Shown: piece by piece, positions 1 to 64,000 of the stretch
How the letters are laid out: every line of letters begins with the position of its first letter
Numbering within the stretch: the stretch's first letter is position 1
Source: Cyanobium sp. Tous-M-B4
Lineage (GTDB): Bacteria; Cyanobacteriota; Cyanobacteriia; PCC-6307; Cyanobiaceae
NCBI RefSeq assembly: GCF_024345395.1
Contig: NZ_JAGQBA010000001.1
Span: 248,001 to 312,000, forward strand
Length of the DNA: 64,000 nucleotides
Direction of reading: 5' to 3'
Program-made: the position numbers and the translations under genes
The notes under the pieces: generated by a model
Told to the model about the DNA's origin: nothing
Seen by the model: only the letters and a program-made list of their open reading frames with translations
Databases searched by the model: none

Positions 1-639
1 GTGGCGGCCCCGCTGCAGCCGCCCTGACACCGCCGCCACCCGCAGGCCCAGCTCGGGGCAAAGACCGTTGAGCACGCTGCTCTTCCCCACCCCAGAAGGT
101 CCACAAAGCACCGCGATACCTGGCTGGGCCAGCCGCTGCAGCAAAGGCTCCATGCCCTCGCCACTACTGGTAGATACCGCCAGGGCGTCGTAACCCCAGG
201 CAGCAGCTCGCTGGCACCAACTGGCCACCTCGTCAGGCGAAACCAGATCCGCCTTGGAGAACAGCAACTGCACCGGCCGGCCCGTCGCCTCAGCCGTCAA
301 CAAAAAGCGTGTGAGCTGGAGCAGGTCCAGCTCTGGCTCCGCCAGCGCCACCACCACGACCACGAGGGCCACGTTGGCCACGGCGGGCCGCTCAAGCAGG
401 CTCTGACGCGGCTCCAGGGCCGCCACAGCCGCCCGGCCAGCAGGCCAGTCGATGCCATCCACCCAGACGCGATCGCCCACGGCGATGGTTTGGCCGCTTT
501 TGCCAAGGCGGGTGCGCCGGGTGCACAAAAGTCGACTCAGGCCGGTGGGCCCTACCTGATCCAGTTCCACCCAGCAGTAATTGGCCAGCAGAGCCACCAC
601 CTGCCCCATTAGGCGCAATCGCCCAGGCTCAACCCCCAT
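1..639 (-). CDS. rsgA: ribosome small-subunit-dependent GTPase RsgA (C-terminal part beyond the left edge)
   Basis: RsgA is a circularly permuted GTPase that helps the late maturation of the 30S ribosomal subunit. About 213 residues are visible. An N-terminal OB-fold-like part contains VGDRVWVDG. The G domain follows in permuted order, with FSKADLV near position 250 as the NKxD-type base-recognition motif and then the P-loop GPSGVGKSSVLNGL near positions 75-115. The RsgA-typical GRLQRGRH stretch lies at the very edge; the zinc-binding tail is outside the window. The ATG at 639 overlaps the stop of the upstream tusA-like gene (629-631), suggesting translational coupling; a second in-frame ATG lies at 609. 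Identification is firm; the exact start is less so. Confidence 0.9.
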   Translation of the reverse strand, partial: MGVEPGRLRLMGQVVALLANYCWVELDQVGPTGLSRLLCTRRTRLGKSGQTIAVGDRVWVDGIDWPAGRAAVAALEPRQSLLERPAVANVALVVVVVALAEPELDLLQLTRFLLTAEATGRPVQLLFSKADLVSPDEVASWCQRAAAWGYDALAVSTSSGEGMEPLLQRLAQPGIAVLCGPSGVGKSSVLNGLCPELGLRVAAVSGRLQRGRH

Positions 640-889
640 GACAACGAACCTGCAGCCGCACGGCCCCTTGTTGCTCCGGGTGATCGCAGCAGGTAACTCC
701 ATGACCTGAGCTCTCCAGCCCCTGGGTCACCTGCTGCTGGGGCTCTCCCCGATCTAGGTCCACCTGCAGGATCTGGCCAGGAAGCAAACGCTCCAGGGCC
801 AGCTTGGTGCGAATGAAGTTGAGCGGACAAGCAATGCCACGCAGATCAAGCTGGGCATCTGGGTTGCCGTCTGCCCAACCGGCGCTCAA
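629..889 (-). CDS. TusA/SirA-family sulfur carrier protein
   Basis: An 86-residue protein of the TusA family, small proteins that pass persulfide sulfur to acceptors such as tRNA thiolation enzymes. The family signature is present near residues 15-28: [16 protein letters not shown], with the conserved Cys-Pro pair carrying the sulfur-binding cysteine. The start overlaps the end of dnaJ by 4 bases (ATGA) and the end overlaps rsgA, so it sits inside a grpE-dnaJ-tusA-rsgA transcription unit. The specific acceptor cannot be told from the sequence, and no TusBCD or TusE genes are in the window. Confidence 0.85.
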
Positions 890-2001
890 CCGAAGAGGCC
901 CCCAAACAAACCGCTCTTATGGGGATGCTTGTGGCCCTTGCTGGTGTGGTGGCCGGCCAGCTGCTCCAGCAACTCCCGCTCCTCAGCATTGAGCTTGGTG
1001 GGCAGCTGCACCTTGATGCTGACTAGGTGGTTGCCTCGGGCCACCGGATTGCCCAACTTGGGCACCCCCTTGCTCTGCAGGGTGAGAACCGCTCCGGGCT
1101 GGGTGCCAGCTGGAATCTCTAACGACTCCTGGCCGTCCACCGTGTCTACCTCGATGGTGTCGCCCAAAATGGCCTGGAGGTAATTGAGCGTCACCTCCGA
1201 GTGGATGTGGATGCCATCGCGGCGCAAGCCGGCAGCCGATTGAACGCTTAGGAACACATAGAGATCGCCGGCGGGTCCACCCCGCTGGCCCGCATTGCCC
1301 TCATTTGCCACCCGCAGCCGGGTGCCGGAATCAACCCCAGCTGGGATGTTGATGCGCAGCTTTTTACGCACCTGCTGCAGACCCTGGCCACCGCAGGCGC
1401 CGCAGGGGTCGGCAATCACCTGGCCGCTGCCCTCACAGGTGGGACAAGCCGCCACCTGGGTAAAACTGCCGAATGGGGTGCGAGTGGCCCGACGCACCTG
1501 GCCGGCGCCGCCACAGGTGCCGCAGCTTGTGGGTCCACTGCCCGACTTGGCACCGGAGCCCTGGCAGGTGCTGCAGGTTTCGAGATGCCGAATCTGCACC
1601 TCCTTCTCGATACCAAATACCGCCTCTTGGAAGTTGATGGTGAGGTCGAGGCGCAGGTCATCGCCTTGACGGGGACCACGCCGCCGCGGACCTGCTCCAG
1701 CACCCGCCCCCCCAAAGCCACTGAAGAAGGTCTCAAACAGGTCGGCAAAGCCGCCCATGTCGCCCATATCAGGCGCGCCGCCGCCACCTAGACCCGCCTC
1801 ACCAAACTGGTCGTAACGGGCGCGAGTCTGGGGATCGCTGAGCACCTCGTAGGCCCGGCCGATCTCCTTGAATTTGTCTTCAGCCCCAGGATCTTTGTTG
1901 ACATCCGGGTGGTACTGCCGGGCCATCCGCCGGTAGGCCCGCTTCAAAGTGTCTGGATCGGCGTCGCGGGCGGTGCCGAGCAGGTCGTAGTAGTCGGCCA
2001 T
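886..2001 (-). CDS. dnaJ: DnaJ (Hsp40), type I co-chaperone
   Basis: A 371-residue full-length type I J-protein that stimulates ATP hydrolysis by DnaK and delivers unfolded substrates. The J domain occupies about residues 1-70 with HPD at 31-33. A Gly/Phe-rich linker with GGGG and [10 protein letters not shown] stretches follows. Four CxxCxGxG zinc-binding repeats lie around residues 140-210 ([32 protein letters not shown]), then the substrate-binding C-terminal domains and a basic His/Lys-rich tail. The ATG shares one base with the grpE stop (TGATG), so translation is probably coupled. Its partner DnaK is encoded separately at 46155. Confidence 0.95.
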
Positions 2002-2699
2002 CAGCCGTCCTGCTCCTCAGCCTGGCCATTCTCAGCTGCTTGGCAGCCAGCAGCTTGGGAGCCTGCAGTGACGGCGCCGGAACCAGGCCCCATCGACACT
2101 TTGACCAGGGCGTGGCGCAGCACCCGACCATTTAAGTGGTAGCCGCGCTGCAACTCCTCGATCACTACATCTTCGGCATGGGTCTCGCTGGGTTCACGCA
2201 AAACCGCCTCATGCAAGCTGGGATCGAAGGGTTCACCCTCTACACGCATTGGTGAAACCCCCAGCTGCTTGAACACATCCACCAGCTGCTTGTAGAGGCC
2301 CTGATAGCTGCGATGCAACGCCTGAGCTTCCTCGTGCTGGGGATTCAACTGCTGCCTTGCCCGGTCGAAGTTGTCGACCACCGGCAAAATTTCACCCAAA
2401 GTGGAGCAGGTGATCTGGAGGCGTAGGTCTTCGCTGTCGCGGCTTTGGCGCTTGCGGAAGTTGTCGAAGTCGGCAGCCAGGCGCATGTATTGGCCGTTGA
2501 GGCCCTCATGCTCTGCCTTGAGTGCAGCCAGCTGGCCAGCCAGATCGGAACCCTGATCAGAAATCTGGTCAGAGCCTGCCTCCTGGCCTGCCTCAATCTC
2601 CGGAGTAGCCGGAATCTCGCTGGGATCAGCTGCCTGGGGCGCCCCAGCTCCCAGGTTGCTGTCACCGCTCATCGAGGTGTCACCGCTCATGGCTGACAA
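2001..2699 (-). CDS. grpE: GrpE nucleotide exchange factor
   Basis: A 232-residue GrpE, the nucleotide exchange factor that resets DnaK. A disordered acidic/Gln-rich N-terminus of about 55 residues leads into the long dimer-forming helix (around [18 protein letters not shown]). The GrpE core follows with DFDNFRKRQ and [10 protein letters not shown]. The C-terminal beta domain carries the signature [16 protein letters not shown]. The tail after this is Gly/Ala/Gln-rich and longer than in E. coli. Three in-frame ATGs (2699, 2690, 2672) make the exact start uncertain. It heads the grpE-dnaJ-tusA-rsgA unit and is divergent from pilB with 79 bp between them. I saw no CIRCE element upstream. Confidence 0.93.
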
Positions 2700-2778
2700 G
2701 GTCGGACTTTGGTTCTAGACATGTTGAAGCTCAAGGCCTACCTCCCACAAGCGGCGGAAGCCCGCACCTTCTGGCTCC

Positions 2779-4608
2779 ATGACCCTCACCCCTTCCCGCC
2801 CCGTCCCTGAAGCCAGCAGCGAAGAGCAGCAGCGTCTAGAGGTTGAGCTACTGATTGGTGAGCCGGTGCTGCAAGCAATCGAGTTGCAGGCCCTTGGTCA
2901 AGACTTACTTTTTACGGGCAAAGGGCTGCCAGAGGCGCGCTGGCGCGAACTGGGCGCCTTGCCCCTTCAAGAAGCCAATGGAAGATTGGTAGTTGCCGTA
3001 CCGAGCAACTGGGGGCCCCAGCAACGCCAGAATTTAAGTGAGGAATTGCAACGTGCCGGCTTCAACGCGGAGCTGAAGTTGGCCTTAGCGACAAATCTCA
3101 CAACTGCGCTCACGCCAAAAGCACCAACTCCTTCTCCCGCAGCCTCCAGACCAGCCCAACCACGACCACCTGCAAGCTTTAACGCCCCCCGCTCCTTAAC
3201 CAAAGACCTAGGCATCCCGGGCACCTCCGAAGGACAGCGGCAAGAGGTCGCCGATGTCGAAGATCTGGAGATCAATGCGGCAGCTGCCAGCAGCAGTGCC
3301 AATGCGTCACCAATCGTCAGCTTGGTGGACCGGATCCTGATCGAGGCTCTTACCTCTGGAGCCAGTGATATTCACGTGGAACCCCAGGAAAACACCCTGG
3401 AAATCCGCTTTCGCCTCGACGGTGTACTGCAGAAGCACTTTGAGGATCTGCCAAAGAGCCTGACGCCGGCCGTGACATCACGCATCAAAATCATGGCGGA
3501 GCTGGACATCGCCGAACGGCGATTGCCTCAAGACGGCCGCATCAGGCGCATGTTCCGCGGCCGCAAAATGGATTTCCGGGTTAGCACTTTACCCAGCCGT
3601 AACGGTGAAAAAATATGCTTGCGCCTACTCGACAGCGGCGCCACCCAGCTCGGCCTGGAAACCCTGATCACCGATGCGGATGCCCGCAGAACCCTGCGGG
3701 AGCTTGGATCTAAGCCCTACGGAATGATTCTGGTAACGGGCCCGACCGGCTCGGGCAAATCGACCACCCTCTACGCCCTACTGGCTGAGCGCAACGATCC
3801 AGGCATCAACATTTCGACGGTTGAAGACCCAATCGAATACACCCTGCATGGCATCACCCAAACCCAAGTAAACCGAGAGAAGGGGCTCGATTTCAGTACG
3901 GCGCTACGTGCCTTCATGCGCCAGGATCCCGACGTTTTGCTGGTGGGAGAAACCCGCGACCTGGAGACCGCCAAAACGGCGATCGAGGCCGCACTTACCG
4001 GCCACCTAGTGATGACCACCCTGCACTGCAACGACGCAGCCAGCGCCATCGCCCGCCTCGATGAAATGGGTGTGGAGCCCTTCATGGTGAGCGCATCCCT
4101 GCTGGGCATCGTGTCCCAGCGGCTGCTGCGACGGGTGTGCTCGGCCTGCCGAATCAGCTACACCCCCAACCCGGAAGAACTGGCGCGTTTTGGTCTTTTG
4201 AGTAGCCACGAAACCGAGGTGACCTTCTTCAGGGCCAACACCCAGAACCGCAACCAGGAAGGCTGCTGCCCTGCTTGCAACGGTGCGGGCTACAAAGGAA
4301 GGGTTGGAGTTTACGAAATCCTGCGCATGACGGACACCTTGGCAGCAGCTGTCGCCAAGAGGGAAACCACCGATGTACTGCGACGAATGGCGCTTGAAAA
4401 CGGCATGAAAACCCTTTTGGGCTACGGGCTGCAGCTAGTGCGCGAAGGTCACACAACCCTGGCCGAGGTCGAACGGATGCTGCTCACTGATTCGGGGCTG
4501 GAATCAGAACGCCGCTCCAAGTCACTGAGCACCCTCACCTGCAGCAGCTGCGGCGCCGGGCTCCATGACGATTGGCTCGAATGTCCCTACTGTCTAACCA
4601 GCCGCTGA
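2779..4608 (+). CDS. pilB: PilB/GspE type IV pilus extension ATPase with an extra C-terminal zinc ribbon
   Basis: A 609-residue secretion ATPase that powers assembly of type IV pili at the cytoplasmic face. An N-terminal MshEN-like region and a Pro/Ala-rich linker precede the ATPase core. Visible motifs are Walker A GPTGSGKS at 321-328, the Asp box VEDPIEYT, Walker B DPDVLLVGETRD near 383, and the His box TGHLVMTTLH. The family's internal tetracysteine site is present (CSAC from 454, CPAC further on). The last 22 residues add a second pair of CxxC motifs (C588, C591, C602, C605), which I do not know from standard PilB. It is followed after 7 bp by pilT and then pilC, an apparent operon without pilins or pilMNOPQ nearby. 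Confidence 0.93.
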   Translation: MTLTPSRPVPEASSEEQQRLEVELLIGEPVLQAIELQALGQDLLFTGKGLPEARWRELGALPLQEANGRLVVAVPSNWGPQQRQNLSEELQRAGFNAELKLALATNLTTALTPKAPTPSPAASRPAQPRPPASFNAPRSLTKDLGIPGTSEGQRQEVADVEDLEINAAAASSSANASPIVSLVDRILIEALTSGASDIHVEPQENTLEIRFRLDGVLQKHFEDLPKSLTPAVTSRIKIMAELDIAERRLPQDGRIRRMFRGRKMDFRVSTLPSRNGEKICLRLLDSGATQLGLETLITDADARRTLRELGSKPYGMILVTGPTGSGKSTTLYALLAERNDPGINISTVEDPIEYTLHGITQTQVNREKGLDFSTALRAFMRQDPDVLLVGETRDLETAKTAIEAALTGHLVMTTLHCNDAASAIARLDEMGVEPFMVSASLLGIVSQRLLRRVCSACRISYTPNPEELARFGLLSSHETEVTFFRANTQNRNQEGCCPACNGAGYKGRVGVYEILRMTDTLAAAVAKRETTDVLRRMALENGMKTLLGYGLQLVREGHTTLAEVERMLLTDSGLESERRSKSLSTLTCSSCGAGLHDDWLECPYCLTSR

Positions 4609-4615
4609 GCGCCCC

Positions 4616-5695
4616 ATGGCCGTGATGATTGAAGACTTGATGACCCAGCTTGTGAAGGATGGCGGCAGTGATCTCCATATCAGTGCAGGCCTACCTCCCT
4701 ATGGAAGGTTCAACGGTCAACTCAGGCCAATACATGATGATTCCTTGGACGAAGAAAGCTGCAATAAACTAATCTTCTCGATGCTAAATAATGCCCAGCG
4801 CAAGCAGCTAGAGCAAACCTGGGAATTAGATTGCGCCTATGGCCTTAAAGGGATCGCCCGCTTCAGGGTTAATGTTTATCGCCAAAGGGGTACCTACGCG
4901 GCCTGCCTGCGAGCCCTTGGCAACAGCGTGCCCACGCTAGAAAGCCTGGGACTACCACCGATTGTGGAGGAAATAAGCCATATGCCCAAAGGGCTGGTTC
5001 TGGTAACAGGCCCCACCGGCTCAGGCAAAACCACAACCTTGGCGGCCATACTCGAACACATAAATCAAACCCGAGCAGAACATATATTGACCATTGAAGA
5101 TCCAATTGAATTCACATATAAACCGGTAAAAAGTGTCATCCATCAACGCCAGCTCAACGATGACACCCGCAGTTTTGCCAATGCCCTAAAGGCAGCCCTT
5201 CGGGAAGATCCCGATGTAATCCTGGTGGGTGAGCTCCGAGATCTGGACACCATCCAATTAGCAATTACGGCAGCTGAGACCGGTCACCTGGTATTCGGCA
5301 CGCTGCACACCAGTTCGGCCGCCCAGACCGTGGACCGCATGGTGGATGTTTTTCCTCCCACCCAGCAAACCCAGATTCGGGTCCAGCTAAGCAGCAGCCT
5401 TGTGGCCGTTTTTGCCCAGACCCTGTGCAAACGGCACAATCCAAGCCCCGGCCAATTTGGACGCGTCATGGCCCAGGAGATCATGATCAATACACCAGCC
5501 ACCGCAAACCTGATCAGGGAAGGTAAAACCGCTCAGCTTTACTCTGCAATTCAGACAGGCGGTCAACTATCAATGCAAACGCTGGAAAAAGCCCTAGGGG
5601 ATCTGGTGCTCAGCAACCAAGTCACGATGGATGAAGCCCTAGTAAAAACCTCAAAGCCTGAAGAGCTGAAACGCTTAGTCAACCAACTGGGCTGA
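4616..5695 (+). CDS. pilT: PilT type IV pilus retraction ATPase
   Basis: A 359-residue PilT, the hexameric ATPase that disassembles type IV pili and drives twitching and DNA uptake. The N-terminal PAS-like domain is followed by the RecA-like ATPase with Walker A GPTGSGKT at 132-139, the Asp box TIEDPIEFTY, Walker B REDPDVILVGELRDL and the His box TGHLVFGTLHT. The C-terminal helices include NLIREGKTAQLYSAIQTG, the region essential for retraction in PilT proteins. The length is normal for the family. It starts 7 bp after pilB, and pilC follows 24 bp downstream. Divergence from PilB (no tetracysteine site) supports PilT over a second extension ATPase. Confidence 0.94.
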   Translation: MAVMIEDLMTQLVKDGGSDLHISAGLPPYGRFNGQLRPIHDDSLDEESCNKLIFSMLNNAQRKQLEQTWELDCAYGLKGIARFRVNVYRQRGTYAACLRALGNSVPTLESLGLPPIVEEISHMPKGLVLVTGPTGSGKTTTLAAILEHINQTRAEHILTIEDPIEFTYKPVKSVIHQRQLNDDTRSFANALKAALREDPDVILVGELRDLDTIQLAITAAETGHLVFGTLHTSSAAQTVDRMVDVFPPTQQTQIRVQLSSSLVAVFAQTLCKRHNPSPGQFGRVMAQEIMINTPATANLIREGKTAQLYSAIQTGGQLSMQTLEKALGDLVLSNQVTMDEALVKTSKPEELKRLVNQLG

Positions 5696-5719
5696 TGAAC
5701 TACTAAGAACTCCTAAGCC

Positions 5720-6979
5720 ATGCCTGCCTTCGTTGCCACTTACGTCAATCCTCAAGGCAAGTCAGTGCTTGTGGATATTGAGGCGCCCGATCCAGCCCAG
5801 GCCAAGCGCAGCTTGAGGCTGCGAGGCATCAGAGCCATTGAAATCAAGGCCAAGCCAAAAGCCACGGCAACGGGATCGAGTGCAGCAAGCCAACTCAATA
5901 AACAACTTAAGTTTTCCAAGTTGAGTGAGCTTCTGGAAGCCAAACCCGGAATCAAGGACAAGGCTGTCTTTGCCAGCAAAATGTCTGCCTTGATCAATGC
6001 TGGTGTGCCGATCGTGCGCAGCATCGATCTAATGGCCTCCCAGCAAAAGATGCCGCTGTTCAAGCGCGCCCTTCAATCAATAAGCTTGGAAGTTAATCAA
6101 GGCATCTCTTTTGGCGAAGCGTTGCGTCGCTGGCCCAAGGTCTTCGACAAGCTCAGCGTAGCGATGGTGGAAGCCGGAGAGGCTGGCGGTGTACTGGATG
6201 ACACCCTCAAGAGACTCGCGAAACTACTTGAGGATAACGCCAAACTCCAGAACCAAATTAAGGGTGCCTTGGCCTATCCAGTAGCGGTACTTTTCATCGC
6301 AGTTGCAGTCTTCCTAGGCATGACGATCTTCATCATTCCTACTTTCGCTGGAATTTTCGAGGATCTCGGAGCGAAACTTCCTTGGTTCACCCAAATGCTT
6401 GTCGACCTAAGCAAATTGCTGAGATCACCATTTTCCCTCTATTTGATTGTAGCAATTATAATAGCTGTTTTTCTTTTTGGCCGATTCTATGCAACCCCAA
6501 TCGGTCGACGCAGGGTCGATGCTCTAATTCTCAAGATTCCCCTGTTCGGAGATTTGATTCAAAAAACAGCTACCGCACAGTTTTGTAGAACTTTTAGCTC
6601 CCTGTCCAAGGCAGGAGTTCCAATCCTGTCGTCTTTGGATATTGTTCGTGAAACTGCGGGAAATGTAATTGTTTCAGATGCAATCAACATCGGTCGGCAG
6701 GAAGTACTCCAAGGCATTCCCCTCAGCGTCGCACTGGGCACACTTAAAGTGTTTCCAGATTTGGCAATTAGCATGCTTTCCATTGGGGAAGAGACGGGGG
6801 AGATGGATGCCATGCTTTCGAAAGTTGCTGATTTTTATGAAGACGAGGTTGAGACAACCGTCAAAGCTCTCACCTCCATGCTTGAACCCGCCATGATAGT
6901 TTTAGTGGGTGGGATTGTTGCTTCAATTTTGGTCGCTATGTACTTGCCAATGTTTTCCATATTCGACGAAATCAAATAA
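5720..6979 (+). CDS. pilC: PilC type IV pilus inner-membrane platform protein
   Basis: A 419-residue GspF/PilC protein that forms the membrane platform through which PilB and PilT act on the pilus. An N-terminal cytoplasmic part of about 90 residues precedes two T2SSF domains, each starting with a similar signature (FASKMSALINAGVPIVRSID and FCRTFSSLSKAGVPILSSLD). Three hydrophobic segments are clear: AVLFIAVAVFLGMTIFIIPT, LYLIVAIIIAVFLFG, and near the end PAMIVLVGGIVASILVAMYL. It completes the pilB-pilT-pilC block. Base composition falls in its second half relative to the neighbours. It is convergent with the flavoprotein gene, 22 bp apart, with no obvious terminator between them. Confidence 0.94.
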   Translation: MPAFVATYVNPQGKSVLVDIEAPDPAQAKRSLRLRGIRAIEIKAKPKATATGSSAASQLNKQLKFSKLSELLEAKPGIKDKAVFASKMSALINAGVPIVRSIDLMASQQKMPLFKRALQSISLEVNQGISFGEALRRWPKVFDKLSVAMVEAGEAGGVLDDTLKRLAKLLEDNAKLQNQIKGALAYPVAVLFIAVAVFLGMTIFIIPTFAGIFEDLGAKLPWFTQMLVDLSKLLRSPFSLYLIVAIIIAVFLFGRFYATPIGRRRVDALILKIPLFGDLIQKTATAQFCRTFSSLSKAGVPILSSLDIVRETAGNVIVSDAINIGRQEVLQGIPLSVALGTLKVFPDLAISMLSIGEETGEMDAMLSKVADFYEDEVETTVKALTSMLEPAMIVLVGGIVASILVAMYLPMFSIFDEIK

Positions 6980-7001
6980 ATTCTTTTCTGTTAGATCTTT
7001 T

Positions 7002-8261
7002 TCAATCCGCTGCTAGTGCCTGGCCAGCCAGCCAGCCGCTGCTCCAGCAGTGCTGGAAGTTGAACCCCCCCGTCACCCCGTCCACATCCAAGAGTTCGCC
7101 CACCAAATAAAGACCAGGCTGCTGGCGGCTCTCCATCGTCGCCAGGTTCACCTCACCAAGAGGAATGCCCCCTGCCGTCACGAATTCTTCGCCGAAGGGG
7201 CCCCGCCCGGTAATGGCCAGCCGGGTATCACGCAACGCCGATACCAACAGCTGCTGGTGCCGCTTAGCAAGGTCAGCCCAGCGCTGCTGAGGATCTAAGC
7301 CATGGCGCTGCAACAGGGCCAGCCACAGGCGCCGGCTAAGGGCGGGCCAGGGGCGCCAGTTGGCTAGTTGCCGCTTGGCCTGGTCTCGCTTGGCCTCGGC
7401 AAACAAGCCCTCAAGATCCTGCTGGGACAGGCCGCCACTCCAATCAAGGCGCAGCTCGCCCCGATAGCCGCTGGCCTTGAGGGCGCGGGCAGCAAAAGCC
7501 GTGAGCCGCAGGGTGGCTGGACCGGACAGACCCCAATGGGTGATCAGCACCGGGCCCCGCTGGCGAAAAGGCTGGCCAGCCCGAGCGGCCTGGGGCTCCT
7601 GGGGCAGATGCAAAGCCAGCTCCACCGGATCCATCACCACTCCGGCCAGCTCGAGCAGGGGATCGCCGGCCAAAGCCAACGTGAATAGGGACGGCACAGG
7701 CGCCACCAGCCCGTGGCCTAAAGCGGCCGCCAGCTGACGGCCGCTGGGATGGCTGCCGGTGGCAAGCACCAACCGATCAGCTCTGATCGCCCCACCGCCC
7801 CGTACCAGCAGGTCAAAACCACCGGCAGCAGCTGCCGCGGCCCGCTGCAAGCTCACCCCCGTGTGCAGCTGCACCCCGGCCTGGAGGGCTGCTCGGCGCA
7901 GGGTGGCTGCCACCGATTCGGAACGGTTTGAACGGGGAAATAGGCGTCCGTCCGGCTCCTCCACCAGCTCGAGGCCATGGTCAGCAAACCAGGCGACGGC
8001 ATCGCCAGGAGCAAAGCGCGAAAAGGGACCCCGCAGGGCTTGGCCGCCCCGGGGATAGTGCCCCACCAACGCCCGAGGATCCCAGCAGGCATGGGTGACA
8101 TTGCAGCGCCCACCGCCACTGATCAACACCTTGTGCAACGGCTCGGTGGTGGCTTCCAGCAGGGCGATATCGCCGAGGCCGGCCTCAGCAGCACAGATGG
8201 CGGCCATGAAGCCGGCGGCACCGCCACCGGCCACGACAACGGCAGCATGAATTGGCAGCAT
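7002..8261 (-). CDS. BaiN/RdsA-like FAD-dependent oxidoreductase (HI0933 family)
   Basis: A flavoprotein of the HI0933/BaiN family, about 419 residues from the chosen start. The N-terminus carries the FAD-binding GGGAAGFMAA motif right after a hydrophobic strand, then SGGGRCNVTHA, typical of this family. A middle insertion domain follows, and the C-terminal FAD motif appears as GGFNFQHCWSSGWLAGQA. The substrate is unknown for most members; some act in rRNA dihydrouridine synthesis (RdsA, as I recall). I chose the ATG at 8261 because it lies 10 residues before the glycine motif; longer in-frame starts would run into dusA. The dusA start lies only 6 bp away on the other strand. Confidence 0.85.
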   Translation of the reverse strand: MLPIHAAVVVAGGGAAGFMAAICAAEAGLGDIALLEATTEPLHKVLISGGGRCNVTHACWDPRALVGHYPRGGQALRGPFSRFAPGDAVAWFADHGLELVEEPDGRLFPRSNRSESVAATLRRAALQAGVQLHTGVSLQRAAAAAAGGFDLLVRGGGAIRADRLVLATGSHPSGRQLAAALGHGLVAPVPSLFTLALAGDPLLELAGVVMDPVELALHLPQEPQAARAGQPFRQRGPVLITHWGLSGPATLRLTAFAARALKASGYRGELRLDWSGGLSQQDLEGLFAEAKRDQAKRQLANWRPWPALSRRLWLALLQRHGLDPQQRWADLAKRHQQLLVSALRDTRLAITGRGPFGEEFVTAGGIPLGEVNLATMESRQQPGLYLVGELLDVDGVTGGFNFQHCWSSGWLAGQALAAD

Positions 8262-8267
8262 GGGGAG

Positions 8268-9293
8268 ATGGGCCAAATCGATCCAGCCAGTTATCGCTTC
8301 AGTGTGGCCCCGATGATGGACTACACCGATCGGCACTTCCGGGTGCTGATGCGGCAGATCAGCAGGCGCAGCCTGCTTTACACCGAAATGGTGGTAGCCC
8401 AGGCCCTACACCACGCCAGGCAAGCACCCGATGCCAGCGCACCGGGGGGGCGGTTGGAGCGCCTGCTGGGCTTCGATCCGATCGAAAAACCCCTAGCCCT
8501 GCAAGTGGGCGGCGACGATCCTGGCTTGCTGGCTGAGGCCGCTGCCCTGGCGGCTGAATGGGGCTACGACGAAATCAACCTGAATGTGGGCTGCCCCAGC
8601 GAGAAGGTGCAAAAAGGCCGCTTTGGGGCCTGTCTGATGGCCGATCCCCACCAGGTGGCCCGCTGCGTTGCCGCCATGGCCGCCGCCTGCCCTTTGCCAG
8701 TAACGGTCAAACACCGCATCGGCATTGATGAGCGCGACTCCTACGCCGAGTTGCTGGCCTTCGTGGATGCGGTGGCGGCAGCGGGGGCCCAGCGATTTGC
8801 AGTACACGCGCGCAAAGCATGGCTGGAGGGGCTCGATCCCAAACAGAACCGCACGATCCCGCCCCTGCGCTACGACCTGGTGCATGCCCTCAAGCGCGAT
8901 CGACCGCATCTGAGCATCGAATTAAACGGCGGTCTGGAAAGCCTGGACGCCTGCGTGCAGCAGCTCGAATTGGTGGACGGGGCCATGGTGGGTCGGGCTG
9001 CTTATGCCCATCCCCTCCAATGGAGGCAGGTGGACCAGCAGATCTACGCCGACGACAGCCAGCCGCTGGCCACAGCCTCCAGCGTGGTGGGGGGTTTGGT
9101 TGCCTACGCCGAGCAATGGCGCAGTCGAGGCGGACGGCTGTGGCCTATCGCCCGCCACCTAGTGCATGTGGTGGAGGGGGTAAGCGGCGCCAAACGCTGG
9201 CGCCAGCAACTCACCGAAAAAGCAGGGTCAAGGGACGCGGATGCTGGCGTGCTGGCAGCCGCGGCCCTGGCCCTGGCGGAGCGGGGCTACTAG
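8268..9293 (+). CDS. dusA: tRNA-dihydrouridine synthase A
   Basis: A flavoenzyme that reduces specific uridines in tRNA to dihydrouridine. Family motifs are clear: YRFSVAPMMDYTDRHFR at the N-terminus (FMN binding), NLNVGCPSEKVQKGRFGACLM (the cysteine is the proton donor), VTVKHRIGID, FAVHARKAWLEGLDPKQNR, and ELNGGLES near the second FMN-phosphate site. The YTD and ARKAWL forms are typical of DusA rather than DusB or DusC. From 8268 it has 341 residues; an in-frame ATG at 8247 is an alternative but would overlap the divergent flavoprotein start. The stop shares a palindromic CTAG with the gene on the opposite strand. Confidence 0.93.
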   Translation: MGQIDPASYRFSVAPMMDYTDRHFRVLMRQISRRSLLYTEMVVAQALHHARQAPDASAPGGRLERLLGFDPIEKPLALQVGGDDPGLLAEAAALAAEWGYDEINLNVGCPSEKVQKGRFGACLMADPHQVARCVAAMAAACPLPVTVKHRIGIDERDSYAELLAFVDAVAAAGAQRFAVHARKAWLEGLDPKQNRTIPPLRYDLVHALKRDRPHLSIELNGGLESLDACVQQLELVDGAMVGRAAYAHPLQWRQVDQQIYADDSQPLATASSVVGGLVAYAEQWRSRGGRLWPIARHLVHVVEGVSGAKRWRQQLTEKAGSRDADAGVLAAAALALAERGY

Positions 9294-9886
9294 CCCTCGG
9301 CGCCACCGTAGAAGTCGCCGCCACTGCTATCGCCACCGCCACTGCGGCGGCGGCGGGTGCGCCCAGCATCGAAGCTGTCGCCACCAGCAGGATTGCCGGC
9401 GCCATAGCTGCGATCTTCCCAGCCGCGAGCACCGGATCCCCGATCGCCGCCACCGGCATAACCGCCGCCACCACCTGCGTAGCCACCACCTCCTCCTGCT
9501 CCGCCACCACTGCCGCGGTTGTAGCCACCTCCGCCGCCACCTGAGTAGCCACCACCTCCTCCACCTCCGTAACCACCACCGCCCCCGCCATAACCACCCC
9601 GGCGCGGACCACCACCACCAGCTCCGCCGCCACCGCCGCCGCCGGTGCGGGGCTCGGCTTTGTTGATGCGCAGGGGACGACCCATCAGCTCAGCACCCTG
9701 CAATGCCTCAACGGCCTTTGCCTCTGCTGCTTCATCGCCCATCTCAACAAAGGCGAAACCGCGCTTGCGCCCGGTATCCCGTTCAAGGGGTAGGGAACAG
9801 CTAGACACCTCACCGAAGGGTGCAAACAATTCCGCCACGTCTTCCTGCTCAGCGCGGAAGGGAAGGTTGCCGACAAAAATACTCAC
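9290..9886 (-). CDS. RNA-binding RRM protein with glycine-rich tail (cyanobacterial Rbp)
   Basis: About 198 residues. One RNA recognition motif fills residues 1-85 with RNP2-like SIFVGNLPF and RNP1-like KRGFAFVEM. The rest is a low-complexity tail of Gly runs broken by Tyr, Arg and Ser (GGYGGGGGGYGG type). This matches the cyanobacterial Rbp proteins, RNA-binding proteins often induced by cold. I chose the GTG at 9886 because it sets MSIFVGNLPF as the N-terminus, the usual Rbp start; an ATG at 9964 would add 26 residues with no RRM character. That leaves a leader of up to 90 bp after argH. The stop overlaps dusA in a CTAG palindrome. Confidence 0.9.
   Translation of the reverse strand: MSIFVGNLPFRAEQEDVAELFAPFGEVSSCSLPLERDTGRKRGFAFVEMGDEAAEAKAVEALQGAELMGRPLRINKAEPRTGGGGGGGAGGGGPRRGGYGGGGGGYGGGGGGGYSGGGGGGYNRGSGGGAGGGGGYAGGGGGYAGGGDRGSGARGWEDRSYGAGNPAGGDSFDAGRTRRRRSGGGDSSGGDFYGGAEG
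9299..9650 (-). repeat. coding low-complexity repeat (Gly/Tyr-rich tail of the RRM protein)
   Basis: On the plus strand this reads as a run of ccgccacc/ccaccacc units with GTA (Tyr) interruptions. It encodes the glycine-rich tail of the RNA-binding protein. It is coding, not a stand-alone tandem repeat, but units this similar are prone to slippage, so the tail length may vary between strains and assemblies. Confidence 0.75.
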
Positions 9887-9976
9887 GAACTGAAGATCGG
9901 CCGCGGGACCGATGCATGTGGGCCAGTGGGCCACTAACCGATCCACCCTAAGACGACTAGCCAAAGCTGGCTGCTT

Positions 9977-11371
9977 TCAGCAGGCAAGTCGCATCCGAAT
10001 TCGCTGCAACTGCCGCTGAACCTGGTCAAAGCCCGTGCCGCCCTCGCTGCGCCTGGCCGCCACCACCTGCTGGGGAGTGATGGCCTCATAAATGTCGGCT
10101 TCAAAGGCAGGGTGCAGCTGCTGCCAGCGCCCCAGGGGCAGGTCGCGCAGCAGGATTCCCTCAGCCAGGCAGCCCTTCACCAGGCCGCCCACTAACTGGT
10201 AGGCCTCGCGGAAGGGCACCCCTTTAGCCACCAGGTAGTCGGCCACATCGGTGGCGTTGGAGAAATCCGCCGCCACTGCAGCCTCCAGGCGCTGGGGCCG
10301 AAACTCGAGCCCCTCTTCAAACAGGATCGCCATCGCCTCCAGGCAATCGAGGCAGGTGCGCACCCCATCAAACAGGGCCTCCTTGTCTTCCTGGAAATCC
10401 TTGTTGTAGGCGAGGGGCAGGCCCTTGATCATGGTCAGCAAACCCATCAGGTGGCCAAACACCCGGCCGCTCTTACCCCGCACCAGCTCGGGCACATCAG
10501 GGTTCTTTTTCTGGGGCATCAGGCTGCTGCCAGTCGCACAGCGGTCGGTGAGGCCGATAAAGCCAAACTCTTCGCTGGCCCAGAGAATCACCTCCTCACT
10601 GAGCCGGCTTAAGTGCACCAGCACCAAGCTGGCGGCAGCCATGAACTCGACCGCAAAGTCCCTGTCACTAACCGCATCGAGACTATTGGCGTAGATGGTG
10701 TCAAAGCCCAGCTCGGCGGCGGTCTGGCGCCGATCGATGGGCACCGGCGTGCCCGCTAGGGCCGCAGCCCCTAGGGGACAGATGTTCACCCGACCGCGCA
10801 CGTCAGCCAAACGGGCCCGGTCCCGCTCGGCCATCTCGATATAAGCCAGTAGGTGGTGGGCTAGACACACCGGCTGGGCCCGCTGCAGGTGGGTGTAGCC
10901 GGGGATTAAGACCGTGCTGTGCAGCTCAGCCTGAGCCAGCAGGGCCCGCTCGAAGCGCAGCAAGCCCCCGTCAATGGCATCAATTTGGCCGCGTAGCCAC
11001 AGACGCAGGTCAGTGCCCACCTGGTCGTTGCGACTGCGGCCAGTGTGCAGTTTCTTGCCCAGGGGGCCGAGCAACTCAATCAGACGCCGCTCAACGGCGA
11101 AGTGCACATCTTCAGCCTCCAGGCCGGGATTGAACTCGCCCCTGGCTGCCTCGGCTCTGACATTTTCCAGGCCCTCGATCAACTGAACCGCCTCGCTCTC
11201 GCTGATCACAGCGCAACTGCCCAACATGCGGGCATGGGCGATGGAGCCGTCCAGGTCTTGCTGCAACAGGGTGATGTCAAAACCGATCGAAGCGTTGAAG
11301 CGCTCGATCGCCGGATGCAGGCCCTGCTCGAAGCGCTGGCTCCAGGTAGACGCGGTGGAATCAACAGCCAT
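9977..11371 (-). CDS. argH: argininosuccinate lyase
   Basis: A 464-residue ArgH that splits argininosuccinate into arginine and fumarate, the last step of arginine synthesis. It shows the superfamily signature [12 protein letters not shown] near residue 290, carrying the catalytic serine loop, plus [10 protein letters not shown] near 108 and [11 protein letters not shown] near 162, the conserved regions C1 and C2 of the lyase superfamily. Length is normal. ArgG, the preceding enzyme of the pathway, is encoded at 42546. The gene follows the PP2C phosphatase gene with a 32-bp gap in a long minus-strand run, and 90 bp separate it from the RRM gene downstream. Confidence 0.96.
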
Positions 11372-11403
11372 TCGGGGCTCGGCGGGCGGCGCTAGGCAGG
11401 GAA

Positions 11404-12795
11404 TCAGCTTGGCAGGGAGGGCAGCATCAGCTCCTCCTTCACCTTGAGCACCACCATCGAAGCGTCATCGTCGAGCTGCCGGTCTGCCCCCACGAAGCGA
11501 TCCAAGCGGGCAAACAGCTGGTCGAGAATCCCCTGAGCGCCGATGCCGGAGCGGCAGGCCGCCTGCAACTGGCGCACCAACCGCTCCTCGTCGAAGCGCT
11601 CGCCGCTGAAGCCGGTGGCCTCGGTCACCCCGTCGGTGTAATAGAGCAGCACATCGCCTGGATCCAGCACGATTTGCTCAAGGCCGTAATCGGCTTCGCT
11701 CTGCAAACCAATCAGCAGGCCTGGGGCGTCAAGGCGCTCCACCTGGTTGCGCTGGCGCCGCCAGATCAAGGGCGGATTGTGAGCCGCATTGGCGTAGCGC
11801 AGCAGGTGGGTGCGGGGGTCGTAATCGGAATAAAAGAGGGTCACAAAACGGTGCGACTGGGCCAGGTCTTCCTGGGCCAGCTGGTTGAGGTCGTGAAGGA
11901 TGCGCTCGGGGGAGTGGCCGCTCAGCACCTCGGCCCGCAACATGCCGCGCAGCATGGTCATCAGCAGACTTGCCGGCACCCCTTTACCCATCACATCGCC
12001 CATCACCAGCGCCCAGCGAGCCTGTTCGCGGCGGCGGCCCAGCAGCTGGGGGCGGGTGGGGATGAAGTCGTAATAGTCACCGCCCACCTGAAAGGCAGGG
12101 CGGCAACGGGCTGCCAGCTCAACGCCATCGATCACCGGGCAGTGGTCGGGCAGCAGCTGGGCCTGGATTTCAGCACCGATGCTGAGCTGGCGATCGAGCC
12201 GCTCATGGCGCCGCATGGTCTGAAGCAGGGCCTCGTTTTCCAGAGCGACGGCACTGAGATCAGCCACCAGCTGCAGGTGGCGGCGATGCACCTCGCTCCA
12301 GGCAAAGCCCTGCCGATTGCTGAAGATATAGAGGCGGCCTCGCTGCAGGCTGCGGGAAACTACCGATGTGGCCACCACCTGGGCTCCACCCAGCAGCCGG
12401 CCCACCCGCTGATCAAGCAAGGCCGCCACGGCCGCATCACCGCTGAGAGCTGCCAACTCCCCATCCGCCAACGCCGCCAACTGGCGCACCAGCTCGGCGC
12501 AGGGCTCCGCCGGCGTGGCCTGCAGATACTCGCGCCAGAGGCGACCATCCTCGTGGAACACCACCAGCAGAGCCCCCTCTGCTTCCACCAGCCGGGCCGC
12601 CACCAGCGGCACCAGCTCCAGAAAGCGGCCCAGATTGGTGAAACTGCGCAGGGCAAAAGCCAGGGAAGCCAGCAGCTCCTGGTTGCGCCGCTGCTCCCGG
12701 CTGAGGCTGTCGAGTAGCTGCCGCAGCGAGGCTGCAGCCGACAACAGGGCCGGACCCTGGGGAGAAACCGGATGGGGGGGCGGCTTGTTGCTCAC
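11404..12795 (-). CDS. GAF-like sensor plus PP2C (RsbU/SpoIIE) serine phosphatase
   Basis: 463 residues from a GTG start. An N-terminal helical segment (about residues 15-50) and a GAF-like domain (about 55-195) precede an RsbU/SpoIIE-type PP2C phosphatase domain. Metal-site motifs are intact: [11 protein letters not shown] near 236, [25 protein letters not shown] and [11 protein letters not shown] at the end. Such enzymes usually dephosphorylate anti-sigma-factor antagonists in partner-switching systems. No antagonist (STAS) or kinase gene lies in the window, so the partner is unknown. It sits between ftsY and argH, the position I remember for its homolog in marine picocyanobacteria, which suggests a conserved core role. 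Confidence 0.88.
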
Positions 12796-12879
12796 CGATT
12801 GGGCACGGTGCGGCCGCGGCGGTTTCGCAAGATAGCGGCGACGCAGGCAAGTGACCTACCGGCAAAGGCAAGCAGGACC

Positions 12880-14361
12880 TCAGCGAGCCAGCAAGGCCTC
12901 AACAAACTCAAAGCTGTTAAAGGGCCGCAGGTCGCGAATACCCTCACCAGCGCCAATGAAACGGATTGGCAGCCCGGCTTCAGAGGCGACGGCCAGGGCC
13001 ACACCACCGCGGGCGCTGCCATCGAGCTTGGTGAGCACCACGCCGGTTAGGCCGGCGGCCTTGGCAAAAGCCATCGCCTGACGCAGGCCGTTTTGACCCT
13101 GGCTGGCATCCAGCACCAACAGCGACTCCACCACCGCCTCCGGCGCCAGCTTGTCGACAATCCTGCGCACCTTGCTGAGCTCCTCCATCAAGTTGTGCTT
13201 GGTCTGCAGCCGGCCAGCCGTATCCACCAACACCAGCTCAGTGCCCTTGGCCTGGGCAGCACCGATGGCGTCGTAAACGACGGCCGCTGGATCGGCATTG
13301 GCGCTGGGATTGGCGATCACCGGCACCTTGCTGCGCTCACCCCACACCTGCACCTGCTGCACCGCCGCGGCCCGGAAGGTGTCAGCAGCAGCGATCAGGC
13401 AGCTATAGCCGCTGCGCACCGCCAAGTTGGCCAGCTTGCCGAGCGTGGTCGTCTTACCAACGCCGTTTACCCCCACCAACAGCCACACGTTGAGCTGCTC
13501 GCGGCGGGGGGCTAGCAGGGGCTGGCCACTGGCCTCGATCGGTTGGTCGAGGATGGCGCGCAGCTGCTCCTTAAGGAAGCGCAGGCCTTCGGCGGGATCC
13601 ACCACCTCCTGATTGAGCCGCTGGCGAAGGGCGCCAAGGGCCCGGTCGGTGGCCTCCACCCCAACGTCTGCCCGCAGCAGGGTGGTTTCCAGACCATCAA
13701 CCACCTCTGGCGTGAGCGGGTCATCACCGAGGTTGTCGAGCAGTTGGGTGACCAAGCCCTGGCGGGTTTTCTCGAGGCCCTGGCGCAAACGAGCCAGCCA
13801 GTCGATCTCCTCAAGCGACACCTGATCAACCCGCTTGCCCTGGGCCGCGAGCACCTCAGCCGACCAGGTGAAGGTGGTGTCGAAAGCGCCCAGGCTGGGC
13901 TCAGCTAGCTCTGGCGCTGCAGGGGCTTCAAGGGCAGGAGCCTCTGACGCGGTGATCGCCTGTTGGCGTTCAGCCCGCTGGGCCGCTGCCTGCTCCAGCA
14001 GGGAAAGGGGCGCTGCCACTGGAGTGGCCGCTTGGGCAACCTGCTCAAGATCCTGCTCAAGTACCTGTTCGGGTTGCTGTGAATTGACCTGTACAGGCTG
14101 TACAGAATCCGGGAGAGGGGACTCAGCGGCAGATTCGGCCTCAAGCTGCAGCCGCTTTTGCTCCTCCTGCTGGGCTTTGAGGCGGGCATAGGCCTGGCGG
14201 GCCCATTCCAGCGCCTCAGCGTTGGGATCGGACGAACTCTCAAGCGGCTGTTCTGGAGCCTGGTCTGGAGCCTGACCCGAAACCTGTTCAGAAGCTGGCG
14301 CCGGGGTTGCTGATGGGTCAGCTGGAGATGGGCCGGTGCGATTAAACCAGTCGTAAACCAT
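12880..14361 (-). CDS. ftsY: signal recognition particle receptor FtsY
   Basis: A 493-residue FtsY, the membrane-associated receptor that docks SRP-ribosome complexes for co-translational insertion. The first 190 residues are an acidic/Gln/Pro/Ala-rich A domain of low complexity. The NG domain follows, with GVNGVGKTTTLGKLA (G1), ADTFRAAAVQQ (SRP insertion box), LVDTAGRLQTKHNLMEEL (G3), LTKLDGSARGGVAL (G4) and FIGAGEGIRDLRPF near the end. It is the longest gene of the minus-strand run nusB-ftsY-PP2C-argH and starts 8 bp after the nusB stop. Confidence 0.96.
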   Translation of the reverse strand: MVYDWFNRTGPSPADPSATPAPASEQVSGQAPDQAPEQPLESSSDPNAEALEWARQAYARLKAQQEEQKRLQLEAESAAESPLPDSVQPVQVNSQQPEQVLEQDLEQVAQAATPVAAPLSLLEQAAAQRAERQQAITASEAPALEAPAAPELAEPSLGAFDTTFTWSAEVLAAQGKRVDQVSLEEIDWLARLRQGLEKTRQGLVTQLLDNLGDDPLTPEVVDGLETTLLRADVGVEATDRALGALRQRLNQEVVDPAEGLRFLKEQLRAILDQPIEASGQPLLAPRREQLNVWLLVGVNGVGKTTTLGKLANLAVRSGYSCLIAAADTFRAAAVQQVQVWGERSKVPVIANPSANADPAAVVYDAIGAAQAKGTELVLVDTAGRLQTKHNLMEELSKVRRIVDKLAPEAVVESLLVLDASQGQNGLRQAMAFAKAAGLTGVVLTKLDGSARGGVALAVASEAGLPIRFIGAGEGIRDLRPFNSFEFVEALLAR

Positions 14362-14369
14362 GGCTTTGC

Positions 14370-15008
14370 TCAGGCCTCCGCCGCTGAACGAGCTGCCGTG
14401 AAGCGCCGCAGCACCCCGTTGATCATGCGGCGGCCCTGCTCATCGCTATAGCGATTGGCTAACTCCACAGCTTCGTTACAGGCCACGGCAGGAGGGGTGC
14501 GGAAGCTCTCGAGGTCTACGGCGGCTAGCCGCAGGATGTCCCGATCGATGCGGGGCAGGCGAGTAAGACGCCACCCTTCCATCACACGATCGAGCCGCTC
14601 ATCGATCGCCTGACGGTCGCGCAGCACGGCCTCAACCCGGGCAATGGCGCCGAGGCGCACCTCTTCTTGGTCGGCCAGCATCAGCAGCCGGGGCAACTCC
14701 AGACTTGCAGAGAGGCGGTTAAGGGCCTGTTCAGCCGCGACTAGGCCGGCGTTGAGGTGCTGGCGCACCCGGGGCAACTGCTGCTCACCCTGCTCCTGCA
14801 ACTCGCTATCAAGCAGTTGCTGCTGGGCGGTCTGCAGGTCTTCAGCGGAGCGATCCAGAGACTCACGCACGTCCTGGCTGAGGGTGGCGAGCACCTGCTG
14901 CAACAGGCCCTCCATGCCAGTTGGCAGGGCCGGGGCAGACGAACCGCGATCACTGGTCTGACCAAGCATCAGCAGGGCCAGTTCACGGGAGAGGGTGCGG
15001 CTCTGCAT
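14370..15008 (-). CDS. nusB: transcription antitermination factor NusB
   Basis: 212 residues, longer than the roughly 140 of E. coli NusB because of an N-terminal helical extension with an insertion, which is usual in cyanobacteria. The first residues SRELALLMLGQ correspond to the first NusB helix. The core is recognisable from about residue 130: DRDILRLAAVDLESF, the invariant NEAVELANRYSDEQGRRMINGVLRR, which in the family contacts boxA RNA and NusE. NusB supports antitermination in rRNA operons. It lies directly between the DUF502 gene (15-bp gap) and ftsY (8-bp gap). Confidence 0.92.
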   Translation of the reverse strand: MQSRTLSRELALLMLGQTSDRGSSAPALPTGMEGLLQQVLATLSQDVRESLDRSAEDLQTAQQQLLDSELQEQGEQQLPRVRQHLNAGLVAAEQALNRLSASLELPRLLMLADQEEVRLGAIARVEAVLRDRQAIDERLDRVMEGWRLTRLPRIDRDILRLAAVDLESFRTPPAVACNEAVELANRYSDEQGRRMINGVLRRFTAARSAAEA

Positions 15009-15023
15009 CAGGTGGGTTCTGCC

Positions 15024-15749
15024 TCAGGAAAGTTGGGGAGTGCGCAGCTGGGCCAGCAGGCTGGAGAAGCTGCGATTGGGGGTGGAGCGCTCGTCGGGGT
15101 TGACGATGCCGGCGGAAATGATTGTGCGGAAAGCATCCTCCACCGAGATCTCGAGATCCTTAACAGAACCCTCTGGCACAACGGTGTACCAGCCGGTGGT
15201 TGGATTCGGCGCGGTGGGAATGAACACACTCAGCATTGGCTCGGTGAAGCCTGCCTGCAGGGCAGAGCCGATCGCGCCAGTCACAAAGCCCAGGGCGTAG
15301 AGACCCTCGCGTGGATACTCGACCAGCACGACCCGACGAAACTTGCTGGAGTTGCCCTGGAGAAAAGTTTCGAGCAGCTGCTTGAGGGTTTTGTAAACCG
15401 AGCCAGCTAGGGGGATGCGCAGCAGGGTCCCTTCGCCAAACTCAAGCAGCCAGCGACCAACAATGTTGCGGGCCATCAGGCCGATCAACAGGATGCCGAG
15501 CAGGGGCACCAGTAGGCCAACGCCCAGGTTGATCAGCTCCTGCAACACCGGATTGAGGGTGTTGAAGGGATTGAACTGCTTTGGGATAGAGGTGAGAAAC
15601 GCCAGCACGAAACGGCTCACCGTGGTGCCCAGCCAGATCGTGGTTGCCAGTGGAATCACCACCAGCAAACCAGCGATCAAATCGTTCTTGAGATCGGATT
15701 GAAGCCGATCCCCTAGGGGCTGATCCGATCTGGGGCTGGATTGAACCAA
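15024..15749 (-). CDS. DUF502-family membrane protein
   Basis: About 241 residues of the DUF502 family, function unknown. Two hydrophobic segments are visible (LIAGLLVVIPLATTIWLGTT and LGVGLLVPLLGILLIGLM), followed by a soluble part with PLAGSVYKTLKQLLETF, FRRVVLVEYPREGLYALGFVTG and the family's FIPTAPNPTTGWYTVVP near the C-terminus. I prefer the TTG at 15749, giving MVQSSPRSDQ; an in-frame TTG at 15779 would add 10 residues. No ATG is available near the N-terminus. Its place upstream of nusB-ftsY matches the order I recall for marine picocyanobacteria. Confidence 0.85.
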   Translation of the reverse strand: MVQSSPRSDQPLGDRLQSDLKNDLIAGLLVVIPLATTIWLGTTVSRFVLAFLTSIPKQFNPFNTLNPVLQELINLGVGLLVPLLGILLIGLMARNIVGRWLLEFGEGTLLRIPLAGSVYKTLKQLLETFLQGNSSKFRRVVLVEYPREGLYALGFVTGAIGSALQAGFTEPMLSVFIPTAPNPTTGWYTVVPEGSVKDLEISVEDAFRTIISAGIVNPDERSTPNRSFSSLLAQLRTPQLS

Positions 15750-15805
15750 GTGACAATCCGGAGATCCGGCCTTCAGCAATCTGCTTTCAACTTAGCCAGC
15801 CGGCC

Positions 15806-16456
15806 TCACAGCAGGGCCACTAAGGCCAGAAGCACGAAGCCAATGGCCAGCACAACTGCTGTACCAGTGCCGCCGTAACGACGCTGGTTGACCGTGAGAT
15901 CGCGAGCGCGCTGTTGCTGCTGCAGCTGACCTTCGGCCTGCTGCAACTGGCGCTGCATGAAACTCTTAGCAGCCGCCTGCTGCTGCTCCGGAGTGGCATC
16001 AGCGGGGATCTGACCGGCCTGGGCGGCCTGGGCAATCAATTGGTTAATTACCTGGGGATTGTCCATTTGGGCGCGGGCCATTTCCAGCTGACCCTTGCGA
16101 GCAGCCAGCTGCTGGTCTGCCTGTTCGGAGAGGCTGCGGTCGCCGCTGATTGAAACCGGCACCGCCACGACCAGGGCAAGGGCCAGCAGGATGCTCACTA
16201 CGGCCACAAGCCAGCGCAGCGGGGTGCGGCCAGCGGCCGGATGGTCGATGCGACTGCCAAATAGCATCAGCAGCAAACCAACTAAGGCCATCGGTGACTG
16301 GTTGACCAGCCGATCCATCAGCAGCTGGCGATATCCCTCTTCAGCCCAGTTCCAAGAGCCCAGCAGCACCAGCAACTGCAGGGCCAGCAACACGACCAGG
16401 GTGAGGCCGAGCCAACGCAACAGGTGGCCCAGGCGGCCGAAGGAAGCAGTGCTCAC
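15806..16456 (-). CDS. HpsJ-like membrane protein
   Basis: About 216 residues from the GTG at 16456, which gives MSTASFGRLG and avoids overlap with the divergent queG. It has four hydrophobic segments: two in the first 80 residues, one near 90-110 (LLALALVVAVPV) and one at the very C-terminus (AVVLAIGFVLLALVALL). A Gln/Ala-rich, probably coiled-coil stretch lies between the last two (KGQLEMARAQ and QAEGQLQQQQRARD). It resembles proteins named HpsJ, first linked to hormogonium polysaccharide secretion in filamentous cyanobacteria. In a unicellular strain that role would differ, and I cannot assign one. Confidence 0.7.
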   Translation of the reverse strand: MSTASFGRLGHLLRWLGLTLVVLLALQLLVLLGSWNWAEEGYRQLLMDRLVNQSPMALVGLLLMLFGSRIDHPAAGRTPLRWLVAVVSILLALALVVAVPVSISGDRSLSEQADQQLAARKGQLEMARAQMDNPQVINQLIAQAAQAGQIPADATPEQQQAAAKSFMQRQLQQAEGQLQQQQRARDLTVNQRRYGGTGTAVVLAIGFVLLALVALL

Positions 16457-16503
16457 AGAAGGGTCTCGCGGCAGATTTAGACAACGGCGCAACTGTACGG
16501 GCG

Positions 16504-17451
16504 ATGACGCTGAACGCCCATCACGACCTTGCACTCCGTTTAAAACAGCAAGCCCAGCAGCTTGGCTTTGACCCTGTGGGCCTCGCCGCCGTGCCTGCCG
16601 GAGAGCGCCTAGGCCTGCGAACGGCGGCCCTGGAGCGCTGGCTGGCAGCGGGCTATCAAGCCGACATGGCCTGGATGGCCGACCCGCGCCGGCGCGCGGT
16701 GGAGCAACTGCTGCCCGGGGTGCGCAGCCTGCTGGCGGTTGGCCTCAACTACTACGTGGAGGCCGATCGGGCACCGGGGGCGCTCAAGGTGGCCCGCTAC
16801 GGCTGGGGGCGGGACTACCACCGGGTGATCGATGGCCGCCTGCGCCAGCTGGGTCGCTGGCTGGAGCAGCAGGTGCCTGGGGTGGGTTGGCGGGCCTGCG
16901 TCGACAGTGCACCGCTGATGGATAAGGCCTGGGCCGAGCAGGCCGGGCTGGGCTGGATTGGCAAAAACGGCAACCTGATCAATCGCGAGCGGGGCTCCTG
17001 GCTACTGCTGGGCCACCTGCTCACCACCTTGGAGCTGCCTGCCGATGCTGCCGCCACACCCCTTTGCGGCAGCTGCAGCCGCTGCCTGCCTGCCTGTCCC
17101 ACCGGCGCCATCACCGAGCCCTTCGTGGTGGACAGCCGCCGCTGCCTGGCCTTTCACACCATCGAAAACCGCGATCCCGAACTGCCGCAAGCGATCACCA
17201 GCAAATTGGCGGGCTGGGTCGCCGGCTGCGACATCTGCCAGGACGTGTGTCCCTGGAATCAACAGCCGCTGCGAAGCAGTGAAGATACGGATTTGCAGCC
17301 CCGGCCCTGGCTGCTGAACCTGCAGGCCGAGGAAGCCCTGGGATGGAGCGACTCCGACTGGGATACCAAGCTGCGAGCCTCGGCCCTGCGCCGACTCAAA
17401 CCCTGGATGTGGCGGCGCAACCTGCGGGCCAGCCGGAGCGGCACTGCCTAG
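16504..17451 (+). CDS. queG: epoxyqueuosine reductase
   Basis: A 315-residue QueG, the cobalamin-dependent iron-sulfur enzyme for the last step of queuosine modification in tRNA. It contains two ferredoxin-like [4Fe-4S] sites: CGSCSRCLPACPTGAI near 190, and further on CDICQDVCPWN. The region MDKAWAEQAGLGWIGKNGNLI is typical of QueG. Ends just after the cluster domain, so the HEAT-like C-terminal extension of some homologs is short or absent. The ATG lies 48 bp from the divergent HpsJ-like gene, and the TPR gene follows 25 bp downstream. Confidence 0.94.
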   Translation: MTLNAHHDLALRLKQQAQQLGFDPVGLAAVPAGERLGLRTAALERWLAAGYQADMAWMADPRRRAVEQLLPGVRSLLAVGLNYYVEADRAPGALKVARYGWGRDYHRVIDGRLRQLGRWLEQQVPGVGWRACVDSAPLMDKAWAEQAGLGWIGKNGNLINRERGSWLLLGHLLTTLELPADAAATPLCGSCSRCLPACPTGAITEPFVVDSRRCLAFHTIENRDPELPQAITSKLAGWVAGCDICQDVCPWNQQPLRSSEDTDLQPRPWLLNLQAEEALGWSDSDWDTKLRASALRRLKPWMWRRNLRASRSGTA

Positions 17452-17475
17452 GCTGGCCAAACCCGTCTCCCCGTA

Positions 17476-18384
17476 ATGGCTCCGCGCTGGTCGCGCCCTG
17501 ATTTCAGAACTGCCCTGCTGCCCGCTGCCCTCGGGCTACTGCTGACATCGGGGCTGCCCGCCCGGGCGTTGGTGCCCTACGTGTACGTGCCCCAACGGCA
17601 AGAACTCGAAGCTGCAGGTCTGGGCATCGCCCAGGCGGCGGCCCGGCTGCTGCGACTTGGTCAAGCCAGGGACGCCGCCAGGCTGGCTGCCCTGACGGTG
17701 CAGCTGCTACCAGAAGATCCTCGCGGTTGGGTCTTGCTGGCCGAGGCCCAGCTGCGCAGCAACCAGCTTGAACAGGCAGGCATATCGTTGGCCAAGGCCA
17801 AGCAACTCGATCCACGCAACCCTGGAATCTGGTTTGCCGAGGGTTCCCTAGCCCTGCGGGCCAGCAAACCCAATGAGGCCATCGGCCTTTTGGAGCAGGG
17901 CCTGAAACTGGATAAGCGCAACGCCGGCGCCTATTTCGACCTGGGCAACGCCCGCATCCTGCTAGGCCAGAGCGGCCAAGCCTTGGCTGCCTTTGAGCGG
18001 GCCTCTTCCCTGCGCAAAGGCTTCTGGGAAGCCCTCAACAACCAGGGGCTGGTGTTGTTCGAGCAGGGCAATACAAAGGCGGCCATCAGCCGCTGGCGCG
18101 AGGTGTTGAAGATCAAGCCAGATGCGGCTGAACCAACCCTGGCCCTGGCAGCCAGTCTGTTTGCCAACGGTCCGGAAAATCGCAGCGAAGCTGTCGAATT
18201 GGTTGGCAAGGCCCTCGACACCGAACCCAACTACGTGCTCGACAGCCACCAGAAGGAGCAGCTCTGGGGTCCGAAGCTGCGCAGCACCACCGCCGAACTC
18301 TTCAAGCTGGCCGAACTCAAACCGGTGGTGGATCGGGCCCTTGCCAATGCCAGCCCGGAGGGCGAAAGCAGCGACGAGGAGTAA
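17476..18384 (+). CDS. exported tetratricopeptide repeat protein
   Basis: 302 residues. The N-terminus has basic residues and a hydrophobic core (TALLPAALGLLLTSGLPARA), consistent with a signal peptide cleaved near ARA. About five TPR units follow between residues 45 and 240, including a typical one around GAYFDLGNARILLGQSGQALAAFERASSL. TPR proteins act as binding scaffolds, so no reaction is implied. It lies between queG and the topoisomerase gene, an order I remember from marine picocyanobacteria, pointing to a conserved lineage gene. Its partner is unknown. Confidence 0.85.
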   Translation: MAPRWSRPDFRTALLPAALGLLLTSGLPARALVPYVYVPQRQELEAAGLGIAQAAARLLRLGQARDAARLAALTVQLLPEDPRGWVLLAEAQLRSNQLEQAGISLAKAKQLDPRNPGIWFAEGSLALRASKPNEAIGLLEQGLKLDKRNAGAYFDLGNARILLGQSGQALAAFERASSLRKGFWEALNNQGLVLFEQGNTKAAISRWREVLKIKPDAAEPTLALAASLFANGPENRSEAVELVGKALDTEPNYVLDSHQKEQLWGPKLRSTTAELFKLAELKPVVDRALANASPEGESSDEE

Positions 18385-18449
18385 ATGGGGAGGCCTGGAC
18401 AGCATCTGTAGGCTGAGCCCCAGCTTGCTGCCCCAGACCCCAACACCGG

Positions 18450-20978
18450 ATGGCCGAGGAGCGACCAGGCGAATCCATCGGACCGGGCAACGACGCCCGC
18501 ATCGAGCCGATTGCGCTGCACCTGGAGATGCAGCGCTCCTACCTCGAATACGCCATGAGCGTGATCGTTGGTAGGGCCCTGCCGGATGCACGCGACGGCC
18601 TCAAGCCAGTGCAGCGCCGCATTCTGTTTGCGATGCACGAGCTGGGGCTCACCCCTGATCGTCCCTACCGCAAATGCGCCCGGGTCGTCGGCGACGTACT
18701 CGGCAAGTACCACCCCCATGGTGATCAGGCCGTCTACGACGCCCTGGTGCGCCAGGTGCAAACTTTCGCCAGCCGCCATCCCCTGCTGGATGGCCACGGC
18801 AACTTCGGCTCCGTCGACGACGACCCGCCGGCGGCGATGCGCTACACCGAAACCCGTCTGGCTCCAATCGCCAACGAAGCGCTGCTCGATGAAATCGGCG
18901 CCGACACCGTTGATTTCGCGGCCAACTTCGATGGCTCCCAGCAGGAGCCGACGGTGCTGCCAGCCCAGCTGCCCTTCCTGCTGCTAAATGGCTGCACCGG
19001 TATCGCCGTGGGTATGGCCACCAACATCCCGCCCCACAACCTGGGCGAGGTGGTGGATGCCCTGATCGCCTTAGTGCGCAAACCGGAGCTGAGCGACGAA
19101 AAGCTGCTGGAGCTAGTGCCCGGCCCCGACTTTCCCACCGGTGGCGAAGTACTGGTGGGGCAAGGGGTCCGCGATACCTACCTCGTGGGCCGCGGCAGCA
19201 TCCCGATGCGGGGCGTCGCCCACATCGAGGAGGTACAGCCAGGAAAGGGACGCCATCGCCGCGGCGCCGTGGTGATCACCGAGCTGCCCTACCAGCTCAG
19301 CAAAGCCGGCTGGATTGAGAAACTGGCCGAACAGGTAAATGACGGCAAGATCGGCGGCATCGCCGATATCCGCGACGAAAGCGACCGTGAAGGCATGCGG
19401 GTGGTGGTTGAACTCCGCCGCGACGCCAACGCCGAAACCGTGCTGGCCGACCTGCAGCGCCGCACCGCCCTGCAAAGCAACTTCGGCGCCATCATGCTGG
19501 CCCTGGTAAACGGCCAGCCGGTTCAGCTGAACCTGCGGCGCCTACTGCAGGAATTCCTGGACTACCGGGAACTGACCCTGATCCGCCGCACCCGCCACGC
19601 CCTCAAGCGCTGCGAAGACCGCCTTGAGGTCGTGGAAGGCCTGCTCAAGGCGCTCCATGCCCTGCAGCAGGTGATCGCCCTGATCACCGCAGCACCCGAT
19701 GCCGCCAGTGCCCGAGCGGCCCTACAGGTGCAACTCGACCTGAGCGAGCGTCAGGCCGATGCGGTGTTGTCGATGCCACTGCGGCGCCTCACGGGCCTTG
19801 AACAGGAAAGCCTGCGCAAGGAAGCTGCCGAATTGGCGGTGGAACGCGAGCGGCTGCGCCACCTGCTGGACGACCGCACCGTGCTGCTTGACACCCTGGT
19901 GGCCGAACTCAAAGCCCTGCGCAAGCGCTTTGCCACGCCCCGGCGCACCCGGCTAGTGGAGGGCGGCGATGCCCTGGTGGCCCAGCGAGCTGCAGCCATC
20001 CGCCCCAACGCCGAACTGCAGCGCCAGCAAGCCTTTGGCGCCCTGGCCCCTGAAAGCCGGCTACTGATCCAGGCCGATGGAGCCGTGAAAATCCTCAGCG
20101 CCCAAATGCTGGGGCGCCTGCACCTAGATGAACCCATCCAACTAGGAGAGCATCCGGCACCAGCCCGGCTGATCCTGCCGATCGCCGAGCAACCGCTGCT
20201 GCTGGCCTTCACGGGTAGTGGCCGGGTGGCCTTATTGCGCTGGGAATTCGCCGGCCAGCAGCCGGGGAAGCTGGAGCGCTTCCTTCCCGACAGCATCGAA
20301 GGCGAAGCGGTGGTGCAGGTGCTTCCCCTACCCGGCCAAGGCAGCCTGGGACTCCTAAGCAGCGACGGGCGCTTCAAACGGCTGCCGATTGAGGAGTTTC
20401 AGGAACTGTCTGGCCGGGCCACCACCGTGCTCAAGCTCAAGGAGGGCGTGACCCTGCGGCGGGTGGTGGCCGGCCAGGAAGGAGACACCTTGGTAGTGGC
20501 GACCAGCAGCGGCCGCGTGCTGCGGCTAAGCCTCGATGAAACCCAGCTGCCCCTGATGGGGCGCGCTGCCCAAGGCCCCCTATTGATGCGCCTGTTGCCC
20601 GGAGAGCAGCTGGTGGGTGCCGCCTGCCTGCCTGCAACGGAAGGGGAAACCAACGGCGCAAACCAAAGCGCAGTGGTGCTGGCCACTGCCAGTGGTCAAC
20701 TGAAGCGGCTGCTGGTGTCGAGCCTGCGGCCCTGTCAGCGGGGCGACATGGGTCAGATCGGCCTGCGGCTGCAACAGCGGGGCGATTACCTGGTCGACCT
20801 GCAAAGCCCAACAAGTGCTGCGGTTGGAAGCGCCGTATTGGGACTATTGACCGATAAGGGCTGGAGCTGCCGAATCGACTTAAACGAGCTGGAAGGCGAA
20901 GACACTAGCGGCATAGGCGTCAACTTGAAGCTGCCCCAAGGCCAGCAAATTCAGGAGCTGATACCTCTTATCAACTAA
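18450..20978 (+). CDS. type IIA topoisomerase subunit A (GyrA/ParC family)
   Basis: 842 residues. The breakage-reunion domain is complete: [60 protein letters not shown] with the catalytic tyrosine at 132. The tower and coiled-coil parts are also present ([15 protein letters not shown]). The C-terminal beta-pinwheel has recognisable blade motifs ([31 protein letters not shown]), but I find no QRRGGKG GyrA box, the element needed for DNA wrapping and negative supercoiling. It may therefore work as a topoisomerase IV-like subunit, with another gyrA elsewhere. No B subunit is in the window. It is convergent with purF, 23 bp apart. Confidence 0.9.
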
Positions 20979-21001
20979 CTACGGAGGGCACCAGGCAGCC
21001 C

Positions 21002-22489
21002 TTAGAGCTCTTGCAGCACCTTGGCAGCGATACCGGCCGGCTCAAGCATCAACTTGCTGGAGCTCACCTGCTCGTCCATTTCGATGGGATAGGCGCCGTC
21101 AAAGCAGGCGGTGCAGAAGTGGGCGGAATTTGCATGGGCCGCATCCACCATGCCCTGCTTGCTCAGGTAGGCGAGCGAATCGACGCCAAGATGGGTTGCG
21201 ATTTCTTCCAGGGTGAGGCGGGCAGCAATCAGCTGGTCCTGGGTATCGGTATCGATGCCGTAGAAACAGGGATGGGTAACCGGCGGCGAACTAATCCGCA
21301 TATGCACCTCAGTGGCCCCGGCATCCCGCAGGGCTTGCACCAACTTGCGACTGGTGGTGCCCCGCACAATTGAGTCGTCGATCACCACAACGCGCTTGCC
21401 GGCAAGCACATCTGGCAGCGGGTTGAGCTTCACCCTGATGCCGGCCTCCCGCATCGCCTGGGTGGGCTGGATGAAGGTGCGGCCCACATAGCGGTTCTTG
21501 ATCAAGCCATCAGCAAACGGGATACCGCTGAGCTGGGAATAGCCAATCGCTGCCGGAATACCGGAATCGGGAACGCCAATGACTATGTCGGCTTCAACCG
21601 GTGTTTCCCGGGCCAGGGCCTCGCCAATTCGCACCCTGTAGCTATAAAGGGATTCGCCGAAGAAGCGGCTATCAGGCCTGGCGAAATAGATCATCTCGAA
21701 GACGCACAGCTTGGTGGGCTGCTCGCACCAACGGCTGCGGCTGGGTTCGGCTTGGCCTGGACGGAAATGGATGATTTCGCCGGGCTCAACATCGCCATCA
21801 AAGGCGGCACCGATGATGTCGAGCCCGCACGACTCACTGCTCACCACCCACTGGGCTTGCTCCGTTTCACCGATATGGCCAAACACCAAAGGCCGGATGC
21901 CATGGCCATCCCGGAGGGCAAAAAGCCCATCAGGCGTGCCGATCACCAAGCTGAAGGCACCGCGGCAGCACTCGGCAGCGGCCCGAATCGCCCCATCCCA
22001 ATCCAGGCCCCGGTTCACGGCCTGCTGAATCGCAAAAGCGATCAGTTCGGAGTCGGTGGTGGAGGTGAGCTCGCTGGCAATGGACGCCAGATCGTGGCGG
22101 AGCTCGGCTGCATTGACCAAATTGCCGTTATGGGCAAGGGCGAAAGGGCCAATGCGGGTGTTGAGCACCACCGGCTGAGCGTTGCAAACCTTGCTGCTGC
22201 CGGTGGTGGAATAGCGGTTGTGGCCGATGGCTAGATCGCCAGTAAGGCGCTCCAGCACGGCCTGATCAAACACCTGGCTCACCAGGCCCATGTCCTTGTG
22301 CAGGCGCACCTTGCGCTCTGCATCAAACACAGCGATACCGGCCGATTCCTGGCCGCGATGCTGCAGGGCGTATAGGCCGAAGTAAGTGAGGTTGGCCACC
22401 GGTTGCCCCGGCGCCAGCACGGCATAGACGCCGCAGGCTTCCTCGGGCTTGTCCGGACGCATCACCAGCACAGGCCCATCAACAATCAC
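21002..22489 (-). CDS. purF: amidophosphoribosyltransferase
   Basis: A 495-residue PurF that makes phosphoribosylamine from PRPP and glutamine, the committed step of purine synthesis. It has a short propeptide of 18 residues before the nucleophile in EEACGVYAVLAPG (Cys19). YALQHRGQESAGIAV and the NTN-hydrolase motifs RYSTTGSS and HNGNLVN follow. The PRPP loop VVVIDDSIVRGTTSRKL is intact. Cysteines in HPCFYGID and HFCTACFDG could ligate the [4Fe-4S] cluster known from Bacillus-type PurF. It starts with GTG 9 bp after purL; a purL-purF operon is likely. Confidence 0.95.
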   Translation of the reverse strand: MIVDGPVLVMRPDKPEEACGVYAVLAPGQPVANLTYFGLYALQHRGQESAGIAVFDAERKVRLHKDMGLVSQVFDQAVLERLTGDLAIGHNRYSTTGSSKVCNAQPVVLNTRIGPFALAHNGNLVNAAELRHDLASIASELTSTTDSELIAFAIQQAVNRGLDWDGAIRAAAECCRGAFSLVIGTPDGLFALRDGHGIRPLVFGHIGETEQAQWVVSSESCGLDIIGAAFDGDVEPGEIIHFRPGQAEPSRSRWCEQPTKLCVFEMIYFARPDSRFFGESLYSYRVRIGEALARETPVEADIVIGVPDSGIPAAIGYSQLSGIPFADGLIKNRYVGRTFIQPTQAMREAGIRVKLNPLPDVLAGKRVVVIDDSIVRGTTSRKLVQALRDAGATEVHMRISSPPVTHPCFYGIDTDTQDQLIAARLTLEEIATHLGVDSLAYLSKQGMVDAAHANSAHFCTACFDGAYPIEMDEQVSSSKLMLEPAGIAAKVLQEL

Positions 22490-22498
22490 GGTGAAATT

Positions 22499-24898
22499 TC
22501 ATTCTGCACGAGCGCCCTCGCCCATTCGCCGCGGGATGGCCTGCTCGTAGCAGGCCTCCAGTGCCGCCAGGCTCTGCTCAAGCAAAGGCTGGCCTGCTTG
22601 GCGGATTACCAGGCTGGCAGCGGCCGTAACCACACCTAGCCGCTCGGCCGGCACTGCAGCAGCCGCAAGAGCCTGCTGCCAGGAGGCATCTTGGCCTGCG
22701 GGCACGCTCACAAGGATGCGGGCACCACCCTCGGCAAACAGCAGCCGATCCAACCGGGCGCTGCTAGCCGGGATCTCCAGCTCGGCCCCCAGAGGCATTA
22801 CAGAAATGGTGGCGATGCAGCACTCGGCCGCAGCCACCGCCAGGCCGCCATCGCTGAGGTCGTGGGCGGAGGCCACCAAGCCCTGGGCAATGGCCTGGCG
22901 CAGGAAGCCCTGAACCGCGCGCTCCAATTGCAGATCAATCTCCGGCGGGCGCCCGGTTACGGCTCGATGCAGCCGCTCCAGATAGCTGCTGCCGGCCAGG
23001 CTCAAGCGTGGATCGGCGGGAGCCTCGCCCATTTCCAGCGGCACCCCCAGCAGCCAGATGGCATCGCCGACCTGGCACCAGGCCTGGCCGCGCACGTGCT
23101 CCAGATTGTGCACCAGGCCCACCATGCCCACCACCGGCGTGGGGTGGATCGGCTGCATGCGGCCATCGGGCAGGCGGGTCTCGTTGTAGAGGGAGACGTT
23201 GCCGCCGGTGACCGGGGTGTCCAGGGCACTGCAGGCCTTCGAAAGGCCGCGGCAGGCCATCGCCAACTGCCAGTAACCGGTGGGGGTTTCCGGCGAAGGG
23301 AAATTGAGGTTGTCCGTCACGGCCAAGGGCTCGGCCCCCACGCAGCTGAGGTTGCGGGCCGCCTCGGCTACCGCCGCCATGCCGCCGCGCTCGGGGTCGA
23401 GGGACACCCAGCGGTTGGGGCAGTCCACCACCGCCGCCACGCCACGGCTGGCTGCCGCCATGGCGCCCTCACCCTGCTGGGGCCGCAGCCGCACCACGGC
23501 CGCATCGGCGCCGCCGGGGAGCACCACCGTGTTGGCCTGCACCTGATGGTCGTACTGGCGGTACACCCAGCGCTTGGAAGCGATGGTGGGATCGTCGAGG
23601 AGCGCCAGCAGGGCGTCATTCCAACTGAACGGCAACTCGGCGGGCAATTCGGCCTCGCTCCAGCGCCAGTGGGCCTGGATCTCAGCCGGTGGCTCGCTTA
23701 GCAATGTGTGGTGATTGATCGGCGTGTCGTCCGCCAGGGCGCTGGCGGGCACCTCGGCCGCCACTTCGCCGTGCTGGAGCACCCGCACGATGTTGTCTTC
23801 CAGCACCCGGCCCACCACGGCGGCCTGCAGGCCCCAGCGGCTGAAGCGCGCCATCAGCGCCTCCTCCCGGCCGGGCTTGACCACAAACAGCATCCGCTCC
23901 TGGGATTCGCTCAGCAAAAACTCATAGGCGGTCATGCCGGCCTCGCGGGCGGGCACCTTGTCGAGGTCGAGCTCGATGCCCAAGCCGCCCTTGGCGGCCA
24001 TCTCCGAGCAGCTGCAGGTAAGGCCGGCAGCACCCATGTCTTGGGCGGCCACCACATCACCGCTCTGGAAGGCCTCCAGACAGGCCTCGATCAGGCCCTT
24101 CTCCAAAAAGGGATCACCCACCTGCACGGCGGGGCGATCATCGAGAGAGGCCTCGGTGAGCTCAGCCGAGGCGAAGCTGGCACCGCCCATGCCATCGCGG
24201 CCGGTGGTGCTGCCCACGTAGATCACCGGGTAGCCCACCCCCTCAGCGCCGGAGCAGACGATCTCCTCGGTTTCCATCAGCCCCAGGGCCATGGCGTTCA
24301 CCAGCGGATTGCCGGAGTAGCTGGGGTCAAACGCCACCTCCCCACCCACGGTGGGCACGCCCACGCAGTTGCCGTAGTGGGCAATGCCGGCCACCACGCC
24401 CTCCATCAGGCCCACGTTGCGCTCGTCCTCCAGGGGTCCGAAACGCAGGGCGTTGAGCAGGGCGATCGGCCGGGCGCCCATGGTGAAGATGTCGCGCAGG
24501 ATGCCGCCCACACCCGTGGCCGCCCCCTGGAACGGCTCCACCGCCGAGGGGTGGTTGTGGCTTTCGATCTTGAAGGCGAGGCGCTGGCCCTCGCCCAGAT
24601 CCACCACGCCAGCGTTCTCACCGGGGCCCACCAGGATCCGGGGTCCGGTGGTGGGGAATCCCTGCAGCAGCGGGCGCGAGTTGCGGTAGCAGCAGTGCTC
24701 CGACCACATCACCCCAAACATGCCCAGTTCGGCCCGATTGGGAGCGCGACCGAGGCGACGGCAAATCTCGTCGTAGTCGGCCTGGCTGAGGTTCTCCTTC
24801 TTGAGGGCATCGGGAACCGAATAGGCCGGTGCTTCGAAAGAGGCGGCAACCACGTGCAGCTGGGCAAGATCACTCCAGTCTCGCCGAGCGGGCCTCAA
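22499..24898 (-). CDS. purL: phosphoribosylformylglycinamidine synthase II
   Basis: The small-type PurL (about 784-799 residues), which with PurS and PurQ converts FGAR to FGAM. Motifs include [19 protein letters not shown], the ATP/Mg region [40 protein letters not shown] and in the second half [19 protein letters not shown] and [13 protein letters not shown]. The start is uncertain: TTG at 24898, or GTG at 24853, which better fits the homolog length I recall (about 770). No ATG is available upstream of the first conserved block. PurS and PurQ are not in the window. Confidence 0.94.
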
Positions 24899-24925
24899 TG
24901 CAACTGGAACTGGTCTAGGCGGGGT

Positions 24926-25636
24926 TCAAATCCAGGGATCTTCCTCTTCAGCAGGAGGTTCAGAACGGCGGCGGCGAGGGGGGGCATCGGTTTCGTAGGG
25001 CTGATCTAACCCCTCCGGCTCCTGCCAGGGCGGCTCCTCAAGCCAACCCTCCAGCCTCTCCTCAAATCGGTTGCCCGCCTCCTGCACCTGATCGCGCCAG
25101 CGCCTTGAACGACGCAAAAACTCTTGCCGCACACTTGCCCGGGCTAGGGGCAGATCGTCGATGCTCTCCAGGGCGGTGAGCACCTGGCCTGGCTGCTGAT
25201 CCAGCAGGCGATCCAAGCTCAATCGCCAACGGCTACTGCCCGGCAGACGTGGATCACTGCGACTCACCAAATAATGACGAATACGGCCACTACGCAAATC
25301 GATGGCGGCATCAGCCAGGGTGCCGATCGGTTGCTGACGGCGATCCAGCACAGCCGCATCGATCAAAGTCGGCAACTTCTCCAACACACCAAGCTCGGTT
25401 TCGGCTGGTTCGCCCTGCACCAGTACTTCCAGCTCGGCAATGCCCCGCAACTGGTTGAGACGCCACACCTCGCGGCGATTGCCAAAAGCCGACGGCTTTG
25501 AAACCCAACCCAGCACCCGGTGAACAGGGGGATGCATCCACACCTGCACGCCGGCACCGTGATCGAGCCCCTGATCACAGCGGACATGTCGACGCAGCAA
25601 CTCACTCAGCAGCACCTGCTCCGGAAGGGGAGCCAC
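24926..25636 (-). CDS. PRC-barrel domain protein downstream of dnaN
   Basis: About 236 residues from the GTG at 25636, two bases after the dnaN stop, so probably translated by coupling. Two PRC-barrel-like units are visible: one near the N-terminus (VHRVLGWVSKPSAFGNRREVWRLNQ) and one in the middle (AAVLDRRQQPIGTLADAAID ... RIRHYLVSRSDPRL). The C-terminal third is charged and probably disordered (EEPPWQEPEG, PPRRRRSEPPAEEEDPWI). The role is unknown. I recall a homolog in the same place, between dnaN and purL, in marine picocyanobacteria, so it may be linked to the clamp or just linked by origin proximity. Confidence 0.8.
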   Translation of the reverse strand: MAPLPEQVLLSELLRRHVRCDQGLDHGAGVQVWMHPPVHRVLGWVSKPSAFGNRREVWRLNQLRGIAELEVLVQGEPAETELGVLEKLPTLIDAAVLDRRQQPIGTLADAAIDLRSGRIRHYLVSRSDPRLPGSSRWRLSLDRLLDQQPGQVLTALESIDDLPLARASVRQEFLRRSRRWRDQVQEAGNRFEERLEGWLEEPPWQEPEGLDQPYETDAPPRRRRSEPPAEEEDPWI

Positions 25637-25638
25637 CG

Positions 25639-26784
25639 TCAGCTGCGGATCTGAACGGGCATCACCAGGTAGGTGAATTGATCCCCTTCCGCAGGAGTCA
25701 AAATCGCAGGCGTGGTGGGGGCGTTGCACTGCAACAGCACCCGATCACAGGCCATGGCCTTGAGGCCATCGAGCAGGTAGCGCACGTTGAAGGCAATCTG
25801 AATCGCTTCACCCTCGATGGTGGCAGCGAGTCCTTCAGAACCACTGCCCACGTCCTGGGCATCGGCCTGAATCAATATTTGACCGGTGGCGGGCTCGGCA
25901 CTGAGCTTGACGACATTGTTGTGCTGATCAGCAAGCACAGCCACTCGCTCAAGAGCCGACACCAGAGCGCGGCGCTCGAGATTGATCGTGCGAGTGAAGC
26001 TCTCTGGAATCAACTGGCGGTAGTTGGGGTAGGTGCCATCAAGGCTGCGGCTGGTGAGCACCTGGTCGGCCCAGAGGAACACCACCTGGCCGCGATCACA
26101 GAACAGGCTTAAGGGCTCTTCAGATTGACGTCCTGAGAGCAGACGCTCCAGCTCCCGCAACGAGCGAGCTGGCACGGTGACGGCAAAAGGCTCCTCGGCT
26201 TCGTTTTGGCCAGAGGCGGTCGCATGGGCAAGCCGGAGCACGGCCAGACGATGGCCATCCGTTGCCGCACATTCCAGCCCGGCCGGATCAAGGCCCAGGT
26301 GCACACCAGTGAGCAGTTGCTTGGCTTCGTCGCCACTACTGGCAAATAGGGTGGCGCGCAGACCCTTAACCAGGGCTTCCGCTTCCAAGCGAATCGGCGT
26401 ACCGCTCTGCACTAGGGGCAGGTCGGGAAAATCATCGGCAGGCATGCCCCGCATCTGGTAGCTGCCCGAAAGGCTGGTGAGCTCCACCTGCTCGGAACCC
26501 TCAGCGCAATTCAGCGTGATCGGGCTATCACTCGAGAGGCGCGAAACAATTTCACCAAACAACCGGGCCGGCAGGGTGATGGCGCCGCTGGTCTCAACGC
26601 TGGCGCTGATGCTGGTCTGAATGCCCAGGCTGAGATCAAAACCGGTGAGGCTGAGTCGGCCCGTGCCCGCATCAGCGGTGAGCAACACGTTGGCCAGCAC
26701 CGGATGGGTGGGACGACTTGCCACGGCCCGGCTCACCAGCTGCAGGCTGGAGCTGAGTTCAGACTGGGAGCAGACCAGCTTCAT
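25639..26784 (-). CDS. dnaN: DNA polymerase III sliding clamp (beta subunit)
   Basis: A 381-residue beta clamp, the ring that tethers the replicative polymerase to DNA. The three-domain pattern is complete: MKLVCSQSELSSSLQLVSRAVASRP at the start, SGSYQMRGMPADDFPDLP and ATDGHRLAVLRL in the second domain, and EGDQFTYLVMPVQIRS at the end, which closes the ring and forms the hydrophobic binding pocket. It follows the 425-bp candidate origin and is the gene at which picocyanobacterial genome numbering usually begins. Confidence 0.96.
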   Translation of the reverse strand: MKLVCSQSELSSSLQLVSRAVASRPTHPVLANVLLTADAGTGRLSLTGFDLSLGIQTSISASVETSGAITLPARLFGEIVSRLSSDSPITLNCAEGSEQVELTSLSGSYQMRGMPADDFPDLPLVQSGTPIRLEAEALVKGLRATLFASSGDEAKQLLTGVHLGLDPAGLECAATDGHRLAVLRLAHATASGQNEAEEPFAVTVPARSLRELERLLSGRQSEEPLSLFCDRGQVVFLWADQVLTSRSLDGTYPNYRQLIPESFTRTINLERRALVSALERVAVLADQHNNVVKLSAEPATGQILIQADAQDVGSGSEGLAATIEGEAIQIAFNVRYLLDGLKAMACDRVLLQCNAPTTPAILTPAEGDQFTYLVMPVQIRS

Positions 26785-27209
26785 GGCGTTTGTGCCGGGG
26801 AGCCTGACGGCTTGATCAAGGGCTCCCCCACGCTTCCACAGGGCGGCTGATTCCGCAACGCCGGTGATCCGTCTTGCTGCGTTCTTCTAAGGGTTTGATT
26901 GATCAAGCTCAAGAAAGAAATTAAAACCGTTTTAGTAGGGGTTGAGGAAACCGGGGAAAACCGAAAATCTCTTTGCTGCAGCTGGCTTTGGTCTGGATCA
27001 GCCCTGGGGTTTGGCCTCGGCCAGCTGGGGTAAAAATCGGCTTTTCCGCCGTTTCCCGTAGTTGGGGAAAACTTTGAGGCCGAGGGACTTGGCTAAGGCG
27101 AGAGCTTCTCCGCGGTTTCTGGCGACTTTTCCCCAGCTGTTCAGCAGACGCTTTGCTGATTGGTTGAAGCTTTTGGCTAGGCCTGGGCTTGGGCCTGGCC
27201 TGGGATTGC
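26785..27209 (+). other. candidate chromosomal replication origin (oriC) between thrC and dnaN
   Basis: This is the only gene-free stretch over 300 bases. Candidate DnaA-box-like words are TTTTCCCCA at 27127-27135 (plus) and 27063-27071 (minus), TTTTCCCCG at 26952-26960 (minus), TTTTCCGCC at 27042-27050 (plus) and TTCCACA at 26834-26840 (plus). An A+T-rich patch lies at about 26881-26940 (runs like aagaaagaaattaaaacc), which could be the unwinding element. Cyanobacterial origins have been mapped next to dnaN in Synechococcus elongatus; the rest is inference. The same region must carry the dnaN promoter. I saw no ORF or tRNA in it. Confidence 0.6.
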
Positions 27210-28328
27210 TTAGAAACCCATCACTTCGGCCACCTTGGCGGTGTCCGCCTCCAGACCGGTATGGAAGCGGGCGTCATTGTTTTCGATGGCGGTAGTTGGA
27301 TCCTTGAGGCCGTTGCCGGTGAGCACACAAACCACCGTGGCTCCCTGAGGCACCTCCTGGTGGTGCTTGAGCAGGCCTGCGACCGAGGCGGCACTAGCTG
27401 GCTCGCAGAACACGCCCTCGCCGCTGCCCAGCAGCTTGTAGGCATCGATAATCTCAGCGTCGGTGACGGCCATGAAGTTGCCACCGCTTTCGCTGCGCAC
27501 GTTTAGGGCCTTTTCACGATTCACCGGGTTGCCGATGCGGATCGCCGTGGCGATGGTGTCTGGCTGCTCAACCGTGTGTCCCAGCACCAAAGGAGCAGAA
27601 CCAGCCGCTTGAAAGCCCATCATTCGGGGCAGCTTGCGGCAATGGCCCTCTTTTAAGTACTCGTTGAATCCCATCCAGTAGGCGCTGATGTTGCCGGCGT
27701 TGCCAACCGGGATGCAAAGCCAGTCCGGCGCTTCACCAAGGGCATCCACCACCTCGAAGGCGGCGGTTTTTTGGCCCTGCAATCGGTAGGGGTTCACCGA
27801 ATTCACCAGGGTGACCGGATATTTGTTGGCAACTTCCTGCACGATCGCCAGGGCTTTGTCGAAGTTGCCCTGGATGGCGATTACCTCGGCGCCGTAGAGC
27901 AGGGCTTGGGCCAGCTTTCCCTGGGCTACATAGCCATCTGGGATCAGCACAAAGGCCCGCATGCCTCCGCGGCGGGCATAGGCGGCCGCAGCAGCAGAGG
28001 TATTGCCGGTGCTGGCGCAGATCACTGCTTCAGAACCGGCTTCCTTGGCTTTGGAAATCGCCATGGTCATGCCCCGGTCTTTAAAGGAGCCGGTGGGGTT
28101 GAGGCCGTCGTATTTCAGATAGACCTTGACGCTGCGGCCGATTCGCTCGGCGATCACCGGGGCTGGGATCAGAGGTGTGGAACCTTCCCGCAGGGTGATT
28201 ACGGGTGTGCGCTCTGAAACTGGCAGCCAGCGCCGATAGGCCTCGATCAGGCCAGGCCAGTCCTGCATGGTGGGACGGGCAGCAAAGGGGACCTTGCTCA
28301 AACGCTGCAGAGAACGGAGCAAGGACAC
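27210..28328 (-). CDS. thrC: threonine synthase
   Basis: A 372-residue PLP enzyme that converts O-phosphohomoserine to threonine. The PLP-lysine motif is PTGSFKDRGMTMAISKA, and a second family block is CASTGNTSAAAAAYARRGGM. The glycine-rich phosphate-binding region appears as PVGNAGNISAYWMGF. Length fits the shorter bacterial threonine synthases. It starts with GTG, and the candidate origin region follows its stop. It is on the same strand as dnaN. Confidence 0.95.
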   Translation of the reverse strand: MSLLRSLQRLSKVPFAARPTMQDWPGLIEAYRRWLPVSERTPVITLREGSTPLIPAPVIAERIGRSVKVYLKYDGLNPTGSFKDRGMTMAISKAKEAGSEAVICASTGNTSAAAAAYARRGGMRAFVLIPDGYVAQGKLAQALLYGAEVIAIQGNFDKALAIVQEVANKYPVTLVNSVNPYRLQGQKTAAFEVVDALGEAPDWLCIPVGNAGNISAYWMGFNEYLKEGHCRKLPRMMGFQAAGSAPLVLGHTVEQPDTIATAIRIGNPVNREKALNVRSESGGNFMAVTDAEIIDAYKLLGSGEGVFCEPASAASVAGLLKHHQEVPQGATVVCVLTGNGLKDPTTAIENNDARFHTGLEADTAKVAEVMGF

Positions 28329-28353
28329 GATTTAGACAGTGACTTCAGTGAAT

Positions 28354-28959
28354 CTACGGCGCAGCTGCTGGCGCGTCGCCGCGCAACCCATCAAGCGGTG
28401 ATTCGGAGAAGAAGCGCACCAGCTCGGTAATCGAGCTGGCTTTGCTGAGCAGGTTCATCAAGGCGGGGATGCTCACTTCCATCTCCTGGGCGGGATAAGC
28501 GCGCAAGAACGAAAGGGCAGATATCGAACCGTTGCCTTCAACTACCCCCAGCACCATGGCGGAGCGCATGGCTGGAATCCCGGCCTGGGATGCCTTGAGC
28601 GGGAACACAACTACAGCTAGGCGCTGCAGGATTGCCTCGCCGATTCGGGTGTTGAGCAGCCTGCTCACAAGTGCTACAGGCAGGCTCACCGACTGATTCA
28701 GCAGCTTGGCGATCTCCTGGGGATTTTGGCGGCTGAAGCTCAAAATATCGGCTAGCAGGCCTCGGGCCTGGCCGGTCTTAGCCAGATGCTCCAGGTCGGC
28801 AACGGCAATGGAGCGGCGAAAGGCACCGCTCACAAAAACCAGATTTTCAGCAGCACCAGCTGGCGGCAGACTGACCGCAGGCCAAGGAACTACCAGGCTT
28901 AAGCCCAGGGCGATGGAAACAAGGGCCTGACGTTTACGGCCTATCGACGCTTTTTGCAT
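28354..28959 (-). CDS. secreted DUF1400-like protein
   Basis: About 201 residues from the ATG at 28959. A clear signal peptide (KRQALVSIALGLSLVVPWPAVS, cleavage near AGAAE) is followed by a part resembling the DUF1400 N-terminal domain of cyanobacterial alpha/beta hydrolases: VFVSGAFRRSIAVADLEHLA with a helical stretch SLPVALVSRLLNTRIGEAIL. The hydrolase domain itself is absent, so it is a stand-alone form and probably not catalytic. It begins 32 bp after the ABC1 kinase gene stop, as part of the ABC1-DUF1400-thrC run. The function is unknown. Confidence 0.7.
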   Translation of the reverse strand: MQKASIGRKRQALVSIALGLSLVVPWPAVSLPPAGAAENLVFVSGAFRRSIAVADLEHLAKTGQARGLLADILSFSRQNPQEIAKLLNQSVSLPVALVSRLLNTRIGEAILQRLAVVVFPLKASQAGIPAMRSAMVLGVVEGNGSISALSFLRAYPAQEMEVSIPALMNLLSKASSITELVRFFSESPLDGLRGDAPAAAP

Positions 28960-28990
28960 GGCGATAAGCCTACGGCGATTGCTTTCAAAT

Positions 28991-30865
28991 TCAGGCTGCG
29001 ACGAGCACATCTCGCACCAGGCGCACCATGCTGCGCTCGGCCAGCCCTTTGGCTAGTTGAACTCCCATCTGGCGTAGTTCGGGTTCTCCCACAAGGCGTG
29101 GCAGGCGGCGCAGCAGCATCTGGGGTTCGAAGCCGGGCAAGGCTTTCAATATCCCCATCAACTGGCGCACTGGCTCGAGGTCGAGCAGCGGTTCACCCGC
29201 TTCGCTCAAACGGTGACGGCGCAGACCTGGAGGTTGGAACCGCTCTGGTAAGCGTTTGCCGATGCGCAGGGTGGTTTGCCAGGCCATGGCATCCATGCGG
29301 CCAACCATGGCGTCTACCAGCTGTTGGCGGAGCAGCCCGCCGTTTGCTGAGAAAAGAAAGCTCAGCACCTGATCAAGTAGGCCTTCGAGATCGAGCTGGG
29401 CTCCTTGGGAGGCGCTAGCGATCAGGTTGTCGAGCCGTTGCCAGCGGAAGATGTCGCCGTCGAAGAGCATCTCCTTGAGGCTCTGGCGCAGGGTGGGATC
29501 GGGGTCTTCCATCAGCCGCCGGGCGAAGTAGGGGTAGGCGGCTCCAAGGATCTTGAACTCGGGATCAACGCTGAGGGCGATGCCCTCCAGGGTCACAAGC
29601 GAGCGGATGATTAGGGCGTAGTAGGGCGGCACCTGGAAGGGGAAGCGATACATCACGCCTGAAAGGTCATCAGTGACCGCTTTGAAATCCATGCGGCTGA
29701 CTCCCTGCTCGATCGCTTGACCGAACACCTTTTCAAAAGCGGGCACTATTGGCTCGAGGTTTACGTCTTCAGCCAGGAAGCCCAGGCTGACGAAATCCTT
29801 ACTCAGCTTGTCGAAACTGCGATTTACCAGGTGTACAACCGCCTGAATCAGGCCGGTGCGTGATTCGCGGCTCACCTCGCTCATCATGCCGAAGTCGAGG
29901 TAGGCGAGCCGGCCATCTGCCAGAGCTAACAGGTTGCCGGGGTGGGGGTCGGCGTGGAAAAAGCCGTGTTCCAGTAATTGCTGCAGGCTGCAATTAACAC
30001 CGACGTTCACCATGTCGTCGGGGTCTACGCCAATGCCGCGCACAGCTTCGAGATTGGTGAGTTTCACCCCCTCGATCCATTCCATAGTGAGCACCCGGCG
30101 GCTAGTGGCCTGGTGGTAGATGCGTGGAACGGTGATCCGGGGATTGTGGGCGTGTAATTCGGCGAAGCGCTCGGCGTTGGCGGCTTCGTTGAAGTAGTCC
30201 ATCTCCTCAAACACCCGCTTGCCCAGTTCATCGATTAGGGCCACCAGGTCTGAGCGAATTAGGCCGACGTTTTGGTTAAGCCAGGAAGCAATGTTGCGCA
30301 CGATGTAGAGGTCGAGCGTGATCTGCTCCCGCAGGCCCGGGCGCTGCACCTTTACGGCCACCGCTTGACCCCCCTTGAGCACACCCTTGTGCACCTGGCC
30401 CAGCGAAGCGGCTGAGATCGGCTCGGCGTCGAGTTGCTCGTAGATATCGAGCACTGCAGCGCCCAGGTCCTCTTCGATGCAGGCCATCGCCAGGGCGGAG
30501 TCGAAGCCAGGCAGCTGGTCTTGCAGCTGGGCAAGTTCCTCCAGCAGCAGCGGCGGCACGATGTCGGGCCGAGTGGAGAGGGCCTGGCCGGCTTTGATGA
30601 AAGCGGGGCCGAGTGAAGCCACTAGATCCGCTGCCTCCTTGGCGCGGGACCTGGCTACCTCCGTAGCCTTGAGCCGCCCGGTGAGCCAATCAAAGCCCAC
30701 CCCAAGTAGGTAGAGCCCGATCGGCACCAGGGTTTGCCACAGGCGCCGGAATAGCCGTTGCGGGTGGCCGGTGTAAATCCGGGTGATGGCGGCCGGGTCG
30801 TAGCTCAGCAGGCCAGCGGCCTCCAGAAAGTCACCCAACTCGGTTTGGTTGTTGTCGGGATCCAT
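28991..30865 (-). CDS. ABC1/AarF/UbiB-family atypical kinase
   Basis: A 624-residue member of the ABC1 (ADCK/UbiB) family of atypical kinases, in bacteria and plastids tied to quinone and prenyl-lipid metabolism. The family KxGQ motif appears in GPAFIKAGQALSTRPDIVP. The Ala-rich loop is present (EPISAASLGQVHKG), then AVAVKVQRPG with the ATP-site lysine, FHADPHPGNLL (catalytic region) and LAYLDFGMMSEV (metal-binding DFG). It is divergent from recN. Cyanobacteria have several ABC1 genes and their individual substrates are unknown. Confidence 0.9.
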   Translation of the reverse strand: MDPDNNQTELGDFLEAAGLLSYDPAAITRIYTGHPQRLFRRLWQTLVPIGLYLLGVGFDWLTGRLKATEVARSRAKEAADLVASLGPAFIKAGQALSTRPDIVPPLLLEELAQLQDQLPGFDSALAMACIEEDLGAAVLDIYEQLDAEPISAASLGQVHKGVLKGGQAVAVKVQRPGLREQITLDLYIVRNIASWLNQNVGLIRSDLVALIDELGKRVFEEMDYFNEAANAERFAELHAHNPRITVPRIYHQATSRRVLTMEWIEGVKLTNLEAVRGIGVDPDDMVNVGVNCSLQQLLEHGFFHADPHPGNLLALADGRLAYLDFGMMSEVSRESRTGLIQAVVHLVNRSFDKLSKDFVSLGFLAEDVNLEPIVPAFEKVFGQAIEQGVSRMDFKAVTDDLSGVMYRFPFQVPPYYALIIRSLVTLEGIALSVDPEFKILGAAYPYFARRLMEDPDPTLRQSLKEMLFDGDIFRWQRLDNLIASASQGAQLDLEGLLDQVLSFLFSANGGLLRQQLVDAMVGRMDAMAWQTTLRIGKRLPERFQPPGLRRHRLSEAGEPLLDLEPVRQLMGILKALPGFEPQMLLRRLPRLVGEPELRQMGVQLAKGLAERSMVRLVRDVLVAA

Positions 30866-30943
30866 GGGAGTTGGGCGGACGAAGCACCGCTAAGGCGCAC
30901 CAACCCCCTTCTAAACGAATCCCACTGCCGCTACGGTCTGGCC

Positions 30944-30957
30944 GGTACCCCAGTCCG
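30944..30957 (+). promoter_or_regulatory. LexA-box-like site upstream of recN
   Basis: The sequence ggtaccccagtccg fits the published cyanobacterial LexA consensus RGTACNNNDGTWCB at all fixed positions but one (C in place of W). It lies 16 bp before the recN GTG, and recN is a common SOS gene. A single match with a mismatch could be chance, so this is a candidate only. Confidence 0.4.
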
Positions 30958-30973
30958 GTTAGCGGAGGCCGAC

Positions 30974-32662
30974 GTGCTCACGGGACTGCGCCTCAGCAAC
31001 ATCGCCCTGATCGAGCGGCTGGAGCTCAGCTTCAGCGAGGGCTTCACGGTGTTGACCGGTGAGACGGGAGCAGGTAAATCGATCCTGCTTGATGCCCTCG
31101 ATGCCCTTTTGGGTGGTGCCCAGGGCAGCGCCGGCGCCAGGCTGCTGCGCCGCGGCGCTGAGCGCGGCACGATCGAGGCCAGCTTCAGCCTTTCGCCCCC
31201 TTTGCAGGCCTGGTTGCAGCAGCAAGAGCTGGAGGTTGAGGAGGACGAACTGCTGCTTTCGCGCGAGTGGCGCCTCACGGAGGAGCGTCTGAGCAGCCGC
31301 AATCGGCTCAATGGCGTGGTGGTGAGCCGGGCCCAGATCCAGGAGCTGCGCCCCCTGCTCCTCGATCTCACCGTTCAGGGCCAAACCCAGCAGCTGGCGC
31401 GGCCCGGTCAGCAGCGCCGCTGGCTGGATCGCTTTGGCGGTGAAACCCTTCCGCTTTTGCTGGAGCCGGTGGCGGCGGCCTGGCGCCATTGGAAACAGGC
31501 GGCGGCGGCGCTGGAGCAGGCTCGCAGCGACTGGGATCAGCTAGAGCAGCAGCGCGCGGCTCAGGAGCAACTGCTGGCCGATCTGGAGGCGGCCCAGCTG
31601 CAAGATCCCCAGGAGCGTCAGCAGCTCCAAAACGAGGAAAACCGCCTCGCCCATGGGGTGCGGCTGCAGGAGGGGGTGATGGTTTTGCTGGGCCGCTTGC
31701 TGGAGGGTGCAGAGCAGGCGCCATCGGTGCTGGACCACCTGGCAGCTTGCGAACAGGAGCTGCTGCAGATGGAGGCATTAGATGGCGGCGTCAGGGAGCT
31801 GCGCAGTTGCTGCAGTGACGGTTTGGCGGCTTTGCAGGATCTGGCCCGCGATCTGGATCGCTACGGATCTGGACTTGATAGTGACCCAGAAAGCTTGGCG
31901 GAGCTGCAGGAGCGCATGGCCCAGCTCAAGGCCCTGGAGCGGCGCCATGGCCAGGATTTGGTTGGTTTGATCGCCCTGCGCGATCGCCTGCGGCAGCAAC
32001 TGGCCCCCGGCGGTGGCGAAGCTTCCCTGGAGGCCCTGGAGTTGGCGGAGCAGCGAGCCCGCCAGCTTCGCGATCAGGCCAATGCCTCGCTCAGCGCCGC
32101 CCGCCGCCAGGCCGCCACTGCCCTGGAGCAGCAACTGATGCAGGCGCTGCGGCCGATGGGATTGGCCAATGTGCGCTTCGCGGTGGCGATTGCACCAGCG
32201 CCAGCTGGGGAGGAGGGAGCCGATGCGGTGCAGTTTCAGTTTTCAGCCAACCCGGGTGTGCCCCTGGCGCCCTTGGCTGAGGTGGCTTCAGGCGGTGAGA
32301 TGTCGCGCTTTCTGCTGGCTCTGAAAACCTGTCTGGCCGCGGCAGACCAGCACGTCACCCTGCTTTTCGATGAGATCGATACGGGCGTGAGTGGCCGGGT
32401 GAGCGGCGCCATGGCCGAGTTGCTGGCCCGCCTGGCTAAGCAGCGCCAGGTGTTTTGCGTCACCCACCAACCCCTGGTGGCCGCGGCGGCAGACCACCAC
32501 TTCCGCGTCTCCAAGCAGGTGTTGGAGGGGGTCACCCATACGCGGGTGTCCCAGCTGCGGGACACCCAGGCCCGTCAGGCGGAGCTGGCCGAACTGGCGG
32601 GTGGCGATTCCGGCGAGGCCCGTAGCTATGCCGCCAGCTTGCTGGAGGCCCACGGTTTATGA
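30974..32662 (+). CDS. recN: DNA repair protein RecN
   Basis: A 562-residue SMC-like ATPase for double-strand break repair. I chose the GTG at 30974, giving MLTGLRLSNIALIERLELSF; longer frames upstream overlap the ABC1 gene and lack family similarity. Walker A is TGETGAGKSILLDAL. Two coiled-coil arms rich in Gln, Glu, Ala and Leu follow. The C-terminal half has the signature VASGGEMSRFLLALK, Walker B VTLLFDEIDTGVSGRV and VFCVTHQPLVAAAADHHF. It overlaps the next gene by 4 bases (ATGA), so the two are probably co-translated. Confidence 0.94.
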   Translation: MLTGLRLSNIALIERLELSFSEGFTVLTGETGAGKSILLDALDALLGGAQGSAGARLLRRGAERGTIEASFSLSPPLQAWLQQQELEVEEDELLLSREWRLTEERLSSRNRLNGVVVSRAQIQELRPLLLDLTVQGQTQQLARPGQQRRWLDRFGGETLPLLLEPVAAAWRHWKQAAAALEQARSDWDQLEQQRAAQEQLLADLEAAQLQDPQERQQLQNEENRLAHGVRLQEGVMVLLGRLLEGAEQAPSVLDHLAACEQELLQMEALDGGVRELRSCCSDGLAALQDLARDLDRYGSGLDSDPESLAELQERMAQLKALERRHGQDLVGLIALRDRLRQQLAPGGGEASLEALELAEQRARQLRDQANASLSAARRQAATALEQQLMQALRPMGLANVRFAVAIAPAPAGEEGADAVQFQFSANPGVPLAPLAEVASGGEMSRFLLALKTCLAAADQHVTLLFDEIDTGVSGRVSGAMAELLARLAKQRQVFCVTHQPLVAAAADHHFRVSKQVLEGVTHTRVSQLRDTQARQAELAELAGGDSGEARSYAASLLEAHGL

Positions 32663-33369
32663 GTAGCGCCCGTGCCGCGTTGCCCTATGTGAGCGCGTTG
32701 CTGGCTTCCGTGCTGATCGGCGCGCTGATCCGCTGGCAACTGCTGCAGCATCTTCTGCACCGGGAGATCGCCTACTCCAGTTGGCTCGTAACATGCATCT
32801 ACGGGCTGATGCTGGCCTACGCCCTCAGCCTGGTGCTGTACCTGGCTTTGTTGTTGTGGGCCTATCTACCCAGGCTGCGCCGAAACGCAGCCTGTTCGCG
32901 CCGTCTGCTGGCACTGCTGGGAGCCCTCGGCTCGGCTGAGGTGATAGCCAATCTGGCTTCGTTGAACCTTGGCATCGTTCGCCTAGGAATCGCTTCCTAT
33001 GCACTTTTGCTGGATGGTCTGCTGTTGTATGTCTCGGTGAATCTGAGTTTTTTTTTCTGGTACTGGTATTTCGATTACCCCTTGCGCCTTATCAGCGCTG
33101 ATGCTCACTCCGCCGAGCAGCCCAGGCTACCGCTGGGAATTCTGTTTCCGGAAGAGGCGATCGAGGATGTGCGCTTCAATTCGACCGACTGGATCCCCGG
33201 GCCAATCGATTATCTCTACTTCACAACATTATCCAGTAACTGTTTTGCAGCACCTGAGGGGCATCTGTTAATCGGATCCAAACTCAAGACTCTGCAGCTG
33301 ATCCATAGCTCTTCAATGATTCTCGTGTTCATCGTGATCCTGGCTCGTGCCATCAACACCCTCGGCTGA
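32659..33369 (+). CDS. channel-like four-helix membrane protein (DUF1345-like)
   Basis: 236 residues. Four or so hydrophobic segments are visible: residues 10-28, 45-70, 108-130 and the C-terminal LVFIVILARAIN. Before the last lies a re-entrant-like loop, PGPIDYLYFTTLSSNCF (about 181-196), where potassium channels carry a TVGYGD filter. The pattern DYLYF ... K ... ARAIN is one I associate with DUF1345-like membrane proteins of unknown function. It is translationally coupled to recN. An ion pore is possible but the filter is not conserved. Confidence 0.6.
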   Translation: MSSARAALPYVSALLASVLIGALIRWQLLQHLLHREIAYSSWLVTCIYGLMLAYALSLVLYLALLLWAYLPRLRRNAACSRRLLALLGALGSAEVIANLASLNLGIVRLGIASYALLLDGLLLYVSVNLSFFFWYWYFDYPLRLISADAHSAEQPRLPLGILFPEEAIEDVRFNSTDWIPGPIDYLYFTTLSSNCFAAPEGHLLIGSKLKTLQLIHSSSMILVFIVILARAINTLG

Positions 33370-33418
33370 CAGCTAGCCGGGCACTGCTCCTAGAGTGCAT
33401 CGTTGCTGAACCTGCAGG

Positions 33419-36400
33419 ATGCCCCGCGCCAAGAGCTCTGCAGCCTCTAGCTCTGCCACCAATGGTGCAGCCGCCAGCAGAACCCTCGCCCAGACCGTTC
33501 ACGAAAAGGCCCTTGACCCGAGCCGTGTGCTCAGCGGCGGCTCTTTTGAGGATGTGATCCGGGTGCGGGGCGCCCGTCAGCACAATCTCAAAAACGTCGA
33601 CCTCACCATTCCGCGCAATCGCCTGGTGGTGTTCACCGGTGTGAGCGGCAGCGGTAAGAGTTCGCTGGCTTTTGACACGATCTTTGCCGAGGGCCAGCGC
33701 CGCTACGTCGAGAGCCTCTCGGCCTATGCGCGCCAGTTTCTGGGCCAGGTGGATAAGCCTGATGTGGATGCAATCGAGGGGCTCTCACCGGCCATTTCGA
33801 TCGATCAGAAATCCACCAGCCACAACCCCCGCTCCACCGTTGGCACGGTGACGGAGATCCAGGACTACCTGCGTCTGCTGTTCGGCCGGGCTGGGGAACC
33901 CCACTGCCCCCAGTGCGATCGCTCGATTCGGCCCCAAACCATCGATGAGATGGTGGATCAGATCCTGGCCTTGCCCGAGGGCACCCGCTACCAATTGCTG
34001 GCGCCGGTGGTGCGCGGCAAGAAGGGCAGCCACGTCAAGTTGCTGGGCGGCCTGGTGGCCGAGGGCTTTGCGCGGGTGCGCATCAATGGCGAAGTGCGTG
34101 AGCTCGCCGACAACATCGAGCTAGATAAAAACCACGCCCACAACATTGAGGTGGTGGTGGACCGGCTTGTGGCCCGCGAGGGGGTGCAGGAGCGGCTCAC
34201 CGATTCGCTGCGCACTGCTCTTAAAAGGGGCGATGGTCTGGCGCTGGTGGAGGTGGTGCCCAAGGCCGATGAGGAGCTGCCTGAGGGGGTGGAGCGGGAG
34301 CGGCTCTATTCGGAAAATTTCGCCTGCCCGGTGCACGGTGCCGTGATGGAGGAGCTGTCGCCGCGGCTGTTCTCCTTCAACAGCCCCTACGGCGCCTGCC
34401 CCGATTGCCACGGCATCGGCCACCTGCGCAAGTTCACCGCCGAGCGGGTGTTGCCCGATCCCTCCCTGCCCGTTTATGCGGCGATTGCGCCTTGGGCGGA
34501 TAAGGACAATTCCTATTACTTCTCCCTGCTTTATTCGGTTGGGGAGGCGTACAAGTTTGAGATCAAGACGCCTTGGAATCAGCTCAGCGCTGAGCAGCAG
34601 GAGGTGCTGCTGCATGGCAGCCAGGAGCCGATCACCATTCAGGCCGACAGCCGCTATCGCAAGAGCGCCGGCTACGAGCGGCCGTTTGAAGGCATCTTGC
34701 CGATCCTGGAGCGCCAGTTGCGCGACGCTAGCGGCGAATCTGTGCGCCAAAAGCTGGAGAAGTTTCTCGAGCTGGTGCCCTGCGCCACCTGCCACGGCCT
34801 GCGATTACGGCCGGAAGCGCTCGCGGTGCGGGTGGGGCCCTATGCCATCCACGAACTCACGGCGGTGAGTGTGGGCGAAACCCTGCGCCGGATTGAGTCG
34901 CTGATGGGGGTGGGAGAGAGCGAGGGTGCTGATCCGTTGCTCAGTCCTCGCCAGATCCAGATCGGTGATCTGGTGTTGCGTGAGATAAGACTGCGCTTGA
35001 AGTTTCTGCTGGATGTGGGGCTCGATTATCTGAGCCTGGATCGGCCCGCCATGACCCTCAGCGGTGGCGAAGCCCAGCGGATTCGGTTAGCGACCCAGAT
35101 CGGCGCGGGCCTCACCGGAGTGCTCTACGTGCTGGATGAGCCCAGCATCGGTTTGCACCAGCGTGACAACGACCGGCTGCTTAATACCTTGCTGAAGTTG
35201 CGGGATCTAGGCAACACCTTGATCGTGGTGGAGCACGACGAAGACACGATTCGTGCGGCCGACTACGTGGTGGATATCGGCCCGGGGGCGGGGGTGCACG
35301 GCGGCCACATTGTGGCTGAGGGCAGCTTTGAGGATCTACTGGCCGCCGAGGATTCCCTTACCGGGGCCTACCTCAGTGGCCGCCGCTCGATTCCGACTCC
35401 AGCTGAGCGGCGCAGTACCGGCAGCCGCCGGCTCACGATGGTGGACTGCGAGCGCAACAACCTTGCCGGCTTCGATGTGGAGATTCCACTGGGGCGGCTG
35501 GTGTGCGTCACCGGGGTGAGTGGCAGTGGCAAGAGCACCCTGGTGAATGAGCTGCTGCATCCGGCCTTGGAGCACCAGCTGGGCATGAAGGTGCCATTTC
35601 CACCTGGCTTAGGTGAGCTGCGCGGTATCAAGGCGATCGACAAGGTGATCGTGATCGATCAATCACCGATCGGTCGTACGCCCCGCTCCAACCCCGCCAC
35701 CTATACGGGCGCTTTTGACCCGATCCGTCAGGTGTTTGCGGCCACGGTGGAAGCCAAGGCCCGGGGCTATCAGGTTGGTCAGTTCAGTTTCAACGTCAAG
35801 GGTGGCCGCTGTGAGGCCTGCAGTGGCCAGGGCGTCAATGTGATTGAGATGAACTTCCTGCCAGATGTATATGTGCAGTGCGATGTATGTAAGGGAGCTC
35901 GCTACAACCGCGAAACGTTGCAGGTGACCTACAAGGGTCACACGATTGCTGATGTGCTGGAAATGACGGTGGAGCAGGCCGCCGATGTGTTTTCAGCCAT
36001 CCCCCAGGCTGCTGATCGATTGCGCACTTTGGTGGATGTGGGCCTGGGCTACGTGAAGCTCGGCCAGCCAGCCCCCACCCTTTCGGGGGGTGAAGCCCAG
36101 CGGGTGAAATTGGCCACCGAACTTTCCAAGCGCGCTACTGGCAAAACCCTTTATCTGATCGACGAACCCACCACCGGCCTCAGCTTCTTTGATGTGCACA
36201 AGTTGATGGATGTGATGCAACGCCTCGTCGACAAGGGCAACTCGATCTTGGTGATCGAGCACAACCTCGATGTGATCCGTTGTGCCGACTGGATCGTGGA
36301 TCTTGGTCCAGAAGGGGGAGATAAGGGAGGAGAGATCGTGGTCACGGGCACCCCAGAAGAGGTTGCCGAGCATCCCACCAGTCACACGGGCAGGTATCTC

Positions 36401-36445
36401 AAGCAGGTGCTGGAGCAGCATCCTCCTGAGGTGGTGGTTGCCTGA
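33419..36445 (+). CDS. uvrA: excinuclease ABC subunit A
   Basis: A 1008-residue UvrA, the damage-recognition ATPase of nucleotide excision repair. Both ABC cassettes are complete: GVSGSGKSSLAFDTIF, then SGGEAQRIRLATQIG and LDEPSIGLHQRDN in the first; GVSGSGKSTLVNELL, SGGEAQRVKLATELS and IDEPTTGLSFFDV in the second. Zinc-binding cysteines appear in HCPQCDRS, CPDCHGIG and in CEACSGQG with CDVCKG. The first 45 residues (Ser/Ala-rich, then HEKALDPSRVLSGGS) extend beyond E. coli UvrA. It follows the channel-like gene with a 49-bp gap. Confidence 0.96.
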   Translation: MPRAKSSAASSSATNGAAASRTLAQTVHEKALDPSRVLSGGSFEDVIRVRGARQHNLKNVDLTIPRNRLVVFTGVSGSGKSSLAFDTIFAEGQRRYVESLSAYARQFLGQVDKPDVDAIEGLSPAISIDQKSTSHNPRSTVGTVTEIQDYLRLLFGRAGEPHCPQCDRSIRPQTIDEMVDQILALPEGTRYQLLAPVVRGKKGSHVKLLGGLVAEGFARVRINGEVRELADNIELDKNHAHNIEVVVDRLVAREGVQERLTDSLRTALKRGDGLALVEVVPKADEELPEGVERERLYSENFACPVHGAVMEELSPRLFSFNSPYGACPDCHGIGHLRKFTAERVLPDPSLPVYAAIAPWADKDNSYYFSLLYSVGEAYKFEIKTPWNQLSAEQQEVLLHGSQEPITIQADSRYRKSAGYERPFEGILPILERQLRDASGESVRQKLEKFLELVPCATCHGLRLRPEALAVRVGPYAIHELTAVSVGETLRRIESLMGVGESEGADPLLSPRQIQIGDLVLREIRLRLKFLLDVGLDYLSLDRPAMTLSGGEAQRIRLATQIGAGLTGVLYVLDEPSIGLHQRDNDRLLNTLLKLRDLGNTLIVVEHDEDTIRAADYVVDIGPGAGVHGGHIVAEGSFEDLLAAEDSLTGAYLSGRRSIPTPAERRSTGSRRLTMVDCERNNLAGFDVEIPLGRLVCVTGVSGSGKSTLVNELLHPALEHQLGMKVPFPPGLGELRGIKAIDKVIVIDQSPIGRTPRSNPATYTGAFDPIRQVFAATVEAKARGYQVGQFSFNVKGGRCEACSGQGVNVIEMNFLPDVYVQCDVCKGARYNRETLQVTYKGHTIADVLEMTVEQAADVFSAIPQAADRLRTLVDVGLGYVKLGQPAPTLSGGEAQRVKLATELSKRATGKTLYLIDEPTTGLSFFDVHKLMDVMQRLVDKGNSILVIEHNLDVIRCADWIVDLGPEGGDKGGEIVVTGTPEEVAEHPTSHTGRYLKQVLEQHPPEVVVA

Positions 36446-36506
36446 GGAGAGGTTTTGAATTATTAGGGATTTGAATTAATTTAAAAAAACCACAGTCTTG
36501 CTTGGT

Positions 36507-37424
36507 TCAGCTTGTGCAATTGAGTGGGTACACGGCCATCTCTTTGCTTACACCTTTAAGGGCTACAAGGTGTTCTTGGGGGAATAAAATCTTGGATTCG
36601 GAAAGATTATCGCGAACATTGCTTGTGATAAGTATGTCGCAGCCAATTTCCCTTGTTTTTCTTTCTACTCTGCTTGCAATATTAACAGCATCTCCGACAA
36701 GGCCAAATCTCAGGTCGTCAATCGGTCCAATATTGCCAACAACGGCAGGTCCGTAGTGAATGCCGATGCCGATGTCAATTTCTACAGAAAATTCATTTTT
36801 TAATGCTTCTGATAAAACTCCAATCCTCTTTTTAATCGAGATAGCAGTTTGAACGGCGTCTTCGCAATAGGATGAATGCTTCATTTCATTAATGCCGAAG
36901 ACACAACTCATTTCATCGCCAACCCAGAGATTTATTGTGCCATTATTTTTTATAATCTCTTCCTTGAGTGATGTAAAGTATCGATTGAGAATATATACCA
37001 AATCGAACGCTGGGATGCTCTCTGATAATGGAGTGAAGCCTCTTAGGTCAACAAATAAAACCGCTAGGCTGCGGATTACTCCTAGTCCGTCTTGCTTTAA
37101 TCGCCTTTTCTCTGCTTTTCTTTCGTTTGGGGGCTTAATTAGTCGCTTAATTACCACTGTGCCACCACTTTTGAAGCGGGTGGCACATCCAAGGCGAATA
37201 TTGTCTCCCCACTTTAGCCGTTCAGCTATTCGCAGTTCTTCTGGCGACCTAGGCTCAAGCTGATCTAGGCCTTCAATTACTTCAACTTTGCATGTGCTGC
37301 AAATAGTCTTGCCTCCGCATGCCGATACCATCTCGATATCAGCCTCTGATGCAATCTCAAGCAGAGTTTTTTCTGGATGATGCCATGGGGTGCTTAATTG
37401 TGCGCAATCCCAAGTAATTCCCAT
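36507..37424 (-). CDS. [2Fe-2S] ferredoxin-class III nucleotidyl cyclase fusion
   Basis: 305 residues. Residues 1-95 are a ferredoxin domain with Cys36, Cys42, Cys45 and Cys80 in the [2Fe-2S] pattern. Residues 115-300 are a class III cyclase catalytic domain. The metal aspartates are present (D126 in LFVDLRGFT, D170 in WVGDEMSC), as are the transition-state Asn248 and Arg252 (DAVNIASR). The base-specifying positions are not canonical: Leu166 stands where adenylate cyclases have Lys, and Gly241 where they have Asp or Thr. A redox-gated second-messenger enzyme is likely, but its nucleotide is open. GC is about 42% in a sampled stretch, well below the neighbours, suggesting transfer. Confidence 0.85.
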   Translation of the reverse strand: MGITWDCAQLSTPWHHPEKTLLEIASEADIEMVSACGGKTICSTCKVEVIEGLDQLEPRSPEELRIAERLKWGDNIRLGCATRFKSGGTVVIKRLIKPPNERKAEKRRLKQDGLGVIRSLAVLFVDLRGFTPLSESIPAFDLVYILNRYFTSLKEEIIKNNGTINLWVGDEMSCVFGINEMKHSSYCEDAVQTAISIKKRIGVLSEALKNEFSVEIDIGIGIHYGPAVVGNIGPIDDLRFGLVGDAVNIASRVERKTREIGCDILITSNVRDNLSESKILFPQEHLVALKGVSKEMAVYPLNCTS

Positions 37425-37551
37425 GGCCTAAGGAAACTGTTTGTCAATTGATCTCAGCTTAAGGCTTGCGACATGCATCTGTGTTGTTGGTTTCAACAAG
37501 ATCCCCATGCCATCAGGTCTACGTTTGCAGTGCAGACGCTGGATAGGTCAC

Positions 37552-37998
37552 CTAATCCCGCACCGTGTAGGTAATCTGCTCTCCTACCTTGAATAGGGGA
37601 ATGGTGGTATTAATTACGGTGTCTACTGTAGATATCTCGTCGGGGCTATCTTCTGTGCGCACTACCACCACTCCCGAGGGTTTGCTGTAAGTGTAGATGT
37701 TGGTGCTGTTTGATACTTCGAAGCGGCCAGAGCCTGAGGTTTTGATAGGTCTAGGACCTTTTTTGTACCAGGTTTCGGTGAAGACAAAGCTGTTTTTTCC
37801 CGTGCTTACTTGGTCAACCTTGCTGTAAGAACCGTCGGAGGAGTTGCCACGCCATTTGGATGTCTTTGTATTCAGCGCTGAGGTGGGGTCATCCTTGCGG
37901 TGGGCGCGCGATAGTTCGTCGCAGCCATAGACGCCAGTAATTAGCAGCAGACCACTAGCAAGGCCTAGCAAGCGATTTAGCGTGATTGCGACGGCCAT
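37552..37998 (-). CDS. small probable lipoprotein, unrecognised
   Basis: 148 residues that I do not recognise. The N-terminus has a hydrophobic core LLGLASGLLLITGVYGC with a possible lipobox cysteine at 26, though Tyr at -2 is atypical. The mature part is polar with Lys/Ser/Thr-rich stretches, VDQVSTGKNSFVFTETWYKKG and DTVINTTIPLFKVGEQITYT, a beta-rich look. It starts 24 bp after the LCP gene stop and 127 bp precede the cyclase start. Its base composition is lower in GC than the flanks but higher than the cyclase gene. No partner can be inferred. Confidence 0.6.
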   Translation of the reverse strand: MAVAITLNRLLGLASGLLLITGVYGCDELSRAHRKDDPTSALNTKTSKWRGNSSDGSYSKVDQVSTGKNSFVFTETWYKKGPRPIKTSGSGRFEVSNSTNIYTYSKPSGVVVVRTEDSPDEISTVDTVINTTIPLFKVGEQITYTVRD

Positions 37999-38022
37999 GT
38001 CCAGACCAAATCCAACACCAAC

Positions 38023-39030
38023 CTATTGGCTGTCTTGGTCGCTGCCAACCCCGGCGTAGTGGCTATTGCCGTTGGGCATCCAGTAGCTGAGGTCGTTGTG
38101 CCAGAACAGGCGGCCCGGAAGTTGCTGGGTGCTCAGTTTGGTGCTGGCCATCGCCGAGATCAGTTGGCCCATCTCCACTGGCGAAAGATCGGTTTTGACG
38201 TCTTCGCCGGCGACTTTCAGCAATTCCGGTAGCTGGGCCAGGGTGGAGGGCTGGGCCAGTTTGCGAAATACTTGTGCCAGCACCAGCTTCTGGCGCTCCA
38301 TCCGTCCTAAATCGCCCATCTCGTCATGGCGGAAGCGCAGGAAGCCTTCGAGTTGCTCACCTTTCAGCACCTGCAGCCCTGGATAAAGGTCGATGTAAAG
38401 GTTCTGGGCATTGTCTACGTAATACATTCGCTTAGGCACATCAACTTCCACGCCACCAATGGCATCGGCTAGGTGCTCCACAGCGCGCATATTCACCCGC
38501 ACATAGCGATCCACTGGAGCATTTAGCAGGCTGGTGAGTTCCTGTTTCAGGACGCCCATGCCACCAAACGCATAGAGGGCATTGGCTTTAATTACGCCGA
38601 ACTCGGCAGATTCCACGAAGGTGTCGCGCGGCACCTGGGTGAGCTGGGTGACCCCATCTTTGAGCTGCACCGTGAACATCACATCGGTGTTTTCGCCCAC
38701 CTTGTCTGTGCCGATCACAACGACGCGCCGGTTGCCGTTTCCGAATGGGTTGATCATGCTGGTGAGCTGGCTTGGTCCGCGCAACATGGCTGCCCAAACC
38801 CCTGAGGCCATTTGCGGCAGGGGCCCGGCAAGTCCATAGCCCAGGCCTATACCTAGTAAGAAGGCCAGAACTGGCGGTTTGCGTCGTCGAGGCTTTGGCG
38901 GTGTTTGGGGTTTGGCGTTGGTGGTTGGCGCTGCTTGACGCAGCTCGCGACGGTTGCGTAGGTCGGTGACCACAGCCCCGCGGCTGCTTTCGCGTCGGTT
39001 GCTACGCGGGCGGGGCTGGGCCTGGCTCAT
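38023..39030 (-). CDS. LytR-CpsA-Psr (LCP) family cell-wall ligase
   Basis: 335 residues from ATG 39030. A basic cytoplasmic N-terminus (RRESSRG, PKPRRRKPP) precedes one membrane segment (VLAFLLGIGLGYGLAGPL). The LCP domain follows: VVVIGTDKVGENTDVMFTVQL, LTQVPRDTFVESAE with the conserved Arg of the family, HLADAIGGVEVDVP, and GFLRFRHDEMGDLGRMERQKLVL with the pyrophosphate-binding arginines. LCP enzymes attach polymers to the cell wall or outer polysaccharides. Starts upstream of 39030 are less likely as they overlap purT. The acceptor polymer is unknown here. Confidence 0.9.
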   Translation of the reverse strand: MSQAQPRPRSNRRESSRGAVVTDLRNRRELRQAAPTTNAKPQTPPKPRRRKPPVLAFLLGIGLGYGLAGPLPQMASGVWAAMLRGPSQLTSMINPFGNGNRRVVVIGTDKVGENTDVMFTVQLKDGVTQLTQVPRDTFVESAEFGVIKANALYAFGGMGVLKQELTSLLNAPVDRYVRVNMRAVEHLADAIGGVEVDVPKRMYYVDNAQNLYIDLYPGLQVLKGEQLEGFLRFRHDEMGDLGRMERQKLVLAQVFRKLAQPSTLAQLPELLKVAGEDVKTDLSPVEMGQLISAMASTKLSTQQLPGRLFWHNDLSYWMPNGNSHYAGVGSDQDSQ

Positions 39031-39097
39031 ATCGGCTCCTATTCCGCGCACCTTAAGGGCCAGATTCCTGCTGCACCAGGGGGTGAGCGCCGCTTGT

Positions 39098-40315
39098 TCA
39101 GCTGGAGGCCCGCACCTGGATGTGGGCTGCGGCCATGTCTGCCTTCCGGCGTGCTTCCGCCTCACAACTGCCGCGGGCCAGGGCTACGCCCATGCGCCGC
39201 TGGGGCCGGGCGTGCTGCTTGCCGAAAAGCAGCACCTCCGTATCGGTTTCGCTGAGGGCCTGCGCTACCCCGCCGTAGGAGACCGCTGCTCCGTCGGTGT
39301 TGGCCAGAATTACCCGGCTTGCAGCGGCTCCCAGGCTTTGGATCGACGGGATCGGCAGGCCTAGCAGCGCCCGTAGGTGCAGTTCGAATTCGCTCAGGTT
39401 CTGGCCAACCAGCGTCACCAGGCCGGTGTCATGGGGGCGTGGTGAGAGCTCGGAGAAAACCACCTCAAGCTCATCTGGCTGATCGGAGTTGCTGCTGGGC
39501 CTTTTGCATAGGAAAAATTCAACGCCAAATAGGCCGGCGCCGCCCAGGTTGTCGGTGAGGCTGCGGGCCATGGCCTGGGCCGCCTCTAGAGCGGCGGCCG
39601 GCATCTGGGCTGGCTGCCAGCTGCACTGGTAGTCGCCCCGCTCCTGGATGTGGCCGATCGGCGGACAGAAGAGCGTTGGCCCTTGCCATTGCTTCACGGT
39701 GAGCAGGGTGATTTCGAGCTCGAAGTGCAGGAACTCCTCCACGATCACCAGCTCGCCGCCACCTCGGGCACCCGCCAGCGCTGCCTCCCAGGCAGCAGCA
39801 ATCTCTTCGGGACCCCGCACCACGCTTTGGCCCTTGCCCGAGGAGCTCATCACCGGTTTGACCACCACGGGCCAGCCCAGGCCGGCAGCGGCGCTTGCCA
39901 GTTCACTGGCGCTGCTGGCATAGGCAAAGCGGGCGGTGCGCAGCCCCAGCTCAGCTGCCGCCAGGTCGCGGATGCGGTCGCGATTCATGGTCACGGCCGT
40001 GGCCCGAGCGGTGGGAATCACGCAGATGCCTTCCGCCTCCAGCTCCGCGAGGGCATCCACCGCTAGAGCTTCTATCTCTGGAATCACCAGATTGGGCCGG
40101 TGCTGGCGCACCACCGCCTTGAGGGCTTCTGGGTCGGTCATGGCGACCACCTCAGCGACATCAGCCACCTGCATGGCCGGGGCGTTGGCGTAGCGATCCA
40201 CTGCGATCACACGGCAGCCGAGCCGCTGGGCTGCGATGGCCACCTCCTTACCCAGCTCACCGCTGCCGAGCAGCATCAAGGTGGCGGGAAGAGTGAGGGG
40301 GGTAGGAAAGGTCAT
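39098..40315 (-). CDS. purT: formate-dependent phosphoribosylglycinamide formyltransferase
   Basis: A 405-residue ATP-grasp enzyme that formylates GAR using formate and ATP, the folate-free route for the third purine step. Markers are LMLLGSGELGKEVAIAAQRLG near the start, RDLAAAELGLRTARFAYA, PVVVKPVMSSSGKGQSVV (ATP-grasp), VIVEEFLHFELEITLLTV and FFLCKRP ... ELSPRPHDTGLVTL. ATG 40315 (MTFPTPLTLPATLML) fits the family better than the longer frame. Its formate could come from PurU, also in this window. GAR formylation by PurN may exist elsewhere. Confidence 0.95.
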   Translation of the reverse strand: MTFPTPLTLPATLMLLGSGELGKEVAIAAQRLGCRVIAVDRYANAPAMQVADVAEVVAMTDPEALKAVVRQHRPNLVIPEIEALAVDALAELEAEGICVIPTARATAVTMNRDRIRDLAAAELGLRTARFAYASSASELASAAAGLGWPVVVKPVMSSSGKGQSVVRGPEEIAAAWEAALAGARGGGELVIVEEFLHFELEITLLTVKQWQGPTLFCPPIGHIQERGDYQCSWQPAQMPAAALEAAQAMARSLTDNLGGAGLFGVEFFLCKRPSSNSDQPDELEVVFSELSPRPHDTGLVTLVGQNLSEFELHLRALLGLPIPSIQSLGAAASRVILANTDGAAVSYGGVAQALSETDTEVLLFGKQHARPQRRMGVALARGSCEAEARRKADMAAAHIQVRASS

Positions 40316-40383
40316 GGTGGTCGCCCGGATCGCGGGCAGGACAGCAAGATAGGACTGATCTTTTTGCACACTGGGGCGCGTTG

Positions 40384-40557
40384 ATGGCTTGGCTGTTGGG
40401 ATTGCCCTTGGGTTTCAGTACGGCTGGGGACGCCGCCAACGGCCTGTTGTTTGGCTGGGACATCGCCACCTTGCAGAAATGGGCCCTGATCTACCTGGGG
40501 CTTTCCTCCCTGGCGTTTGTGGTGGTGTGGCTGGTGGGCTATCTGCGTCGAAACTGA
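40384..40557 (+). CDS. small one-helix membrane protein, 57 residues
   Basis: A short ORF from ATG 40384 to TGA 40557. It starts MAWLLGLPLGFSTAG and has one strong hydrophobic helix near the C-terminus (LIYLGLSSLAFVVVWLVGYL) followed by RRN, a positive-inside tail. It fills the space between the divergent purT start and the next minus-strand gene exactly, its stop being adjacent to that gene's stop at 40558. I do not recognise the family. Composition and size suggest a real small membrane protein. Confidence 0.55.
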   Translation: MAWLLGLPLGFSTAGDAANGLLFGWDIATLQKWALIYLGLSSLAFVVVWLVGYLRRN

Positions 40558-40794
40558 TTAGTTCAGCAACGTCAGCTGCCGCACCGGCGATTCCTCGTTG
40601 ATGAACCCATAGGCCTCAAATACGGTTGGATCTGGGTGGGTGATGTGCTGGCCATCGCTGTGGCGTTCCAGCTGAAAGCCCTCGCTGGCCATGCGGCGCA
40701 TCAGGCCAGCGGCCTCCTCGAAGCGGGCAGCCATGGCGGCCAGGCTGGCGCAGTCGGAGCTGAGGCCGGTGTCCTTCCAGGTGAAGTAAGCCAT
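40558..40794 (-). CDS. conserved small cytoplasmic protein, 78 residues, unknown function
   Basis: The protein reads MAYFTWKDTGLSSDCASL, then a helix AAMAARFEEAAGLMRRMASE, and a polar beta-like C-terminal half with ITHPDPTVFEAYGFINEES. It has no membrane segment or signal. It looks like a small protein I associate with picocyanobacteria generally, but I cannot name it. It starts 22 bp after the mraY stop and ends adjacent to the convergent 57-residue gene. Confidence 0.65.
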   Translation of the reverse strand: MAYFTWKDTGLSSDCASLAAMAARFEEAAGLMRRMASEGFQLERHSDGQHITHPDPTVFEAYGFINEESPVRQLTLLN

Positions 40795-40816
40795 GGGTGT
40801 TAGGCGAGGGCAGGGC

Positions 40817-41887
40817 TTAGGGCAGCAGCACTAAACCCAATCCCACCAGTAGCAGGCTGGCGAGCCAAAAGCGGATCACGACCACCTGTTCGTTGAGCCC
40901 ACCAAGTTCGAAGTGGTGGTGCAGCGGCGCCATCTTGAACAGGCGCCGGCCCTGGCCCGTGGCTGGGTCTTTGGTGGCCTTGAACACCCACACCTGCAGG
41001 ATCACAGACAGCGATTCCGCTAGGAAGACGCCGCCCATCAGCAGTAGGGGCCAGAGGCTGTTGGAGAGCAAGGCGACGGCGCTGAGGGCTGCGCCCATGG
41101 CCAGCGAGCCGGTGTCGCCCATGAACACCCGAGCCGGGTGGCGGTTGTGGACCAGAAAGCCCAGCCAGCAGCCAGCCATCGCGGCGCAGAAACCGGCCAT
41201 AGCCGCATCGCCTTCATGGCCGCGCAGCATCAGCTGCAGCCCCATGCCTGTGAACACCACGGCGCCGCAGCCTGCGGCCAGGCCGTCGAGGCCATCGGTG
41301 AGGTTGGTGGCGTTGCTTTCGGCCATAAACACAAACAACCCCAGCGGCCAGATCAGCAAACCGATCGGCAGCACCCAGCCCAGGGGCAGGGCGATGTCGC
41401 CAGGGGAGGCCCCACCCAGCCACTGGCCTGCTGCGGCCCAGATCAGAAACAACAGGGCCGCGCCGGCCTGGAGCAGCAATTTGCCCCGGGGCGTGAGGCC
41501 CGTGTTGGTGCGGCGGGTGAGGCTGCGCCAGTCATCGACGGCGCCGATCGCCATGTAGGCCAGGGTTACGGCGGCAACAGCCAGCAGGCGTGGATCGCTC
41601 GGGCTCAGCAGGCCGCCCACCAGCACCCCCACGGGCACAACCAGCAGTCCGCCCATGGTGGGAGTGCCTGCCTTGCTGAGGTGGCCCTGGGGCCCCTCAG
41701 CGCGAATCACCTGGCCGAGCTTGAGCTGGCGCAGTCGCGGCACCCCCCAACCGGTGACTCCAGCGCTGATCAGGCCGGCAGCTAGCAGCGGCACGGTGAG
41801 CTGGGGCGCGCCGCTAAGCCAGTCGCACAGCAGACAGGCCAGCAACAACAAACCGCTGAGTAGGGCAGCCGGGGTCGAAACAAGCAA
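40817..41887 (-). CDS. mraY: phospho-N-acetylmuramoyl-pentapeptide transferase
   Basis: A 356-residue polytopic enzyme that makes lipid I in peptidoglycan synthesis. About ten hydrophobic segments are visible. Signatures include [11 protein letters not shown], the aspartate pair in [37 protein letters not shown] with the catalytic aspartates, and [20 protein letters not shown], plus the HHHFELGG histidine motif near the end. It starts with TTG at 41887. It is not in a classical dcw cluster; neighbours are the DUF3134 gene and a small conserved gene. Confidence 0.95.
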
Positions 41888-41927
41888 GGGAAAGGGACGG
41901 CGATCGCCCCAGTTTCCCCTGCGGAAC

Positions 41928-42203
41928 TCAGTCTTCCCAGTCTTCGTCTTGTTGTTCGTCGTCCTTGTTGTAGTCCTCCTTCTCGCCCATCAGGGCGGAA
42001 AGCTCCTCCTCTTCCACCGTGCTCACTTCGGTGCTGGCGGTTTCTTCATCCGCTACTAGGCGGCCACTGCTCTCCAGCCAGCTCAGCAGATCGGGCTCAT
42101 CGCGCAAGGGCAGCACCGGAGCTGGATCGCTGCGCCGGTAGCGGGTCAGCGAGGGATTGATCGTGTCGAGTCGACTGCTGTCACTGGTCGCGAGTGTGCT
42201 CAT
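41928..42203 (-). CDS. DUF3134-family small acidic protein
   Basis: 91 residues of the cyanobacterial DUF3134 type. Residues 12-50 have the family pattern [20 protein letters not shown] ... [16 protein letters not shown]. The C-terminal 35 residues are a run of Asp/Glu with Lys and Gln, probably disordered ([25 protein letters not shown]). The function is unknown. It lies 40 bp upstream of mraY. Confidence 0.75.
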
Positions 42204-42293
42204 GCGTGCGCCTACCGGTAGCTAGGTCTGGGGCTAGGCCCATACAGACCAATCAGTCACCATAGCTGCAAAGCAAATGCAGCCCACCAGAGC

Positions 42294-42527
42294 ATGCCTA
42301 CCAGCAGCCAAAAGGCCAGCCCCCTCGCCGGGGTGCTGAAGGTCTGGGCCCTGGCCCTGGCCATCAGTGCCGCGCTGGCCGCAGCGGGCGAGCGCTGGCC
42401 CCAGCCGTTGCCCCTGCAGCAGGGGGTGGTGTGGCTGCTGGTGGGTCTGCCGCCCCTGCTAATGGGGTTGTGGTTGCTGACCCACTGGTCCCTGCCACAC
42501 CCCGACAGGGGAGAATCGAGCAACTAA
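42294..42527 (+). CDS. small two-helix membrane protein upstream of argG
   Basis: 77 residues. Two hydrophobic segments are clear (VLKVWALALAISAALAAAG and QGVVWLLVGLPPLLMGLWLL) with a short periplasm- or lumen-facing loop between. It begins at ATG 42294 and stops 18 bp before the argG ATG, so it may be the first gene of an argG transcript. I do not recognise the family. Confidence 0.55.
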   Translation: MPTSSQKASPLAGVLKVWALALAISAALAAAGERWPQPLPLQQGVVWLLVGLPPLLMGLWLLTHWSLPHPDRGESSN

Positions 42528-42545
42528 ACGCATGGAGAGGCGTTG

Positions 42546-43754
42546 ATGGGTCGGGCGAAGAAGGCGGTGCTGGCCTATTCCGGCGGCGTAGACACCAGCG
42601 TCTGCATTCCCTACCTGAAGCAGGAGTGGGGCGTGGAGGAGGTGATCACCTTCGCCGCTGACCTAGGCCAGGGCGACGAGCTGGAGCCGATTCGCCAGAA
42701 GGCGCTCGATTCAGGGGCCAGCCAGTCGATCGTGGGCGACTTGATCGAGCCCTTCATCACCGAATTCGCCTTCCCGGCTATCCGGGCTAACGCCCTCTAT
42801 GAAGGCCGCTATCCCCTCTCCACCGCCCTGGCCCGGCCCCTGATCGCGCGGCGACTGGTGGAGATTGCCCGCGAGGTGGGCGCCGATGCGGTGGCCCACG
42901 GCTGCACCGGCAAGGGCAACGATCAGGTGCGCTTCGATGTGGCTATCGGCGCCCTCGCCCCGGATCTCAAGGTGCTCACCCCGGCGCGGGAGTGGGGCAT
43001 GAGCCGCGAGCAAACGATCGCCTACGGCGAGCGCTGTGGCATCCCCTCGCCGGTGAGTAAGAAGTCGCCCTATTCGATCGACCTCAACCTCCTAGGCCGC
43101 TCGATCGAAGCCGGCCCCCTGGAGGATCCAAACGTGGAGCCGCCCGAGGAGATCTACGCCATGACCGTGTCGGTGGATGCGGCGCCGGATCAGGCCCAGA
43201 TCGTTGAGATCGGCTTTGAGCAGGGCAACCCGGTGAGCATCGACGGACTGCGCCTCGATCCGGTGAGCTTGATCCGCCAGGCAAATGCCCTCGCCGGCAG
43301 CCACGGCTTCGGCCGCCTCGACATGGTGGAAAACCGGGTGGTTGGTATCAAGAGCCGGGAGATCTACGAAACCCCTGGCCTGCTGCTGTTGATCAAGGCC
43401 CACCAAGAGCTGGAGAGCCTCACCCTGGCGGCTGATGTGCTGCGCACCAAACGCCAGCTCGAGCAGCAGTGGGCGGATCTGGTGTATCAGGGCCTTTGGT
43501 ATGGCCCGCTCAAGGATGCGCTTGATGGCTTCATGGAGCGCACCCAGCAAACCGTGAACGGCACTGTGCGGCTGAAGTTGCACAAGGGCAATGCCACCGT
43601 GGTGGGCCGCAGCAGTGCGAGCCACAGCCTCTATGTGCCCGATATGGCCACCTACGGCGCGGAAGATCAGTTCGACCACAAGGCTGCCGAGGGCTTTATC
43701 TATGTGTGGGGTCTGCCCACCCGCCTCTGGGCGGCCAACCAGCGCCGGCGTTAG
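42546..43754 (+). CDS. argG: argininosuccinate synthase
   Basis: A 402-residue ArgG that joins citrulline and aspartate using ATP. The N-terminus has the PP-loop [15 protein letters not shown]. Next come [30 protein letters not shown] (citrulline and aspartate binding) and [19 protein letters not shown]. Length is typical. A TTG directly in front (42543) is in frame, but ATG 42546 gives the usual [14 protein letters not shown]. Its stop overlaps that of the coiled-coil gene on the other strand. ArgH, the next enzyme, is at 9977. Confidence 0.96.
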
Positions 43755-44137
43755 GGCTCCGGGTTAGGGCTGAAGCCGAAGGCATGGAGTAGGGCTTGGC
43801 GCAGTCGTGGTCTGCCAGGCTCTTGCTGGGGCAGCAGCAGGCGCTGGACACTCGTATCGCTGCCAGGCTGTAACTGCAGCAGGTGCTGGCGCAGGTTGGC
43901 GTTGTCGCTGAGCAGCCGCTGTTGCTGGTCGAGCATCGGCTGCAATCGCTGCCGAAATTTGTCTTCAAACAGGCTGGGTAGGTCTTCGAGCAGGGCCTGC
44001 ATGGCCTCAAGCTCCTCCCGAGTTTTGGCGAGTTCCTGTTCCAGTTCGCTTTGGCGCTCTTGCTGCTGGTGCCAAGAAAAAACCGAAGCGACAGAGGGCT
44101 GCCACTTCGGTGCTGGTGGTATGGCGTCAGGCTCCAT
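43751..44137 (-). CDS. coiled-coil protein, 128 residues, unknown function
   Basis: Residues 20-85 form a probable coiled coil ([20 protein letters not shown], then [20 protein letters not shown]). A Gln/Leu-rich stretch and [19 protein letters not shown] finish it. No signal or membrane segment is seen. Its stop overlaps that of argG in the four bases TTAG. It precedes nothing on its own strand for about 300 bp except argG antisense, so it may be monocistronic or the last gene after rpsF. I do not recognise the family. Confidence 0.65.
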
Positions 44138-44214
44138 GGGCGGAGATTACGAGTGGGCCCGATTTTTTACAAGCCAGGCCTGAATTAGCTCCGCAGCTAT
44201 TTGGAGTCCCTGGG

Positions 44215-44577
44215 TCAGACGGTGGCTGGTTCCATGGGAGCGGCTTCAGTGCTGGCGCCGGGCAGGGTGCGTGGTGCCGGCATAGGGCCGTCTTGCTTGA
44301 CGGTGAGATAGCGAATCACATCTTCCGAGAGACGCATGGCCCGCTCCAGCGGACCTACCTGCTGGCCGTCGCCGTTGTGGTTGAGCTGCACATAGATGCC
44401 CTCGCGGTGCTTGGCGATCGAATAGGCCAGGCGGCGCTTGCCGCGCATCTGGCAATCAAGCACTTCACCACCGGATTCGGTGACCAGATCGCGGTACTTG
44501 GCGACATGGGTTTCCACCTCTTCTTCCGGAATGTCCGGACGAAGGATGTACATGGTCTCGTAATAGGGCTGCGTCAT
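44215..44577 (-). CDS. rpsF: 30S ribosomal protein S6
   Basis: A 120-residue S6 with the conserved start [20 protein letters not shown], a middle [30 protein letters not shown] and [17 protein letters not shown] Pro/Ala-rich tail of about 25 residues follows, as often in cyanobacteria. S6 binds 16S rRNA with S18 at the platform. It is not next to rpsR or ssb here, as it would be in many bacteria. Confidence 0.95.
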
Positions 44578-44655
44578 GGTCGCTTCGGGGTTGTCGCCTC
44601 AGGAATTGGGGCAGCGGCCGGCGGGCTGATGCCCACCAGCGACGGATCAAACACC

Positions 44656-45117
44656 TTACAGCTGCATCCGAACGGCTTCTGAGAGGCTGGGAATATCGGC
44701 TTCCTTACCCCGCAGGTTTTGCACCACTGCAAACAGCACCAGCACCAAAATGCCGATAAACACCGTGTTGCTGAGGGTTTTGCCGACGAAGTCCAGGGCG
44801 CCGAGCTGCAGCACCTGGAAGGCCAGGCTCACCAGCACCACCACGATGTCGATCAGGATCGCCTGCAGCACGTTGAAGCGGATCACGTAGGGCACCTTGC
44901 TGTTGCGCACCACCGCCAGGAACAGCACTAAGAACAGCACCAGCCCGCCAAAGGGCACCGCCTGCTCCAGCAGGGCGATCGGCAGGATCGGCACCCCAAG
45001 CCACTGCAGTGCCGGGAACAGGCCGAACAGCCCTCTACCGAAGGAGAAGGCGTCGCTCCAGGGCAACAGGTAGGCCAGGGCCGCCAGCACTCGCTGCCAG
45101 ATCGGGGGATCCTGCAT
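44656..45117 (-). CDS. Tic20-family membrane protein
   Basis: 153 residues with four hydrophobic segments. The sequence matches the cyanobacterial relatives of plastid Tic20: WQRVLAALAYLLPWSDAFSF near the start, NSKVPYVIRFNVLQAILIDI in the middle and EADIPSLSEAVRMQL at the end. In plastids Tic20 is part of the inner-envelope import complex; the cyanobacterial role is not known. It lies between aroE and rpsF on the same strand. Confidence 0.88.
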   Translation of the reverse strand: MQDPPIWQRVLAALAYLLPWSDAFSFGRGLFGLFPALQWLGVPILPIALLEQAVPFGGLVLFLVLFLAVVRNSKVPYVIRFNVLQAILIDIVVVLVSLAFQVLQLGALDFVGKTLSNTVFIGILVLVLFAVVQNLRGKEADIPSLSEAVRMQL

Positions 45118-45145
45118 GGATGGAGAAACTTCCAGAGCCTTCAGG

Positions 45146-46042
45146 CTAGGGGCCCAGCTGGGCTAGGGCTGCCGCGCGCATTGCCGCCACGGGCACTTGC
45201 TCAAGCCCGCTCCAGCGCCGCAGGGAGGCTGCCCCCTGCTGCACCAGCATCTCCAGGCCATCCAGGCCCCGGCAGCCCCGCTGGCTCGCCGCCAGCAGCA
45301 GGGCCGTGGGCCTGGGTGTGTAAATCAGGTCATACACGGTGGCGCCGGGTTGTAAGGCTTCCAGTTCGCTGGGGCCGAGTGGGCACTGCCGGGCCGCATC
45401 CGGATTGCCGGTGGCAGCCATGCCCACGGGTGTGGTGTTTACCACTAGGTCTGCCCGGGCCAGTGCCTCGGCTAGGGCCGTGCTGCCCCCAGCCCATTCC
45501 AGCCCCCGCAGTTGGGGCGCCCAGCTGTGGCAGGTGGCCAGCAGGGCTGCGAGGCGATCACTGCTGCGGCTTGCCATGGCGATCGAGCTGCAGCCCAGTT
45601 CCACCAGGGCTGCCACCACAGCCCTGGCACTGCCGCCACAGCCCAGCACCACCGCTCGCCGCTCCTGCCAGTTCTGCTCAGTGCTGCGTAGGGGAGCCAA
45701 GAAGCCCTCCACATCTGTGTTTTCCCCCAGCCAGCCCCCCTGCTGGTGCCGCACCAAGGTGTTCACCGCACCCACCCGTTGTGCCAGGGGCGAGAGGCTG
45801 CGGCAGAGACCAGCCACGGCTTGCTTGTGGGGCAGGGTCACATTGAGGCCGCGGCAGTCAATGGCCTCCAGCCCTTGCACCACCATCGCCAGCTGGTCTG
45901 CGCTGGTGGGCATGGCCAAGTACACCCAGTTGAGCCCCAGCTCCGCCAGGGCTGCGTTGTGCATTGCCGGCGATAGGGAGTGGCGCACCGGATCCCCGAG
46001 AACCCCAGCTAGGGCAGTACTTCCGGAGATCGGCTGGGGCAT
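45146..46042 (-). CDS. aroE: shikimate dehydrogenase
   Basis: About 298 residues. It reduces 3-dehydroshikimate with NADPH. Motifs: GVLGDPVRHSLSPAMHNAAL (shikimate-binding serines), NVTLPHKQAVAGL with the catalytic lysine, GENTDVEGF with the catalytic aspartate, VVLGCGGSARAVVAAL (NADPH Rossmann loop) and NTTPVGMA. I chose ATG 46042, giving MPQPISGSTALAGVLGD; an upstream in-frame ATG at 46135 would almost reach dnaK. It is divergent from dnaK with 112 bp between. Confidence 0.94.
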   Translation of the reverse strand: MPQPISGSTALAGVLGDPVRHSLSPAMHNAALAELGLNWVYLAMPTSADQLAMVVQGLEAIDCRGLNVTLPHKQAVAGLCRSLSPLAQRVGAVNTLVRHQQGGWLGENTDVEGFLAPLRSTEQNWQERRAVVLGCGGSARAVVAALVELGCSSIAMASRSSDRLAALLATCHSWAPQLRGLEWAGGSTALAEALARADLVVNTTPVGMAATGNPDAARQCPLGPSELEALQPGATVYDLIYTPRPTALLLAASQRGCRGLDGLEMLVQQGAASLRRWSGLEQVPVAAMRAAALAQLGP

Positions 46043-46137
46043 GCAGGTGGGCTGGCTGGCTGAAGCTGTTCGGGAACCACCCCTCGCCTGGGAAGGCCCC
46101 AGCTGCTGAAGATGCTTCCAGTCAGATCCACTCACCG

Positions 46138-46144
46138 TAAGGAG
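46138..46144 (+). promoter_or_regulatory. strong Shine-Dalgarno of dnaK
   Basis: TAAGGAG lies 10 bases before the dnaK ATG at 46155. It is a near-perfect anti-16S match, stronger than most start regions in the window, fitting a highly expressed chaperone. Confidence 0.7.
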
Positions 46145-46154
46145 TTAGTAACCC

Positions 46155-48068
<1,914 letters not shown>

Positions 48069-48100
48069 TCAGATTTATTGAGCGCCTTTAGGTGATCTTT

Positions 48101-48124
48101 AGCCCCCCGCAAGGGGGGCTTTTT
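48101..48124 (+). terminator. Rho-independent terminator of dnaK
   Basis: AGCCCCCC, loop GCAA, GGGGGGCT, then a T run. The 8-bp perfect GC-rich stem is followed by TTTT on the plus strand. On the minus strand the T run is missing, so it serves dnaK rather than the convergent pstS gene. Confidence 0.9.
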
Positions 48125-48133
48125 GATGGGGGC

Positions 48134-49123
48134 TCAGGGGCCAATGGTGGCCAGGGCATTCTTCGCTTTGGCCAAGACAGGAGCGGGCAGGGGGATGTAG
48201 CCCAGAGATGGAGCTTGCTTTTGGGCTGCTTCGCTGAGGGCGTAGTTGAAGGTGCTCTGCAGGGCGGGCAGCTTGGCTGCATTGCCATCTTTGTAGAGCA
48301 GCACCCAGGTGAAGGTCACGATTGGATAGCCGGCGCTGGGATTGGGATCGTTGCCGGTGAGATCGTCTCCCAAGTTGATCGTGGCCAGGGCCTGGCTGGC
48401 GTTGGCGGCATCGGGCAGGCTGAAGCTGCCGGCGCGATTGGCGATGGCGGCGGCCTGGAGGACGCCTCGCACATAGGCCGCCTCCACGTAGCCAATGCTG
48501 CCTTTGGTTTGCAGCAGGCTGGCGGCGACGCCCTCATTGCCTTTGGCGCCCACTCCCGTGGGCCAGTTCACCGACTTGCCAACGCCGGGCCCTTTCTTCC
48601 AGCTGGGGCTGAAGGCGGCCAGTGAATTGGTGAAGTTGTAGGTGGTGCCGGAGCCATCGGAGCGCACCACCACCTGGATCGCCTGGTCGGCGCAGCCCAG
48701 CTGCTGGAAGTTCCTGATCTTGCCCTCGAAGATCTGCACCAGCTGCTCCTGGCTGAGCTTGAGCTTGCAACCGGGCAGGTTGTAGGCCACGGCGATGGCG
48801 CCAGCTGTGAGGGGTAGTTGCACGACACCCCTTTTGATCGCTGCAGCCTCTTGGGCGTCCAGGGGTTTGTCGCTGGCGGCGAAATCCACCGTGCCGGCTT
48901 GGAACTGGCGGACGCCGGCACCGGAGCCCACCGACTGGTAGTTGACCCGAATCTTGTCTTTGCTTGCCAGGTCTGCAAACCAGCGTTGGTAAAGGCCCGC
49001 CGGGAAGCTGGCGCCGGCGGCTTGCAAGGTCTGGCCGTTGCTGCAGCTGCTCAGGCTGATTAGGGCAGCCAAGCCGAGGGCGCCCCTTAACAGGATGCTG
49101 GGGCGAAAGCGGCTGACGGCCAT
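48134..49123 (-). CDS. pstS: phosphate ABC transporter substrate-binding lipoprotein PstS
   Basis: 329 residues. A lipoprotein signal (LLRGALGLAALISLSSC, lipobox LSSC, Cys27) is followed by the PstS pattern AAGASFPAGLYQRWFADL, VNYQSVGSGAGVRQFQAGTVD with the phosphate-binding loop, VVVRSDGSGTTYNF, and SIGYVEAAYV. It captures phosphate for a PstCAB importer, none of which is in the window. A Pho-box-like site lies just upstream. It is convergent with dnaK behind a terminator. Confidence 0.93.
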   Translation of the reverse strand: MAVSRFRPSILLRGALGLAALISLSSCSNGQTLQAAGASFPAGLYQRWFADLASKDKIRVNYQSVGSGAGVRQFQAGTVDFAASDKPLDAQEAAAIKRGVVQLPLTAGAIAVAYNLPGCKLKLSQEQLVQIFEGKIRNFQQLGCADQAIQVVVRSDGSGTTYNFTNSLAAFSPSWKKGPGVGKSVNWPTGVGAKGNEGVAASLLQTKGSIGYVEAAYVRGVLQAAAIANRAGSFSLPDAANASQALATINLGDDLTGNDPNPSAGYPIVTFTWVLLYKDGNAAKLPALQSTFNYALSEAAQKQAPSLGYIPLPAPVLAKAKNALATIGP

Positions 49124-49154
49124 GGAGGTAGCTGGTGAAGGGTGGCGTCCCGGC

Positions 49155-49173
49155 AGGTTAGGGCTTGATTAAG
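49155..49173 (-). promoter_or_regulatory. Pho-box-like direct repeat upstream of pstS
   Basis: Read on the minus strand this is CTTAATCA-AGC-CCTAACCT, two 8-mers with a 3-bp spacer. The first fits the cyanobacterial Pho-box unit PyTTAAPyPy(T/A); the second differs at one base. A third unit is not visible. It is only 31-50 bp before the pstS ATG, rather close, so the promoter or start may need revision. Confidence 0.45.
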
Positions 49174-49195
49174 AAGGTCTTTGCTGGCTGGTTTC

Positions 49196-50275
49196 TCAGC
49201 CTTGCTCCAGTTGGTCGGCCACCCATTCCGCTGTCGCCGGTGCCAGCAGCACGCCATTGCGGTAGTGGCCGCTGGCCAGCACCAGGCCAGGCTCCAGCTG
49301 CTCGAGCAGGGGCGCCGGGCGGCCGATCGGATGGGGCCGGTGGCCCTGCCACTGGCGTACCACGGTGGCCTGTTGCAGCCAGGCTGGCGCCGCACCACCC
49401 AGCTGTTGCAGGTTGGCGAGGGCGGCGGCATCGGCTTGATCGCCAGGCTCCAGGGTGGCCCCCAGCCAAAGCTTGCTGCTGGCACGGGGCACCAGGTTGA
49501 GCCCTTGCCACACCACTGCTCCTGGCCAGGGCACCGCCCCAGGCCAGGGGCTGGCGCTGCTCCAGTTTGTGGGGAGTGGCAACTCCAGTTCCAGGGCCTG
49601 GCCTAACACCGGCTCCATGGGCACCTGGTGGCCTATGCCCGCCAGCAGAGCGGTACTGGCTACCCCGGCGCTCAGCACCACCGCTTCCACTTCCAGAAGC
49701 TCGCCGCTGCGGGTGTGCATGCTCCAGCCACCGGGGCGTTGTTCGAGGCGCTGAACTCGATCGCAGCAGGTTTGCAGACCCAGCCGCAGGCCATCGGCTA
49801 GCAGGGCTGCGAGGGCGGGTCCGGGATCCAGCTGCCCGTCGGCCGGGGAGTAGAGCCCGCCCAGGGCTCCGATCGGCAGGGCTGGTGCCAGGGCGTCAAG
49901 CCGGGGCTGGTCCCAGAGCTCCAAGGCAAAGCCCTGCTGCCGCCGGCTTGTCACCAACTGCCGCTGGCGCTCCAGTTCCTCAGGCGTGCTGGCCAGCAGT
50001 AGCAAGCCCGGCCGCCAGGGCAGCGCCCAGCCCTGGGCCTGCAACTGCTGACGCCATTGGCCCCAGAGCTCCAGGCTGCGTTGACGCAACCGCCAGGCCC
50101 GGCCGCTGTTGCGGTGAAACACCTGGGCCATCAGCACCCCCAGGGCCGCCTCGCTGCCTGAGCTGGGGTCGCGCTGGCCGTCCAGGCCTGGATCGATCAG
50201 CAAAACTCGGTGGCCACGCTGCAGCAGTTGCCAGGCGCAGGCACGGCCAACCAAGCCGGCGCCGATTACAGCGAT
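49196..50275 (-). CDS. glycine oxidase/ThiO-like FAD-dependent amine oxidase
   Basis: A DAO-family flavoprotein of about 350-375 residues. The FAD Rossmann strand reads IAVIGAGLVGRACAWQLLQRGHRVLLID. Later GGLYSPADGQLDPGPALAALL and LVLASGHYRNGVLLAPATAEW match glycine oxidase/ThiO, which supplies the iminoacetate-type precursor for thiamin thiazole. The start is a problem: the only standard start codon is TTG 50254, inside the GxGxxG motif, and the frame is open without ATG, GTG or TTG upstream to a stop above 50350. I placed the start provisionally at ATC 50275; ATT at 50320, overlapping the psbQ stop as TGATT, is an alternative. Confidence 0.8.
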   Translation of the reverse strand: MAVIGAGLVGRACAWQLLQRGHRVLLIDPGLDGQRDPSSGSEAALGVLMAQVFHRNSGRAWRLRQRSLELWGQWRQQLQAQGWALPWRPGLLLLASTPEELERQRQLVTSRRQQGFALELWDQPRLDALAPALPIGALGGLYSPADGQLDPGPALAALLADGLRLGLQTCCDRVQRLEQRPGGWSMHTRSGELLEVEAVVLSAGVASTALLAGIGHQVPMEPVLGQALELELPLPTNWSSASPWPGAVPWPGAVVWQGLNLVPRASSKLWLGATLEPGDQADAAALANLQQLGGAAPAWLQQATVVRQWQGHRPHPIGRPAPLLEQLEPGLVLASGHYRNGVLLAPATAEWVADQLEQG

Positions 50276-50319
50276 CGAAAGGCGCCTAACGGCTGATCCG
50301 ACGGGATGGGTTTGCTTAA

Positions 50320-50829
50320 TCAGATCTGCTTGAGGTCTTCCTGCACTTGGGTTGGCAACACCTGGGCATAGAGACCAAAACCGCTCGCCACCTTGATGTA
50401 ACCCTTACGCAGCTTGTCGCCGTCTTGAAGGCGGGACGCTTCATCGAGCTGGGCTAGGGCCGTTTTCAGGGCGGTGGCACGCTTCTCTGCCTCGGGGCGG
50501 TCGGCGGGCAGCAGCCTTTGGTTGATGTAGCTCATTTCCCGGCCAACTTCCTGCATGGGGCCGTGGATCAAGTTGGCAGTGAATACCCAGTTGCGCTCAT
50601 TCACGAGGGCGGCCAACTCGGGCAGGCGGTTGCGGGCTGCCAGGAAGCCCTCGGCTTGGCGCTCGATCAGGGCCATGTCCTCTGGGCTGATGGTCGGCGG
50701 CTTCTTGCCCTGGCTGCCGTCACAGGCGCTCAGGCCGAGGCAGAGCACGGTGGCAAGGCAGAGCACCATTAAACGGCGCAGCTGCTGGCTGAAAGCAGTG
50801 AAAACCTCAGGAATCCGCGCAGAAGCCAT
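50320..50829 (-). CDS. psbQ: PsbQ (CyanoQ), photosystem II extrinsic lipoprotein
   Basis: 169 residues from ATG 50829. A lipoprotein signal (RRLMVLCLATVLCLGLSAC, lipobox LSAC, Cys36) precedes a helical bundle typical of CyanoQ: MALIERQAEGFLAARNRLPE, LVNERNWVFTANLIHGPMQEVG, AQLDEASRLQDGDKL. CyanoQ binds at the lumenal face of photosystem II and stabilises the Mn cluster. This gene identifies the organism as photosynthetic. It is divergent from purU. ThiO follows with overlapping or adjacent ends. Confidence 0.9.
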   Translation of the reverse strand: MASARIPEVFTAFSQQLRRLMVLCLATVLCLGLSACDGSQGKKPPTISPEDMALIERQAEGFLAARNRLPELAALVNERNWVFTANLIHGPMQEVGREMSYINQRLLPADRPEAEKRATALKTALAQLDEASRLQDGDKLRKGYIKVASGFGLYAQVLPTQVQEDLKQI

Positions 50830-50958
50830 CAGCAGGTACCAACACCTTTTCGTGGGGGTGAGTTTATCGGGGCGGGCTGGCTCTTCCGGCCTGTCTGTTG
50901 CCCCTCGCAACCTGGCCCTAAATGCCGCCGAGGTGCTACGTCTGAACTGACGTTGACC

Positions 50959-51837
50959 ATGGCCATGACTACCGCCACCGCCATCCTGCAGATGATCTGC
51001 CCGGATCAACCTGGGCTGGTGCGGGAACTCTCGGGCTGGGTGGCAGCTAACGGCGGCAACATCGTGCACGCCGACCACCACAGCGATCAAGGAGCAGGCT
51101 TGTTTTTGAGCCGGATTGAGTGGCAGCTTGAGGGTTTCGGGCTGCCGCGGGAGGCGATCTGTCCCACGGCCAGCGCCCTGGCGGAGCGCCTGGGCGGCCA
51201 ATACAAGGTGAACTTCTCAGATGTGCGCCCGCCGGTGGCGATCTTCGTGAGCAAGCAGGACCACTGCCTGCTGGATTTGCTGTGGCGCACGCGCACGGGG
51301 GAGTTGCCGATGCAGGTGCCGCTGGTGATCTCCAACCATCCCGACCTTGGCGCCCTGGCCGAGGAATTTGGGGCCCGCTTTGCCCATGTGCCCATCTCAG
51401 CCGCTAACCGGGAGGAGGCTGAAGCACGGCACCTGGAGCTGCTTGCTGAGCACGGAATCGAGCTGGTGATACTGGCCAAGTACATGCAGGTGCTGACGCC
51501 GGCATTTTTGGAGAGCTTTGATCCACCGGATGCTTTCCACCGAGTGATCAATATCCACCACTCTTTCCTGCCTGCCTTCCAGGGCGCCCAGCCCTATCAC
51601 CGGGCCTGGGAGCGGGGCGTGAAGCTGATCGGTGCCACCGGTCACTACGTGACCGAGCAGCTGGATGGGGGGCCGATCATTGCCCAATCCACCGTGCCCG
51701 TGGGCCACCGCGATGAGGTCGACGACCTGATCCGCCTCGGCCGCGACTGCGAACGCCTGGCCCTAGCCCGGGCCGTGCGCCTGCACCTCAAGCGCCAGGT
51801 GATGGTTTACCGGGGGCGGACGGCGGTGTTTGCTTGA
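50959..51837 (+). CDS. purU: formyltetrahydrofolate deformylase
   Basis: About 292 residues. It hydrolyses 10-formyl-tetrahydrofolate to formate and tetrahydrofolate. An ACT domain (LQMICPDQPGLVRELSGWV, about residues 10-85) is followed by a formyltransferase-like domain with SNHPDLGALAEEFG, LAKYMQVLTP, NIHHSFLPAFQGAQPYHRAW (catalytic Asn-His) and GATGHYVTEQLDGGPII with the catalytic aspartate. ATG 50959 (MAMTTATAILQ) is preferred over the TTG at 50953. The stop lies 3 bp from that of the convergent radical SAM gene. Confidence 0.94.
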   Translation: MAMTTATAILQMICPDQPGLVRELSGWVAANGGNIVHADHHSDQGAGLFLSRIEWQLEGFGLPREAICPTASALAERLGGQYKVNFSDVRPPVAIFVSKQDHCLLDLLWRTRTGELPMQVPLVISNHPDLGALAEEFGARFAHVPISAANREEAEARHLELLAEHGIELVILAKYMQVLTPAFLESFDPPDAFHRVINIHHSFLPAFQGAQPYHRAWERGVKLIGATGHYVTEQLDGGPIIAQSTVPVGHRDEVDDLIRLGRDCERLALARAVRLHLKRQVMVYRGRTAVFA

Positions 51838-51840
51838 GGT

Positions 51841-53403
51841 TCAGGCAGCTTCGCCGAGCGCATCAAGCCTGTGTTTGGCGAGAGTCGCCGCAGGCAGCGG
51901 CCCCTCCAGGTGCGCCCAGGGCAGCACCCGCTCCGGGCTCCAGGTGGCGTGGATCACTTCCTCCCAGGCTGGTGGGCTCTCGGGGCCTGAGGTTTGCTCC
52001 CGCACCGCCCGGTATGCCTGCTTCCAGCCCCCCAGGCTCTCGTGCTTGCCGCGGGCGGCAGCGATCACCGGCGCTAGGCGCCGGTCGCTGCGCGACAGCA
52101 GGGCCTGGATCACGCTCCAGCCGTAGCTCTCGGGGCGCAGCTCGATGCCCTTGGGCTTGAGCCGCTTGGCCAGCAGCTTGAGTCGCTTGTCGGCTTCGGG
52201 ACGCACGCCTTGCCACTGAAAGGGCGTGTGGGCCTTGGGCACGAAGCTGCTAACTCCTAGGGTGAGCCTCAGGCCGGGAGTGGCTTTTTTGAGAGCTAGC
52301 AGCAGCTCGGCGGTGGCTTCCACATCAGTGTCTTCTTCCGTAGGCAGGCCCACCATTCCGTAGAGCTTCAGGCCCGTGAGCCCGCCCTCCTTGGCGTAGC
52401 GGGCGGCGGCGTAGATCTCTTCGGTGGCGAGTTTCTTGTTCACCACCAGGCGCATGCGCTCGCTGCCGCTTTCAATCGCGATCGTGAGCGATTTGCTGCC
52501 CCGTTTGGCCAGGATTCGGCCCAGCTCGGCGGTCACGGTGGCGGCCCGCACCGAGCTGACGCTCACCCGCGTGCCTTCAAAGCGGTCCTGGTCGAGCCAG
52601 GCCAGCAGGTCGGCGAATTGGGGGTGCTGGGTTACTGAGGCCCCCAGTAATCCCAGCCGTTGGGTGGCGGCCAGGCCCTTTTCCACCGCAGGGATCAGGC
52701 CGTCTTCCAGGCTGGGGGTGCGAAACGGCAGGGTGAGGTAGCTGGCCAGACAGAAGCGGCACAGCTCCGGACAGCTGCGCACCACCTCCACCATGTGGAT
52801 TGAGGGCCAGGCCGCCTCCGGGGTGATCACAGTCGAATGGCTCAAGGTGTTGCCGCGCCAGGTTTGTTTTGCCACCGTGGCCGGGATACCCGCTTCTCTT
52901 GGCTCCACCGCGAGCAGATCGCCCTCGGGGCTATAGCGGGGGACATAGAGGCTGGGCACATACACGCCGGGTACGGCCGCCAGTCGCCTGAGCCGTTCGG
53001 CCCGGGGAGCGTCCCGGCCTGCCTGCAGGGCATCGACGAAGGCTGGCAGCAACAGTTCGCCATCGCCCAGCAACACCACATCAAAAAATGGTGCCAGCGG
53101 CTCGGGGTTGGCGGTGAGCACCGGCCCACCGCCGAAAACGATCGGATCGTCGTCGCCGCGCTCGGCCGCCCAGATCGGGATGCGCTGCTGCTCCAGCAGA
53201 TCCAGCAGCACCGGCCCATCCAGCTCCCAGCTCAGCGACAGGCCAAACAGGTCGCAGTGGCGGTGCGCTGGATCGCCCTGGTCAGTGAATAGGCGGCGTA
53301 CATCCACATCGGCCCGCTGGGCCAGGGTGGCCCACACCACCTGGTAACCCAGGCTGGTGATCCCCACCGTGTAGGTGCTGGGGAAGGCCAGCACGGCCCG
53401 CAA
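51841..53403 (-). CDS. radical SAM protein with N-terminal B12-binding-like domain
   Basis: About 520 residues. The N-terminus (AVLAFPSTYTVGITSLGYQVV ... LFGLSLSWELDGP ... DDDPIVFGGGPVLTANPEPL) is like the cobalamin-binding-type domain of the TIGR03960 group. The radical SAM core has RSCPELCRFC, the Cx3Cx2C cluster motif, and later SGSERMRLVVNKKLA and GLKLYGMVGLPTEEDTD. The substrate is unknown; in other bacteria the family accompanies ribosome-modification genes. TTG 53403 is the only standard start, but the frame stays open upstream with LLFEPAQPAAGAL, which looks protein-like, so the true start may be a CTG there. Convergent with purU, 3 bp apart. Confidence 0.82.
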   Translation of the reverse strand: MRAVLAFPSTYTVGITSLGYQVVWATLAQRADVDVRRLFTDQGDPAHRHCDLFGLSLSWELDGPVLLDLLEQQRIPIWAAERGDDDPIVFGGGPVLTANPEPLAPFFDVVLLGDGELLLPAFVDALQAGRDAPRAERLRRLAAVPGVYVPSLYVPRYSPEGDLLAVEPREAGIPATVAKQTWRGNTLSHSTVITPEAAWPSIHMVEVVRSCPELCRFCLASYLTLPFRTPSLEDGLIPAVEKGLAATQRLGLLGASVTQHPQFADLLAWLDQDRFEGTRVSVSSVRAATVTAELGRILAKRGSKSLTIAIESGSERMRLVVNKKLATEEIYAAARYAKEGGLTGLKLYGMVGLPTEEDTDVEATAELLLALKKATPGLRLTLGVSSFVPKAHTPFQWQGVRPEADKRLKLLAKRLKPKGIELRPESYGWSVIQALLSRSDRRLAPVIAAARGKHESLGGWKQAYRAVREQTSGPESPPAWEEVIHATWSPERVLPWAHLEGPLPAATLAKHRLDALGEAA

Positions 53404-53502
53404 CGCCCCGGCTGCCGGCTGGGCGGGCTCAAACAGCAGGGTTTCCTGGTTCAGGTGAGACGCCGGACGGTGACCTCCAGCGTCTCACCACGGGGGCGCG
53501 AT

Positions 53503-53928
53503 TTACTTCCCGGCCAGGGCGGAGAGGGGGCCAAGCAGGCCACTGATGGCTGCGTTGGCATCGGCAGCCGATGGAGTGCCCTTGCTGAAGGTGCCGCTCA
53601 ATCCTTGGGCAGCGCTTTCGATGGAGGCCCACTTATCCCCGGCCAGGGGCTTGACCACTGGTGCGGCCTTCTCCCAGATGGCCGCGAAGCCGCCCATGGA
53701 GGCGGCGGCACCGGCTAGATCGCCTGAGGCCACCTTGCTTTGGCCCTGCTTGAGCAGGTCGAGCACCGGGGTCACGGCTGGACCTAGGGCAGTCTGGGCG
53801 GCACCCGTGGCAGCAGAGGTGGCGGCGTCCTTGGCGCTCTGGGTGACCTGGTCACAGCCGGTGAGGCTTAGGCCTCCAGCGAGGGCCAGGGCGATGCCGC
53901 CGGCGAGCAGAGAAATGCGACGCATGGA
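53503..53928 (-). CDS. small alanine/glycine-rich lipoprotein, unrecognised
   Basis: 141 residues from ATG 53928. The signal MRRISLLAGGIALALAGGLSLTGC ends in a good lipobox (LTGC, Cys24). The mature part is Ala-, Gly- and Lys-rich with helical stretches (QSAKDAATSAATGAAQTALG, DLLKQGQSKVASGDLAGAAA, IWEKAAPVVKPLAGDKWASI). A much longer frame continues upstream but lacks protein character. It lies between the radical SAM gene and the divergent beta-rich protein gene. I do not recognise it; a stress-type surface lipoprotein is only a guess. Confidence 0.6.
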   Translation of the reverse strand, partial: SMRRISLLAGGIALALAGGLSLTGCDQVTQSAKDAATSAATGAAQTALGPAVTPVLDLLKQGQSKVASGDLAGAAASMGGFAAIWEKAAPVVKPLAGDKWASIESAAQGLSGTFSKGTPSAADANAAISGLLGPLSALAGK

Positions 53929-54090
53929 GGAGCTGTTCAACCAACTTTTGGACGCTAGGGACCTCCGCTGGGAGAGCTGATTTTTTCGGTTTGTTGTAAG
54001 GACTGATACCAAACTGCGCCAGCTTGTGCAGTGGGCGCCAAGCTGACAGGGTGCGGCCAAGTGCTGACAATCCTTTGAAGCCCCCTGGCC

Positions 54091-55224
54091 ATGACAGCCA
54101 AGCGTCGTCAATTCATCTCCCCCTTCCAGTACAACCCAGGCAAAGACCCCACGGTGGTCACCTATTTGCAGGGCCTTAAGGGTGGTGACGCACCGGGCAC
54201 TTTCCTGTTGGTTGGCGCTAACAATTCGCCGGGCCCTACCCCGTTGGGTTTGGTATACCAGGGGCCCTTGGATGCGGTGGAGAAAAACGGTGTTAGCGGT
54301 TCCGGCACCTGGAGCACCGTGGCCGTGCCAAAGAAATTCGGCGCTGCGGGAACCAGCGTGTATGGCCCCGACAATCTCGGTGCCGGCCTGGGCAATCTCG
54401 TGGGCGCTTATACCCGTGATCTGCGCGGTAAGACTCCATCGGCGAACAATCCAGCCGTTGTTGGCTTCGTCTACACCGGAGCGGTGGATGGCACGACGGG
54501 TCGCGGTTGGCGCAGTGTGCAGGGCACCACTCAGCTGGGCACGAAGGGGACCTACACCTTTGTCCATTCCGTCGATGGGGGCCTGGCAGTCGGGAACACC
54601 GATAACGCCGATGTCGATGGCATCACCGGTTACTTCAGCCTCAGTTCCACCGCTTTCATCGTTGAGTTGGCTACGGGCCGCCAAATCCCCATCCGCTTCC
54701 CGGGAGAGCGCGATCCGTTGGTGACCCACACGGCTTATGGAATCTGGGCCAATGGCAAAGGTTCTTACACAATTGCTGGGGGATCTGGCGACGCCTTGAA
54801 TCGATCAGGAGGGCGATTAGAAGCAGGTGAAGGATATCTGATTGATTACGACAGCATCACGGGTAAGTTCTCGAACTACACGAACTTCTCTTATCGAAAT
54901 CGAGATAAGAATTTGATAAGCCACTTTGAAGGGATTTATCGCACAGATAATGGCAATTACCGGCTGCCTGCTACCAGTGTTGGCCTGAACGCTAAGGATG
55001 ACCTTTCCATCGCTTCCATCGTCACTGTAAAACGCAACGAAAGGGGTGGATTTCGTGCCAAGGCCAGTTGGCAGGATTTGGATGTGAGGCGTAGTAGCGA
55101 TGGAGAGGACAGCGTGCTGAGTACCGCTAATTCGCTGTACGGGGATGTGACAGTTGGCTTTGCCAATTACCCAGACGGCAACGGCGGCCTAACTCAGCTC
55201 GATTATGTGACTCAGCTGTTATGA
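54091..55224 (+). CDS. beta-rich repetitive protein, unrecognised
   Basis: 377 residues without a signal peptide or membrane segment, opening MTAKRRQFISPFQYNPGKDP. The sequence repeats loosely every 50-60 residues a pattern of Tyr-Gly strands and turns: LGLVYQGPLDA, NLVGAYTRDL, VVGFVYTGAVDG, ITGYFSLSS, AYGIWANGKGSYTIAGGS, HFEGIYRTDNGNYRLPA. This suggests a beta-propeller or similar fold of about six units. GC falls in the last third. It is divergent from the lipoprotein gene (162-bp gap) and convergent with acnB (13 bp). I cannot name the family; it looks accessory to the conserved gene order around it. Confidence 0.6.
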   Translation: MTAKRRQFISPFQYNPGKDPTVVTYLQGLKGGDAPGTFLLVGANNSPGPTPLGLVYQGPLDAVEKNGVSGSGTWSTVAVPKKFGAAGTSVYGPDNLGAGLGNLVGAYTRDLRGKTPSANNPAVVGFVYTGAVDGTTGRGWRSVQGTTQLGTKGTYTFVHSVDGGLAVGNTDNADVDGITGYFSLSSTAFIVELATGRQIPIRFPGERDPLVTHTAYGIWANGKGSYTIAGGSGDALNRSGGRLEAGEGYLIDYDSITGKFSNYTNFSYRNRDKNLISHFEGIYRTDNGNYRLPATSVGLNAKDDLSIASIVTVKRNERGGFRAKASWQDLDVRRSSDGEDSVLSTANSLYGDVTVGFANYPDGNGGLTQLDYVTQLL

Positions 55225-55237
55225 GCTGACCTGAGCC

Positions 55238-57898
55238 TCACACCCCCGCCAGCACCTGGGCTTCCTGCTCGCTGCTCAGCACGCGGCCGCTGTCTTCGAA
55301 GCCTTCGATCTGATCGAAGTTGAGGTAGCGGTAGAGCTCGGCGCCGTAGGGATCGATCTTTTCGGCGGCGACTTTTAGGTATTCGTTTCTGGAGGGAATG
55401 CGGCCCAGCTGGGCGCACACCGCCGCTAGTTCGGCGCTGCCCAGGTACACCTGGGCGCCGTTGCCGAGGCGGTTGTTGAAGTTGCGGGTGCTGGTGGAAA
55501 ACACCGTGGTGTCGTTTTCGACTCGGGCTTGATTGCCCATGCACAGGGAGCAGCCCGGCATCTCCATGCGCGAGCCGGCCGCTTCGAAGATGGCGTAGTA
55601 GCCCTCCTCCTTGAGCATCTCCTCGTCCATGCGGGTGGGGGGGCATACCCAGAGCCGCGCGGAATTTTCGCCCTGCCCTTTGAGCACGTTGGCCGCGGCG
55701 CGGTAGTGGCCGATGTTGGTCATGCAGCTGCCAATGAACACCTCATCTATGGCCGCGCCGGCTACTTCGGAGAGGGTTTTGACGTTGTCGGGGTCGTTGG
55801 GGCAGGCCAGGATCGGTTCTGTGATCTGGTTGAGATCGATCTCGATCACGGCGGCGTATTCGGCATCGGCATCGGCCTCCAGCAGCACCGGGTTGGCCAG
55901 CCAGGCCTCCATCGCCTTGATGCGGCGGGCCAGGGTGCGCCCATCGCCGTAGCCCCGGGCAATCATGTTTTTGAGCAGCGCCACGTTGCTGCTTAGGTAT
56001 TCGCTCACCGTTTCAACGCTGAGCTTGATGGTGCTGCCGGCGCAGGAGCGCTCGGCGGTGGCGTCGGTGAGCTCAAAGGCCTGCTCCAGCTTTAGATCGG
56101 GCAGCCCCTCGATCTCCATGATCCGGCCGTTGAACACGTTTTTTTTGCCTTCTTTGGCCACGGTCAGCAGGCCCTGCTGAATCGCCACGTAGGGAATCGC
56201 ATTCACCACATCGCGCAGGGTGACGCCCGGCTGCAGCTTGCCTGTGAACTTCACCAGCACCGATTCGGGCATGTCCAGCGGCATGGCGCCGATGGCGGCG
56301 GCGAAGGCCACCAGGCCGGAGCCGGCCGGGAAGGAGATGCCGAGCGGGAAACGGGTGTGGCTGTCGCCGCCGGTGCCCACGGTGTCGGGCAGGAGCATGC
56401 GGTTGAGCCAGCTGTGGATGATGCCGTCGCCAGGGCGCAGGGCCACGCCGCCGCGGGACGCCATGAAATCCGGCAGCTCGGCGTGGGTCTTGAGATCCAC
56501 CGGCTTGGGATAGGCGGCGGTGTGGCAGAAGCTCTGCATCACCAGATCGGCGGAGAAGCCCAGGCAGGCCAGCTCTTTCATCTCATCGCGGGTCATGGGC
56601 CCGGTGGTGTCCTGGGAGCCCACGGTGGTCATCAGCGGCTCGCAGCTGCTGCCGGGGCGCACGCCCGCCAGGCCGCAGGCCTTGCCCACCATCTTTTGGG
56701 CCAGGGTGAAGCCCTTGCCGGTGTCGGCCGGGGCCACTGGGCGGATGAACAGATCGGAGGGGGCCAGCCCCAGCTGGGCGCGCAACTTATCGGTGAGCGA
56801 GCGGCCGATCAGCAGTGGGATGCGGCCGCCGGCGCGCACCTCATCGGTGATCGTGCTGGGCTTGAGCTCGAAGCGGGCCACGATCTCTCCGGCATTCGCT
56901 TCGCCGCTGGCCCGCTCGATCGTGCCGGCGTAGGGGCGGATCGTGATCACATCGCCGGAGTTGAGCGCCGTTACGTCGCACTCGATCGGCAGGGCGCCGG
57001 AATCTTCGGCGGTGTTGAAGAAGATTGGCGCGATCTTGCCGCCCAGGATCACACCGCCGCCGCGCTTGTTGGGCACGTGGGGGATGTCGCTGCCGGTGTG
57101 CCAAAGCACGGAGTTGATTGCGGATTTGCGCGAGCTGCCTGTGCCCACCACATCGCCTACGTAGGCCACCGGGTGACCTTTGGTTTTGAGCTGGCTGATC
57201 AGCTCCAGGCCGCCGGGCATGCGGGTTTCCAGCATCGCCATGGCGTGCAGGGGGATGTCGGGCCGGGTGGTGGCGTGGGTGGCGGGGGAGAGGTCGTCGG
57301 TGTTGGTTTCACCCTCCACCTTGAACACCGTCACGGTGATCTCGGCGGGCAGCTCGGCTTTGGCGGTGAACCACTCGGCGGCGGCCCAGCTGTCGATCAC
57401 CTGCTGGCCGTAGGGGTTGCCAGCCGCCAGCTCCAGCACCTCGTTGTAGGCGTCGTAGACGAGCAGCGTTCTGCTCAGGCCCTCGGCGGCGGCGCTAGCG
57501 ATGGTCGGATCGGAGTTGCTGAGCAGCTCGATCAAGGCGCTCACGTTGTAGCCGCCGATCATCGTGGCCAGCAGCTTTACGGCCGCCACGGGGCTCAGGA
57601 GGGGGGTAGTAGCCGTGCCCTTGGCCACGGCCGAGAGCCAGCCGGCCTTCACGTAGGCCGCCTCATCCACGCCGGGGGGGATGCGCTCGCTCAGCAGGTG
57701 CAGCAGGAAAGCTTCCTCGCCGGCGGGCGGTGCGCTCAGCAGCTCTGTGAGGGCACTGGCTTGTGCGGCGCTCAGGGGCAGGGCGGGCACCCCCAGGGCT
57801 TCGCGTTCGGCCGCAGCGGCGCGGTAGCTGCTCAGCAGCTCGGCGGGTGGGATAGCGGCGTCGGGCATGGGCCGTGGGGTGATCATCTCTAGTGTCAT
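55238..57898 (-). CDS. acnB: aconitate hydratase B
   Basis: About 886 residues from ATG 57898. AcnB interconverts citrate and isocitrate with a [4Fe-4S] cluster. The HEAT-like first domain and swivelling domain come first ([37 protein letters not shown]). Next come the cluster and active-site regions: [38 protein letters not shown], and [20 protein letters not shown], the cysteines being cluster ligands. SRNFNNRLG-type (here [20 protein letters not shown]) follows. A longer ORF starts at 57958, but [18 protein letters not shown] is the likelier N-terminus. Confidence 0.95.
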
Positions 57899-58022
57899 TC
57901 TCGTCACCGATGGGTCCCTGCTTGGTGAGCAATGCTGCAGAACGAGAGCGTCCGCCATGGCGAGCCGGCATCCCGGCCTAAATGCTGATATGGTTTTTAT
58001 GCATAGTTAAATCAAATAAGTT

Positions 58023-58850
58023 GTGATAAGCGAAGCTTTATTGAGGCAGAATCAAGATGATTGCTTTCAGATATCTGCTGATACGGACATCCATCGTGAA
58101 CTAAGCCAGCTCTGTCACGATTTGGCAGAACATCCTCTCCTTATGCAATTGGCCCGGGGTTGTTTTGCTCCGGCAGAAGTTGCCTGGATTTATCGGCGTC
58201 GCAAAACTATTGTTGATAGCTTCCTGCCGATGCTTTCGCTAGCGCAACAGATGGCCGAGGCAGCAGGCCGGGTCGAACTTGTGCGGGCCCTGCAGATCAA
58301 TATTGCTGATGAAATGGGCCTGAATCCGGATACAGGCCAAGAGACTGGTGAGGGAGCGCATGCGGAATGGGGAAAGCGGTTGAGTTCGGCCTTAGACCTC
58401 CTGGATCCTCCGGCTCTCAAGAGTTGCCATCTTTCACGCCTACCAGCGGAATCATGGGATCCCTATCCCATTGATCCACAGGACAGCCTGGCGGTAATAG
58501 TTGGGATGATCATGGCAACAGAGAAGTGCATCCCCATCGAATATCAGGCCTTTTTAAAGGGTTTCAGGATCGCTTTCCCTTCGTTTGCTGACCCGTCCAA
58601 CGAGGATTGCCTAAGGCAGCTCACCGATCACATTGATCATGATGAGCGCCAACATCTGCCGGATCTGATCGATGGTTACCTCGGGCATTCGCCAGGGACT
58701 AGGGGCGAAGTTCTTGCCTTAGATGCATTACAGCGGAGTGAAGCCACCGATCTGGCTAGGGGGATGGAAAGGATTCTGAGCCTTCGCTATAATTTTTACG
58801 ACTCTCTCCAACACTTGTTCGATCAGCTTTCGCCTGTCACCCAGGGCTGA
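58023..58850 (+). CDS. heme-oxygenase-like diiron protein (CADD/UndA/TenA superfamily)
   Basis: 275 residues from a GTG start. All-helical, with the spaced metal-ligand pattern of heme-oxygenase-like diiron oxidases: E110-x-x-H113 in EGAHAEWG, E167 in IMATEKCIP, then H203 and D207 in DHIDHDERQH. The last histidine is at 211, one residue later than the HxxxDxxH spacing I remember for UndA, CADD and SznF; Gln210 sits at the usual place. Relatives cleave C-C or C-N bonds, oxidise amines, make pABA or make alkenes, so the reaction is open. GC is near 50%, below the flanks. Convergent with an unknown gene, the ends overlapping 14 bp. Confidence 0.7.
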   Translation: MISEALLRQNQDDCFQISADTDIHRELSQLCHDLAEHPLLMQLARGCFAPAEVAWIYRRRKTIVDSFLPMLSLAQQMAEAAGRVELVRALQINIADEMGLNPDTGQETGEGAHAEWGKRLSSALDLLDPPALKSCHLSRLPAESWDPYPIDPQDSLAVIVGMIMATEKCIPIEYQAFLKGFRIAFPSFADPSNEDCLRQLTDHIDHDERQHLPDLIDGYLGHSPGTRGEVLALDALQRSEATDLARGMERILSLRYNFYDSLQHLFDQLSPVTQG

Positions 58851-59670
58851 CACTTTCTTGGTGCCGTATCAGCCAACGCTCGGCGATTGCGGTCTGGCTG
58901 GTTTGAACGTCTCCATTCAGGCCTGCTCGATCAAACGGTTTCAGACAGCTTCCCGGCACGGGGACTATGCCCTTGGCCATTTCCACACAGGCCTGGCCGA
59001 CGGCAAGAATTGCGCGATTAGTTGACTTACATGCCCATGTCGATTCGCATGAATGCTCCTCGCTTTCATGGCGAAATAAACGCAAAGTAATGGCTTCTTT
59101 TTCGAGTGAGCAATGGCTAGCTTTGAAGCCTAATTGGGCCATGTAGTGATCTGTCGAAGAGGATCTACCGCCTTGTTTAAGCGTTCGGCTTTCGGGAAAG
59201 ATGAAAACAGGTGTCTGATCTAAAAATGGAGGATTGTTATTGTTGTAGTATGTTGGTAAAAATAGTGAATCTACTAAAAGTCGTGCCATCCTGGCTGTTG
59301 TCGACTCCCTGCCGGAGATACGATCTTGATCGATGGCTTTGCGATCTAGGTCATGAAGGTAAGTGGAGAGCATCACGCCGTAGGCCTTGAAAGTGCTGCC
59401 GTGAATGCCGATGAAATCAAACAAAGGTAATATCTGGGATTGTTCCGGGGAGCTGTCGTCTTCGCAAAGGATAGTGATCAGGTTGAGTTGCAACCTTTCC
59501 GGACGATTGTGGATTTGTTCGACCCGCTGGAGAAAGCAGGTGACCTGCTCCGTGCCTTTAAGAGCGAGATCCTTGATTAGATGATATCTGCTGAGCTGGG
59601 AGGCCTGAATGTCTATGGCTGCCGGGGTAAGTGAGTCATCAATGGGGATGCTTTTGGCTAGAAATCTCAT
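58837..59670 (-). CDS. unrecognised protein convergent with the diiron gene
   Basis: About 277 residues from ATG 59670 (a longer frame begins at 59769). I recognise no family. It is soluble, with no signal or membrane segment. Notable stretches are YHLIKDLALKGTEQVTCFLQ, LFDFIGIHGSTFKAYGVMLS, an Asn run YYNNNNPPF, and VFIFPESRTLKQGG. A cluster of Cys and His lies in the C-terminal third (HESEEHSCESTWACKS). GC dips to about 33% around 59221-59280, in an area otherwise near 45-50%, pointing to transfer. The stop overlaps the diiron gene by 14 bp; the start side faces the DAHP synthase gene. Confidence 0.6.
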   Translation of the reverse strand: MRFLAKSIPIDDSLTPAAIDIQASQLSRYHLIKDLALKGTEQVTCFLQRVEQIHNRPERLQLNLITILCEDDSSPEQSQILPLFDFIGIHGSTFKAYGVMLSTYLHDLDRKAIDQDRISGRESTTARMARLLVDSLFLPTYYNNNNPPFLDQTPVFIFPESRTLKQGGRSSSTDHYMAQLGFKASHCSLEKEAITLRLFRHESEEHSCESTWACKSTNRAILAVGQACVEMAKGIVPVPGSCLKPFDRAGLNGDVQTSQTAIAERWLIRHQESVSPG

Positions 59671-59852
59671 TGAGCTACATCCTGTGTGCGTCACGTTAAT
59701 CGTCCCCCCTTGTTGGGATCGGGCTGGGGTGAGCATTCGCCCTCCGGAGGACAGGATGAGCTTGCCCATGCCCGCATGGACCGATTGTGCAGATGCTCCT
59801 GTACCCAGGCAGCTTCTAGGCTGGTTTGCCTGCCTCAGCGCCTAGCCGGTTC

Positions 59853-60896
59853 ATGTTTCCCACCTCCGATCTCCACATCGTGGAAACCCGGCCGCTGGTG
59901 CCTCCGGCGCTCTTGCACCGCGAACTGCCGATCAGCGATCGTTCAACGGCAACGGTCCAGCAAGCCAGAGAACGTATTAAGGCGATCCTGCATGGCAGTG
60001 ATTCCCGTCTGCTGGTGATCGTGGGGCCCTGCTCGGTGCACGATGTGGCCGCGGCCCACGAATACGCCGCGGCAATCGCCGAGGCCCATGAGCGCTACAA
60101 GGACGCGCTCGAGATCGTGATGCGGGTTTATTTCGAGAAGCCCCGCACCACCGTGGGCTGGAAGGGCCTGATCAATGATCCCCACCTCGATGGCAGCTAC
60201 GACATCAATACGGGACTGCGTGTGGCCCGCGGCCTGCTGCTGCACCTAGCCGAGATGGGCCTGCCGGCGGCTACCGAGCTGCTCGATCCGGTGGTGCCCC
60301 AATACATCGCCGATCTGATCAGTTGGACGGCCATCGGCGCCCGCACCACCGAAAGCCAGACCCACCGGGAGATGGCCTCGGGTTTGTCGATGCCGATCGG
60401 CTTCAAAAATGGCACCGACGGCAGTGCCATCACCGCCATCAATGCCATGGAAGCGGCGGCGAAGACCCACCATTTCCTGGGCATCAACCACGACGGTCAC
60501 GCCGCCATTGTGACCACCACGGGCAATCCCGATGGCCATCTGGTCTTGCGGGGTGGCAAGCGTGGCACCAACTACCACCCGGAGGCGGTGCAGGAAGCCG
60601 CTGCTGAGCTAGCCAAAGCCGGCCTGCCGCCTCGGGTGATGGTGGATTGCAGCCACGGCAACTCCAACAAGGACTATCGCCGCCAGGGAGAGGTGGCAGC
60701 CCAGGTGGCAGCCCAGCTGCGCGCCGGCTCTGGCCACGTGATGGGCGTGATGCTGGAGAGCCATCTGGTGGCTGGTAGCCAGAAGATTCCGTCAGACCTA
60801 AGCCAGCTCACCTACGGCCAGAGCATCACCGATGCCTGCATCGATCTGGCCACCACCTCGGAGGTGCTCGAAACCCTGGCTGAGGCGGTGCGCTAG
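59853..60896 (+). CDS. 3-deoxy-7-phosphoheptulonate (DAHP) synthase, class I (AroG/F/H type)
   Basis: 347 residues from ATG 59853. It condenses PEP and erythrose 4-phosphate, the first shikimate-pathway step. Family motifs: LLVIVGPCSVHD, RVYFEKPRTTVGWKGLINDP, LPAATELLDPV, IGARTTESQTHREMASGLS, PIGFKNGTDG, LVLRGGKRGTNY, VDCSHGNSNKD and ESHLVAG. It matches the E. coli AroG/AroF/AroH type; feedback specificity cannot be read with certainty. AroE of the same pathway is at 45146. Confidence 0.94.
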   Translation: MFPTSDLHIVETRPLVPPALLHRELPISDRSTATVQQARERIKAILHGSDSRLLVIVGPCSVHDVAAAHEYAAAIAEAHERYKDALEIVMRVYFEKPRTTVGWKGLINDPHLDGSYDINTGLRVARGLLLHLAEMGLPAATELLDPVVPQYIADLISWTAIGARTTESQTHREMASGLSMPIGFKNGTDGSAITAINAMEAAAKTHHFLGINHDGHAAIVTTTGNPDGHLVLRGGKRGTNYHPEAVQEAAAELAKAGLPPRVMVDCSHGNSNKDYRRQGEVAAQVAAQLRAGSGHVMGVMLESHLVAGSQKIPSDLSQLTYGQSITDACIDLATTSEVLETLAEAVR

Positions 60897-60909
60897 CTAA
60901 GCCAGTGCT

Positions 60910-61584
60910 CTAGCTGAGCCGTTGCCAGAGCCAGCCGGCTGCCAGCGGCACCGTGAAGTTGTCGAGGCCCCCCACCGCCACCTGCTCCAGCACCACTGCA
61001 GTGGCGCTGATGGCCAGCAGGGCGGGTAGCTCCGGGTGGGGCAGGCCAGCCGCGATCGCCAGCTGATGCACGAGCAGCAGCATGGCCAGGCTGCCAGCGG
61101 CCATGGCGCCGGTGCCAACGACGGATTTGCGCTGGCCCCACACCAGCCAGCAAGGGGAGCTCACCAGGGGGCCCAGCAGTCCGGCGAGGCCATCACCCAC
61201 GGCCATCACCAGCACGCCAGCGGCTACGGCAGCGGGTTGCTGCGGCCAAAACTGCAGCAGCAGCAGGGTTATTGAGGCCCCATAGGCGATGGTGCCGTAG
61301 CTGGCCCTGCCCACATCTTCGATGGCTGGCAGCAGGCGGAAGCGATGGTTCATTGCCGCCAGCAGCGTGATCAGGCCGGCGGCGGGGATGGCGATCAGGC
61401 GATCGATCCCGGTGGCCCAGGCGATCGGCACCACGGCGCCGGTGCCGATGTGCACCAACTTGCGACTCCATTCCCGTTGACCATTCCAGCGACGCCGCAC
61501 CTGCAGCGCCGCTAGCGCCAACAGGGCCAGCCAGCCAGCAACGGCCGCCACTCCCAGCAGCTGCTGCGACCATCCAGCGGCCAT
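60910..61584 (-). CDS. phytol/dolichol kinase-like membrane protein
   Basis: 224 residues with about six hydrophobic segments. Motifs of the CTP-dependent polyprenol/phytol kinase group are present: EWSRKLVHIGTGAVVPIAWA, MAVGDGLAGLLG and GQRKSVVGTGAMAAGSLAML. In cyanobacteria and plants the homolog (VTE5) phosphorylates phytol from chlorophyll breakdown for tocopherol synthesis, which suits a photosynthetic organism. It is convergent with the DAHP synthase gene, 13 bp apart, and starts 4 bp after the sigma factor stop. Confidence 0.82.
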   Translation of the reverse strand: MAAGWSQQLLGVAAVAGWLALLALAALQVRRRWNGQREWSRKLVHIGTGAVVPIAWATGIDRLIAIPAAGLITLLAAMNHRFRLLPAIEDVGRASYGTIAYGASITLLLLQFWPQQPAAVAAGVLVMAVGDGLAGLLGPLVSSPCWLVWGQRKSVVGTGAMAAGSLAMLLLVHQLAIAAGLPHPELPALLAISATAVVLEQVAVGGLDNFTVPLAAGWLWQRLS

Positions 61585-61588
61585 GGGC

Positions 61589-62653
61589 TCAAGCGGCCTG
61601 CTGGTAGTTGCTCATCAGGCGCAGCTTCATGATTGCCTTTGCCTCCAGCTGCCGCACCCGCTCTCGAGACACATTGATCAGCCGGCCAATCTCCGCGAGG
61701 GTGAGAGGTTCGGCCCCTTCTAGGCCGAAGCGCAGCTTGAGGATCTGCTGTTCCCGGTCGTTTAGCTGGGAGAGCCAGGTGCCCAGGTGCTCCTTTTGGA
61801 TGTGCCGGTCCATCGAGTCCAGGTGCTCGTTGCTGGCCGGATCTGCGATCAGTTCACCCAGGGTGCTGCGATCTTCTTCGCCGCGGGCATGGGCATCGAG
61901 GGAAGCGCAGGGAGCGCTTTGGGCCATCAGATCTTCGAGGTCCCGCGGGGCCATGTCCATGGCATGGGAGAGCTCGAGGCGATTGGGCTGACGGCCGAGC
62001 CGATGGGAAAGCTCCCGGCTGATCCGCCGCATCTTCGACAGCTTTTCGCTGATGTGAATCGGCAAACGAATCGTGCGGGCGCTGTTGTCGATCGCCCGGG
62101 TCATCCCTTGACGGATCCACCAATAGGCGTAGGTCGAAAATTTGTAGCCCATTGCTGGGTCGAACTTGTCAACAGCTCTCTCTAGGCCGATCGCCCCTTC
62201 TTGCACCAGATCCAGCAGCTCCAGCCCCTGGTTTTGATATTTCTTGGCGACGCTCACCACCAGGCGCAGGTTGGCGGCCATCATGCGATCGCGGGCCCGC
62301 TGGGCCATGCGCAGCTGGCGCTTGTGCTTGGGGGTGTGCTCCCCTGCAGGCAGCTCCAGCAGGCGTTTGCCGGCCTGCACGTGGTGGGCCAGCTCAATTT
62401 CTTCGGCGGCCGTGAGCAGCGGCACCCGGCCAATGGTGCCTAGATACCAGCCAATTGAATCGGCACTAAGCCGGCCTCCGGCTTTTGGGCCTGTGGCGCG
62501 TGCCTTTGCAGACGCAGATTTGCTAGCAGCAGCATTTGGCGCCATCAAAGATGGCGACTGCTTCGAGGCGTTGCTGTCAACAACGTCTGAAGCGGATTGC
62601 AAAGGCGTCCCCACACCCCAGCCTCCGTATTGGATTTGGCTGGAATGTAGCAC
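61589..62653 (-). CDS. RpoD-type group 2 sigma factor
   Basis: 354 residues from GTG 62653; ATG 62545 (MAPNAAASKS) is an alternative. Region 1.2 has DSIGWYLGTIGRVPLLTAAEEIELAH. Region 2 has NLRLVVSVAKKYQNQGLELLDLVQEG and KFSTYAYWWIRQGMTRAIDN. Region 3 follows, and region 4 ends with the helix-turn-helix TLAEIGRLINVSRERVRQLEAKAI. There is no long region 1.1, fitting the group 2 (non-essential) sigma factors of which cyanobacteria have several. The first 60 residues are Ser/Ala-rich and low in complexity. It lies between ppk and the phytol kinase gene on the same strand. Confidence 0.92.
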   Translation of the reverse strand: MLHSSQIQYGGWGVGTPLQSASDVVDSNASKQSPSLMAPNAAASKSASAKARATGPKAGGRLSADSIGWYLGTIGRVPLLTAAEEIELAHHVQAGKRLLELPAGEHTPKHKRQLRMAQRARDRMMAANLRLVVSVAKKYQNQGLELLDLVQEGAIGLERAVDKFDPAMGYKFSTYAYWWIRQGMTRAIDNSARTIRLPIHISEKLSKMRRISRELSHRLGRQPNRLELSHAMDMAPRDLEDLMAQSAPCASLDAHARGEEDRSTLGELIADPASNEHLDSMDRHIQKEHLGTWLSQLNDREQQILKLRFGLEGAEPLTLAEIGRLINVSRERVRQLEAKAIMKLRLMSNYQQAA

Positions 62654-62710
62654 TGTTGCGTTGGTTGTAACTCCTTGATTTGGAAGAATTCCTGTATGGA
62701 TTGCTGCTGA

Positions 62711-64000
62711 TTAAGCCACCAAACCGCCGCGCCAGCGACGCATCATCTCCCGCTGAACCAGATGTTGTTCGCCTTCGAGCTGTCGTTGACTGAACTTTCC
62801 TTGATTGTCCATGTGCCAGGCACTGGTGTCATTCAGGTAGAGATCGATGACCTGCTCAAGCTGATGGCGCAGTTTTGGATCTTCGATCGGGGCTACCGCT
62901 TCAACTCGTCTGTCCAGGTTGCGTGACATCCAGTCGGCGCTGCCAAAGAAAAGTTCGGGCTCGCCGCCATTGCAAAACCAAAACAGTCGCGAGTGTTCAA
63001 GGAAGCGACCGATCACACTCACAACCTGGATGTTGTCGCTGATGCCCTCCAGTTGGGGCCGCAGGCTGCACATGCCACGCACCACCAGCTCGATCATGAC
63101 GCCGGCCTGAGAGGCCTCGTAGAGCAGGGCGATGATCGCCGGATCCACCAGGGCATTCATTTTTGCTCGGATATGGCCGCCCCTGCCGGCCTGGGCATGT
63201 TCGATTTCGCGGCGGATCAAGCCTTCCATGCGGCTGCGCAGCGTCACTGGAGCCACCAGTAGGCGGCGGAAGCTTTGCTGTTTTGAGAAGCCGGTGAGGT
63301 AGTTGAACAACTCCACTAGGTCGGCGCCGAATTCCGGCCTGGCCGTGAGCAGGCCGATATCGGTGTAGAGGCTGGAGGTTTTGGAGTTGTAGTTGCCCGT
63401 ACCTATATGCACGTAGCTGTTGAGGCGCTCCTTCTCCTTGCGAACTACCAGCAGGATTTTCGTGTGGGTCTTCAGGCCCAGCACGCCGTAGACGACGTGC
63501 ACCCCAGATGCCTCCAACTGCTTAGCCCACTGGATGTTGTTGTCTTCATCGAAGCGGGCTTTTAATTCAACAAGGGCCATCACCTGCTTGCCGTTTTCGG
63601 CGGCCCGGATCAGTGCTGCCACCACCGCTGAATCCTTAGAGGTGCGGTAGAGGGTCATCTTGATGGCCAATACCGAGGGGTCATCGGCGGCCTGGTTGAG
63701 GAATTCCTCTACCGATGTGGAAAACAGGTCGTAGGGGTGATGCAGCAGCACATCTCCCCGGCGGATCACCGAGAAGATGCTTTCAAACTCCTCCGCCTTG
63801 ATAGAGCCGTCTTCCAGCTGGCTCTTCTGGGTGCGGGCCAGGGCTGGTGTGGTGCGGCCCTTGTGGGCCTTCTCCTTGAGCTGGGGCAAGGGAATGGCCA
63901 GCAGGCTCATCAGATCGTCGAGACCCAGGGGTCCGTTGATCCGGTAAACGTCTTCCGCCTCGACGGCGGTGCCTTCCATCAGCAGCTGCACCACCGCTTC
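62711..64000 (-). CDS. ppk: polyphosphate kinase 1 (N-terminal part beyond the right edge)
   Basis: The C-terminal 430 residues or so of PPK1, which makes polyphosphate from ATP. Visible: HHPYDLFSTSVEEFLNQAAD, AIKMTLYRTSKDSAVVAALI, LVELKARFDEDNNIQWAKQLE, and GLKTHTKILLVVRKE with the catalytic histidine. HIGTGNYNSKTSSLYTD then GLIRREIEHAQAGRGG and FGSADWMSRNLDRRVE follow. The reading frame continues open to the window edge; the family is about 700 residues, so around 280 are outside. It precedes the sigma factor gene by 57 bp on the same strand. Confidence 0.94.
   Translation of the reverse strand, partial: EAVVQLLMEGTAVEAEDVYRINGPLGLDDLMSLLAIPLPQLKEKAHKGRTTPALARTQKSQLEDGSIKAEEFESIFSVIRRGDVLLHHPYDLFSTSVEEFLNQAADDPSVLAIKMTLYRTSKDSAVVAALIRAAENGKQVMALVELKARFDEDNNIQWAKQLEASGVHVVYGVLGLKTHTKILLVVRKEKERLNSYVHIGTGNYNSKTSSLYTDIGLLTARPEFGADLVELFNYLTGFSKQQSFRRLLVAPVTLRSRMEGLIRREIEHAQAGRGGHIRAKMNALVDPAIIALLYEASQAGVMIELVVRGMCSLRPQLEGISDNIQVVSVIGRFLEHSRLFWFCNGGEPELFFGSADWMSRNLDRRVEAVAPIEDPKLRHQLEQVIDLYLNDTSAWHMDNQGKFSQRQLEGEQHLVQREMMRRWRGGLVA

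Follow-up and report, generated by a model that had tools for sequence, protein, structure and literature searches.

The window analysed here is a stretch of 64,000 nucleotides from the genome of Cyanobium sp. Tous-M-B4 (2.74 Mb in 11 contigs). Between acnB (55238..57958, minus strand) and a DAHP synthase gene (59853..60896, plus strand, with a probable ATG start at 59853 rather than the TTG at 59826) it carries two genes that face each other. The plus-strand gene (58023..58850, GTG start) encodes a 275-aa protein resembling the heme-oxygenase-like dimetal oxidases (HDOs), hereafter the oxidase, with putative metal ligands E97, H113, E167, H203, D207 and H211. The minus-strand gene, hereafter the partner, runs over 58837..59670 and encodes 277 aa without a family match. 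The two overlap by 14 bp at their 3' ends (58837..58850), which confirms the two convergent ORFs and the overlap that an initial annotation of the DNA had reported. The same annotation described the pair as poorer in GC than its flanks, and the computed values bear this out: 0.522 for the oxidase gene and 0.495 for the partner (from 59670), against 0.664 for acnB and 0.640 for DAHP synthase. At third codon positions GC is 0.52 in both pair genes, against 0.87 and 0.79 in the same two flanking genes. GC drops to about 0.50-0.54 across the second half of a 377-aa ORF without Pfam match (54091-55224, plus strand) that adjoins the 3' end of acnB.

Judged by comparison with homologs from another genus (54% identical for the oxidase, 37% for the partner), both ORFs are protein-coding: the differences are concentrated at third codon positions. 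Against the homologs in genome G722, 163 of 270 third positions differ in the oxidase gene compared to 95 of 270 second positions, and for the partner these counts are 162/266 and 92/266. The longest partner frame (58837-59769, minus strand) would yield 310 aa. The neighbour was correctly taken for a real gene, but its start at 59769 probably does not hold: comparison with the homolog points to the ATG at 59670 as the probable start.

The gene pair lies in an inserted or replaced segment (57831..59852, edges approximate), with conserved acnB sequence on one side and conserved DAHP synthase sequence on the other, that also holds the 5' end of the acnB frame. Identity in blastn to the three nearest relatives stops at about 57830, within the beginning of acnB, and restarts at about 59860, within that of DAHP synthase, so that roughly 2 kb replace the short spacer of the relatives along with the genes' own first codons. 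For the first ~40 codons of acnB (counted from 57958), none of the relatives read offers a close nucleotide match, and the first codons of both flanking genes (57831-57958 and 59826-59862) are unlike those of the nearest relatives. It seems that the exchange altered how two genes of central metabolism begin, in their first codons as well as in the sequence upstream. The starts of DAHP synthase and acnB are faintly like those of G024 and G020, the latter a member of genus g6 (25-32-base matches and a loose protein alignment only). Recombination within the flanking genes would account for the pattern of exchange.

How the site looks elsewhere was read from 40 genomes (counting that of the window) searched for DAHP synthase, of which 36 gave a match; 30 loci of about 4 kb were kept, one of them the window's own. 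The other family members contributed 23 loci, and in every one acnB directly adjoins DAHP synthase; only in the window genome are the two genes separated by ~2 kb of low-GC DNA. In the six loci from other families acnB was not seen, and one further member of the genus gave no DAHP-synthase match.

Scans for mobile or regulatory features yielded little. No tRNA was found within the 64-kb window and no Rfam match at 57000-61000. The pair genes gave no match to phages, plasmids or viral contigs, nor did the oxidase homolog of G722, which was searched alone and against plasmids only. A mobile element was consequently rejected for want of any tRNA, Rfam, phage, plasmid or viral-contig match in the searches run. 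None of four proteins (two of each kind) matches a defence model in PADLOC, and promoter and terminator scans returned no more than shuffled sequences. A perfect 11-nt inverted repeat occurs near both edges of the segment (57862-57872 and 59764-59774); in G722 a 12-nt, 92% inverted repeat, unrelated to that of the window, occurs near both ends of the pair (L044 7402-7413 and 9471-9482). We attach no meaning to either repeat.

The pair is rare and acquired. Among 149 relatives, the window genome included, neither the oxidase gene nor the partner (as a single sequence) was matched outside the window genome. A search of 386 genomes from the phylum added a single weak oxidase-gene match (G122, E 0.0047), which we take as chance and reject: the locus is occupied there by a 603-aa frame of another gene. 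In a collection of 84,980 species, searched in a way that detects close relatives only, there was one match to the oxidase gene, the contig L005 from an uncultured cyanobacterium, whose start cuts the gene off; the genome of this contig is taken to be G734, where the oxidase gene lies on contig 333 (5907 bases). A two-row oxidase profile run on 400 genomes of the family recovered, beyond the window genome, G722 (full length), G734 (partial) and G550 (a remnant), all of them in genus g6 (3 of the 42 g6 genomes searched). Two weak oxidase matches, G676 and G717 (E about 0.004; 17.1 and 16.1 bits), were dropped before counting; G676 gave no match with a better oxidase profile.

The oxidase gene is thus counted in 4 of the 400 family genomes. 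A partner profile matched three genomes in the same set (the window genome, G722 and G550), all of which are among those four. The match in G550 is as weak as the dropped ones (E 0.0056, 17.1 bits) and was kept given that it adjoins the oxidase remnant within one 327-bp stretch of 83% identity. The chance of such an overlap is P 4e-7 (2e-6 with the two weak matches retained) if genomes are independent, which they are not; since G722 and G550 share one site, the independent support for the pair amounts to two sites. The initial annotation had suggested looking for co-occurrence of the two genes. The partner was never found without oxidase-gene sequence (0 of 400 family genomes), but the reverse does not hold: in G734 no partner was found within about 5.4 kb downstream of the oxidase gene, nor elsewhere in the 64%-complete assembly.

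In G722 the pair is again convergent, with an overlap of 34 bp, at a chromosomal site other than that of the window. The partner homolog (L044 7584-8537, plus strand) encodes 317 aa and is 37% identical over 304 alignment columns; the 54% identical oxidase homolog lies at L044 8504-9337 on the minus strand. A glutaredoxin and an ABC-transporter permease flank the pair. G550 shares these outer neighbours and carries other genes in the interval, and the 327-bp remnant runs across the 3' ends of both genes, with the last 29 partner codons still aligning. The proposal of an acquired two-gene system thus gains from the empty site in the relatives, the convergent overlapping pair elsewhere in another genus and the remnants of both genes in G550. 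Downstream of the oxidase gene of L005 (924-1704) there are two short consecutive frames that by eye resemble a broken methyltransferase, the second without Pfam match; they are followed by a TauE/SafE gene and by an amine oxidase fused to a cyclic-nucleotide-binding domain.

In family searches the oxidase remains below threshold throughout. Against Pfam the window protein gives Haem_oxygenas_2 (PF14518; E 0.065, 13.5 bits) and DUF3865 (E 0.14), and the G722 homolog gives Haem_oxygenas_2 as well (E 0.023, 14.9 bits), all below the cut-off (the gathering cut-off of PF14518 is 28.9 bits); the sole match of the G734 fragment is to an unrelated model. NCBIfam returned no match for the oxidase proteins and neither did a profile search of the PDB; the best PDB match of the single window sequence was the CADD-like 3b5o (E 0.42), over a stretch ending N-I-x-x-E-M-G. 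As a yardstick we used 30 cyanobacterial PF14518 proteins from the best-scoring loci, a mixed set: the E-x-G...H pattern of alpha1 is absent from 11 of them, so that not all need be metal enzymes. Aligned with these proteins by hhalign, the oxidase profile reached a probability of 4.7% (P 0.0085), and one of 150 column shuffles matched the real score. The AlphaFold model of the window oxidase, for which the L005 fragment served as alignment, is mostly helical, and at pLDDT 37.8 too poor for judging the seven-helix heme-oxygenase-like fold or the ligand geometry. In G085, from the same family as the window genome, a 304-aa frame (L085, about 3768-4680) encodes a PF14518 protein above the Pfam cut-off; by eye, the genes beside it resemble a DevB/DevC-type exporter.

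The match by position, ligand for ligand, is a stronger argument than these modest statistics. The published ligand order of HDOs is E-H-E-H-(D/E)-H, given in the accessible part of PMC11363339 as an order of residues with variable spacing, and the ligands are mostly a set of three histidines and three carboxylates, according to the portion available of PMC13108848. The hhalign alignment sets E97, H113, E167, H203 and D207 on the PF14518 motif and opens a one-residue gap before H211. E97 and H113 are conserved in both members that cover alpha1, and E167, H203, D207 and H211, together with the likewise invariant H206, in all three members. The initial annotation of a heme-oxygenase-like dimetal enzyme is supported only by the weak family matches and the ligand alignment; four of its ligands (H113, E167, H203 and D207) are conserved, but its ligand list needs one correction. 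It had named E110, with an E-x2-H spacing which we take to be UndA-like; this residue is Arg in G722 and was rejected. The first ligand is likely E97, within the stretch N-I-x-D-E-x-G.

The third helix departs from the HDO motif in spacing, not in its set of residues. All 30 best-scoring cyanobacterial PF14518 loci that were read have HxxxDxxH (8 of them as HIREDERH). The window oxidase has DHIDHDERQH instead (D202-H211; codons at 58626..58655, plus strand), an HxxHDxxxH arrangement that is kept in all three family members (HIDHDERQH, HIEHDEQRH and HIYHDDKRH). The placement of the last histidine at 211 instead of 210 in the initial annotation proved right: position 210 is Q, R and R in the three members, and the conserved histidine is H211. 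In an ideal helix the angle from i is 80 degrees for i+8 and -20 degrees for i+7, so that binding by H211 would require the helix to bulge. Several HDOs have a flexible helix 3, as far as the available text of PMC13108848 goes. The corresponding part of PMC11363339 puts at about 9% the HDO groups without a strong motif prediction, probably owing to variable lengths between possible ligands, and cases of a shifted motif may hence exist unnamed. The plus-strand protein most likely belongs to a divergent subfamily of HDO-like proteins in which the third helix is shifted; as the protein most likely works as an HDO, we keep it within that kind in spite of the missed Pfam cut-off and the helix-3 spacing.

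For the partner, the claim that it belongs to no known family stands: neither partner protein has a meaningful match in Pfam, NCBIfam, PHROG or PADLOC. The best sub-threshold matches of the G722 partner (Pfam E 0.22, NCBIfam E 0.066) both cover short stretches, the sole PDB match of the partner is a ribosomal protein (E 0.22), and a structure model of the partner alone (pLDDT 33.3) is too poor to use. Stretches conserved with the G722 homolog are RYHLI-x-DLA-x-KG, AYGVMLSTY-x-HDLDR, LVDSLF and N-x-AILAVGQ-x-C-x-EM. The Asn run and the Cys/His cluster singled out in the initial annotation are present but mostly not conserved: the Asn run is not shared with the homolog, and in the Cys/His-rich stretch (about residues 186-214 of 277) C187 and H201 are the sole invariant Cys or His residues.

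A GNAT fold was considered for the partner on the basis of the predicted strand order (from a very poor model) and a Y-M-x2-L-G-F stretch. In hhalign, a weak test here, 13 of 60 shuffles scored as high as the partner against an alignment of E. coli RimI, SpeG and YhbS. Against these GNATs singly 3, 5 and 0 of 60 shuffles did so, respectively, and the YhbS match covers 35 N-terminal columns, at a distance from the motif behind the idea. The fold is left unsupported by this test and by Pfam, where the partner proteins have no GNAT match. A regular-expression search for GNATs in the loci read found none.

That a few picocyanobacteria carry the pair as an insertion points to a two-protein addition to metabolism that has not been described before. 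We favour, with a probability of about 0.6, a minimal, laterally transferred two-gene metabolic cassette made up of an HDO-like gene and a gene of a new family. The oxidase would fold as a heme-oxygenase-like helical bundle and bind a dimetal centre through E97 and H113 (alpha1), E167 (alpha2) and H203, D207 and H211 (alpha3); a bulge at the extra alpha3 residue might let H211 reach the metal, or H206 might substitute for it. The enzyme would then activate O2 to oxidise a small molecule. The partner may act in the same pathway by making, presenting or further converting the substrate or product, a role for which the support is thinner. Facing genes cannot share one transcript, which would imply separate control. 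A bolder version, a transferable two-protein oxidative system of picocyanobacteria in which the HDO subfamily has a one-residue helix-3 shift (HxxHDxxxH, possibly with a fourth His ligand) and an obligate partner of a wholly new family, strikes us as unlikely at present.

It might be argued that the genes travel together only as neighbours and that each works alone, the one as an HDO-like tailoring enzyme and the other as an unrelated accessory protein. Convergent genes are not co-transcribed, and the oxidase gene of G734, for which no partner was found downstream or elsewhere in its assembly, fits such independence. Yet the two genes have stayed linked while their proteins diverged to 54% and 37% identity and the chromosomal site changed, and no partner was seen without oxidase-gene sequence in the 400 family genomes; we hold independent functions to be rather unlikely. 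Also unlikely, to our judgement, is that the oxidase keeps the HDO fold with a site other than the standard dimetal one, either mononuclear as in FlcD or using H206 and H211 for another metal. This would agree with Q, R and R at i+7 and with His at i+3 and i+8 in all three members, and FlcD, with Arg at i+7, binds one iron and has its last two ligands replaced by Val and Arg (in the accessible part of PMC11363339). Against this, D207, whose counterpart in FlcD is Val, is invariant here, and so is H211, which could reach the metal with a helix bulge.

A selfish or defensive module, toxin-antitoxin-like or anti-phage instead of metabolic, might explain the patchy and very rare occurrence of the pair, its different sites and its decay in one of the genomes. 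We consider this quite improbable given the lack of PADLOC matches for all four proteins and of phage, plasmid or viral-contig matches in the searches run; moreover, the genes of usual toxin-antitoxin operons do not face each other as these do. That the neighbour is a spurious frame opposite other sequence would be in line with the lack of a meaningful family match in the libraries searched, but is refuted by the 317-aa G722 homolog, 37% identical and with its excess of third-position differences; we give this reading practically no credence.

A literature search returned no description of this gene pair or of helix-3 motifs shifted in this way. The oxidations that HDOs carry out are unusual (decarboxylation, N-oxygenation and carbon excision are examples), and about a dozen HDOs have been functionally validated, going by the available part of a 2026 review (PMC13108848). 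Through its shifted helix-3 motif, such a subfamily tests how much change the HDO metal site can bear, and the two-gene unit, including a partner of an unrecognised family, is small enough to be expressed whole.

With regard to known systems, the significance of the resemblance to the CADD-like 3b5o (the best PDB match) and to DUF3865 (the second Pfam match) is lacking in both cases, and nothing found for the window oxidase points to self-sacrificing p-aminobenzoate synthesis. With the HDOs of PF14518 (UndA, BesC, SznF, AetD and FlcE) it has in common the E-H-E-H-D order, the N-I-x-D-E-x-G stretch and HI-x-x-D-E/D in helix 3. It differs from them in the spacing of E97 and H113 (16 residues, against 10 in the 19 of 30 PF14518 proteins in which E-x-G...H was found), in a last His one position further on, accompanied by an additional invariant His at i+3, in its score below the Pfam cut-off and in its partner gene from no recognised family. 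With FlcD, a mononuclear iron HDO, it shares a residue other than His at i+7 of helix 3 (Arg in FlcD and in two of the three members of the window family); whereas FlcD, as described in the part of the source available, has Val at i+4, the window family keeps Asp at i+4 and His at i+8.
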